NCBI GenBank assembly: GCA_944380315.1
Contig: CALWHG010000015.1
Coordinates: forward strand, 1-39,720
From: an uncultured Lachnospiraceae bacterium
GTDB lineage: Bacteria; Bacillota; Clostridia; Lachnospirales; Lachnospiraceae
Direction: 5' to 3'
Length of the DNA: 39,720 nt
The notes under the pieces: model-generated
Database searches by the model: none
The model's input: only the letters and a program-made list of their open reading frames with translations
Told to the model about the DNA's origin: nothing
In this document: positions 1 to 39,720 of the stretch, in pieces
Layout: every line of letters begins with the position of its first letter
Numbering within the stretch: the first letter of the stretch is position 1
Program-made: the position numbers and the translations under genes

Positions 1-480
1 AGCTTTGACATTGCTTTGCAGAACGAGTTTTCCATGCAGGAGAACATCGAGCTTGCAAGGCAATTTTTATTGGAGCAGTTTGTGAGCCGTGGCATGGTGG
101 TGGACTTTGCCGTTCATTCTCCCGACAAGGAGGACGGCGGCATTTCCAATCCACATTTCCATGTTATGTGTCCTATCCGTCCTTTGGATGAACACGGCAA
201 ATGGGGCAACAAACAGCGGCGGGAATATCTACTGGACGAGCATGGCAACCGCATCCGGGATGAAGCAGGAAACTATGCATTCAATGCTGTGCCTACCACC
301 GACTGGGGCAGTCCCGACACTTTGGAGCATTGGCGGCAAGCGTGGGCTGATCTGTGCAATCAGAAATTTGCGGAAAAAGAATTGGACTGCCGGATCGACC
401 ACCGCAGCTATGAGCGACAGGGTATCGACCAACTCCCCACCGTCCATGAGGGTGTGACTGTCCGGGCGATGGAAGCAAAA
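1..480 (+). pseudogene. MobA/MobL-family relaxase, internal fragment (5' end outside window, 3' end lost)
   Basis: The frame is already open at base 1, so the start lies outside the window. It encodes the central part of a MobA/MobL (MOBQ-like) relaxase, which nicks a mobile element at oriT for conjugal transfer. Visible signature: the metal-binding histidine stretch NPHFHVMCPIRP (around base 150), preceded by HSPDKEDGG, and later the family block LDCRIDHRSYERQG (around 385-425) and VHEGVTVRAMEAK (ending near 480). In intact homologues the protein continues well beyond this point. Here the homology stops at about 480, where the sequence becomes the tail of a serine recombinase in another frame. 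The original frame stays open to 738 but that part reads as out-of-frame nonsense. It is therefore a broken gene in a decayed mobile element. The family call is firm; the exact element type is not known. Confidence 0.85.
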
Positions 481-767
481 GCTACGAAACCGAGCAGGAA
501 CAGCTTAAAGAGGAAAGCCAGACCTTGCAGCAGGATATTGAAGTACAGGAACGACAGATTGAAAATTTGGAGCAGTTTATCCAGAGGGTACACAAATACA
601 AGGATTTGGACGAGCTTACCCCCTATGCTCTGCGGGAACTTGTCAAGGGAGTTTATATCGAAGCCCCCGACAAGAGCAGCGGCAAACGGCGGCAGAACAT
701 CCGCATTTCCTATGACCTTGTGGGCTTTATCCCGCTGAATGAGCTGATGAAAGGGGAAACGGCATGA
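480..767 (+). pseudogene. Large serine recombinase, C-terminal (DUF4368) fragment
   Basis: In the third frame, from about base 480 to the TGA at 765-767, the sequence reads as the C-terminus of a clostridial large serine recombinase (Tn4451 TnpX-like, DUF4368). First comes a Glu/Gln-rich coiled-coil segment (SYETEQEQLKEESQTLQQ). It is followed by FIQRVHKYKDLDELTPYALR and the terminal signature KSSGKRRQNIRISYDLVGF. The catalytic resolvase domain and the zinc-ribbon region are missing. A TTG at 525 could serve as a start but has no convincing ribosome-binding site, so I treat this as a remnant. It is joined directly to the relaxase fragment by a deletion or rearrangement. In intact elements these integrase genes usually lie at one end, so an element boundary may lie just downstream. 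Confidence 0.8.
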
Positions 768-783
768 CCGAAGCCATGCCGTT
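758..783 (+). terminator. Stem-loop over the recombinase stop codon
   Basis: A perfect 9-bp inverted repeat (AACGGCATG / CATGCCGTT) with an 8-nt loop spans the TGA stop at 765-767. No T-run follows directly, so it is a weak terminator candidate or an end-of-element structure. Confidence 0.35.
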
Positions 784-890
784 CCTGCAAAAATACGATA
801 TTACTTTCTTACGACCCCCGCCCATTATCCGGAGGCATTTTTTGTTTTTATTGATACAAAAACTGCATTGATGGAGATGAATTTTAAGCA

Positions 891-920
891 TTAGACAGTA
901 AAAAAATACATATCTATAAT
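891..920 (+). promoter_or_regulatory. Candidate sigma-A promoter for the aldo/keto reductase
   Basis: TTAGAC (891-896), an 18-bp spacer and TATAAT (915-920) lie about 40 bp upstream of the ATG at 960. The -10 box is consensus. The rest of 768-959 shows only AT-rich DNA and no gene. Confidence 0.5.
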
Positions 921-959
921 TTAAAGAGGAAAAGAATCTAAGAACAGGAGAACAAGCTT

Positions 960-2003
960 ATGAAATATACAAAATTAGGAAATTCAGATCTTAAGGTATC
1001 CCGCATCTGCATGGGCTGTATGGGCTTTGGAGATCCGGGCAAGGGGCAGCACAGCTGGACACTGGATGAGGAGCATTCAAGGGAGATCATAAAGCGTGGA
1101 CTGGAGCTGGGAGTAAACTTTTTTGACACGGCTGTGGGCTACCAGAGCGGTACCAGCGAGCAGTACCTGGGACGTGCTGTCCGCGACTTTGCAAAGAGGG
1201 AGGATGTGGTCATCGCCACTAAATTCCTGCCCCGCACTCAGGAGGAGATCGCGGCAGGGATCAGCGGGCAGCAGCACATCCAGAACATGATCGATACCAG
1301 CCTCAGGAATCTGGGGACGGACTATGTGGATCTTTACATTTACCATATGTGGGACTATGAAACGCCTCTTTACGACATCATGGATGGACTGGATCGTATC
1401 GTGAAAGCGGGAAAGGCGCGCTACATCGGCATATCCAACTGCTTTGCCTATCAGCTGGCAAAGGCCAACGCTCTGGCAGATAAGGAGGGCTTTGCAAAAT
1501 TCGTTTCCATCCAGGGGCATTACAACCTGATCTTCCGAGAGGAGGAGCGGGAGATGGCAAAGCTCTGTGCGGAGGACAACATCGCCATGACACCCTACAG
1601 CGCTCTGGCTGGGGGCCGTCTTTCAAAGCACCCTGGAGAGACCTCCAAACGCCTTCAGGAAGACAGCTACGCCAGATTCAAATACGATGCTACGGCAAGT
1701 CAGGATCAGCTCATCATCGACCGCGTCGCAAGGCTTGCGGAAAAGCGCGGCGTATCCATGACGGAAGTCTCCCTTGCCTGGCTGCTTGCCAGAGTGACTG
1801 CTCCTGTGGCCGGTGCCACAAAAAAGTATCATATCGAGGGGGCTGCAAAGGCCGTGGAGCTTGAGCTTGCGGATGAGGAGCTTGCTTATCTGGAGGAGCC
1901 CTATGTGCCTCACAGGCTGGTGGGTGTCATGGCTCAAAACACACCTGCGGCAGCCAGAGAGCAGCATGTGTGGAGCACCGGCGATCAGGAGATACAGAGA
2001 TAA
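960..2003 (+). CDS. Aldo/keto reductase
   Basis: This is a 347-residue cytosolic NAD(P)H-dependent oxidoreductase of the aldo/keto reductase superfamily, expected to be a TIM barrel. The N-terminus MKYTKLGNSDLKVSRICMGC is typical of the family. The catalytic tetrad is visible: Asp in NFFDTAVGY (about residue 56) with Tyr a few residues on, Lys in VIATKFLP (about 88) and His in LYIYHMWD (about 128). The strand GISN and the cofactor-phosphate region PVAGATKKYH near the C-terminus also fit. The substrate is unknown. The start is supported by AGGAG 8-9 nt upstream of ATG. Isoleucine is almost always ATC here, whereas the genes downstream prefer ATA. Together with the adjacent mobile-element scar this suggests acquired DNA. 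A strong AGGAGGGG directly follows the stop without any gene behind it. Confidence 0.9.
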   Translation: MKYTKLGNSDLKVSRICMGCMGFGDPGKGQHSWTLDEEHSREIIKRGLELGVNFFDTAVGYQSGTSEQYLGRAVRDFAKREDVVIATKFLPRTQEEIAAGISGQQHIQNMIDTSLRNLGTDYVDLYIYHMWDYETPLYDIMDGLDRIVKAGKARYIGISNCFAYQLAKANALADKEGFAKFVSIQGHYNLIFREEEREMAKLCAEDNIAMTPYSALAGGRLSKHPGETSKRLQEDSYARFKYDATASQDQLIIDRVARLAEKRGVSMTEVSLAWLLARVTAPVAGATKKYHIEGAAKAVELELADEELAYLEEPYVPHRLVGVMAQNTPAAAREQHVWSTGDQEIQR

Positions 2004-2058
2004 GGAGGGGACAAACCTATCGTTAAGTTTTATTAAAGATAACTTGAGTAAAATGAAT

Positions 2059-2087
2059 TTTAACTTATCATCCTAAAGGTCTATACT
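2059..2087 (+). promoter_or_regulatory. Candidate promoter of the permease-esterase-dehydratase operon
   Basis: TTTAAC (2059-2064), a 17-bp spacer and TATACT (2082-2087). An overlapping alternative is TTGAGT (2044-2049) with TATCAT (2066-2071). Both are imperfect; one of them probably drives the operon starting at 2168. Confidence 0.3.
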
Positions 2088-2100
2088 CTGAAATGAAGAT

Positions 2101-2139
2101 GCCGGTGAGCCACCTGCGATCGGGGATCAGCTGGCCGGC
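2101..2139 (+). other. GC-rich stem-loop in the 5' leader of the permease operon
   Basis: GCCGG...GCCACCTG pairs with CAGCTGGC...CGGC across a loop of about 11 nt, with a bulge and one mismatch. It lies between the candidate promoter and the ribosome-binding site (AAAGGAG, ending 2161) of the gene at 2168. It could be a leader RNA structure or an operator. It has no terminator T-run and no recognisable T-box. Confidence 0.35.
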
Positions 2140-2167
2140 AAATCATTTTATTAAAGGAGAAAAGAGT

Positions 2168-3469
2168 ATGGAATCAATGGCTTTGTGGATCGTACTTGCA
2201 ATGCTGGTGCTCTTTGTAGTACTGATGCTGTCAGGAAGATTCGATTTTGCAGGAGTAGGTCTTACCTGTCTGACCATCCTGGTATTGACGGGGGTAGCAC
2301 CTATAAGTCAGGCTCTGTCAGGATTTTATGACAAAAATGTAGTCATGCTGGTAGGTATGTTTGCCATCGCAGGCATGCTGGGACAGACTGATTTTGTGGA
2401 AAAGATCAAGGACATGCTTTTGTCAGGCGGAGGAAAGAAGGGTGCAAGCAACCTCAGGATCATGTTTTCACTGATGATCATAGCCGCCATACTGGCTCAG
2501 TTTACCACCTCCCAGTCCTCCATCATCATGATCATGATGAGCTTCATGCTGACCATATGCAATGAGAGTGAGGATATAAAGCTTTCAAGGATACTGCTTC
2601 CTCTTACCTTCATCATGACCTCATGGATGGGCAAGCTTCCCGTGGGCAGTACAGGAGCTACCACCTATCTTATGCTCAACCAGTTCATAGAGGCCACCGG
2701 AGAGACGAGGCTCCTGGATATCTTCAGCCTTATGAAGTGTACCCTGATACCTGGCATCGTAGGTGTCATGTATTCGGCAGTGACCTACAAGTGGCTCCCC
2801 AAGAAGGACGTGGATGTCTCAGCCTTTGAGATAAAGGGCAAGGGCGGCTCCTCGGGCAAGCTTCCCAAGGACAAGCAGATCATAGTATATGTGGGCTTCA
2901 TAGTTTCCGTAGTAGGACTTTTCCTTGCACCATCCATAGGTGAGAGTGCTTATTTCGTGCCCATAGCTGCATGTATAGTCATGATCACCCTGAAGGCCAT
3001 GGACAGACAGTATTTCCTTAACTCCATCATAAAGGGCCCGGTACTTATGTGTGCCACCATCATGGGTATAGCAAACATACTTACGGATTCTGGAGCTGGA
3101 AATGTCATAGGCGAGCTGATACTTGACCTCCTCGGAGGAAATCCTTCAGGCATCATGATCATAACTGTATTTGCCTTCGTTACCCTGATCACCACCAGCT
3201 TTATCTCAAATACGGCTACATTTATGGTATTTATCCCCATAGCATGTAATGTCTGTGCAGCAGCTGGTATAGATCCCAGAGCCGTGGTAGTCACCATCTT
3301 TCAGTGCTCACTGCTCTCGGTCATCACTCCTATGGCAAACACAGGCGCAGCCATATGCTTCAGTGCCTGCAACCTCAACATAAAGGAGACTATCAAGCAG
3401 ACCGTTCCGGGAGCGGTACTTTGTACCATACTGGTCATAATCAACTCTGTACTGGTCTACCCGTTCTGA
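2168..3469 (+). CDS. SLC13/DASS-type anion permease (ion transporter superfamily)
   Basis: A 433-residue integral membrane protein with about ten to twelve hydrophobic segments. It belongs to the SLC13/DASS-CitMHS-ArsB (IT) superfamily of carboxylate or oxyanion transporters. The two re-entrant hairpin signatures are visible: TTSQSSI near residue 118 and SFISNTATFMVFIPIA near residue 370, each giving the Ser-Asn/Gln-Thr type substrate loop. The substrate is probably a di-/tricarboxylate or related organic acid, but cannot be told from sequence. The chosen ATG has AAAGGAGAAAAGAGT directly upstream; the frame is open further 5' to 2093 without a ribosome-binding site. It is the first gene of a three-gene operon (23 nt to the esterase), so its substrate is likely handled by the downstream hydrolase and dehydratase. 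Confidence 0.85.
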   Translation: MESMALWIVLAMLVLFVVLMLSGRFDFAGVGLTCLTILVLTGVAPISQALSGFYDKNVVMLVGMFAIAGMLGQTDFVEKIKDMLLSGGGKKGASNLRIMFSLMIIAAILAQFTTSQSSIIMIMMSFMLTICNESEDIKLSRILLPLTFIMTSWMGKLPVGSTGATTYLMLNQFIEATGETRLLDIFSLMKCTLIPGIVGVMYSAVTYKWLPKKDVDVSAFEIKGKGGSSGKLPKDKQIIVYVGFIVSVVGLFLAPSIGESAYFVPIAACIVMITLKAMDRQYFLNSIIKGPVLMCATIMGIANILTDSGAGNVIGELILDLLGGNPSGIMIITVFAFVTLITTSFISNTATFMVFIPIACNVCAAAGIDPRAVVVTIFQCSLLSVITPMANTGAAICFSACNLNIKETIKQTVPGAVLCTILVIINSVLVYPF

Positions 3470-3492
3470 TGCGGAGAGTATAGGAGGTAATA

Positions 3493-4398
3493 GTGTTAAA
3501 GCTTACTGAAAAGGAAAAGGCCGAGTATGCAAAGCTGCTCAGAGGTGGCCTTGAGACATCCCCTGTTACGGAGGGAGAGTATTTTAAGATCTTTGATGAG
3601 GTATGCACCACCGAAGCCAGTGTAAAGGCAAGGGACGGATATGACATACCCGTATGGATCGTAAAGCCCATGGATGGAGAGCCTGAGGATTATGTGTTCA
3701 TCAATATCCACGGAGGTGGATTTGTAAGAGAGCACTCTAAGTTTGACAGCGCCTTCTGCGCATATCTGGTAAAGCGTCTCAGATGTACGGTGGTAGACGT
3801 TGACTACAGGCTTGCCCCGGAGTATCCTTATCCTACAGGCCTTCAGGATGGATATGATGTATATAAGTGGGTCATGGCTCATGCAAGGGAGCTTGGAGCA
3901 GGGCCTGACCGCATAGTTATAGGAGGCAACAGCTCAGGCGGGCAGTTCAGTGCAGCCATCCCCATGATGGCAGCCAAGGCGGGAGATCCCATCCCTGCAC
4001 TGTCAGTCATGATGTATCCTGTATGCAGCATCAATACGGTGGAGGCTGTCAGCGATGATCTGGATCTGAGCGACGTGAGCAACAGAGGTCTCCTCTACAA
4101 TCTGCTCTATTGCACAAGGGAAAGTGATTTTGATGAACCTTACGTGAGCCTTCTTAAGTCAAACAAGGAGGATCTTGAAAAGTTCCCTCCCCTCATACTT
4201 GCGACCGGAGGGCTGGATCCTCTGGCTCCGGATTCTGAGGAGTTTGCAAAGCAGGTGGCACAGGCTTCAGGCTCACGGGTCGTCGTTCAGAGATTCAAAA
4301 ACAGCAAGCACGGTTTCCTCAACAGATGCCTGGGAGATGAATGGGCTGAGGGCAGAGAGTTCGTGTTCAGCGAGATCGAATATATGATGAGCAGGTGA
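3493..4398 (+). CDS. Alpha/beta hydrolase, HSL-type esterase
   Basis: A 301-residue cytosolic carboxylesterase of the hormone-sensitive-lipase (alpha/beta hydrolase_3) family. The oxyanion-hole motif HGGG is at residues 73-76. The nucleophile Ser147 sits in GNSSGG (145-150), the acid is Asp242 in GLDPLAP, and the catalytic His is 273 in SKHGF, so the catalytic triad is complete. The motif DYRLAPEYPYP (104-114) is characteristic of the family. There is no signal peptide. The start is GTG with TAGGAGGT 6-8 nt upstream. It lies between the SLC13-type permease and an IlvD-like dehydratase (6-nt gap to the latter), which suggests it hydrolyses an imported ester or lactone before dehydration. That pathway assignment is inference. 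Confidence 0.88.
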   Translation: MLKLTEKEKAEYAKLLRGGLETSPVTEGEYFKIFDEVCTTEASVKARDGYDIPVWIVKPMDGEPEDYVFINIHGGGFVREHSKFDSAFCAYLVKRLRCTVVDVDYRLAPEYPYPTGLQDGYDVYKWVMAHARELGAGPDRIVIGGNSSGGQFSAAIPMMAAKAGDPIPALSVMMYPVCSINTVEAVSDDLDLSDVSNRGLLYNLLYCTRESDFDEPYVSLLKSNKEDLEKFPPLILATGGLDPLAPDSEEFAKQVAQASGSRVVVQRFKNSKHGFLNRCLGDEWAEGREFVFSEIEYMMSR

Positions 4399-4404
4399 GA
4401 GACG

Positions 4405-6111
4405 TTGGATAAGCATTTTCACATGAAGGACGAAAAGTACAGAAGCAGCCTGATCACTAACGTGCTCGGCAAGATCGGGCAGAGGGCCCTGCTTTATGCC
4501 ACCGGCATGGATGAGGAGGATCTTAAAAAGCCCTTTGTGGCGGTCATAAGCTCCTTTTCCGAGATGGTACCCGGTCATACCCATCTTCGTGAGCTCTGCG
4601 AGCAGGTAAAGCTTGGCATAGCAGAGGCCGGAGGGGTGCCCAGGCAGTCAGAGACCATAGCCATATGTGACGGGCTATGCCAGGGACATGAGGGCATGAG
4701 ATATCCTCTTCCAAGCAGGGACCTTATAGCAGACTCCATAGAGATGGTGGTGGAGGCTCATCACTTTGATGCCATGGTGCTCATACCGGGCTGTGACAAG
4801 ATCATCCCCGGCATGCTCATGGCGGCGGCGAGACTTGATATACCTGCGGTCATACTTCCCGGTGGCCCCATGATGCCCGGAAACTACGGAGGCAACCCCC
4901 TGTTCTGTTCTTCAGAGCTTCGTGAATTCCCGGGAAGGGTGGAGGCCGGTATCACCACCATAGAGGAGATGAAGAAGGCGGAGATGGCGGCACTTCCTAC
5001 GGCAGGCAGCTGTGCCCATCTTGGCACTGCCAATTCCATGTGCATGCTGACCGAGGTACTGGGCATGTCCCTGCCGGGGGCAGGCACTGCGCCTGCGGTC
5101 TCAACAAAGCGTAAGAGGCTTGCAAAGGATTCCGGACGCAAGGTCATGGAGCTTCTTAAAGCCGGCATAACACCCAGACGTATACTGACCAGGGAAGCTC
5201 TGCTCAACGGCGTTGCCGGAGCCATGGCTACAGGCTCCTCCACGAACCTGGTGCTTCATCTTATGGCCATAGCTCATGAGGCAGGAGTGGAACTCAGCCT
5301 CGATGATTTTGACCGCATCAGCAGGGAGGTGCCCTTTATCTGCAACCTGCAGCCCTCAGGCAAGTATCCCATAGTATCGCTGGATTCAAGCGGTGGTATC
5401 CCCTCAGTCATGAAGATGATAGAGCAGAGGATACATACTGAGGCCATGACGGTGACCGGTGAGACCTGGGCTGAGAGGCTTAAGTCCGTTGAGGCGGAGC
5501 CTGATGATGTGCTCAGGACCATGGACAAGCCCCAGAAGTCAGAGGGAGGCATAGCCATACTTCATGGCAACCTGGCTCCCAAGGGAGCGGTAGTCAAGCA
5601 GTCAGGTGTCAAGGAGACCATGTATCATTTCCGTGGCAAGGCGAGGGTCTTTAAGTCCATGGAGGAGGCGGATGCGGCCATCAGTGCCGATACCATAGAA
5701 AAGGGCACGGTCATAGTGCTCCAGTATGAGGGCCCCAAGGGAGGACCCGGCATGAGGGAGATGCTGTCCACCACTTCACTTATCATGGGACGCGGCATGG
5801 ATGAGGATGTGGCACTGGTCACAGACGGAAGATTTTCCGGAGCCACCCATGGCCCCTGCATAGGACATGTATCTCCTGAGGCGGCGGCAGGCGGCCCCAT
5901 AGCCTTTGTAAGGGATGGAGACATGATAGAGATAGACATCCCTGGTCGCAGGCTCACTCTGGAGGTATCCGATGAGGAGCTTGAGAGACGCAGGGAGGGC
6001 TGGAAGCCCTATATGAAGCCCAGGAAGCCTGCTCTCGCAAAGTACGCGGCCCTGGTATCCTCAGCGGATACGGGTGCCATAGTGGATGTGAGCAATCTGT
6101 CACAGCCCTGA
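4405..6111 (+). CDS. ilvD: IlvD/Edd-family dehydratase (dihydroxy-acid dehydratase-like)
   Basis: A 568-residue iron-sulfur dehydratase of the IlvD/Edd family, which removes water from 2,3-dihydroxy acids (branched-chain amino acid synthesis) or from sugar acids. Visible signatures: VPGHTHLRE (55-63), the DG pair with HEGMRYPLPSR (89-105), GCDKIIPG (129-136) with cluster Cys130 and the Lys132 that is carbamylated in the family, GSCAHLGTANSM (201-212) with Cys203, and C-terminal GRFSGATHGPCIGHVSPEAA. The first ligand position is Gly (VPGH), as I recall for E. coli-type IlvD. The start is taken as TTG 4405; ATG 4423 is an alternative with six fewer residues. The context (permease and esterase, no other ilv genes, no T-box) argues for a catabolic sugar-acid or hydroxy-acid role rather than valine/isoleucine synthesis, so the symbol is a family label only. 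Confidence 0.85.
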   Translation: MDKHFHMKDEKYRSSLITNVLGKIGQRALLYATGMDEEDLKKPFVAVISSFSEMVPGHTHLRELCEQVKLGIAEAGGVPRQSETIAICDGLCQGHEGMRYPLPSRDLIADSIEMVVEAHHFDAMVLIPGCDKIIPGMLMAAARLDIPAVILPGGPMMPGNYGGNPLFCSSELREFPGRVEAGITTIEEMKKAEMAALPTAGSCAHLGTANSMCMLTEVLGMSLPGAGTAPAVSTKRKRLAKDSGRKVMELLKAGITPRRILTREALLNGVAGAMATGSSTNLVLHLMAIAHEAGVELSLDDFDRISREVPFICNLQPSGKYPIVSLDSSGGIPSVMKMIEQRIHTEAMTVTGETWAERLKSVEAEPDDVLRTMDKPQKSEGGIAILHGNLAPKGAVVKQSGVKETMYHFRGKARVFKSMEEADAAISADTIEKGTVIVLQYEGPKGGPGMREMLSTTSLIMGRGMDEDVALVTDGRFSGATHGPCIGHVSPEAAAGGPIAFVRDGDMIEIDIPGRRLTLEVSDEELERRREGWKPYMKPRKPALAKYAALVSSADTGAIVDVSNLSQP

Positions 6112-6137
6112 AAATGTAATGATGCATATATGAAATG

Positions 6138-6174
6138 ATGCCCGGGAGACCGACATGGTCTTCCGGGCATTTTT
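6138..6174 (+). terminator. Rho-independent terminator after the dehydratase
   Basis: A 14-bp stem (ATGCCCGGGAGACC / GGTCTTCCGGGCAT, one G-U pair) with a 5-nt loop, followed by TTTT. It ends the operon just before the converging LysR gene. Confidence 0.85.
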
Positions 6175-6177
6175 GTC

Positions 6178-7101
6178 TCAGGCTCTGGCTCTGCCAAGCT
6201 CATACTCCCGAAAGAGCCTGATGAGGTATTTATGGACATCCGAAAGGTAGCTGCCCTTTTTGTAGGAGACCATGACATTCCAGCAGGGATGGTCAGGCAG
6301 GGCTGCAAACCGTACCTTTTCGGCATGAGGTGAATCTATATAACCATCGGTCACCAGCGCCAGACAGAAGCGGGAGGAGACCATGTCCAGGATAGAGTTC
6401 TGCTTGCTGCTTTCAAAGAGTATCTTGGGATCTATACCATGCTTCTTGAATATCCTCTCTTGCTGATAGCGGAAGGTGGAGAGCTTGCTTATGAGGGCAA
6501 AGGGCTCATAGCGGAGCTTTTCCATGTCCACGACCGGATATCTGGAATCAGGTGCGGGCACGGTTATGGTGTCCAGGGGATAGGAGGCGGGAAATGCCAC
6601 CAGTATCTCCTGTCTGGATATGAGTATGTATTCATCCTCCGTACGCTGATCATCGGAGAGAGTCATGAGGCCCATGTCGAGCTTTCCCTCCGATATCATC
6701 TTTTGCTGGCTCTTGACATGGGTCTCCATGAGGTTGAGTATGACATCGGGATAAGCCCTGTGGAATTCAGGGTATATGGCTGAAAAAATCTCCGAGCCTT
6801 TTTCCGGGAAGATGCCCACGTTCAGTACGCCCTTCTGTATGTCGGCCATGTCATGAAGCTCGTTGTACAGATCCTTTTTTATCTGCAGTATCTGTCTGGC
6901 AGCCTCTATATACCTGAGGCCGGCGGCAGTGGGCTCAAGTCCCTTCCTGGAGCGGGTAAAAAGAGGCACCTCCACATCGCTCTCAAGCTGATTGAGCTTC
7001 TGGGTCAGGGCCGATGGGGTCACTGACACCTTTTCCGCTGCTCTGGTGAGGTTGCGCTCCTCATCTATGGCTATGATATATTCCAGTTCTCTCAGATTCA
7101 T
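6178..7101 (-). CDS. LysR-family transcriptional regulator
   Basis: A 307-residue DNA-binding regulator. The N-terminal winged helix-turn-helix is visible at residues 1-60: MNLRELEYIIAIDEERNLTR, then AAEKVSVTPSALTQKLNQLE. After a linker helix, the periplasmic-binding-protein-like effector domain covers about 90-295. Length and layout are standard. The start has GAGGTAGAT directly before ATG. It is transcribed toward the permease-esterase-dehydratase operon and away from the MscS gene (79-nt divergent gap). It may control either one. LysR proteins usually regulate the divergent neighbour, but here the catabolic operon is on the other side. The effector is unknown. Confidence 0.92.
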   Translation of the reverse strand: MNLRELEYIIAIDEERNLTRAAEKVSVTPSALTQKLNQLESDVEVPLFTRSRKGLEPTAAGLRYIEAARQILQIKKDLYNELHDMADIQKGVLNVGIFPEKGSEIFSAIYPEFHRAYPDVILNLMETHVKSQQKMISEGKLDMGLMTLSDDQRTEDEYILISRQEILVAFPASYPLDTITVPAPDSRYPVVDMEKLRYEPFALISKLSTFRYQQERIFKKHGIDPKILFESSKQNSILDMVSSRFCLALVTDGYIDSPHAEKVRFAALPDHPCWNVMVSYKKGSYLSDVHKYLIRLFREYELGRARA

Positions 7102-7180
7102 ATCTACCTCAGTATGACCTTGCTTTCTGTATGATCTGTCAGGATGCTTCCATTATACTGCAAATTGACATAGGCTGCTA

Positions 7181-8059
7181 TTGAAAAGAGGAGCAGTATC
7201 TGGCAAAATAAACTCAAATAATGTTTTGGAGTCGATCACGGATATGATAGATGAGCATATAGAGGATCTGATACCTGTATTTACTGAATTTTTGGTAAAT
7301 GCAGTCATAGCCCTGCTTATACTTCTGATAGGCTGGAAGGCCTTATCAGTGTTCCGCAGGTGGTGCATAAAGTCGATGGACAGGATAAGGGTGGATCATA
7401 CGGTAAGCGTATTCCTGGGATCCTGTATAAATGTGGTGCTTTTTGGCCTTCTGATATTTGCAGCGGCTGACATAGTGGGCATAAGCTCTGCATCCCTGGT
7501 GGCCCTTTTGGGTTCCGCAGGCATAGCCATCTCCCTTGCCCTTCAGGGAAGCCTTTCAAACTTTGCGGGTGGAGTCATGATACTTATGCTGAAGCCCTTT
7601 GCCACCGGAGATTATATCATCTGCGAGAGCGGAGAGGGCACCGTGGCAAACATAGGCCTCATTTACACCACCCTCATAACTGTGGACAACCGCCAGGTAG
7701 TCATACCAAACGGCATACTGTCAGGCTCTCCTCTTACAAACGTCACTGCCCAGGACCGCAGGAGGCTCATAATCAGTGTGAGCATAGGCTACGGAGCCAA
7801 CCTGAAAAAGGCAAAGGAGATCATGGAGAAGCTGTTTACGGACAAGCCGGAGATACTCAAGGATGAGCCCATAGATGTGTATGTGGACAGACTTGGGACC
7901 AGATCCATAGTCCTTACCGCGAGAGGCTGGACAAGGACAGAGGATTACTGGAAGGCAAAATGGGAGCTTACGGAGGCAGTGAAGTATGCCTTTGATGATG
8001 CAGGCATAGAGCTGCCTTCTCATAAGCTGGATGTAAATGTGACTGATAAGCCTCAGTAA
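7181..8059 (+). CDS. MscS-family mechanosensitive channel
   Basis: A small-conductance mechanosensitive channel of about 270-292 residues that opens under membrane tension to release solutes in osmotic downshock. The N-terminal region has hydrophobic helices. The pore helix shows the MscS pattern of Gly/Ala repeats (LLGSAGIAISLALQGSLSNF, followed by AGGVMILMLKPF). The beta domain follows, with VDNRQVVIPNG and SPLTNVT, and the C-terminal alpha/beta domain ends in IELPSHKLDVNV. The length is close to E. coli MscS. The start is uncertain. TTG 7181 has no ribosome-binding site. In-frame TTG 7226 and ATG 7244 (GGAG about 12 nt upstream) are alternatives. The gene is divergent from LysR. Its 3' end overlaps the converging citC by 7 nt. 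Confidence 0.88.
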   Translation: MKRGAVSGKINSNNVLESITDMIDEHIEDLIPVFTEFLVNAVIALLILLIGWKALSVFRRWCIKSMDRIRVDHTVSVFLGSCINVVLFGLLIFAAADIVGISSASLVALLGSAGIAISLALQGSLSNFAGGVMILMLKPFATGDYIICESGEGTVANIGLIYTTLITVDNRQVVIPNGILSGSPLTNVTAQDRRRLIISVSIGYGANLKKAKEIMEKLFTDKPEILKDEPIDVYVDRLGTRSIVLTARGWTRTEDYWKAKWELTEAVKYAFDDAGIELPSHKLDVNVTDKPQ

Positions 8060-9108
8060 TGTCTCACCTGGTCGCTTGCCTTTATCTTCTCTTTGACTGC
8101 CTCCGCCTCAGGGCTCTCAAGATAGTCAAGGGTAGTGCGGGGCAGCATGAGCTTGAGAAGCTCACTGTCTCCTGACTTTATGGCTTCCCTTACTGAGGAG
8201 GCGCTGACTGCCATATGGTCGCCATCGGCCATGCAGGTCCTGCGGGGCACTATGATGCAGTCTATGCCCTTCTTCGGGAGCTCCTCAGACAGTACTCGGT
8301 TATATATGCCTGTGACCAGGCTAGTAGGCTCCTCACCCACGTATCTGGCACTGATGCCAAGTGCTTCGGCTATCCTTATAAATATGCGGGCATCCAGCCT
8401 GGCGTGGCTTTCTATGACATCCTCCTTATCGCGCAGGAAATAGCTGGGGAAGGTGGCATTGCTTATGATATAGGGACCGCTTTCATGGCATATGACATTT
8501 TCAAGCTGTGAGGTGCCCTTTTCCACCAGCTCCTTACGGACGCTGAAGGGGAATAGAGAGCTGTCCTCGCTCACCACAAACACATGTACCCAGTCATAGG
8601 CCGCAGCTGCGGTCTCCACAAGATAGAGATGTCCCAGAGTAAAGGGATTGGCGTTCATGACTATGGCCGCAGAGCTTCCACTCCTACGGCTGCGCTCAAG
8701 GGAGCTCAGATAGTCTGAAAAGCCGGTCCTTTTATTTTCCATAAATACGAGCCGGTCGTCTACTCTGGCTATCTCGTAAAAACCCAGATCACCAAAAAAT
8801 TTAGCCGTGCTTATCTTTGTATAAAGGAACTGATGATAGTTCCCTCTCTCATACTGTACCTCTGACAGATGGCTGACGATCTGGTTCATGAGCCCCTCGC
8901 CCTGATGCTGGCTGTCCACGGCCAGGCAGCGCAGGGTATTTCCGAAGCAGCTGCCCGTGGCTATGAGCTCCAGCTCCTCATCATATATCCCGCAGGTATA
9001 GTCCAGGTTGGCGTCACGTCTTATGCCTTCCTGCTCAAGCAGTCGATCGACCCTCTCAAGGCCAGCCTTATCAGAGGGATATATACGGGAAATGCTGTAT
9101 TCAGACAT
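8053..9108 (-). CDS. citC: [Citrate (pro-3S)-lyase] ligase
   Basis: A 351-residue enzyme that acetylates the thiol of the citrate lyase prosthetic group, using ATP and acetate, to switch the lyase on. The N-terminal part (about 5-125) is a GNAT-like domain (CLAVDSQHQGEGLMNQIV, 61-78). The C-terminal part is a nucleotidyltransferase (cytidylyltransferase-like) with the HxGH-type motif NPFTLGH at 154-160 and the late SASSVREAI motif (about 312). Length and order are those of CitC. The start is ATG with AAGGAG upstream, one base after the citXG stop, so the two are co-transcribed. No citD, citE or citF gene lies in the window. Confidence 0.92.
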   Translation of the reverse strand: MSEYSISRIYPSDKAGLERVDRLLEQEGIRRDANLDYTCGIYDEELELIATGSCFGNTLRCLAVDSQHQGEGLMNQIVSHLSEVQYERGNYHQFLYTKISTAKFFGDLGFYEIARVDDRLVFMENKRTGFSDYLSSLERSRRSGSSAAIVMNANPFTLGHLYLVETAAAAYDWVHVFVVSEDSSLFPFSVRKELVEKGTSQLENVICHESGPYIISNATFPSYFLRDKEDVIESHARLDARIFIRIAEALGISARYVGEEPTSLVTGIYNRVLSEELPKKGIDCIIVPRRTCMADGDHMAVSASSVREAIKSGDSELLKLMLPRTTLDYLESPEAEAVKEKIKASDQVRHY

Positions 9109-9109
9109 G

Positions 9110-10492
9110 TCAGGTCTCCTTTTCCTTGAGAAAATGAAGCATATAGGTCACAGCCAGCAGGTCTGCGCTCCCACCCGGGGATATGTTCATATCCATGAAG
9201 CGCCTGTCAAGATCTGACACCTTTTCCATGGAGGGATAGGGGTCGGATTCAAGGAGCTCTGAAAGCTCTCCTGCTATCCTCCTTTGCGTATTCAGGTCGC
9301 TCCTGGCTATGATATTTGTATCAACAGAATTGGCTATGATGGCAAGCAATGCGGCGCTTCCAGCTCTGTCCGGACCAAGTCCCCGGCGCAGGCCTTCCTC
9401 AAGCACTGGCAGTCCTGTCTCCGATACTGAGGGAAGTCCTGCCTCCATCTCACCTCTTACGCCGCTTATGCCATAAAGAGAGTAGAGTCTCTGCCCGGAG
9501 GTCTTTGCCTCAGACGGATCCAGATCCCCGAGTTCCTCCCTCACCAGGCCCTTTGTCATGTCTGCACAGGTGCCAAGCACCAGGCTGCTGTCGCCCCAGA
9601 GCTCCCGGGGCAGCCTTCCAAGGGCGGCACAGACTGTACCCATGGAAAAGATGGCACCCTTGTGAGTGTTGACCCCGGCCGTGGCGCTCAGCATGTGGCC
9701 TTCAGCCTCTGCCCCAAGCCCCCTTATGGCGGAAAATGTCTCCCTGGGAGGCTGATCGGCAGAATGCCGTCCTGCCATGAAGCACTGACCGAAGTAGGGC
9801 AGGAGGGCTGTGACACTGTCCACGAAGGTAAATATATCCATGTCCCTGTGGCTCCCGCAGTTGGCCCGATCCACCAGACCGGGCTTGGGAGTGGTACATA
9901 CCTCATAAAGCAGGGCCCGTGCTGCGGTGCTGCTTATATATGCCCGATCCTCCTCATCGAGGCCCTCCTTCAGGATCTGGAAGGTGCGGGCCTGAAGCTC
10001 CTCTGCACTGTGTCTCCTGCTTCCCGCACACAGCCTTACGTCACCTCCGCATATGATGCAGCTCCTGGGAGGAAGCCCAAGCTCAGAACGCTCCGCCTTC
10101 CTTCCCGAGGCATCCAGTACGTCCAGGTCAAACAGCCTTCCAAGGCTGTGGGTGGACTCTATGTCACAGCAGATGCTCTTCAGCCTCAGAGCATCATGAT
10201 CTGCCACATACATATCCTCGCAGCCTGTCTTTTCATCTATGGAGACGTGTCTGAGCACGGGTATATGCAGAGCCCTGAGACGCTCACAGAGGTATCTGTT
10301 CCCAAGGGCGGAGGCCCTCCTTATCATGGGAGAGTTCTTGACGGGGCCTGCTATGTTCATGGAGAAGCTTATGATCGGCTTTCCATATGCGGAAAGCAGC
10401 TCATGCTGGAGTGTGGCTCGTCTTTCCCGACAGTCCAGCATATCCGTGAGCTCACAGTAGTCTCCCTTATTGTCGTATATCCTGTATTCCAT
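9110..10492 (-). CDS. citXG: CitX-CitG fusion: holo-citrate lyase synthase and triphosphoribosyl-dephospho-CoA synthase
   Basis: A bifunctional protein that makes and attaches the citrate lyase prosthetic group. The N-terminal CitX half (about 1-160) has RERRATLQ, IAGPVKNS and HSLGRLFDLDVLD, then a Cys-rich CIICGGDVRLC segment. The C-terminal CitG half (about 190 onward) has TPKPGLVDRANCGSHRDMD, GVNTHKGAIFS and the final NISPGGSADLLAVT. I chose ATG 10492, which gives 460 residues and places the N-terminus as in separate CitX proteins. A GTG at 10528 would add 12 residues. Neither has a ribosome-binding site, but an extended -10 box sits 6 nt before ATG 10492, suggesting a leaderless message. 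It is followed by citC. Confidence 0.9.
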   Translation of the reverse strand: MEYRIYDNKGDYCELTDMLDCRERRATLQHELLSAYGKPIISFSMNIAGPVKNSPMIRRASALGNRYLCERLRALHIPVLRHVSIDEKTGCEDMYVADHDALRLKSICCDIESTHSLGRLFDLDVLDASGRKAERSELGLPPRSCIICGGDVRLCAGSRRHSAEELQARTFQILKEGLDEEDRAYISSTAARALLYEVCTTPKPGLVDRANCGSHRDMDIFTFVDSVTALLPYFGQCFMAGRHSADQPPRETFSAIRGLGAEAEGHMLSATAGVNTHKGAIFSMGTVCAALGRLPRELWGDSSLVLGTCADMTKGLVREELGDLDPSEAKTSGQRLYSLYGISGVRGEMEAGLPSVSETGLPVLEEGLRRGLGPDRAGSAALLAIIANSVDTNIIARSDLNTQRRIAGELSELLESDPYPSMEKVSDLDRRFMDMNISPGGSADLLAVTYMLHFLKEKET

Positions 10493-10498
10493 GCTATT

Positions 10499-10507
10499 AA
10501 TATAGCA
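10499..10507 (-). promoter_or_regulatory. Extended -10 element directly before citXG
   Basis: On the minus strand TGCTATATT (TGn plus TATATT) ends 6 nt before ATG 10492. If used, transcription would start at or next to the ATG, giving a leaderless mRNA. No good -35 box is seen. Confidence 0.35.
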
Positions 10508-10673
10508 TATCAGGGACACAGGATGCACGAAAAATTAACTGATGCATATTAGTAAAAACAATATAAATATTTGTGCATTTTAGAATAATATAGTGTACAA
10601 TAGATTAAAATATACGGATATTATGCCGAAGGCATTTCAGGTCCGCTTTTCGTAAGCATCGGGGTACTAAGCT

Positions 10674-13600
10674 ATGAGTGACAGCAGGCAGGAGACATCA
10701 GCCGACAGGAGCCTTGAAAAGAGGATAGAGGAGCTTCAGAAGCGCGCATCCAAGGATGAGCTTTCAGGCCTTCTTAACAGGTCTACAGCTGAGCAGTATA
10801 TCACTGCCCGGCTGGATGAGCTGCAGAAGGATGAGATGTGCGCCCTGTTCATTATAGACCTGGACGATTTCAAAATGGTCAATGACACTCTGGGGCACAT
10901 AGCGGGAGACCAGGCCATAAAAAAGAGCGCTCAGATACTTTCTGCCCTGTTCAGGGCAAAGGACATAGTGGGAAGGCTTGGAGGAGACGAGTTCATAGCC
11001 TTCATGAGCGGCAGTATCACGGAGCAGGAGGTCAGGGCCAGGGCCGCCTCCATATGTAAGGAGCTCCAGCTTATGCTCGGAGAGGAGCCCTCAGTAGATC
11101 TCACGGCAAGCGTGGGAGTATATCTTACGGGAGGAGTGGGACACCGCTTCAGCAGCCTTTATCAGTCTGCGGATCTGGCTCTCTATAAGGCTAAAAACGG
11201 CGGCAAGCACAGCTATTGTCTTAAGAAGGGACATGATACTGCACCTCAGACCGAGTCCTTCCACCCGGTAAGCGCGATTCCCCTTACTCAGCTCATGGAA
11301 TACATGGACGGAGGAGTGGCGCTGCTTGAGATGAGCGAGCCCATAGACATCATATATGTCAGTCCCAGCTTCCGCAGGAGCCTGGGGGTGGATCCCAGGA
11401 CCTACGTGCTGCCTAAAAGGCTCAGCGAGCTGGTGCATCCTGACGACAGGATAGAGCTTGAGCAGATGCTGAGGAAGGGAGTAAGAGATGGAGAGCCGGT
11501 GGAATATACGAACCGGGTATCTGGTGACGGCACCAGCTGGGCCTGGTGGCAGCTGAGAGCAGTACGTGTCAATTACAACGATCCCTATCCCGTCATGCTG
11601 GTGACGACTACGGATATATCCGGCTATAAAAACAATGAACGAAGACTGGAGGAGATGAATCAGAGGCTCCGCATAGCTCTTGATCAGACCACGGAGCGCA
11701 TGTGGGAGGTGGACCTGGAGACCAGACATTTCTCCATGTATGACCAGCAGGGAGACCAGATATCTGATACGGGAGAGGGAAACAGGTTCCCAGATTCACT
11801 CATAGAAGCTGGCCTGATACATCCCAGCTCCCAGGCCAGGTTCAGGGAGTTTGCAGAAAAGCTGCTTGGAGGGCATGTACAGGGCTTCGGCAACTTTATC
11901 ATTCAAAACGTTACCACCGGCTGCTATGGCTGGGCCACCCTTTCATATCGCATGGCCTTTGACGAGCTTGGAAGGGCCAGCAGGGCCATAGGCATCATGG
12001 AGGGCCTGCCCCCCAACTTTGTGGCAAACGAGGTGGTGTCGGTGCTCAGAAGACCGCTTCCTGAGGCCCTCCTGCCGGATCTTATAGCGGGCCTGCGGAC
12101 AAACCTCAGTCAGGATACGGTGGTGGAGCTCTGGATCGAAGGCAGGGACAGGAGCAGGAACCTTGTGGACACCAGCTGCTCAGGCTGTCTTGCGAGAGCC
12201 CGGGCTGCCATATTCAATGAAAAGGAACGTGAGAGCTATGCCTCGTATTTTTCAGTAGAGGAGCTTCTGGGACGCTTTCAGGAGGGAGATCGCTGGCTCT
12301 GGATAGATTATCAGCGCATCGAAGGCAGCGGAGATGTCAGATGGGTCAGGCATATAGCCAATCTGGTGGAGGATCCATTGACCAGGGAGGTCTATCTGTT
12401 CCTCTATATCTGCAACCTGGATGTCAAAAAATATCAGTGGGAAAATGCAGTCAAGGATGTGCCTCTGAGAGACAGCGTTACTCATCTCTATACCAGACAG
12501 GCAGTCAGGGATATAGCCGAGGCCATGCTCAGACAGGGAGGCACCGAGGAGATCGCCGTAGCAGTGGTGGATATAGGCGGCCTCAGCAGGCTTTATGAGC
12601 AGGACGCCCAGGCGCTTAACAGAGGCCGGTATTATCTGGCGGCAGCATTTACGGTGGCTCTGGGGACGAGCCGGATACTTGCCAGATACAGCACGGATCA
12701 GCTGCTCGTCATATTCCCCAAGGCCGCTCCACAGCATGAGCTCAGGGAGCAGCTTGAGTCAGCATTTTCCTTTGTCAGGCTGGTGCTGTCGGACAGCATG
12801 GACATCCAGTCCATGCGCTTTGCGGCGGGAGTGGTCAGCGCCTCTGCCCAGATAGCAAACATAAGTGCCATGGCCATACAGGCATCGAACCTGTGTCAGC
12901 TCTGGCAGCGGGCCTCCTCGGACGTGGTGGCATTTCCCCATGAAAATGATGACTGGTCCTGGACAAATCTGCATAAGGACATAGAGGAGGATAAGGTCGA
13001 TATATATGGAAGCTCCGAGATGAAGAGGCCCCTGTCCCAAAGCGAGAAGGACGTGGCCTTTGACTGTATGTCCATCATGCTGTCAGCGGACAGCCTTGAA
13101 AATTCACTTTATGGGGTGCTCAGCTATATAGGAGATTATTACAGGGCTGACAGAGTATACATACTTACTCTTGCTCCAAATGGGCGGGTAGTGACCATGG
13201 CCTGCGAGTGGACGGACGGCAGGAAGCACAGCATCCAGCAGACTGTCTCCGGGGCGGTCATAAACAAGTTCCCTCTCCTGGAGCGCTGCATAAAGGAAAA
13301 GGCGCCGGTATTTCTTACGAGGGAGACACCCATATCCCTGCAGGGAGAGCCGCCGGTGGCAGATACCTGGCATTTTACGGCCTTCCCTCTTATGGAAAGG
13401 GAGGACATAACCGGCTTCCTCTGCATAGAAAATGCGAGAGAGCATCCCGCCGATGCGGCGGTGTTCAGTACTCTGATACCATACATACTCAAGGAACAGG
13501 AGCGGTACGGAAGCAGGACCACAAACACTATAAGCTCTTCAGGAAAGACCCTGGACATACCGGATCTGAGATCCTACATGAAGGCCATAGCGGAGCTTGA

Positions 13601-14777
13601 CTCCGACAGATACAGCTCCATGGGAGCAGTCTGCGTGGATATACCAGACATGTCGGTCATAAATGGCAGCCTCGGGTTTGAGTACGGCAGCCGTATGCTC
13701 TGGTATGTGTCAAAGACCCTGACGGATATATTTGGGCCGGGCAGCATCTACCATACCTGGGATGCGGAGTTCGTGGCCCTGTGCCCCAATACCACGAGAC
13801 AGGTGTTTGACGGCAGGTGCCTGAGGCTCAGGAGCCTGCTCAAGCGCCGGTATCCCAGAGAGATATCCATGGGCTTTTCCTGGTCGGACGGCAGGTTCCA
13901 GGCCAGGGATCTGGTCAAGGAGGCAAAGGAGCTGATGCAGGGTGATCCCCGGAGCGGATTCCGAAGCGGAGTGGGGAGCACCCACGAGGCCATAGAGCCT
14001 GCAGCCCAGTCAGATCGCTTCAGGATATACCTTCAGCCCAAGGTGGACATGAGGTCAGGGGAGCTCTATGGGGCTGAGGTGCTCGTCAGAGGCGTGGATG
14101 ACCATGGCTCCCTGATCCTGCCGGGAGAGTTCATACCGGAGCTTGAAAGGGACGGCGGCATAAGGGAGCTGGACCTGTTCGTGCTGGATCAGGCACTTGC
14201 CCAGCAGGAGCAGTGGGTCAGGGACGGATTTGGCGTCATACCCATATCCGTAAACCTTTCCAGGGTCACGCTCCTGGGACCTACGGCGCTGGCATCGGTG
14301 CTGGCCATACAGAGCCGATATCCCCTGGTACCGGCTGAGGCCCTGGAGCTTGAGATGACTGAGAGCGTGGGAAGCGAGACCGGCTCCCTGCAGGAGGTGG
14401 TGGACCAGTTCCGTCAGTGCGGCATAAAGCTGGGACTGGATGACTTCGGGTCAAAATATGCCAACCTTTCACTGTTTACAAATGTCCACTTTGATACCAT
14501 CAAGCTGGACCGTACACTTATATCGGATATCATCAGAAACCCCATAAACCGTATGCTGGTCAGTGACATAGTCAGGATATGCGGAACAAACGGCTCCGTA
14601 TGCATAGCGGAGGGGGTCGAAAAGAAGGCTCAGGCCGAGGCACTCATGGAGGCGGGCTGCAGATATGCCCAGGGCTTCTATTATGACCGTCCCATGCCGG
14701 GAGACATGTTTGAACAGAAATATCTGCGTGGGAGGACGCAGGTCGTGGAGCGGAACGATCAGGAGGATCACAGATGA
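10674..14777 (+). CDS. GGDEF-PAS-PAS-(GGDEF-like)-GAF-(GGDEF-like)-EAL protein
   Basis: A 1367-residue soluble c-di-GMP enzyme with no membrane helix. Domain order by residue: an intact GGDEF cyclase at 25-185 (GGDEF 103-107, inhibitory-site RAKD 94-97 spaced five residues before it); PAS at 205-320; a second PAS-like region at 330-445; a further PAS-like region at about 455-590; a degenerate GGDEF at 595-755 (STDQL at 673-677); GAF at 790-925; a second degenerate GGDEF at 960-1090 (WDAEF at 1029-1033); and EAL at 1112-1345. In the EAL domain E1135-V-L, N1194, E1227, D1256-D1257, K1277, E1313 and Q1333 are all present, so phosphodiesterase activity is plausible. Both making and breaking of c-di-GMP are possible. 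It overlaps the next gene by ATGA. The GTP-fold copies without motif may sense nucleotides. Confidence 0.9.
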   Translation: MSDSRQETSADRSLEKRIEELQKRASKDELSGLLNRSTAEQYITARLDELQKDEMCALFIIDLDDFKMVNDTLGHIAGDQAIKKSAQILSALFRAKDIVGRLGGDEFIAFMSGSITEQEVRARAASICKELQLMLGEEPSVDLTASVGVYLTGGVGHRFSSLYQSADLALYKAKNGGKHSYCLKKGHDTAPQTESFHPVSAIPLTQLMEYMDGGVALLEMSEPIDIIYVSPSFRRSLGVDPRTYVLPKRLSELVHPDDRIELEQMLRKGVRDGEPVEYTNRVSGDGTSWAWWQLRAVRVNYNDPYPVMLVTTTDISGYKNNERRLEEMNQRLRIALDQTTERMWEVDLETRHFSMYDQQGDQISDTGEGNRFPDSLIEAGLIHPSSQARFREFAEKLLGGHVQGFGNFIIQNVTTGCYGWATLSYRMAFDELGRASRAIGIMEGLPPNFVANEVVSVLRRPLPEALLPDLIAGLRTNLSQDTVVELWIEGRDRSRNLVDTSCSGCLARARAAIFNEKERESYASYFSVEELLGRFQEGDRWLWIDYQRIEGSGDVRWVRHIANLVEDPLTREVYLFLYICNLDVKKYQWENAVKDVPLRDSVTHLYTRQAVRDIAEAMLRQGGTEEIAVAVVDIGGLSRLYEQDAQALNRGRYYLAAAFTVALGTSRILARYSTDQLLVIFPKAAPQHELREQLESAFSFVRLVLSDSMDIQSMRFAAGVVSASAQIANISAMAIQASNLCQLWQRASSDVVAFPHENDDWSWTNLHKDIEEDKVDIYGSSEMKRPLSQSEKDVAFDCMSIMLSADSLENSLYGVLSYIGDYYRADRVYILTLAPNGRVVTMACEWTDGRKHSIQQTVSGAVINKFPLLERCIKEKAPVFLTRETPISLQGEPPVADTWHFTAFPLMEREDITGFLCIENAREHPADAAVFSTLIPYILKEQERYGSRTTNTISSSGKTLDIPDLRSYMKAIAELDSDRYSSMGAVCVDIPDMSVINGSLGFEYGSRMLWYVSKTLTDIFGPGSIYHTWDAEFVALCPNTTRQVFDGRCLRLRSLLKRRYPREISMGFSWSDGRFQARDLVKEAKELMQGDPRSGFRSGVGSTHEAIEPAAQSDRFRIYLQPKVDMRSGELYGAEVLVRGVDDHGSLILPGEFIPELERDGGIRELDLFVLDQALAQQEQWVRDGFGVIPISVNLSRVTLLGPTALASVLAIQSRYPLVPAEALELEMTESVGSETGSLQEVVDQFRQCGIKLGLDDFGSKYANLSLFTNVHFDTIKLDRTLISDIIRNPINRMLVSDIVRICGTNGSVCIAEGVEKKAQAEALMEAGCRYAQGFYYDRPMPGDMFEQKYLRGRTQVVERNDQEDHR

Positions 14778-17329
14778 GCGATTATATGGAAAAAAATGAA
14801 AATGTTTCTAAGATGGCTGTTCCCATGATCATAGGCATAGGAGCATCTGCGGGTGGACTGGAGGCGCTTCAGCAGTTCTTCAGAGTCATGCCCAGCAACA
14901 GCGGACTGAGCTTCGTAGTCATTCAGCATCTCTCTCCGGATTATAAGAGCCTTATGGCGGACATATTGAGCAAGCATACTGACATGACCGTTATACAGGC
15001 AGTAGACAGGATGCCTGTTGAGCCGGATACCGTATACCTGATACCTCCCAAGAAGTTCATGACCATAAAACAGGGCAGGCTCATACTGTCTGACTATGCT
15101 CCAGGAACTCTCAATCATCCCATAGACGTGTTTTTTGCTTCACTTGCTGAGGAGAAGAAGGAGCATTCCATAGCGGTGGTGCTCTCAGGCACCGGAAGCG
15201 ACGGTACAAACGGAGTCAAGGCCATAAAGGAGTATGGAGGCCTTGTCATGGCTCAGGCCCCTGAAAGCGCCAAGTTTGACGGCATGCCAAAGAGCGTGAT
15301 CAATACGGGCCTTGCGGACTTCGTGCTTTCGCCTGAGGAGCTGGCAGAGGAGATACTCAACTTTTCCTCTACGCCCGTATTGCTGCCTACTCCCAAAAAC
15401 GGCAGTGCCTCGGCAGAGGAGGATGAGCTCTTTTCCGAGGAGGAGACTCTTTCCCATATATACACCATACTCAAAAATGCCAGCGGCATAGATTTTACCT
15501 ATTACAAGAGATCCACCATACTGCGCCGCATAGAGAGGAGGATGCTGGTAACCCATACCAGCAGTCTGTCGGAGTTCTCCAGGCTCCTGGGAGACAATCC
15601 TGAGGAGGTCAACATCCTCACCAAGGAGATCCTCATTGGCGTAACAAACTTTTTCAGGGATCCCGCATTTTTTGAGAAGCTGAAATATAACGCCATATAC
15701 AAGATCGTGGAGAGGGCAAAGGAGGATGAGCCCATAAGGGTATGGAGCGCAGGCTGCTCCACAGGCGAGGAGGCCTACTCCCTGGCCATACTTTTCCATG
15801 AGGTCATGGAGGAGCTGGAGGTACAGAGGGATATCAAGATATTTGCCACAGATGTGGACAGCAGGGCCATAGAGCAGGCCGGACGGGGCGTATATTCCGA
15901 AAACATCATAGATGATGTGACGCCGGATCGGCTTGCCAGATATTTCATGAAGCAAAATGACCAGTACCACATCAATAAGGAGATCAGGCGGATGATCATC
16001 TTTGCGACCCATAACATGTTTTCTGATCCGCCCTTTGGAAAGCTGGACCTCATAAGCTGCCGCAATGTCATGATATATTTCCAGCCCGTCATGCGCAGGG
16101 GCCTGTTTGCCATATTCCATTCTGCCCTTAAAAACGGAGGCTTCCTGTTCCTGGGAAAGAGCGAGACCGCAGGAGAATATGTCAACCTCTTCAAGCCTGT
16201 ATGCTCAGCTGAAAAGATATATGTGCACAAGGCTGACGGCAAGGTGGAGGACCTGACTCCACCCTCCTTCAACATACCAAACATCAATACCATCTCACTG
16301 AAGAACATACATGCGGGCATGAGCCAGAGCGCTGATGATGTGAAGGAGAGCCAGTATACCCATTTCCTGGAGGATTTCCTTCCGGCCTCAGTGGTCATAA
16401 ATCAGGAGGATACGGTGCTGCATTTCTTCGGGAACTACACGGACTATCTGTCACTGGCTCCCGGCAAGGCCACCCTCAACTTCTTCAGCATGATATGCAA
16501 GGACCTGTCCCTGGTTTCAGCCACTGCCATAAGCAGATGCCGTACGGACCACAAGTCCGTCACCTACACGGACATAGTGGTGGATACGCCCTCAGGACGC
16601 AGGACCATAGATCTGACAGTAAAGCCGGTGCCCTCGGAGGATGGAGAGGAGAGCGAGCTCACTGCCGTGCTCTTCCTTGAAAATGTGCGCCAGGATCAGG
16701 AGGGCGTGGTAGAGAAATATGATGTGGATGCCACAGCTGCCCGCCGTATAGCTGATCTGGAAAGGGAGTTCCAGGTATCACAGAGCGATCTTCGCCAGAC
16801 CATACAGAGGCTGGAGACGGTTAACGGAGAGCTTCAGGCGGCAAATGAGGAGCTCCTTACAGCCAACGAGGAGCTTCAGAGCTCGACGGAGGAGCTGCAG
16901 TCAGTAAATGAGGAGCTCTATACGGTCAATACGGAGCACCAGCTCAAGCTGGATGAGCTGACCATGATGACGAATGACCTGTCAAACTTCCTGTCCTCTA
17001 CCATGATAGGCATACTTTTCGTGGACAGCAATCTCAACATACGTAAGTTCACTGAGTATGTGGGCAGGGAGTTCCAGCTCATGGATCACGACATAGGAAG
17101 AGGCATCCAGATATTTGCCCACAGCTTCCCGGATGAGGAGATAGAAAAGGACTGCCATACGGTGCTCAAGGATCTGACCACCATAGACCGGGAGGTCACT
17201 GCCACGAACGGGAGACATTATACCCTGCGCATAGCGCCCTATCGTACTACCGAAAACAATATAAGAGGCCTGGTCATCACCATCATCGACTCTCTGGGAG
17301 TGGACAGGGAGACCGACGGCAAGGGCTGA
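14774..17329 (+). CDS. CheB-CheR-PAS fusion (protein-glutamate methylesterase/methyltransferase)
   Basis: An 851-residue cytosolic fusion. The CheB methylesterase domain (15-195) has Ser25 in GASAGG, His52 in IQHLSPD and Asp143 in GTGSDG, so the catalytic triad is complete, but it lacks the receiver domain of classical CheB. The CheR methyltransferase domain (225-485) has the SAM site WSAGCSTGEEAYS (324-336), Asp360 in ATDVD, and SCRNVMIYF (428-436). A PAS-like region (525-640) follows. Next is a long coiled coil (655-735) with repeated NEEL/TEEL units, then a terminal PAS (738-840). This is a known fusion class usually tied to signalling kinases rather than to flagellar chemotaxis. No chemoreceptor is present nearby. 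Its ATG overlaps the stop of the GGDEF/EAL gene (ATGA), so the two are translationally coupled. Confidence 0.92.
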   Translation: MSDYMEKNENVSKMAVPMIIGIGASAGGLEALQQFFRVMPSNSGLSFVVIQHLSPDYKSLMADILSKHTDMTVIQAVDRMPVEPDTVYLIPPKKFMTIKQGRLILSDYAPGTLNHPIDVFFASLAEEKKEHSIAVVLSGTGSDGTNGVKAIKEYGGLVMAQAPESAKFDGMPKSVINTGLADFVLSPEELAEEILNFSSTPVLLPTPKNGSASAEEDELFSEEETLSHIYTILKNASGIDFTYYKRSTILRRIERRMLVTHTSSLSEFSRLLGDNPEEVNILTKEILIGVTNFFRDPAFFEKLKYNAIYKIVERAKEDEPIRVWSAGCSTGEEAYSLAILFHEVMEELEVQRDIKIFATDVDSRAIEQAGRGVYSENIIDDVTPDRLARYFMKQNDQYHINKEIRRMIIFATHNMFSDPPFGKLDLISCRNVMIYFQPVMRRGLFAIFHSALKNGGFLFLGKSETAGEYVNLFKPVCSAEKIYVHKADGKVEDLTPPSFNIPNINTISLKNIHAGMSQSADDVKESQYTHFLEDFLPASVVINQEDTVLHFFGNYTDYLSLAPGKATLNFFSMICKDLSLVSATAISRCRTDHKSVTYTDIVVDTPSGRRTIDLTVKPVPSEDGEESELTAVLFLENVRQDQEGVVEKYDVDATAARRIADLEREFQVSQSDLRQTIQRLETVNGELQAANEELLTANEELQSSTEELQSVNEELYTVNTEHQLKLDELTMMTNDLSNFLSSTMIGILFVDSNLNIRKFTEYVGREFQLMDHDIGRGIQIFAHSFPDEEIEKDCHTVLKDLTTIDREVTATNGRHYTLRIAPYRTTENNIRGLVITIIDSLGVDRETDGKG

Positions 17330-17336
17330 TGGCCCG

Positions 17337-17377
17337 GGCTCAGGGCGACCAGGGACATACTGAGGTCGGGCTGAGCC
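17337..17377 (+). other. Stem-loop in the 85-nt gap before the third operon gene
   Basis: GGCTCAGGGCGACC (17337-17350) faces GGTCGGGCTGAGCC (17364-17377): 7 bp, a 2x2 internal loop, then 5 bp, with a 13-nt loop. There is no T-run, so it is not a standard terminator; RNA stability or processing is possible. Confidence 0.45.
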
Positions 17378-17414
17378 TGAATTATACGATAAGACCGGAA
17401 AGGAGGATGAGACC

Positions 17415-18788
17415 ATGTCTGAAGCATTCATACCATGCGATGGAGATGACAGAAAGAAGACGGCCATAGAGCTGACACGCTTCCTGGTGCACAAGCATTA
17501 TTGTGAAAATGATTTCCTGGCGGATGAATCCCTGTTTGACGAGCCCTTCCTCTGGTTCGGAGCAGCAGAGCATGAGTTTGCCTCAGGAAGGGAGACGGTG
17601 CTCGATATATTCAGACAGTTTACTGGCAAGGTGCCCAGATGCAATATAGCTGATGAGGAATATACCTCGGAGATGATCGCTCCTGATGTGTGCCTGGTGG
17701 CGGGAAGGATGTGGATATCCACGGACCCCTCTACGGAAGTATATCTGAGAGTGCATCAGCGCATAACCACCTGTATCAGATGGACAGGAGACAAGGCCAG
17801 GTGCTGCATGCTCCATGTCTCAAATCCCTATACGGAGATGGAACAGGACGATGTGGGCTTTCCGACCCGTATGGCCCAGCAGTCAAGGGATTATATGGCT
17901 CAGCAGATCGAGGAGCAGAAGCAGAAGATATCCAGTCAGGCCTCAGAGCTTTCAGATATCTACAATACTGTCTCCTGTGGCATACTGCGCCTGATCAGGA
18001 AGGAGGATGGATACCATCTGCTCACCTTCAATCATGCCCTGGCAGAGCTCATGGACAGGACTGAGGATGAGGTGTGGGCCATGGACTGGTCCATGGGCTT
18101 CGGAGATGATGTGGACGAGGTCGATATACCAAGGCTCAGATCCTCCATAGACAGGCTCGCAGGGCCTGGAGACCGGTCCTCCATAGATTACAGGATAGTG
18201 ACATACAGGGGCAGGACCGTATATCTGACCAGCATCAATGACTATATATCATCGACGCCGGAGGGAGAGATCATACAGAGGCTGACCTATGACATATCGG
18301 ACAGGGTGGCTCTGGAGACGGCCCTTCAGAGCCTGAGCTTCTATGATACCCTTACCGGAGTATTCAACCGCAACCGGTTCAATGAGATCATAACCGAGTA
18401 TAGTGACAGGGAGCTCCTGGGCCTCGGAGTGGCGGTGTTGGACATCAATGGCCTGAAGAAGGTCAATGACGGTCTGGGCCATGTGGCAGGGGACGACCTG
18501 CTCATGCGTACCGGCAGACACATAAATGAGATCTTTCCGGGAAAGGCCTTCCGCACCGGAGGAGATGAGTTCGTCATAGTGGATGAGGAAGGCGACAGAG
18601 ACAGCTTTGAAGCCCAGGTGGCCTCACTCAGGGTATTGCTTGCCAGGGATGGCATAAGTGTAGCCATAGGCACCTGCTGGCGGGACAGTGAGTGTAGCGT
18701 ATGGGACCAGGCCGAGGAGGCAGATAAGGTCATGTACCGGGAAAAGCAGGAGTACTATATCCAGTCGGGGGGGGTGAGCAGAGTCTGA
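17415..18788 (+). CDS. NTF2/SnoaL-like - PAS - GGDEF diguanylate cyclase
   Basis: A 457-residue soluble protein. Residues 10-140 resemble an NTF2/SnoaL-like fold (SnoaL_3 type: an early helix, then FLWFGAAEHEFASGRE, and a strand-rich end). Residues 155-180 form a short coiled coil. A PAS-like region spans about 185-300. The GGDEF domain lies at 305-450 with DTLTGVFNRN (311-320) and an intact GGDEF at 382-386. The RxxD inhibitory site is absent at the expected place, so product inhibition through it is unlikely. The start has AAAGGAGGATGAGACC before ATG. It is the third gene of the signalling operon, converging on the hybrid kinase with a 30-nt gap. The N-terminal call is by fold impression only and is the least certain part. 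Confidence 0.85.
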   Translation: MSEAFIPCDGDDRKKTAIELTRFLVHKHYCENDFLADESLFDEPFLWFGAAEHEFASGRETVLDIFRQFTGKVPRCNIADEEYTSEMIAPDVCLVAGRMWISTDPSTEVYLRVHQRITTCIRWTGDKARCCMLHVSNPYTEMEQDDVGFPTRMAQQSRDYMAQQIEEQKQKISSQASELSDIYNTVSCGILRLIRKEDGYHLLTFNHALAELMDRTEDEVWAMDWSMGFGDDVDEVDIPRLRSSIDRLAGPGDRSSIDYRIVTYRGRTVYLTSINDYISSTPEGEIIQRLTYDISDRVALETALQSLSFYDTLTGVFNRNRFNEIITEYSDRELLGLGVAVLDINGLKKVNDGLGHVAGDDLLMRTGRHINEIFPGKAFRTGGDEFVIVDEEGDRDSFEAQVASLRVLLARDGISVAIGTCWRDSECSVWDQAEEADKVMYREKQEYYIQSGGVSRV

Positions 18789-18818
18789 CGTTCGCTGAAC
18801 ATGAGGCCCGCTAAAGCC

Positions 18819-21029
18819 TCAGGCCCGGGTGCCTGCCAGGCAGCCTCTGATGGTGCGTATCAGCTCCTTTGGATCTATGGGCTTTATGACATGGTCATTT
18901 ATGCCGGCAGCCTTCTGAGCTGCTATATCCTCTGAAAATACATTTGCAGTGACTGCTATGATGGGTATGGTCCTGCTGTCAGGGCGATCAAGGGCCCTCA
19001 GACGGCGACTGGCCTCGAGACCGTCCATCACAGGCATCTGCATATCCATAAGTATGATATCGAAGGAGCCCTCGGGAGCAGCTTCAAAGCTCTCCAGGGC
19101 TTCCTTTCCATTCCAGGCACTCTGTACCCTGGCGCCCTGGGCGGACAGAAGCTCCAGGACTATCTCCATGTTTATCTCGTTGTCCTCTGCAAGGAGTATG
19201 CTTACGCCCTTGAGCGGCTCCCTGTCATCAGAGGCATTTTCATTGACGGTATCGGGCGCGGCGGCAGGTGCCTCCGCGGCCTTGAGCAGCGTAAGAGTCA
19301 CGGTAAATTCGGTGCCCTCATCCATCTCACTTTCCACCTTTATGCTTCCGTTCATATAGTTTACGAGAGTGTAGACTATGGACATGCCAAGCCCGGTGCC
19401 CACTGTGCTCCTGCTGGTGAAGCGGTCCTCCTGATAATAGGGCTCGAAAAGGTGAGGCAGGAACTCCTTACTCATGCCTATGCCAGTGTCCCTGACTATG
19501 AGGGTATATATGACGGTATTTCCTGATATGGAGTGGCTCAGTCTCGTGCTGATGCTGTCACCGGGAGAGGTGAATTTGATGGCGTTTGACAGGATGTTGT
19601 TTATGATCTGGACCACTCTGTCAGGGTCACCGAGCACCGGCCACTCATCCTGTTCTATGACCATATGGAAGTCCTTTGACTGAGAGAGGGCCTGAAGCCT
19701 GAAGGGCTCCAGTGCAGCCTCTATGGTGCCGCTCATGGAGAAGGCCCGTTCATTGAAGCTGAGCCTGCCCTGCTCTGCCTTTGACATGTCCAGTATGTCG
19801 TTTATGAGTGTCAGCAGCTGCTTTCCAGAAAATTCTATCTTGGAAAGATAGTCGGCCACCTTAGCCTTGTCGTCCAGCCTGTCCTTTGCAAGGCCGGTCA
19901 TGCCCAGTATGGCGTTCAGGGGAGTACGCATGTCATGGGACATGTTGTTGAAGAAGGCCTGTCTGGCCTTCATGTTGCGGTCCGACATCTCCAGGGCGTC
20001 CTGGAGCATCTGACGCTCACGAAGCTGCAGCTGCTTGGCCTCATTGACCTCACGGAAGCAGAGCAGCACCTCATCCTTGTCAAGGGACTCATCAAAGCGC
20101 AGGCTGACATTTACCCATCTGTATTCTCCGTCGAAATTCCGGAGGAAATCGCCGCCAAAGTCTCTGATGCGTGTCTGTATGAGCCTTTTTATATTGTCTA
20201 TGGAGAAGCTGTCACAGAAATCCCGGAAGGCCGACTCCTCTATGACCTCTCCGCTGGTCCTGAGGAAATCCTCGTAGTTTCCCTTGTCGGGCATACGGTC
20301 TCTTACGTGCCTTGAACCCCTGACCAGCTCATAGGTATGGTCTGCATAATTGACACGATAGAGCCCATAGTAGGTATTGCTGAGGGCCCGTATGGTGGAT
20401 ATGAGCCTCTCGTTCTGCTTCCTCTCCCTGAGGGCCCTTGTGATCATGACTATGTTTGCCACGAGGAACATCAGGGCTATAAACGAAAAAATGGCTATGT
20501 ATATCCTCAGGCTTCCAAATATGGCGGCATAGGGCATGGTCACTATGGACCAGCCTCCGTCCTGGGTCCTCACATGATAGACGCCTCTCTGCCTGCCCTC
20601 CATGTCTCTGATATGATCGTCATAGCGTCCCAGCTCACCTGACTCTATGCGGGCTATGAGCTGACGGGCAAAGCGGGAGACGGTCTCTTCATCATATTCA
20701 ACTTTCGTGTCATGGAAAAGGAGCCTCCCATCCTTATCGCACAGAAAATAGGACATGCCCTCCATATATCTGTCCATGCCGAAGACATAGTCTATGGTAC
20801 CGCTCTCAGCATCGTACTCCGATGCATATATGCCTGCCAGAGAGGTGGCGCTCACGTAGCTGAACCTGAGGAGTGCATGATAGAGTATGGACACGGCCAT
20901 GAATATGGCTGCTATGACCATGAGGAAGGTGACGATATTGAGCCAGAACATGCTGATGAACTCTGCCGATCTTTTTGTGAGGCTCTTCTTTAGGGACCTG
21001 CCGTCATGCCGGCTGTCTTCATTTTTCAT
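18819..21029 (-). CDS. Hybrid sensor histidine kinase (HisKA-HATPase-REC)
   Basis: A 736-residue membrane kinase. TM1 is at 24-52, an extracytoplasmic sensor at about 53-172, TM2 at 173-196 and a PAS-like domain at 215-330. HisKA has His365 in SHDMRTPLN. The ATPase domain has the N box NNILSNAIKF, G1 DTGIGMS and G2 GTGLGMSIV. A C-terminal receiver (607-730) carries the acidic pair E615-D616, phospho-acceptor Asp662 (ILMDMQMPVMDG), Thr694 and Lys716. All catalytic residues are present. ATG overlaps the stop of the upstream Hpt gene (ATGA). It is the last gene of a three-gene operon that supplies a complete phosphorelay: kinase, internal receiver, Hpt, and the REC-HD-GYP output. The ligand is unknown. 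Confidence 0.94.
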   Translation of the reverse strand: MKNEDSRHDGRSLKKSLTKRSAEFISMFWLNIVTFLMVIAAIFMAVSILYHALLRFSYVSATSLAGIYASEYDAESGTIDYVFGMDRYMEGMSYFLCDKDGRLLFHDTKVEYDEETVSRFARQLIARIESGELGRYDDHIRDMEGRQRGVYHVRTQDGGWSIVTMPYAAIFGSLRIYIAIFSFIALMFLVANIVMITRALRERKQNERLISTIRALSNTYYGLYRVNYADHTYELVRGSRHVRDRMPDKGNYEDFLRTSGEVIEESAFRDFCDSFSIDNIKRLIQTRIRDFGGDFLRNFDGEYRWVNVSLRFDESLDKDEVLLCFREVNEAKQLQLRERQMLQDALEMSDRNMKARQAFFNNMSHDMRTPLNAILGMTGLAKDRLDDKAKVADYLSKIEFSGKQLLTLINDILDMSKAEQGRLSFNERAFSMSGTIEAALEPFRLQALSQSKDFHMVIEQDEWPVLGDPDRVVQIINNILSNAIKFTSPGDSISTRLSHSISGNTVIYTLIVRDTGIGMSKEFLPHLFEPYYQEDRFTSRSTVGTGLGMSIVYTLVNYMNGSIKVESEMDEGTEFTVTLTLLKAAEAPAAAPDTVNENASDDREPLKGVSILLAEDNEINMEIVLELLSAQGARVQSAWNGKEALESFEAAPEGSFDIILMDMQMPVMDGLEASRRLRALDRPDSRTIPIIAVTANVFSEDIAAQKAAGINDHVIKPIDPKELIRTIRGCLAGTRA

Positions 21030-21373
21030 ATGGCTGCTTTCATCCTTTCATAAAGGGGTCTTATCCTGTCCATCATATCCCGGGCTGCTGCCACATCTCC
21101 GCCCCGAAGCAGCTCGGTCTGCCTGGAAAAAAGCTCATAAAGCGCTGTCATGGAGAGGTTGCCTGTCATGCCCTTGAGGGTATGGGACAGGGAAAATGCC
21201 TTTTCACATGACCCTTCATCCAGGGCTTCAGAAAGGGCCTGAAAGCTCTGATCTTCTTTCCACTTCTGGAGGAGACGGCCAAGGAGGGCCTCATTGCCCA
21301 TAAGCCTGTCGAGTGCCTGATCCACGTCAAGTCCCTCGAGTCTGAGTCTGTCAAGATATGTCCTGTCCATCAC
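21026..21373 (-). CDS. Hpt-domain phosphotransfer protein
   Basis: A 115-residue single-domain histidine phosphotransfer protein. The phospho-acceptor His lies in the canonical motif SLSHTLKGMTGNL (about residues 62-74), inside an all-helical bundle. It is expected to carry phosphate from the receiver of the hybrid kinase to the receiver of the HD-GYP protein. Its start lies inside the 3' end of the upstream HD-GYP gene (23-nt overlap) and its stop overlaps the start of the kinase by 4 nt, so the three genes are tightly coupled. Confidence 0.92.
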   Translation of the reverse strand: MMDRTYLDRLRLEGLDVDQALDRLMGNEALLGRLLQKWKEDQSFQALSEALDEGSCEKAFSLSHTLKGMTGNLSMTALYELFSRQTELLRGGDVAAARDMMDRIRPLYERMKAAI

Positions 21374-22478
21374 TTTGTATCTCCTTTACTGCATAAAGCT
21401 TCCTCATGGCCGGTTCTGCCACTTTGAAGGCTGCAAGGGCCGTAGGCCCGAAGGCTCCGCACTTGCCTGAGATGATCATGTCCTTTGCTTCGTCGAAGCT
21501 GTAGGCCTTTTTATATACCCTGTCATTTACCAGTGCATCATAGCAGTCCGCCAGAGCCACTGCCTGGCTCCATATGGGTATCTCATCGCCTCTGAGCCCA
21601 TCCGGATAGCCCCTCCCGTCGTAGCGCTCATGATGATGTCTGGCTATGTCATAGGCATATACAAATCCGGGATGCTCACGCATCTGAGGGATCTTTTCCA
21701 GAAATTCCGCACCTCTAAGAGTATGGGTCTTCATGACCTCAAATTCCTCTGCTGTCAGTCTGCCGGGCTTGTTGAGGATGGCATCGGGTATGGCTATCTT
21801 GCCTATGTCGTGCATGATGGAGGCAGTGGCTATGATCTCTATGGTCTCATAGCTCATGCCGACTCCAAGCTCCGTATTGAGCAGCAGGCACTTTGTGATG
21901 TCGTGTATGCGCTTTACGTGGCTCCCGGATTCTGCGGAACGGAACTCTACTGCAGTGGACAGCACCTCTATCATGCTGTGATTAAGCTCAAGTATGCGCC
22001 TTGCCTGCTCATCCAGCTGATGCTGCTGCTCCTCTACCCTGGCCCTCAGCCTCTTCCTGGCCATGAAGAGCTCTATGACCGAGTCCACTCTCCGGCGGAC
22101 CATATAGGGGACGACGGGCTTTGCTATGGTGTCCATGACTCCAAGAGCATAGGCCCTGCTCAGCACCTGAGTATCAGACTCGGCTGTGATGAGGAATATG
22201 GGTATGCCTCCGTTCCAGCCTTTGCTGCGTACCTTTTCCAGGAACTGGATACCGTCCATGACCGGCATCATCACGTCAAGAAGGACAGCTGCTATGTCCG
22301 GGATATCCGAAAGCAGCAGCCTTACGCCCTCCTCTCCGTTGGAAGCCTCCAGGATCTCGTAGTCATCGGAAAAGATATTTGCCAGGATCATGCGGTTAAG
22401 CTCATCGTCATCGACGATGAGTATCTTCCCAGGCATCCTTGTGGTAGTCATGCTTGTCTCTGTCTGTATACTGTCCAT
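21351..22478 (-). CDS. Response regulator with HD-GYP c-di-GMP phosphodiesterase output (RpfG-like)
   Basis: A 375-residue protein. The receiver domain (about 15-135) has DDD, phospho-acceptor Asp68 in LLDVMMPVMDG, and Lys in TIAKP. A coiled linker follows, then an HD-GYP domain (about 165-355) with HD 223-224 in MHDIGK and the GYP loop HHHERYDGRGYPDG. All metal-binding residues expected for a c-di-GMP phosphodiesterase appear present. The start is decided by the ribosome-binding site: GGAGAGG sits 6 nt before ATG 22478. A TTG at 22523 would extend the frame by 15 residues but has no such site. It is the first gene of the phosphorelay operon. Confidence 0.93.
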   Translation of the reverse strand: MDSIQTETSMTTTRMPGKILIVDDDELNRMILANIFSDDYEILEASNGEEGVRLLLSDIPDIAAVLLDVMMPVMDGIQFLEKVRSKGWNGGIPIFLITAESDTQVLSRAYALGVMDTIAKPVVPYMVRRRVDSVIELFMARKRLRARVEEQQHQLDEQARRILELNHSMIEVLSTAVEFRSAESGSHVKRIHDITKCLLLNTELGVGMSYETIEIIATASIMHDIGKIAIPDAILNKPGRLTAEEFEVMKTHTLRGAEFLEKIPQMREHPGFVYAYDIARHHHERYDGRGYPDGLRGDEIPIWSQAVALADCYDALVNDRVYKKAYSFDEAKDMIISGKCGAFGPTALAAFKVAEPAMRKLYAVKEIQSDGQDIS

Positions 22479-22527
22479 ATCCGGCCTCTCCAAGCTGAAA
22501 AACGACGACACTGTCTTTACCAATAAT

Positions 22528-22555
22528 AATATATACTACCGGATTTTTCCACTAA
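22528..22555 (-). promoter_or_regulatory. Candidate promoter of the phosphorelay operon
   Basis: On the minus strand TTAGTG (22555-22550), a 16-bp spacer and TATATT (22533-22528) precede the HD-GYP gene by about 50 nt. Confidence 0.3.
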
Positions 22556-22642
22556 ATAGCAAAATATACTGTGCTTTGGCAGCTCTTGGAGCCATCCTCC
22601 TGCCATAACTTAATGGTATATAAAATAAGGCTTTTGTACTTT

Positions 22643-22697
22643 TTAATGGTCTTAACTTTATCTTAACTTGCCTTATGCTGCTTACTTATGCTAAAAT
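22643..22697 (+). promoter_or_regulatory. Promoter with TTAACT direct repeats upstream of the peptide transporter
   Basis: TTGCCT (22668-22673), an 18-bp spacer and TAAAAT (22692-22697) form a plausible promoter. Overlapping and preceding it are TTAATG (22643), TTAACT (22652), TTAACT (22663) and TTATGC (22673 and 22686), spaced 9-13 bp apart, roughly one helical turn. This pattern resembles a tandem-repeat operator of PhoB/PhoP-type regulators; the identification is inference. Confidence 0.4.
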
Positions 22698-22708
22698 TCA
22701 TTGCAAGT

Positions 22709-22745
22709 AATGCGGCAGGAATGAGCTGTTGTATCCTGTCGCATT
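22709..22745 (+). other. 12-bp hairpin in the 5' leader of the transporter operon
   Basis: AATGCGGCAGGA (22709-22720) pairs with TCCTGTCGCATT (22734-22745) with one G-U pair and a 13-nt loop. It is followed by a T-rich but interrupted stretch (TTAGTTTAT). It lies between the candidate promoter and the ribosome-binding site of the binding-protein gene, so it may act as an attenuator or a 5' stabiliser. Confidence 0.45.
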
Positions 22746-22780
22746 TTAGTTTATAAAAATCTGATAAAGGAGGTTTAACT

Positions 22781-24445
22781 ATGAAGAAGACAACGAAATG
22801 TATCCTGGGAACCATGTTCATGGCAGCGCTTCTGGCAGGCTGCGGAGGAAGCAGCTCAGATGCGGGAAGCGGAGCAGCCGAGACTCAGGAGAGCGCCCAG
22901 GTGACTTCTGTTGCGGCAGAGGACGGGGTAGTTCGCATAGCAAATATAGCAGACTATCAGACCCTGGACGTACACAAGACCAGTGCCGACTTCACCATAC
23001 CCATAAATGTATTTGATCGTCTGTTTGAGATCGTTCCTACGGATGGAGGCAGCACCGAGATAGTAAACAGCCTTGTGGATGACTATACCATCTCAGAGGA
23101 TGGACTTACCTATGACTTTACACTTAAGAGCGGAGTGACATTTTCCGATGGTACTCCCTTCACCGCAAATGATGTAAAGTACACCATCGAGAGGGCACTG
23201 ACCCTGCCTGAGACCGTGCAGACCGATATCTATGCTTCCATAGCAGGAGCTCAGGAGCTCATGGACGGCACTGCAGATGACCTCTCAGGAGTAGTGGTAA
23301 CGGACGATACACATTTCTCCATCACCCTCAGTGTGCCCTACGCAGGCTTCATAGGCCAGCTGGCCACTCCCGGAGCAGCCATGTTCAGTGAGTCTATCAC
23401 CGAGGCGGCAGGAGATTCCTTCGGACAGGATCCTGCAGTCACCATAGGTACAGGCCCTTACATGGTCACCAGCTGGGAGAGGAATGCAAGCCTTACCCTC
23501 GAGGTCAATCCCAACTACTGGGGCGAGGAGCCTGATGTAAAGAAGGTCATCATCTCCATAGTTCCCGACCCCTCTACCATGAGCATGATGTTCCAGAATG
23601 GTGAGCTCGACATGCTCGACGGCGATGAGCTGGATTCAGCGGTATTTGATGCTACCTACAGGACACCTCAGTACGAAGACAAGATAGTATCTGCCTTCAG
23701 ACTTGCGACCACCTACATGGCACTTAACGAGAATGTGGAGCCCCTCAACGACGTTAACGTACGTAAGGCTATCCAGATGGCCATAGACAGACAGACCATA
23801 CTTGATACCGTATACAGCGGCGGCGGATTCCTGGTAGACGGCATATATGCCCGCGGACTCCTTGGCTATACCGAGGACAACCAGGGCTGGCTCCAGTATG
23901 ATCCCGAGGGAGCAAAGGCCCTCCTTGCAGAGGCCGGCTATCCCGATGGCTTCACCATGGAGATATCCTCCGACAACTCGGCATCCTCAAGCGTACTGCT
24001 GGTGCTTCAGATCATACAGCAGAACCTGGCAGAGGTAGGCATCACTCTTGACATAGTTCCTTACGATGAGGCCAGCTGGCTGGATCTCCGTCAGAGCGGT
24101 GAGATGCCCAGCTTCGTTGCCACCTGGACTGCTGACTACAACGATCCCGACAACTTCATCTATACCTTCTTCGGTTCAGAGGAAAATGTAGTCAATCGTA
24201 GCCTTAACTACAAGGATACTGATGTCATAAACAGAGTTGCTGCAGCAAGAGCCATCATAGATGATGAAGAGAGGATGGCAGAGTATGCTGCCCTCGAGGA
24301 GAAGATTGTCAAGGAAGATGCTGCCTGGGTACCTCTGTTCAGCCGTTCACACTTCTATGTGCTTGGAGACAGAGTAGAGAGCTTCACCCCTCACTGGGCA
24401 GGCTACAGCGCATACATCTATTCCACCTTCAAGCTTGCTGACTGA
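22781..24445 (+). CDS. Peptide/nickel-type ABC transporter substrate-binding lipoprotein (SBP family 5)
   Basis: A 554-residue extracellular lipoprotein. The signal peptide ends in the lipobox LLAGC with the lipidated Cys21, followed by a Gly/Ser-rich linker. The mature part has the family-5 features: TLDVHKT near the start, LKSGVTFSDGTPFTANDVKY, NPNYWGEEPDVKKV, NVRKAIQMAIDR, and the C-terminal TWTADYNDPDNF. It captures a peptide or similar ligand and delivers it to the DppB/DppC-type permeases encoded next. AAAGGAGG lies 7 nt before ATG. It is the first gene of a five-gene operon. Codons are richer in ATC than in most neighbours, in line with high expression. The true ligand cannot be told from sequence. 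Confidence 0.94.
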   Translation: MKKTTKCILGTMFMAALLAGCGGSSSDAGSGAAETQESAQVTSVAAEDGVVRIANIADYQTLDVHKTSADFTIPINVFDRLFEIVPTDGGSTEIVNSLVDDYTISEDGLTYDFTLKSGVTFSDGTPFTANDVKYTIERALTLPETVQTDIYASIAGAQELMDGTADDLSGVVVTDDTHFSITLSVPYAGFIGQLATPGAAMFSESITEAAGDSFGQDPAVTIGTGPYMVTSWERNASLTLEVNPNYWGEEPDVKKVIISIVPDPSTMSMMFQNGELDMLDGDELDSAVFDATYRTPQYEDKIVSAFRLATTYMALNENVEPLNDVNVRKAIQMAIDRQTILDTVYSGGGFLVDGIYARGLLGYTEDNQGWLQYDPEGAKALLAEAGYPDGFTMEISSDNSASSSVLLVLQIIQQNLAEVGITLDIVPYDEASWLDLRQSGEMPSFVATWTADYNDPDNFIYTFFGSEENVVNRSLNYKDTDVINRVAAARAIIDDEERMAEYAALEEKIVKEDAAWVPLFSRSHFYVLGDRVESFTPHWAGYSAYIYSTFKLAD

Positions 24446-24466
24446 GGATGGACATAGGAGAGACAG

Positions 24467-25387
24467 ATGAAGTATTTTCTTAAACGTGTCATAGGCACTA
24501 TCCCCGTTTTACTGGGGGTGGTGCTTCTGATATTTGTAATGCTGCGGATCATACCCGGAAACCCCGTGGTCATACTGCTGGGAGAGCACTATGACCAGGC
24601 GACCATAGACAGACTGACGGATCTCATGGGATACGACCAGCCTATCCTTCTGCAGTTCGTAAATTATGTAAAGGGAGCGCTGGTGGGTGACCTGGGAGTA
24701 AGCTACAAGTACTCCAGGCCGGTCACCGAGATGATCATGGAGGCCCTTCCCTATACCATCAGACTTGCGCTGATGGCAGTGGTGTTTGCCTGGGGCCTAG
24801 GACTTATCACGGGCATCATAGCCGCGGTAAAGAAAAACAACTTTATCGACAGGATGTTCATGGGCGTATCGCTCCTTGGCGTGTCCATGCCCATATTCAT
24901 GACCTCTCTTCTGCTTCAGTATATATTTGCCTTTAAGCTGGGCTGGCTGCCCATGACTGAGGAGGGTACCTTCGCCTCCATGATACTTCCCGCCATAGCT
25001 CTTGGCTGGAACAGTGCTGGAAGCGTGGCCCGTATGACCCGTTCGAGCCTTATAGAGGTCATGCAGGCTGACTACATAGATACGGCCAGGGCCAAGGGAC
25101 TCAGGAAAGGAGCTGTCATCATAGGCCATGCTCTCAAGAATTCCCTGCTGCCCGTAGTCACCATGATGGCCCTTCAGCTTTCAAGCATGCTGTCAGGAGC
25201 GGTCATCACTGAGTCAGTCTTTGCCATACCCGGCATAGGAAGACTGGCCACCACAGCCATAAACAACAGAGACATGCCGGTGCTTCAGGGTACCGTGCTT
25301 TTTACCACGGTCATAGTCATAGCAGGAAACCTCCTGGCTGATTTCCTGTATTCCGTACTTGACCCCAGGATCAGGAAAGGAGACTGA
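24467..25387 (+). CDS. DppB-type ABC transporter permease
   Basis: A 306-residue inner-membrane permease of the peptide/nickel importer family, with six predicted helices. The N-terminus MKYFLKRVIGTIPVLLGVVL is typical. The family motif VILLGEHYDQATIDRL, the long cytoplasmic coupling (EAA) loop around DYIDTARAKGLRKGAVIIGH, and the C-terminus DPRIRKGD all fit DppB/OppB. TAGGAGAG precedes ATG. It pairs with the DppC-type protein encoded one base downstream. Confidence 0.95.
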   Translation: MKYFLKRVIGTIPVLLGVVLLIFVMLRIIPGNPVVILLGEHYDQATIDRLTDLMGYDQPILLQFVNYVKGALVGDLGVSYKYSRPVTEMIMEALPYTIRLALMAVVFAWGLGLITGIIAAVKKNNFIDRMFMGVSLLGVSMPIFMTSLLLQYIFAFKLGWLPMTEEGTFASMILPAIALGWNSAGSVARMTRSSLIEVMQADYIDTARAKGLRKGAVIIGHALKNSLLPVVTMMALQLSSMLSGAVITESVFAIPGIGRLATTAINNRDMPVLQGTVLFTTVIVIAGNLLADFLYSVLDPRIRKGD

Positions 25388-25388
25388 C

Positions 25389-26294
25389 ATGTTTGAGCAT
25401 GAAGATAAAAACATGGCTTTGAACGAGGATCTCCAGTCCCAGATCGGAGAGAGAGACGGTATCAGAGACAAGCTTAAGAGGATGTGCAGAGAAAATCCCC
25501 TGGCAGCGGTTTCGGCGGTGGTCATAGCCATCATCATACTTATGGCCATATTTGCGCCTGTCATAGCACCCTACGGAGAGGCTGAGCAGGATCTGATCAA
25601 CAGGCTGCAGGCTCCCAGTGCTGAGCACTGGCTTGGCACCGACGAGCTTGGAAGAGACCTGTTCTCCAGGATGCTTTACGGCTCCAGGCTGTCCATAACC
25701 ATAGGCATACTTCCCAGCCTCATATCCCTTACCATAGGCGTGGTGGCAGGACTTGCGGCAGGCTATTTTGGCGGATGGGTAGACTATGTCATCATGAGAG
25801 TAGCTGATGTCATGCTGTCCATACCCTCACTCATACTGGCCATGGTAGTCATGTATACTCTTGGCACCTCTACGGTCAACCTTTTCATAGCCCTGTCCAT
25901 GACGGGCTGGTCAAGTGTGGCCAGGGTGGTGCGCAGCCAGACCCTCAGCATCAAGCAGAGCGAATATGTGGAGGCAGCCCGCTCCATAGGAGTGGGACGC
26001 TGGAAGATCATGTTCAGACACATACTTCCCAACTGCATACCCTCGCTCATAGTTCTATTTACACTGAACGTACCCTCGGCCATACTTTCAGAGAGCTCAC
26101 TGAGCTTCCTGGGCATAGGCGTCAAGGTCCCTGCAGCCAGCTGGGGACTTATAGTAAACCAGGGCAGACAGTTCCTGTTCACCCAGCCCTGGCTCTGCCT
26201 TGCACCCTGTGTGGCCATCATGATAGTAGTGCTGGCATTCAATTTCCTCGGTGACGGACTCAGGGATGCACTGGATCCGTACATGCAGAGATAA
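25389..26294 (+). CDS. DppC-type ABC transporter permease
   Basis: A 301-residue membrane permease, partner of the DppB-type protein. After a charged cytoplasmic N-terminus comes the OppC_N-like segment (ENPLAAVSAVVIAIIILMAI). The family block HWLGTDELGRDLFSRMLYGS follows, then the coupling loop SEYVEAARSIGVGRWKIMFRH (here quoted in part) and the C-terminal NFLGDGLRDALDP. The start is fixed by AAAGGAG 7 nt before ATG 25389, inside the end of the upstream gene; the frame is open further 5' without support. It transports the ligand captured by the family-5 binding protein. Confidence 0.95.
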   Translation: MFEHEDKNMALNEDLQSQIGERDGIRDKLKRMCRENPLAAVSAVVIAIIILMAIFAPVIAPYGEAEQDLINRLQAPSAEHWLGTDELGRDLFSRMLYGSRLSITIGILPSLISLTIGVVAGLAAGYFGGWVDYVIMRVADVMLSIPSLILAMVVMYTLGTSTVNLFIALSMTGWSSVARVVRSQTLSIKQSEYVEAARSIGVGRWKIMFRHILPNCIPSLIVLFTLNVPSAILSESSLSFLGIGVKVPAASWGLIVNQGRQFLFTQPWLCLAPCVAIMIVVLAFNFLGDGLRDALDPYMQR

Positions 26295-26307
26295 AAGGAG
26301 GTTTCGG

Positions 26308-27303
26308 ATGGAAGAGAAGAACATACTTGAGATCCGCGGCCTCAAGTCATATTTCTTTACGGACAATGGAGTAGTGCCTGCAGTCGACGGAGTGGATCTG
26401 GACATACCCGAGGGCAAGATCATAGGCCTGGTGGGAGAGTCAGGCTGCGGCAAATCCATGACCGTCAGATCGGTCATGGGGCTCCTCAAGTACCCCGGAA
26501 GGGTGGTAGAGGGCTCCATCAGGTTTGATGGCAGAGAGATAGCCGGTCTTAAGGAAAATGAGCTCAGGGACATCTGCGGCAAGGACATATCCATGATATT
26601 CCAGGAGCCCATGACGAGCCTCAATCCCGTCATAAAGGTCGGCAAGCAGGTCAGAGAGACCCTGCTAATCCATGACCGCAGCATAAGCCGCGAGGAAGCG
26701 GACAGAAGGGTCATCGAGATCTTCAAAAAGGTAGGCATATCTGAGCCTGAAAAAAGGTTCAACAGCTATCCTCATCAGCTTTCAGGCGGACTGAGGCAGA
26801 GGGTCATGATAGCTATGGCCATGATATGCAAGCCTAAGCTCCTGATAGCAGATGAGCCCACCACGGCCTTGGACGTGACCATAGAGGCCCAGATCCTGAG
26901 GCTCATGAAGGAGCTCAGGGATGAGACAGGCATGAGCGTACTGCTCATAACCCACAACCTGGGAGTAGTGGCAGAGCTCTGTGATTATATATATGTCATG
27001 TATGCGGGCAAGATAGTGGAGCAGGCAGAGACCTTTGAGCTCTTCGATCATACGGCCCATCCCTATACCCAGGGGCTCCTGGATTCCATACCCCGTATAG
27101 GACGAAACGCTGACAGGCTCCATACCATACCCGGTGTAGTGCCCAATCTGCTGCACCTTCCCAAGGGCTGCGCCTTCTGCAACCGCTGTGAGCTGGCAGA
27201 AAAGAGCTGCCATGATCAGGGCGTGGAGCTCAGGGAGATAAGCCCGGGACATAAGGTACGCTGCATAAAGCCCATAGAACATAAGGAGGTGACTGGCTCA
27301 TGA
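26308..27303 (+). CDS. DppD-type ABC transporter ATP-binding protein
   Basis: A 331-residue ATPase that powers the peptide importer. The Walker A motif is GESGCGKS (Lys49), the signature is LSGGLRQRV, Walker B is LLIADEPTTALDV, and the switch His lies in LLITHNLGV. The C-terminal oligopeptide/dipeptide domain carries Cys residues in GCAFCNRC and KSC, typical of the [4Fe-4S]-binding tail seen in some DppD/OppD proteins. The start is ATG 26308 with AAAAGGAGG 7 nt upstream; in-frame codons further 5' lie within dppC. It overlaps the next gene by ATGA. Confidence 0.95.
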   Translation: MEEKNILEIRGLKSYFFTDNGVVPAVDGVDLDIPEGKIIGLVGESGCGKSMTVRSVMGLLKYPGRVVEGSIRFDGREIAGLKENELRDICGKDISMIFQEPMTSLNPVIKVGKQVRETLLIHDRSISREEADRRVIEIFKKVGISEPEKRFNSYPHQLSGGLRQRVMIAMAMICKPKLLIADEPTTALDVTIEAQILRLMKELRDETGMSVLLITHNLGVVAELCDYIYVMYAGKIVEQAETFELFDHTAHPYTQGLLDSIPRIGRNADRLHTIPGVVPNLLHLPKGCAFCNRCELAEKSCHDQGVELREISPGHKVRCIKPIEHKEVTGS

Positions 27304-28286
27304 ATGACAGCATGAATACTGCGCCTCAGGAGGTGCTGCTTAGGGCAGAGCACCTGTATAAAAACTATTCCACCGGTAAAAAGGGCAGAGAGGTCCATGC
27401 GGTATCTGACGTCAATCTCAGCATCATGAAGGGTGAGACCCTGGCGCTGGTAGGTGAGTCAGGCTGTGGAAAATCCACTCTCGGACGTACCCTCATACAC
27501 ATGCTTCCTGCCACCTCTGGCTCCATATATTATCAGGATATGGACATAGCTGCCATGGATGACAAGCAGTTCAAGCCCTATCGCAGGAAGATGCAGATGA
27601 TATTCCAGGATCCCTATGCAAGTCTGGATCCCCGTATGACGGTCAGGAACATCATAGCAGAGCCACTGGAGACCTATAAGGTATGTGCTACCAAGGAGGA
27701 GACCACGGAGAGAGTGCTGAAGCTCATGGATGCCGTAGGCATACCCGGAGAGTTCCTCAACCGCTATCCCCACCAGTTTTCAGGAGGACAGAGGCAGAGG
27801 ATAGGCATAGCCAGAGCCATAGCCCTGCAGCCTGAGCTCATCATCTGCGATGAGCCAGTATCGGCCCTGGATGTGTCAGTCCAGTCCCAGGTGCTAAACC
27901 TGCTGAAGGACATACAGCATGCCTTTGAGCTGACCTATCTGTTCATAGGCCATGACCTTTCCGTCATCAACTTCGTTGCAGACAGGGTATGCGTCATGTT
28001 CCTTGGCTGCATATGTGAGGTGGCCGGCAAGGACGAGCTGTATTCAAAGCCCCTGCATCCTTATTCGGAGTTTTTGCTGGATGCCATCCCTGTGGCTGAT
28101 CCTCACAGGAGAAACAGGCAGAGGAAGGTGCTGACTGGTGAGATACCCAGTCCCATGGATCTTCCCAAGGGCTGCTGCTTCTGCACACGCTGTCCCTATG
28201 CTACGGACATATGCCGCAAGGAGCGCCCGGAGCTTCGTGATCTGGGAGACGGAAGACAGGTGGCCTGCCACCATCCCCTTGGCTGA
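27300..28286 (+). CDS. DppF-type ABC transporter ATP-binding protein
   Basis: A 328-residue second ATPase of the importer. Walker A is GESGCGKST (Lys59), the signature is FSGGQRQRI, Walker B is LIICDEPVSALDV, and the switch His is in FIGHDLSV. The C-terminal oligopeptide domain again has clustered cysteines (GCCFCTRC, DIC). ATG overlaps the dppD-type stop; AAGGAGG lies 11 nt upstream. With the four preceding genes it forms a complete five-subunit importer. Confidence 0.95.
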   Translation: MNDSMNTAPQEVLLRAEHLYKNYSTGKKGREVHAVSDVNLSIMKGETLALVGESGCGKSTLGRTLIHMLPATSGSIYYQDMDIAAMDDKQFKPYRRKMQMIFQDPYASLDPRMTVRNIIAEPLETYKVCATKEETTERVLKLMDAVGIPGEFLNRYPHQFSGGQRQRIGIARAIALQPELIICDEPVSALDVSVQSQVLNLLKDIQHAFELTYLFIGHDLSVINFVADRVCVMFLGCICEVAGKDELYSKPLHPYSEFLLDAIPVADPHRRNRQRKVLTGEIPSPMDLPKGCCFCTRCPYATDICRKERPELRDLGDGRQVACHHPLG

Positions 28287-28304
28287 TATGCCTGAAACAT
28301 AACG

Positions 28305-29465
28305 ATGACATCCTCCGGAGACAAAAGGAAAAACAGAGATATAAATGTAGAGCTGCTTCGTATCATGGCATGTCTCATGGTCATAGTCCTTCACGTAAAG
28401 CTGTTTTCTGTGAAGGACGGACAGGTAAGGGACACAGTGCTCATGGTACAGACACTGGCTTCCATAGCAGTGGGCAGCTTTTTTCTCATGTCAGGATTTT
28501 TCATCCCAAACCAGAGCTCAGTGCCCAGGGTATGGAAGAGCTTCTTACGCAATACGGCGCTTCCGGCACTGCTGGTGGTGCTGGCCGTAAATATACTGGG
28601 TCCCTGGCTGGATGATGAGGCCGGATTTTTGGAGGGCATCATGGCCTTCGATCTCCCTGACTTTGCGGAGAGGCTCATGAGGGCCATCATAGGCCTTGAT
28701 GTGTCCTTCCTTGGAAATGGCTGCGCCCATCTCTGGTTCATAATGAGCTATGCACTGATCATGATATGGGCACCGGCTATCATGCTCTTTGCCCATCATG
28801 ACGGCAAAAGGCTGCTCACGTTTTATGCCGCCCTGGCCTTGTTCAGGCTCTGCATCATAGATATCACCAAGATGACCGGCATACCTGTGGTCATATATCT
28901 GGTGGAGCTTGGACCAGTGGAGGTGCTCTATTTCGTACTTGGATACCTTATATATACCTTCAGGGACAGACTTGCCAAAGCTGGCTGGACGGCGCCTGTA
29001 TTTGGGGCACTCGCTGTCATTTGGTTCGCACTGGTGTTCCTGGTTCAGAGGACCTACTATGTCTTCCTCATGGATCAGGGCAGGGATGTGTTTGATGTCA
29101 ATATATCGGGAGCCTACTATACGAGCTGGGCAAGCTTCTGCGCCATGGTGTCGGCCTGCCTTGTTGCTCTTTTCGTGCTTTCTCTGGATATAAAGGGAGA
29201 GAGGCTAAGGAAGGCCATAGAGGTACTTGGCAGTCTGACATTCCCCATATATCTGATACATTATCCCATAGTCATGAAGATCAATGCCATGGGCTTTGGC
29301 GGGGCCCTTGAGAAGCTCTTCCATGCCGAGACGGCTGTCGGTGCTGTCATATACACGGGCTTTTATACTCTGCTCGTATTTTTGGTGACCGGAGGACTTA
29401 TACTGAGCTTTCGCAGCATAAGGCAGGCCATGGCTCATAAAAGGATCATACCTATAAATAAATGA
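28305..29465 (+). CDS. Acyltransferase-3 family membrane protein
   Basis: A 386-residue integral membrane protein with about ten helices, of the acyltransferase-3 (OafA/WecH-like) family, which moves acyl groups onto cell-surface sugars or other envelope molecules. The diagnostic N-terminus is NVELLRIMACLMVIVLHV, with the catalytic-type His near residue 28. Further family features are FFLMSGFFIP and, late, LTFPIYLIHYPIVMKI. It starts 18 nt after the ABC operon, without a clear ribosome-binding site, so it may be read as the last gene of that operon. A terminator follows. The acceptor and donor are unknown. Confidence 0.85.
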   Translation: MTSSGDKRKNRDINVELLRIMACLMVIVLHVKLFSVKDGQVRDTVLMVQTLASIAVGSFFLMSGFFIPNQSSVPRVWKSFLRNTALPALLVVLAVNILGPWLDDEAGFLEGIMAFDLPDFAERLMRAIIGLDVSFLGNGCAHLWFIMSYALIMIWAPAIMLFAHHDGKRLLTFYAALALFRLCIIDITKMTGIPVVIYLVELGPVEVLYFVLGYLIYTFRDRLAKAGWTAPVFGALAVIWFALVFLVQRTYYVFLMDQGRDVFDVNISGAYYTSWASFCAMVSACLVALFVLSLDIKGERLRKAIEVLGSLTFPIYLIHYPIVMKINAMGFGGALEKLFHAETAVGAVIYTGFYTLLVFLVTGGLILSFRSIRQAMAHKRIIPINK

Positions 29466-29498
29466 TATGGCTATCATAAACCAATGAGGCAAAAAAGT

Positions 29499-29526
29499 GG
29501 TCGGAAACAGGTTTTCCGGCCTTTTT
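29499..29526 (+). terminator. Rho-independent terminator after the transporter/acyltransferase operon
   Basis: GGTCGGAAA / TTTCCGGCC (9-bp stem, one wobble pair) with a 5-nt loop, followed by TTTTT at 29522-29526. Confidence 0.85.
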
Positions 29527-29605
29527 AAAATTCACTGGATGCATTTTGGTAGACATTTCCATGATTTGAGGTTATAAAAATTACTCATAGCGAAAGTTTT
29601 CATGC

Positions 29606-29827
29606 ATGAGACTGGCTGCATCCGTATCACTTTCAGCCATGTTCGGATTCCCCATGACCCAGATTATAGTGGACAACGTGGTGGACAGCTATACTGAGCT
29701 GAGTGATGAAAACTGGGAAAAGCTCAGAGAAAAGGCCATGCCTCAGATGATCATAGCCGGTTTCACCACCGTTACGATCACATCCGTGGCCATAGCCGGA
29801 TTCATAGCTCCCCTCATCTTCGTATGA
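29606..29827 (+). pseudogene. C-terminal remnant of a multi-pass membrane protein (uncertain)
   Basis: A 73-residue frame with no ribosome-binding site at its ATG; upstream in the same frame a stop occurs at 29588. The peptide has a hydrophobic start (LAASVSLSAMFGFPMTQIIV), a polar loop (SYTELSDENWEKLREKAMP), and a second strongly hydrophobic helix ending in GFIAPLIFV. The make-up, coding-like codon choice (ATA, CTC) and abrupt 5' end look like the last two helices of a transporter whose front part has been lost. I do not recognise the family with confidence. A small real membrane protein is the alternative. The amidohydrolase gene follows after 69 nt. Confidence 0.4.
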
Positions 29828-29896
29828 TGTAAGGGACCGAAACTCAATAAGATCAGAAACAAAAACAAAACTATATATTTAATGAGGTAAAAACAA

Positions 29897-31072
29897 ATGA
29901 GCAAGAAAGTCTTCAAGAACTGTAAGGTAGTCGACGTCATGAACAAAAATATCTTTGACGGCGCAGTGGCTGTCGAGGATGGAAAGATCGTCGAGGTAGG
30001 TGCCTCCGTATCAGAGGCTGGTGCTGAGGTGGTGGACCTTCAGGGCAAGTATGTGATGCCTGGTCTCTTTAACTGCCATACCCATATGTGCATGGCTCCC
30101 AATCCTGCCATGGATTACAGCCTCAATGATGCAAAGCTGACCATCCAGGCCATCAACAACCTCAAGGAGTATCTTAGGACCGGCGTTACCTTCATCAGAG
30201 ATGTGGGCGGCGAGAACTATGTGGACATAGATGTGAGAAATGCAGCCAGGAAGGGACAGGTACTGGCTCCCGACATGCAGGTATCCGGAAAATGCATCTG
30301 CATGACAGGCGGACACGGATGGCAGATGGGCCGCGAAGCGGATGGACCCGATGACTGCCGTAAGGCAGCCAGAGAGCAGCTCCGTGCAGGCGCTGACTGG
30401 ATCAAGATCATGGGTACAGGCGGAGTCATGACCGAGGGTGTTGAGCCCGGATCACCTCAGCTCAATGAGGACGAGCTCCGTGCAGCCATAGAGGAGGGCC
30501 ATAAGGTAGGAGCAAAGGCAGCTACCCACAGCCAGGGCATGACCGGTATCAAGAATGCTCTGAGAGCAGGCGTGGATTCCGTAGAGCACGGATTCTATAT
30601 GGATGACTGGTGCTTTGACTGGATGAAAGAGCACAATGTATTCTTCGTTCCCACCCTTGCAGCAGTACACTGGATCAAGGTCAACGGCGTAGAGGCCGGC
30701 ATACCTGAGTATGCAGTAAGAAAGGTAAATGCTACCTGCGAGGATCATCTCAATACCTTCAGGAATGCCTACAAGGCAGGTGTCAAGATCGCCCTTGGAA
30801 CCGATGCAGGCACTCCCTTCAACAGACATGACATGACCGCCTATGAGATGGTGCTCATGGAGAAGGCCGGCATGGATGTATGGGATGCTCTGAGAGCAGG
30901 CACCATAGTTGCAGCTGAGCTCTGCGGAGTGGACAAGACCCATGGAAGCATAGAGGTAGGCAAGAAGGCAAACATGGCAGTATTTGACAACGACCCTACC
31001 AAGGACGTGGAAGGCATGCTGAAGTGCCGCATGACCGTGCTTGGCGGAGAGATCGTTCACTGCGATATGTGA
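29897..31072 (+). CDS. Metal-dependent amidohydrolase (imidazolonepropionase/prolidase-like)
   Basis: A 391-residue cytosolic hydrolase of the amidohydrolase superfamily. Residues 1-55 form the small beta domain. The metal-binding HxH motif is in NCHTHM (about 59-64), the bridging Lys in WIKIMGTGG, metal His residues in ATHSQG and VEHGF, and the catalytic Asp in LGTDAG. The C-terminus (GSIEVGKKANMAVF) closes the beta domain. The closest family impression is the Xaa-Pro dipeptidase-like/N-acyl amino acid amidohydrolase group; the substrate is not determined. GAGG lies about 9 nt before ATG. Codons are rich in ATC and CGT compared with neighbours, suggesting high expression. It may process peptides brought in by the nearby importer; that link is inference. 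Confidence 0.88.
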   Translation: MSKKVFKNCKVVDVMNKNIFDGAVAVEDGKIVEVGASVSEAGAEVVDLQGKYVMPGLFNCHTHMCMAPNPAMDYSLNDAKLTIQAINNLKEYLRTGVTFIRDVGGENYVDIDVRNAARKGQVLAPDMQVSGKCICMTGGHGWQMGREADGPDDCRKAAREQLRAGADWIKIMGTGGVMTEGVEPGSPQLNEDELRAAIEEGHKVGAKAATHSQGMTGIKNALRAGVDSVEHGFYMDDWCFDWMKEHNVFFVPTLAAVHWIKVNGVEAGIPEYAVRKVNATCEDHLNTFRNAYKAGVKIALGTDAGTPFNRHDMTAYEMVLMEKAGMDVWDALRAGTIVAAELCGVDKTHGSIEVGKKANMAVFDNDPTKDVEGMLKCRMTVLGGEIVHCDM

Positions 31073-31131
31073 TCAGCTAACTGAGATCTGCTGACAGCCT
31101 TACAAAAGGATAAAAGGATGGATAAATAAAG

Positions 31132-31169
31132 CAGTCCATGTCTCCGGTCAGGAGGCATGGGCTGTTTTT
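31132..31169 (+). terminator. Rho-independent terminator after the amidohydrolase
   Basis: CAGTCCATG / CATGGGCTG (one wobble pair) with an inner CTCC/GGAG pairing, followed by TTTTT at 31165-31169. Confidence 0.85.
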
Positions 31170-31171
31170 GG

Positions 31172-31200
31172 TGGACGAAAGGCCTCAAACATAATATAAT
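31172..31200 (+). promoter_or_regulatory. Promoter directly abutting the acyltransferase start codon
   Basis: TGGACG (31172-31177), a 17-bp spacer and consensus TATAAT (31195-31200). The ATG is at 31209, so the predicted start of transcription falls at or within 1-3 nt of it. There is no ribosome-binding site, which implies a leaderless mRNA. Confidence 0.6.
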
Positions 31201-31208
31201 GTAGACTT

Positions 31209-32276
31209 ATGAAGAGGGAAAGACTGTTTTATCTGGATCTGATCAGAGTCATATCCATGCTTTTGATAGTCATATACCATTTTCCGCTGCCCCTCTATAT
31301 CGGAGGGACGGATGTGCTCCACAGCACGGCAAACAGCCGCTGGGGAGTGGCGGTGGTATATGTATTTTTTATGATTTCCGGAGCTGCCCTTTTCAGACGC
31401 TACAGACATAGGGACAGCTTCAGCCTGATCAGCTATTATAAGAGGAGGATCAGCTCTCTGTATCCTCTTTTCTATGTAGCCTATGTGCTTGGCTTTATGT
31501 ACGTGTTCTGGGTAAGAGGCAGCATGTACTCCTATGTACCGACGAGAGCATTTTTATGGACCATACTGGGGCTTGATGGATACCTCAACAGCATAGTCCC
31601 CACCTTTACCATGGTGGGAGAATGGTTCCTGGGAGCCATCATCATAGTTTATGCCCTGTTTCCTCTTGTATATCATGTGGTCATGAAAAAGGATGAGGGC
31701 ATGGATCCCCGAAGGAGCCTGATGCTTATGGCCTTGCTTTTCTGCGGGACTCTGGCAGTGTATATCTTCCACCCTCTGAAGCTCATAGAGATCAAGGCCG
31801 ATCCGGTGGTAGACCTGAGCTTTTTCCTGCTGGGAGCCTGCATAAGCGAGCTCTGGGGAGAGAGGCTGGCCTATGGAGGACTCAGGATACCTGGGCTTCT
31901 GGTATCAGGACTCATGCTGCTTGCATGGTGCTTCATAAAGCTGCCCTTTGGGACTGCTCTCAGTACGGACGGACTGCCGCTCTACCTTACGGAATCGGTG
32001 GCTGCGGTCTGCATATTTGTTTTTATGACCGCACTGTCAGGATATCTGGAGGCGCTTCCCACATTAAAAAGGATCATCGGGAGGGCTTCCGGCTATACCT
32101 ATGGGGTATTCCTCATCCACCATCTGGTGGAGTCTCAGATATGCGCCCATTTTGATACGGATGCATTTTCCAGGAGGGACACGGCCATACTTCTGATGCT
32201 CTGCCTCCTGGCAGTCATCATTTTCACTGCTCTGATCTACAGGATCAGAGATATACTTGGGAGGATGCTTTCATGA
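31209..32276 (+). CDS. Acyltransferase-3 family membrane protein
   Basis: A 355-residue multi-pass membrane protein of the acyltransferase-3 family. The N-terminus RLFYLDLIRVISMLLIVIYH, with the conserved Arg-His features, is canonical and fixes the start at 31209 although no ribosome-binding site exists. Later segments VYVFFMISGAALF and, near the end, YGVFLIHHLVE also fit. It probably acylates an envelope polymer or a lipid-linked sugar. Its stop overlaps the next start (ATGA), so it is coupled to the ornithine cyclodeaminase-like gene. It is only distantly similar to the other acyltransferase at 28305. Confidence 0.85.
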   Translation: MKRERLFYLDLIRVISMLLIVIYHFPLPLYIGGTDVLHSTANSRWGVAVVYVFFMISGAALFRRYRHRDSFSLISYYKRRISSLYPLFYVAYVLGFMYVFWVRGSMYSYVPTRAFLWTILGLDGYLNSIVPTFTMVGEWFLGAIIIVYALFPLVYHVVMKKDEGMDPRRSLMLMALLFCGTLAVYIFHPLKLIEIKADPVVDLSFFLLGACISELWGERLAYGGLRIPGLLVSGLMLLAWCFIKLPFGTALSTDGLPLYLTESVAAVCIFVFMTALSGYLEALPTLKRIIGRASGYTYGVFLIHHLVESQICAHFDTDAFSRRDTAILLMLCLLAVIIFTALIYRIRDILGRMLS

Positions 32277-33376
32277 GCTTTTTCATGCCAGTATACAACG
32301 GCCCCGATTTTGACCGGGAGCCCTTCATATCATCGCCGGATGCAGAGACTGCGGAGGTCCTTAAGGATGGCATAGCTCCTGAGGGCTATCACAGCACCTC
32401 CATGTACCCGGAGTATTTCAGGATAGGAGGACAGTGGCTGCTTCCTAAGCGCAGCCGCATGGATTCGAGCGTCATCATATCGGGGGACGGTGAGCTTCTG
32501 GTAGTGGAGAACCGCAACCTGAAAAAGGGAGACCGGGTAATACTTGGCAGGACAGAGGACGGAAGCCAGGGCATATACGTGCATACGGATGGCTTTTCCG
32601 AGGCTGAAAGTATAGATGCTGACAAGTTCGTATTCAGACAGGGACGGAGCCGTGAGACCTCCTACGCCAGGGATTATGACAGACTATGCGAGCTTTTGAG
32701 ATATGAAAATGAGCATGGAGGGAATATACTATGGGTCATGGGACCTGCCTTTGCCTTTGACGAGGGAGCCAGACGATGCATGGGTAGGCTCATAGATGCA
32801 GGCTATATGCAGGGACTTATGGCAGGCAACGCCCTGGCCACTCACGATCTGGAGGCCTCCCTGCTGCATACCGCCCTGGGACAGGACATATATACGGGCA
32901 GGAGCATGCCGAACGGTCACTATAACCACCTGGATGTCATAAACAGGGTCAGGGCCTGTGGAAGCATAGGCAGCTTCATAGAGAGCTATGGTATAGATGA
33001 GGGTATCATGTACAGCGTGGTGAAGAACCATATCCCCTTCGTGCTGACAGGCTCCATACGTGATGACGGCCCCCTTCCTGAGGTCATAGGCGATGTATAT
33101 GAAGGGCAGACGGCCATGAGGAGGCTTACGGAAAAGGCCACTACGGTCATATGTCTTGCCACCATGCTGCATACCATAGCCACAGGCAATATGACTCCCT
33201 CCTATCATGTCGATGAGGACGGAGGACTGAGGCCTGTATTTCTCTACACCGTGGATGCGGATGAATTTGTGGTCAATAAGCTTCTGGACAGAGGCAGCCT
33301 GAGTGCCACTACCATGGTCACCAATGTACAGGATTTCATAGCTCATGTAGCTGCAAAACTTGAGGTTATGAACTAA
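32273..33376 (+). CDS. Stand-alone ornithine cyclodeaminase-type protein (TIGR00300/AgrE C-terminal family)
   Basis: A 367-residue cytosolic protein. It matches the 'LOR/SDH bifunctional enzyme conserved region' family (TIGR00300). As I recall, this is the C-terminal domain of cyanobacterial AgrE/ArgZ and the stand-alone archaeal ornithine cyclodeaminase that makes proline from ornithine with NAD. Signatures seen: GQWLLPKRSRMD, NALATHDLEASLLHTALG, GHYNHLDVINRVRACGSI, the very characteristic LTGSIRDDGPLPEV, and near the end a DRGS (usually KLADRGS). The usual CVDINP is replaced by YTVDAD, so the active site may have changed. It overlaps the upstream acyltransferase by ATGA. Assignment to the family is good; the reaction is inferred. 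Confidence 0.75.
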   Translation: MSFFMPVYNGPDFDREPFISSPDAETAEVLKDGIAPEGYHSTSMYPEYFRIGGQWLLPKRSRMDSSVIISGDGELLVVENRNLKKGDRVILGRTEDGSQGIYVHTDGFSEAESIDADKFVFRQGRSRETSYARDYDRLCELLRYENEHGGNILWVMGPAFAFDEGARRCMGRLIDAGYMQGLMAGNALATHDLEASLLHTALGQDIYTGRSMPNGHYNHLDVINRVRACGSIGSFIESYGIDEGIMYSVVKNHIPFVLTGSIRDDGPLPEVIGDVYEGQTAMRRLTEKATTVICLATMLHTIATGNMTPSYHVDEDGGLRPVFLYTVDADEFVVNKLLDRGSLSATTMVTNVQDFIAHVAAKLEVMN

Positions 33377-33410
33377 AAATATAAAGATATTGAAAGGAAA
33401 TAATGTTACG

Positions 33411-34253
33411 ATGGATATAAATAATGAAAAGCATACTCCTGCAAGGTTCCTGATGCGTATTTTGCAGGGAGCACTCATAGGACTTGGAGCAGTGCTTCCG
33501 GGTATATCCGGAGGAGTGCTTTGCGTGGTATTTGGCATATATAAGCCGGTCATGGAGCTGCTCTCCAATCCCTTCAGGAATTTCAGGACACATGTGCCCA
33601 GGCTCATACCTGTCATCATAGGTATGGGCATAGGCTTCCTCGGAGTGGCAAATCTCCTGGCCTATCTGCTCGACAGGTATCCTGATCAGTCGGTCTGCCT
33701 TTTCATAGGCCTTATAACCGGCATGCTGCCCTCACTCTGGCGAGAGGCGGGAGAGCAGGGCAGGACGAAGGGCTCGTACATATCCATGGGCATAGCCTTC
33801 CTTGTGGTCATGACACTGCTCACAGCCCTCAATGTGCTTTCAGTCACCATAGAGCCCGGTACAGGCTGGTACCTGTTCTGCGGCTTCTGTCTGGCCCTCA
33901 GCGTCATAGCTCCCGGTATGAGCTTTTCCACTCTGCTCATGCCACTGGGGCTGTATACTCCCTTCGTGGATGGCATAGGGCACCTGGACATGTCAGTATG
34001 CATCCCCGGAGGCATAGGAGCGCTGGTCACGGTCATATGCCTTGCAAAGGCGGTCAATGCTCTGTTTGAACATCAGTACAGTCTGGCCTTCCATGCCATA
34101 GTAGGCATAGTAGTGGCCGCTACCATCATGATAGTGCCCATAGGAGCCATAACTGCTTCCTTCATGTCTGCAGTCATAGACATAGCTCTGTTTGCAGTGG
34201 GAGTAGTGGCGGCACTTATGCTTGACAGCTTCAATCAGAGGGTGATGGCGTGA
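33411..34253 (+). CDS. popT: DUF368 membrane protein, PopT-type undecaprenyl-phosphate translocase
   Basis: A 280-residue integral membrane protein of the DUF368 family, whose members return undecaprenyl phosphate to the cytoplasmic face of the membrane for reuse in wall synthesis. The two family half-site motifs are present: GAVLPGISGGVLCVVFGIY near the N-terminus and VIAPGMSFSTLLMPLGLY in the middle. About eight helices follow the usual internal duplication. The start is taken as ATG 33411 (AAAGGA about 12 nt upstream); a TTG at 33390 is possible. Its stop overlaps the GTG start of the MerR gene. It sits next to an acyltransferase, in line with an envelope role for the operon. Confidence 0.87.
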   Translation: MDINNEKHTPARFLMRILQGALIGLGAVLPGISGGVLCVVFGIYKPVMELLSNPFRNFRTHVPRLIPVIIGMGIGFLGVANLLAYLLDRYPDQSVCLFIGLITGMLPSLWREAGEQGRTKGSYISMGIAFLVVMTLLTALNVLSVTIEPGTGWYLFCGFCLALSVIAPGMSFSTLLMPLGLYTPFVDGIGHLDMSVCIPGGIGALVTVICLAKAVNALFEHQYSLAFHAIVGIVVAATIMIVPIGAITASFMSAVIDIALFAVGVVAALMLDSFNQRVMA

Positions 34254-35047
34254 GATATTATCAGATAGGAGAGGCCTCGGAGATCACAGGCCTTTCCAGG
34301 GATACCCTCAGATTTTATGAAAAGAAGGGACTCATACACTCTGAACGCAGGGACAATGGCTATCGCATGTACAGCGAAGAGGAGCTCTGCTCCCTGGTGA
34401 GCATCCTTTATAAGCGCCGGATGAATTACAGCCTCAAGGGCATAGGCAGCGATATGTCCGAAGGCTCCGACAGGCTCGAGGAGCTTAAGGAGACTACAAG
34501 AGCTTCTCTGCGCCTTGAGGAGGAAGAACTCAGGAAGCACAGTCTGTCCATGACCAGACTGAGACTTACCATGAGAGATCTGGAGGACATAGAAAAGGAT
34601 CTTGGAAGAGTGTCACAGAGGTGCTTTCCGAAGGTATATGTGCTCGAGCATCATCCCAGCTATATGGATGCGACCATGAGCTGGTTCAGGCTCTGCTCGG
34701 AGCTTGACGGACTGGATATGTGCTATCTCATGAGCCGGTATGACCTGAGAAAGGGAGATGCTGTATATAGGGATACGGCCCTGATCTTTTTCAGGCATAT
34801 TGATGATCAGCTTGAAAGGGAGATAAAAGGAAGGGGAGCCAGGCTCTGCGAGCTATCAGGAAGGAACTGCATATATACGGTTGCAGAAGCCTATGGTGGA
34901 GAAGTCAAGCCAACAGCTGACAGGATGCTTCATGGATCCGGGATATCAGGAGAAACGGGACACAGAGAGCTCTACACCATAAACCTCATGGATGCCAGGA
35001 GAGATCAGGTGAGGATAAGCTACAGGCAGTTTTATATACCGGCCTGA
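34250..35047 (+). CDS. MerR-family transcriptional regulator
   Basis: A 265-residue regulator. The N-terminal MerR winged helix-turn-helix (YYQIGEASEITGLSRDTLRF, then YEKKGLI, 3-30) is followed by a coiled-coil dimer helix (about 75-120). A C-terminal domain of about 140 residues may bind an effector (GyrI/BmrR-like in size and position, but not clearly matched). No cysteine pair of metal-sensing MerR proteins is seen at the helix end. The start is GTG, overlapping the popT stop by GTGA. It likely autoregulates the 31209-35047 operon. Confidence 0.88.
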   Translation: MRYYQIGEASEITGLSRDTLRFYEKKGLIHSERRDNGYRMYSEEELCSLVSILYKRRMNYSLKGIGSDMSEGSDRLEELKETTRASLRLEEEELRKHSLSMTRLRLTMRDLEDIEKDLGRVSQRCFPKVYVLEHHPSYMDATMSWFRLCSELDGLDMCYLMSRYDLRKGDAVYRDTALIFFRHIDDQLEREIKGRGARLCELSGRNCIYTVAEAYGGEVKPTADRMLHGSGISGETGHRELYTINLMDARRDQVRISYRQFYIPA

Positions 35048-35093
35048 TAGAGGTGTAATTTAGGTAATTATAGGCAAAGATTCTTTTGTATAC

Positions 35094-35122
35094 TGGACAA
35101 AACCTTGCTGTTAGTTTATACT
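35094..35122 (+). promoter_or_regulatory. Sigma-A promoter for the Rpn-type gene
   Basis: TGGACA (35094-35099), a 17-bp spacer and TATACT (35117-35122), each 5/6 to consensus. It implies a 5' leader of about 180 nt before the ATG at 35310. Confidence 0.55.
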
Positions 35123-35233
35123 TTAAGCACATAAAGGCTTATCTTCTGAGACATAATCATGAATCATATCTGAGTATCGCATCTAAGGCCCTAAGACCAG
35201 AGGACTTACAGTTAGTCAAAGGGCTGTCCTTGA

Positions 35234-35247
35234 GACCGGTTCCGGTC
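35234..35247. repeat. Palindrome in the leader of the Rpn-type gene
   Basis: GACCGG-TT-CCGGTC, a perfect 6-bp inverted repeat with a 2-nt spacer, about 60 nt before the start codon. The rest of 35048-35309 holds an open frame of 68 codons without a ribosome-binding site or recognisable protein features. Confidence 0.5.
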
Positions 35248-35309
35248 AGAGATCCCGATAGCATTCATATCTGTAGCGGAAGAGACAATTAAAGTATGAG
35301 AAAGGAGCT

Positions 35310-36155
35310 ATGGGTATGACAAATGCGGTAGGGTCAGAAGCCAGGGAAGCAAGGTACAGGGACATAATAAGTAAGCTGACACTTATGAGTGATACCCTCA
35401 TGAGGAACGTCTTTAAGGATAAGGAGTGTACGGAGCATCTGCTAAGGATCATCCTGGGAGACCCCGGGATAGAGGTGCTGGAGCAGACGCTTCAGAAGGA
35501 CTATAAGAACCTCTGGGGAAGGTCGGCAGTCCTTGACTGCGTAGCGAGAGACCAAAGCGGCCGTATCTTCGATGTGGAGATACAGCAGGAGGGAGAAGGA
35601 GCCACCCCAAGGAGAGCGAGATACTACAGTGGCTTGATGGACATGAACCTCCTTAAGACAGGAGAGGACTTTGAGAGACTGCCGGAAACTTATGTGATAT
35701 TCATAACGGGAGATGATGTGCTGGGACATGGGGAGCCCATATATCACATAGAGAAAGAGATAAAGGAAGTAAGGCAGAGCTTTGGAGATGGAGCGAGGAT
35801 CATCTATGCAGATGCAAGTCGGAGAGATGAGACGGAGCTTGGGAGGCTGATGCATGACCTTAACTGCCGGGAGTCGAAGGAGATGCACAGTCCTATACTG
35901 GCAGAAGGGATAAGAAGGTATAAAGAGACGGAGGAAGGAGTTGAGCATATGTGCAAGGAACTTAGGGAATTATATGATGAGGGGATAGCCGAAGGCAGAG
36001 CGGAAGGTATAGCCCAGGGAAAGGCTGAGGGCAAGGTCGAGACAGCCATAAGCCTGGCCGAGCGTAAGATGCCTATCTCTGACATCGCAGATATCCTTAA
36101 GGTGAGCAAGGAGCAGGTAGAGACCTGGCTGGGGTTAAAAAAAGCTGTACTTTAA
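35310..36155 (+). CDS. Rpn/PD-(D/E)XK nuclease family protein (TIGR01784)
   Basis: A 281-residue protein of the PD-(D/E)XK transposase-like/Rpn recombination-promoting nuclease family. The family start (LMSDTLMRNVFKD) is seen at 25-37. The nuclease core is Asp76 in VLDCVARD and FDVEIQQEG (87-95) with Glu90 and Gln92. The YYSGLMDMNLLKTGEDF segment is also characteristic. The C-terminus has AEG/QGKAEG repeats (about 229-244), followed by a helix-turn-helix-like end (MPISDIADILKVSKEQVETW). The start has AAAGGAGCT before ATG. Such genes are often present in many copies per genome and may cut DNA; the biological role is not settled. Confidence 0.9.
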   Translation: MGMTNAVGSEAREARYRDIISKLTLMSDTLMRNVFKDKECTEHLLRIILGDPGIEVLEQTLQKDYKNLWGRSAVLDCVARDQSGRIFDVEIQQEGEGATPRRARYYSGLMDMNLLKTGEDFERLPETYVIFITGDDVLGHGEPIYHIEKEIKEVRQSFGDGARIIYADASRRDETELGRLMHDLNCRESKEMHSPILAEGIRRYKETEEGVEHMCKELRELYDEGIAEGRAEGIAQGKAEGKVETAISLAERKMPISDIADILKVSKEQVETWLGLKKAVL

Positions 36156-36178
36156 TACTGGTATTTATGTAAAAGCAT

Positions 36179-36221
36179 AAGGCCCGTAAGAGCATGACCA
36201 TCATGCCTTTACGGGCCTTTT
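36179..36221 (+). terminator. Strong Rho-independent terminator after the Rpn-type gene
   Basis: AAGGCCCGTAA / TTACGGGCCTT (11 bp), a 2x2 internal loop, then GCATGA / TCATGC (6 bp) with a CCA loop, ending in TTTT. Confidence 0.9.
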
Positions 36222-36333
36222 CCGGATATAAGGCTCCGGAACCCTGCCAAGGAGCGAAGAGTATGTGGGATAGTTATCGCGGCCGCTCCCTGGCTTTATC
36301 AGAATTGTAGGAAAGTTATCGAGTGCATCATCT

Positions 36334-36378
36334 GGACTGATCAAGTATTGATCCGAAGAAATTGATTCAGTCCTTTTT
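36334..36378 (+). terminator. Second plus-strand terminator overlapping the 3' end of the wall-binding gene
   Basis: GGACTGATCAA (36334-36344) pairs with TTGATTCAGTCC (36362-36373), with a one-base bulge, followed by TTTTT (36374-36378). The right arm and T-run lie inside the last codons and stop of the converging gene. Confidence 0.55.
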
Positions 36379-37800
36379 ATACCTGTCTTCACCCTGATAA
36401 GTGACTATGCCATTTTTATCGGTGCAGTAATAGTATCCATCGCCGTCCTTTATATTGGTACGGTTCTTCATGATCTTTCCGGAAGAGCTTATGAGGTAGG
36501 ACTCACCGTCATATTCATATATCTCATAGCGCATATCCGGATCGGCCTCCATACGTCTGCCGTTTACATAGATCGCATCGCCGTCTATGCCGTTTACTCC
36601 CGAACCTCTGAGCTTTCCGGACTTTTCAAACTTGTATGTAAGTCTTTCTCCGTCCAGAAGGATGGTGCAGGTGCCTGTCTTCATGGCGCCTTCCTTGGGG
36701 GAATCTCCAAAGTAATACACCAGTGCTTCACCAGGATCTTCAGGGAGCTCATCTATGGTCTCTATGAGGTGACCGTCTATGATGGTCTCTCCATCTTCAT
36801 CCATCTCAAGGATGTAAAGTCCATGGAGCATCTTTCCATAGCCATCAAAGGCATAGCGTATACCGCTGATGTTTTTGATCTGAGAAGTGGCGGTCACACC
36901 CTTCTTGTCTGCGTAGTACCAGTATTCCTCACCAAGGTCTGCTCCCTCAGGATCCTTCTCAGGGTCGGGCATAGCCTTGAACCAGCCTGTGCGGAGCCAG
37001 CACTGCATCTCCTCGCTGTAATAGGAAGCGCTGCTTGAGGATGCATCCTGATACCAGTCATAGTTTGCAACTCCATATTCATTGAAACGATACTTCCTGC
37101 CATTTATGGTCTTGTTGACCTTGTCGGTCACCTTTTTGCCTGAACCGTCAAAGAAGAACCAGTAGCCGTCACCGTCTCTTTCTTCATTGTCCTGATCCTC
37201 TGCGTAGATGTATGCCCAGCTGTTTATGACCAGTCTGCCTCCGTTGTTGGGGTCTGCATAATAGGTGCCCTCTCTCCAGGCGTCATCACCGCTCAGCATC
37301 TGTCCATCCTCGCTTATCCATCCGGAAAGCATGTGGCCCATCTCATCGAAGATGAATTTTGCGTTGCCTGCCTTGGTGGGGACAGTGGCCACCTTGGTAC
37401 GGTCACTGGTCTGCCTTATGGCCCTGCCGTTTGAACCAAGGTAGTACCACCAGGTATCGGGCTCATCATAGGAGTACTTATCGGTGTTTTCCACCTCGCG
37501 CCACTCATTTGATACCATTGCTCCTGCAGAATTTACATAGTAGAAGTTCTGTCCCTCCTCGACTATGGTGCTGTAAAGCATGTCTCCTGATGAATCCAGA
37601 TAGAAATAATTGTCTCCGGAGCGTTTGAAGCAGTCGGTGGCATAGCTTCCGTCATAGTTGATATAGTGCCAGTTGCCTGATTCCATGCTCCAGCCTGCCG
37701 CCAGTGCGGTGCCGCTCATGGCAAGCATTGCAAGGGCCGTAAATGCCGGGACGCATATGCCCCTCTTTCCATATTCGTTTTTATATCTTTTTTTCAACAT
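36367..37800 (-). CDS. Secreted protein with choline-binding-type cell wall repeats
   Basis: A 477-residue exported protein. A Lys/Arg-rich N-terminus, a hydrophobic core (VPAFTALAMLAMSG) and an ALA-A cleavage site form a signal peptide. The mature part is built of degenerate aromatic-Gly repeats of about 20 residues of the CW_binding_1 (choline-binding) type, e.g. GNWHYINYDGSYA, NYFYLDSSGDM, NFYYVNSAGAMV, TWWYYLGSNGRA and YWFFFDGSGKKV. They are spread across almost the whole length; I see no catalytic domain. It is probably a surface protein held on teichoic acids or wall glycans. ATG 37800 is preferred because GAGGTG lies 6 nt upstream; ATG 37809 is too close to it. Confidence 0.85.
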   Translation of the reverse strand: MLKKRYKNEYGKRGICVPAFTALAMLAMSGTALAAGWSMESGNWHYINYDGSYATDCFKRSGDNYFYLDSSGDMLYSTIVEEGQNFYYVNSAGAMVSNEWREVENTDKYSYDEPDTWWYYLGSNGRAIRQTSDRTKVATVPTKAGNAKFIFDEMGHMLSGWISEDGQMLSGDDAWREGTYYADPNNGGRLVINSWAYIYAEDQDNEERDGDGYWFFFDGSGKKVTDKVNKTINGRKYRFNEYGVANYDWYQDASSSSASYYSEEMQCWLRTGWFKAMPDPEKDPEGADLGEEYWYYADKKGVTATSQIKNISGIRYAFDGYGKMLHGLYILEMDEDGETIIDGHLIETIDELPEDPGEALVYYFGDSPKEGAMKTGTCTILLDGERLTYKFEKSGKLRGSGVNGIDGDAIYVNGRRMEADPDMRYEIYEYDGESYLISSSGKIMKNRTNIKDGDGYYYCTDKNGIVTYQGEDRYKKD

Positions 37801-37826
37801 ATCATTCACCTCAGCCTTTTATGTCC

Positions 37827-37885
37827 GGATCGATCCTTCAGACAGCCAGAGCATAAAGCATGGAGCAGCTCCAAGGTCAATGACC
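37827..37885 (-). promoter_or_regulatory. Promoter region with three palindromes upstream of the wall-binding gene
   Basis: On the minus strand TTGACC (37880-37875) and TATGCT (37855-37850) form a weak promoter with a 19-bp spacer. Three perfect palindromes lie in the same stretch: GGATCGATCC (37827-37836), TGGAGC-A-GCTCCA (37861-37873) and GGTCA-A-TGACC (37875-37885). They may be operators. Confidence 0.4.
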
Positions 37886-37962
37886 CTTTTTCAGGTTTAA
37901 GCATTTTGTAAAACTTGCGTTATTTTCCTTAAATGAAATTAACAACGATCAGTTTTTGGATA

Positions 37963-37990
37963 TTGACATATCCCCCTTTCGGAATATAAT
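37963..37990 (+). promoter_or_regulatory. Near-consensus sigma-A promoter
   Basis: TTGACA (37963-37968), a 16-bp spacer and TATAAT (37985-37990), 30 bp before the ATG at 38021. This is the best promoter in the window. Confidence 0.8.
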
Positions 37991-38020
37991 AAGGAAAACC
38001 ATATAAGGAGGTGCAGCATC

Positions 38021-38569
38021 ATGTCAGCATTAAATGATTTTATAAGCCTGCTTGAGGGACATTTTGACAACAGGGAACAGTTTGAGGATATGAAGGCAAA
38101 GGGAGTGGATTTTCCTTATGCCAGACACGTAAATACAGTATGCAACAGCAAGATAGACGGTCTTCCGGAGGGCTTCAAGGGCGTATTCCTTCTGGAGGAG
38201 AGCTACTATACCCAGCATGACAGGACACATGCCTCTCCCCATCTTTTCCTTTTTACGGAGGAAGAGGAGGGCATGAAGCTCAGCTCCTATGAGATGCCGG
38301 AGGGCTATACGAACGACAGCTTTACAGCAGAGAAGCTGGGCAGATTGGATTACGGAAGCCTTGTGCCTTCAGCCAAATTTACTCCCGCCATATACAAACT
38401 TAAAGATGGAGTCTGGGAGGGAGGCAGTGTGAGCATGTTTTCTCCTGTGCTCAGGTTTACACTGTTTGAAAGATTTTCAGAGGACAGGCTTGAGGTCTCG
38501 GAGACTATGGAGGTAAATGGCAAAAGGACCTTCGGATATGACGATCCCATCATCTACAAAAGAGCGTGA
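38021..38569 (+). CDS. CpeT/CpcT-like small protein
   Basis: A 182-residue soluble protein without signal peptide or membrane helix. The start resembles the CpeT/CpcT (DUF1001) family: a short helix, then LLEGHFDNREQFEDM. It continues with a strand-rich body (GVFLLEESYYTQ, HLFLFTEEEEG, GGSVSMFSPVLRFTLFERF) in keeping with a beta-barrel. In cyanobacteria this family attaches bilins to phycobiliproteins; here no photosynthesis genes exist and the role is unknown. AAGGAGGTG precedes ATG and a near-consensus promoter drives it, so it is probably well expressed. A hydroxyacid dehydrogenase gene follows after 49 nt, probably in the same transcript. The family call is tentative. Confidence 0.75.
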   Translation: MSALNDFISLLEGHFDNREQFEDMKAKGVDFPYARHVNTVCNSKIDGLPEGFKGVFLLEESYYTQHDRTHASPHLFLFTEEEEGMKLSSYEMPEGYTNDSFTAEKLGRLDYGSLVPSAKFTPAIYKLKDGVWEGGSVSMFSPVLRFTLFERFSEDRLEVSETMEVNGKRTFGYDDPIIYKRA

Positions 38570-38618
38570 ACTTCTGGCATAATGGAACGAGCATAAACAA
38601 AAAAGGAGCAGAGACATC

Positions 38619-39572
38619 ATGAAGATAGTCATCATGGAACCCCTAAGTGTAAGCGAAGCATATATCAGAAAGCAGTTTGAGCCTGTGACCGCGCTTGGCC
38701 ATGAGCTTATATGCTACGATACAAAGACCACGGATAAGGCAGAGCAGAAGGAGCGGGCTAAGGATGCGGACATACTCGTCATAGCAAATACTCCTCTTTC
38801 CGGTGAGGTCATAGAGGCATGCCAGAGCCTTAAGTATCTGGCCGTGGCATTTACAGGGGTGGATCATGTGGATCTTGATGCATGCAGGAGAAAGGGCGTG
38901 GCCGTAAGCAACGCTGCTGGATACTCTACAAACGGAGTGACGGAGCTGGTATTTGGACTTGCTATAGGCCTTTACCGCTACATGATCACCTGCGATGAGC
39001 GCAGCAGATCAGGCGGCACCAAGGATGGCCTCCAGGGCAGAGAGCTTTATGGAAGGACCTTTGGTGTGGTAGGCACAGGTGCCATAGGAAAGAGGGTGGC
39101 CATGATAGCCAGGGCCTTTGGCTGTGAGGTCATAGCCTATAACCGCAGCAGGAAGCCCGAGCTTGAGGAGCTGGGTGTCAGATACGTGGAGCTTCCGGAG
39201 CTCATGAGGGAGAGCGACATAGTATCGGTACATGTGCCTTCAAATGCAGATACCAGGAAGCTCATAAGCGCCGACATGATAGGCCTCATGAAGAAGACGG
39301 CCATACTCATAAACACAGCCAGGGGTCCTGTGGTGGACAATGATGCACTGGCGGATGCTCTCATGGAGGGCCGCATAGCCGGAGCAGGCATAGACGTGTT
39401 TGACATGGAGCCTCCGATACCCTCGGATTACAAGCTCCTTAAGGTTCCCAACACCATACTTACGCCTCATGTGGCTTTTGCCACTGACGAGGCCATGGAG
39501 ATAAGGGCCCAGATCACAGCAGACAATGTGCTGCACTGGCTGAAGGCTGATCAGATAAACAAGGTGCTCTGA
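38619..39572 (+). CDS. D-2-hydroxyacid dehydrogenase
   Basis: A 317-residue NAD(P)-dependent enzyme of the D-isomer-specific 2-hydroxyacid dehydrogenase family, interconverting 2-oxoacids and D-2-hydroxyacids. The Rossmann motif is GTGAIG (152-157). Catalytic Arg235 is in NTARGPVVD, Glu264 in VFDMEPP and His284 in LTPHVAFAT; all three are present. The segment after the cofactor strand reads AYNRSRKP rather than ending in an acidic residue, which may mean a preference for NADP; this is inference. AAAGGAG lies about 12 nt before ATG. The substrate (glycerate, glyoxylate, lactate or phosphoglycerate-like) cannot be fixed. Confidence 0.92.
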   Translation: MKIVIMEPLSVSEAYIRKQFEPVTALGHELICYDTKTTDKAEQKERAKDADILVIANTPLSGEVIEACQSLKYLAVAFTGVDHVDLDACRRKGVAVSNAAGYSTNGVTELVFGLAIGLYRYMITCDERSRSGGTKDGLQGRELYGRTFGVVGTGAIGKRVAMIARAFGCEVIAYNRSRKPELEELGVRYVELPELMRESDIVSVHVPSNADTRKLISADMIGLMKKTAILINTARGPVVDNDALADALMEGRIAGAGIDVFDMEPPIPSDYKLLKVPNTILTPHVAFATDEAMEIRAQITADNVLHWLKADQINKVL

Positions 39573-39620
39573 GACTGTACATGGAAGATCGATAGAAAAT
39601 AAAATGACAGGATAAAGTAA

Positions 39621-39645
39621 AGGCTCTGAGGTGATCTCAGAGCCT
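39621..39645. terminator. Perfect 10-bp hairpin downstream of the dehydrogenase
   Basis: AGGCTCTGAG / CTCAGAGCCT with a 5-nt loop. The T-rich side faces the minus strand (TTTACTTTATCC), so it may stop transcripts coming from the right as much as from the left. Confidence 0.5.
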
Positions 39646-39659
39646 CAGACTGAAGACAA

Positions 39660-39691
39660 ACCGGGTTTAGGAAAGAGCTCCTAAGCCCGGT
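39660..39691. terminator. 13-bp hairpin near the window end
   Basis: ACCGGGTTTAGGA / TCCTAAGCCCGGT (one wobble pair) with a 6-nt loop; followed by TATCTTTAT on the plus strand and TTTGTCTTC on the minus strand. A bidirectional terminator is plausible. Confidence 0.55.
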
Positions 39692-39720
39692 ATCTTTATG
39701 TATGTGAATGTTTCAGATAT

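Follow-up and report, generated by a model that had tools for sequence, protein, structure and literature searches.

CheB/CheR fusion proteins, which we take to be those classed as KEGG K13924 and found, for example, on Azospirillum and Mesorhizobium plasmids, are common, yet to our knowledge their substrate is unsettled. A CheB-CheR hybrid is also reported for Rhodospirillum centenum (PMC2890560). In the Wsp system, CheR and CheB homologues feed c-di-GMP, with methylation of WspA presented as predicted, not demonstrated (PMC8552884). At the level of titles and abstract openings, we found no report that pairs such a fusion with a GGDEF/EAL protein. Here we describe such a pair in a 39,720-nucleotide stretch of DNA from an uncultured Lachnospiraceae bacterium (the window), where it forms part of a group of six signalling genes, A to F.

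Layout of the locus

All six open reading frames listed by the initial annotation are present at the positions it gave, each with Pfam support (Table 1), and neighbouring genes overlap within each operon as it had described (A/B by 4 bases, D/E by 4 and E/F by 23). An AGGAGG sequence lies upstream of the B start. Pfam E-values are 1.8e-58 for CheB, 1.2e-57 for CheR and 2e-23 for PAS_10 in B, and 1.1e-8 for the Hpt domain of E. Two of the original domain descriptions needed amendment. A does hold the GGDEF and EAL domains assigned to it, but it is larger than that label implies, with a GAF domain, two degenerate GGDEF domains and three PAS-like folds read from a structural model, and one PAS_3 domain above the Pfam cut-off. 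C, labelled NTF2-GGDEF, has a clear GGDEF domain (2e-17), but its NTF2-like part corresponds only to a sub-threshold SnoaL_3 match (E 0.057).

Table 1. Genes and one protein feature of the signalling group, in window coordinates (* = degenerate)
Feature	Position	Strand	Description
A	10674..14777	+	1367 aa; GGDEF-PAS-PAS-PAS-GGDEF*-GAF-GGDEF*-EAL
B	14774..17329	+	851 aa; CheB - CheR_N/CheR - PAS-like - coiled coil - PAS_10
Coiled-coil stretch of B	16724..16999	+	aa 651-742; single 92-residue helix in predicted model
C	17415..18788	+	457 aa; weak SnoaL_3-like N-terminus, C-terminal GGDEF with intact GGDEF motif
D	18819..21029	-	736 aa; hybrid histidine kinase, HisKA - HATPase - REC
E	21026..21373	-	115 aa; Hpt phosphotransfer protein, SHTLKGM motif
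F	21351..22523	-	390 aa; REC - HD-GYP; HDIGK and GRGYPDG motifs

The genes for the hybrid kinase, the Hpt protein and the REC-HD-GYP protein lie side by side on one strand. Judged by eye, the N-terminus of D contains hydrophobic segments, and F is a predicted second c-di-GMP phosphodiesterase and phosphorelay output. Neither a tRNA nor an Rfam hit reaching the gathering score lies in the window, and promoter and terminator scans returned about as many matches as in shuffled sequence. The six-gene grouping exceeds chance, as the linkage counts for A-B and for D below indicate.

The A-B pair and its looser partners

The core of the block is the two-gene unit A-B, a partnership that is well supported. 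An A-type gene adjoins B in 76 of the 78 loci with sequence upstream of B, spread over four phyla; it lies on the same strand as B in 72 loci and is convergent in 4 coriobacterial ones. The loci include some from cultured commensals, such as Claveliimonas bilis and Anaerotignum lactatifermentans An390. At one locus (L050) B is intact and A is gone, and another (L110) carries a CheB-CheR-kinase fusion without A. Distances among A proteins and among B proteins are correlated (r 0.91 over 60 pairs), and none of 2000 permutations gave a value as high. Among 61 relatives, A-core matches no weaker than E 7e-64 and full-length B occur in the same 5 genomes, with weak A-core-like matches in 3 genomes that lack B (E 3e-5 to 3e-4). 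Within the order, 392 genomes were compared: B at 79% identity or more occurs in 5, all of which hold the A-core (E below 1e-150), 4 genomes without B have weak A-core-like matches (E 1e-16 to 2e-18, 21-27% identity), and in the 9 whose CheB-CheR fusions are all distant (37-43%) the A-core is absent at 1e-15. Two apparent A-B fusions, L091 and L113, were set aside as evidence of interaction; both lack internal stretches and L113 is also frameshifted, so we read them as decayed or misassembled. L091 remains within the 72 same-strand loci.

Chemoreceptors are mostly missing from the B-carrying genomes tested. In 27 of these 30 genomes no match to the MCP (PF00015) or CheW (PF01584, which is also the C-terminal domain of CheA) domain exceeded the cut-off, and the domains are present in the other 3; the same models were positive in 7 of 14 control genomes. 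The window's own genome (G000) has neither domain. In those 27 carriers B is thus unlikely to serve chemotaxis, and we reject for them the idea, raised by the initial annotation as a possible refutation, that CheB-CheR acts only on chemoreceptors encoded elsewhere. With chemoreceptors mostly absent and the partner gene nearly always the same, the substrate question becomes testable with two proteins.

The phosphorelay genes D-E-F are a looser partner of A-B, not an obligate one, and C is an occasional partner. A D-type hybrid kinase lies within the flanks of A-B in 13 of 80 loci, D-E-F are found together in 9 of 80 (the set recurs at L031, L035, L040, L045, L046, L051, L052 and L126), and C with its N-terminal domain is near A-B in 4 of 80. 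Treating all six genes as one fixed system, as first proposed, is accordingly too strict a description, with A-B as the core. The two operons do co-occur in relatives, and the other refutation named by the initial annotation, that they would not, is not borne out: of 25 congeners, the same 5 have a strong A-core, full-length B and a close relative of D (58-69% identical). On an rpoC tree of 18 congener genomes, from which 7 of the 25 were left out (6 had no match and 1 had a split one), the B label needs at least 3 changes. This count alone is used from the tree, as the sign test on independent pairs compared the B label with itself. Among 31 B-carriers, 21 have a D match at E 1e-40 and 10 do not. 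In the Actinomycetota loci D is merely 36-42% identical, and D there is a candidate orthologue only.

D-E-F may lie near A-B merely because signalling genes cluster, with the two modules functionally independent. No D-type kinase is found in 67 of the 80 loci, many of which are cut short, and D-like kinases also exist without A-B, as independence would have it. Nevertheless, 13 of 80 loci is more than expected if the chance rate is taken to lie between 0.008 and 0.04 (P from 1e-13 to 2e-5, binomial); this count was used in place of an earlier one of 9 of 21, set aside since its genomes were chosen after the D-holding loci were known. The exact co-occurrence within the genus also holds even though D sits on a different contig from B in the four other congener carriers, and across the order a D-like kinase is present in 4 of 6 A-carriers (one of which, G114, has a broken A) versus 13 of 386 genomes without A-B (Fisher P 3.5e-5, kinship uncorrected). 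A figure of 1 in 53130 for the exact co-occurrence in the genus was set aside, since it treats the genomes as independent. We regard full independence as somewhat unlikely.

Predicted activities and the methyl acceptor of B

A is a predicted c-di-GMP phosphodiesterase with regulatory domains. The EAL catalytic residues E, N, E, DD, K, E and Q are kept in 65-66 of 66 aligned A rows, an alignment of rows with at least 1000 aa and a closed left end. Loop 6 of the EAL domain reads DDFGSxYANL in this family, where the usual sequence is DDFGTGYSSL. The N-terminal GGDEF domain of A has an intact GGDEF motif with an RxxD upstream, and the motif is intact in 40 of the 66 rows.

B joins a CheB methylesterase domain to a CheR methyltransferase domain in a single polypeptide, in which Pfam found no receiver domain. 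The catalytic motifs of both are near-invariant in 74 B rows of 780-960 aa and invariant in a separate 46-row alignment, drawn from 51 prepared rows of which 5 were dropped. Within the coil, EE pairs stand at aa 692/693, 699/700, 706/707 and 713/714, a spacing of 7. Chains of 4-6 such pairs occur in 74 of 74 B rows and chains of 4-7 in 16 distant CheB-CheR fusions, and 5000 shuffles of the window coil gave a chain of 2 at most. Residues 684-722 of the coil have a mean identity of 0.96, the highest in B, compared with 0.88 for PAS_10, 0.855 for CheR and 0.815 for CheB; the preceding part of the coil (aa 651-683) stands at 0.815, no higher than CheB. With EE pairs in successive heptads and the top conservation in the protein, B's own coil is the best candidate for its methyl acceptor. 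The methyl-accepting helices of chemoreceptors follow the consensus [ASTG]2xx[EQ]2xx[ASTG]2. This strict form has no full match in the window's B, which has two matches to the half motif EExx[ASTG][ASTG] (at 692 and 699), and it is found in full, anywhere in the protein, in 3 of the 16 distant fusions. Dimerisation or the binding of a partner could instead explain the extreme conservation of the coil, and the predicted structure of B is weak (mean pLDDT 71, pTM 0.35).

Given how strictly A and B are paired, A might itself be the methyl-accepting protein, for instance through the linker helices between its PAS, GAF and GGDEF domains. Under the cut-off used, two alignment columns of A mix E and Q: column 941, in the helix that follows GAF, and column 1043. 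Q at such columns would fit CheB deamidation sites. These are, however, just 2 of 1367 columns against 1 of 851 in B, heptad chains of EE pairs reach at most 2 across the 66 rows, and A is much less conserved than B, all of which makes this an unlikely reading. Lower still we rate the reading in which the substrate of B is a membrane sensor, the hybrid kinase D or a different one, with D as the module's receptor. The company D keeps with A-B, in the genus and at the 13 loci, speaks for it, as do eight distant CheB-CheR regions, of which two adjoin a kinase gene (L115, L116) and two are kinase-fused (L110, L118); but A is far more constant than D, and B manages without a D match in the 10 carriers noted above. 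Slightly less probable again is that CheB and CheR serve in B as scaffolds or as small-molecule enzymes, B being a PAS-coil adaptor for A that works without methylation. The central coil and PAS_10 do exceed both enzyme domains in mean identity, but near-invariant catalytic motifs are not what would be expected of dead scaffolds.

Proposed mechanism and described systems

Our preferred reading, to which we assign a probability of about 0.5, is that A and B signal as a near-obligate pair in which B is a self-contained, chemoreceptor-independent methylation module that sets the phosphodiesterase of A, with D-E-F as a separate input. We infer the A-B contact, the methyl acceptor, the flow of phosphate and every catalytic activity in this scheme. 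The PAS domains of B would sense a signal, its CheR half would add methyl esters and its CheB half would remove them, most likely at the EE-heptad coil between the PAS domains, whether in cis or between dimer partners. How far the coil is methylated would then set its signalling state, with slow adaptation as in chemoreceptors, and B would contact A directly and set its EAL output, balanced by the GGDEF domain of A where this is intact. D-E-F would feed the same c-di-GMP pool: phosphate may pass from the membrane hybrid kinase D to its own REC domain, to the Hpt protein E and on to F, whose HD-GYP domain would also degrade c-di-GMP. C would contribute a cyclase.

More tentatively, CheB-CheR fusions at large may be self-contained adaptation devices that use their own EE-heptad coil as methyl-accepting helix and work without chemoreceptor, CheA or CheW; in many gut bacteria their output would be the adjoining c-di-GMP phosphodiesterase, as a pair passed from phylum to phylum. 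Distant relatives in the fusion family adjoin GGDEF-HD-GYP proteins in one further genus of the order, and the coupling to c-di-GMP may thus have arisen more than once. Should these proposals hold, adaptation through protein methylation would be a sensory device of general use, not confined to chemotaxis, and gut commensals without chemotaxis genes would employ it to set c-di-GMP.

With the described CheB/CheR fusions, B shares the CheB-CheR-EE coil order and, in 16 distant examples, 33-48% identity along most of the chain. It differs in having no fused kinase (L110 and L118 are kinase-fused), in adjoining an A-type c-di-GMP enzyme and in that most tested carriers lack chemoreceptors; at plasmid CheB-CheR loci the open reading frame is 1036-1452 aa long in 7 of 8, with extra C-terminal parts. 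The initial annotation considered a c-di-GMP circuit tuned by protein methylation and by a phosphorelay to be new. Wsp already links CheR and CheB homologues to c-di-GMP, through WspC and WspF acting on WspA and controlling the cyclase WspR, but it does so with a chemoreceptor, WspA, and a CheA-like histidine kinase, WspE, whereas MCP and CheW did not exceed the cut-off in most carriers tested here. D-E-F, which we take to resemble RpfC/RpfG, likewise combines a hybrid kinase, an Hpt function and a REC-HD-GYP protein; in D-E-F the Hpt is a separate protein and the set is linked to A-B. Finally, the best PDB fold match for A (aa 195-1100, 12% identical) is DosP, a PAS-GGDEF-EAL phosphodiesterase, from which A differs by its additional GGDEF, PAS and GAF domains and by having CheB-CheR as its partner.

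The six signalling genes and their products

The initial annotation described a 12-kb island of six c-di-GMP, methylation and phosphorelay genes, and the six signalling ORFs are indeed arranged as it had them: A (GGDEF-EAL), B (CheB-CheR-PAS) and C (GGDEF with a weak SnoaL_3-like N-terminus) converge on D (hybrid histidine kinase), E (Hpt) and F (REC-HD-GYP). The block is flanked by citXG and citC (minus strand) on the left and by oligopeptide ABC transporter genes on the right. The end of A overlaps the start of B by four bases, and AGGAGG precedes that start; the D/E overlap is also four bases. Catalytic motifs checked by eye are apparently intact in all six proteins, whose functions are predicted. 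No citrate lyase subunit was found among the 20 flanking ORFs scanned.

Features of the six-gene region and its surroundings
Feature	Position	Strand	Content
CitX-CitG fusion	9110-10528	-	single 472-aa ORF adjoining citC
A	10674-14777	+	1367 aa; RLGGDEF and EAL residues (by eye)
A, Pfam GGDEF	aa 26-178		
A, Pfam EAL	aa 1106-1340		
B	14774-17329	+	851 aa
B, CheB part		+	GASAGG, QHLSP, GTGSDG (by eye)
B, CheR part		+	SAGCSTGEEAY (by eye)
C		+	GGDEF (by eye)
D		-	SHDMRTP and receiver aspartate (by eye)
E		-	SHTLKG (by eye)
F		-	HDIGK, GRGYPDG (by eye)
Choline-binding-repeat protein	36367-37809	-	480 aa; repeats in N-terminal part

Between its GGDEF and EAL domains, A contains, by our reading of a predicted structure (aa 195-1100; mean pLDDT 84.5, pTM 0.58), three PAS-like folds, a GGDEF-like fold, a GAF domain and a second GGDEF-like fold. 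At a permissive cut-off, Pfam recognises GGDEF three times and GAF weakly, and the top PDB fold match of the model is DosP, a PAS-GGDEF-EAL phosphodiesterase. Across 66 aligned A rows, the EAL residues are kept in 65-66; for the N-terminal GGDEF motif, 40 rows have an intact and 19 an altered form, and 7 lack it. This near-constancy of EAL beside a variable GGDEF motif makes c-di-GMP breakdown the probable conserved output of A. B comprises CheB, CheR, a PAS-like stretch, a 92-residue helix and PAS_10, with no receiver domain found by Pfam.

Association of A with B across genomes

Scanning B against genome contigs gave 297 confirmed relatives, the best 80 of which were analysed as loci. Best segments in these 80 are 48-86% identical to B, and their titles name Bacillota, Actinomycetota (including Collinsella isolates), Spirochaetota and Desulfovibrionaceae, several mentioning chicken. 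Because the sequences from the last two groups come from MAGs or bins, misbinning is possible for them. With two loci set aside (L086 and L095, which have one base only upstream of B), an A-type gene adjoins B in 76 of the remaining 78, a count that, like our other gene counts, rests on mechanical ORFs, profiles built for this analysis and a genome set skewed to MAGs. A lies upstream on the same strand in 72 of these loci (overlapping B by four bases in 21, with mechanical start codons; truncated at a contig boundary, frameshifted or short in nine) and is convergent with B in four (L088, L099, L100, L103). In L091, A continues into B as a single ORF. The exceptions are L110, a CheB-CheR-PAS-kinase-receiver fusion without A, and L050, which has B without A by comparison with L048. 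L048 and L050 are closely similar spirochaetal contigs (93-98% identity in longer matching stretches): L048 has A-B, and L050 has B alone with other DNA at the place of A, reflecting either a natural deletion of A or an assembly fault. L091 and L113 are broken A-B loci, in which internal DNA is lost and A joins remnants of B.

Pairwise distances of A and B correlate at 0.91 (60 pairs). Among 61 related genomes, full-length B and strong matches to the A-core (A aa 361-959; E 7e-64 or better) fall in the same five; three further genomes match the A-core weakly (E 3e-5 to 3e-4), and in another 27 CheB or CheR is matched only separately. Five of 392 genomes of the order Lachnospirales carry B at an identity of 79% or above, and the A-core is present in each of the five. 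One more (G114) has a broken A alongside a remnant of B, and another four match the A-core weakly (21-27% identity) but lack B. In nine genomes of the order with CheB-CheR fusions at 37-43% identity (some partial), no A-core match was found at 1e-15.

In a FastTree phylogeny of B (60 rows), the four Actinomycetota form one group, and the three Spirochaetota require three changes, at least two of them on starred branches. The B of the window clusters with L093 (86%), an Oscillospiraceae record, and that of the congener G019 (70%; same contig as L077) sits in a different starred group. We read these placements as transfer between lineages, which the tree suggests rather than proves.

The predicted phosphorelay as an optional partner

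Of 25 genomes in the genus, the five that carry B, and no others, have close relatives of D (query, the C-terminal 388 aa spanning kinase core and receiver), at 60-67% identity, or 58-69% by blastp of fetched ORFs. Among the 20 congeners lacking B, 12 have no D match at E 1e-40 and eight only copies at 45% identity or below; one of the 20, G014, encodes 23 D-like hybrid kinases in a 2.3-Mb genome. In the four other carriers, D adjoins E and F on a different contig from B. Neither A nor B was found in the 16-17 kb surrounding D that were fetched from G003, G010 and G019; in G018, D is near a contig end. In an rpoC tree built from 18 of the 25 genomes, among them all five carriers, the B label must change four times, and at least three of these changes fall on starred branches, so A-B and the D set were probably gained or lost together more than once in the genus.

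Outside the genus, a D-type hybrid kinase lies inside the flanks of 13 among the best 80 of the 297 B relatives (chance P 1e-13 to 2e-5 at assumed rates of 0.008-0.04, ignoring kinship among loci). D, E and F occur together in nine of the 80 (L031, L035, L040, L045, L046, L051, L052, L099, L103), in differing order and strand, and C with its N-terminal domain in four. Beyond the 80, L126 has F-E-D-A-B all in one direction, like L031. Since D is present in 21 of 31 B-carriers and a similar kinase in 13 of 386 genomes of the order without A-B, D is an optional rather than obligatory partner of A-B.

Proposed methylation without chemoreceptors in most carriers tested

We searched for PF00015 (MCP) and PF01584 (CheW) in 36 hand-chosen, non-random genomes, of which 11 belong to the same genus as the window and 25 contain B-relative loci; 30 of the 36 carry B. 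Both domains are absent over cut-off from 27 of these 30, the positives being the genomes of L067, a Treponema (L090) and a Desulfovibrionaceae (L082); G003 has a single sub-threshold MCP match. Some congeners are incomplete, and the 25 genomes chosen for their loci carry no completeness values, making single absences weak, though not the 27 jointly. Because CheA shares PF01584, it too is probably missing from the 27.

Chemoreceptor methylation helices carry E-E or E-Q pairs and small residues in heptads, and in an ordinary coiled coil buried positions are expected to be kept and surface positions to drift. Over 74 B rows, mean identity in the coil at aa 684-722 is 0.96, with 35 of 39 positions at 0.96 or above, compared with 0.815 in the first coil part (aa 651-683), 0.815 in CheB, 0.855 in CheR and 0.88 in PAS_10. 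All 74 rows contain EE pairs at a spacing of seven, in chains four to six pairs long; in all 16 distant CheB-CheR fusions (L110, seven found in genomes of the order and eight carried by proteobacterial plasmids) the chains are four to seven pairs long. Randomising the window's coil 5000 times never produced a chain longer than two. These patterns make B's own coil the likeliest candidate for the methyl acceptor, although the window's B contains no full match to the strict chemoreceptor methylation consensus.

Eight distant fusions were inspected (regions from seven of the nine genomes of the order, plus L110). Four, from one other genus of the order, neighbour a GGDEF-HD-GYP gene (L114, L117, L119, L130) and are a second pairing of CheB-CheR fusions with predicted c-di-GMP enzymes. 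Two neighbour a kinase (L115, L116), and L110 and L118 are each fused to one, L118 also adjoining a GGDEF-EAL gene. B resembles a stand-alone methylation module that carries its own sensors; its near-constant neighbour in this lineage is A, an EAL protein, and in distant fusions a GGDEF-HD-GYP protein or a kinase takes that place.

In logic, A-B is closest to Wsp, in which, according to PMC8552884, WspC and WspF are presumed to target the receptor WspA, whose methylation was never experimentally confirmed. Unlike Wsp, A-B has MCP and CheW domains missing from 27 of the 30 B-carriers tested here. D-E-F would add a membrane-sensed phosphorelay ending in another c-di-GMP phosphodiesterase, an arrangement that resembles RpfC/RpfG.
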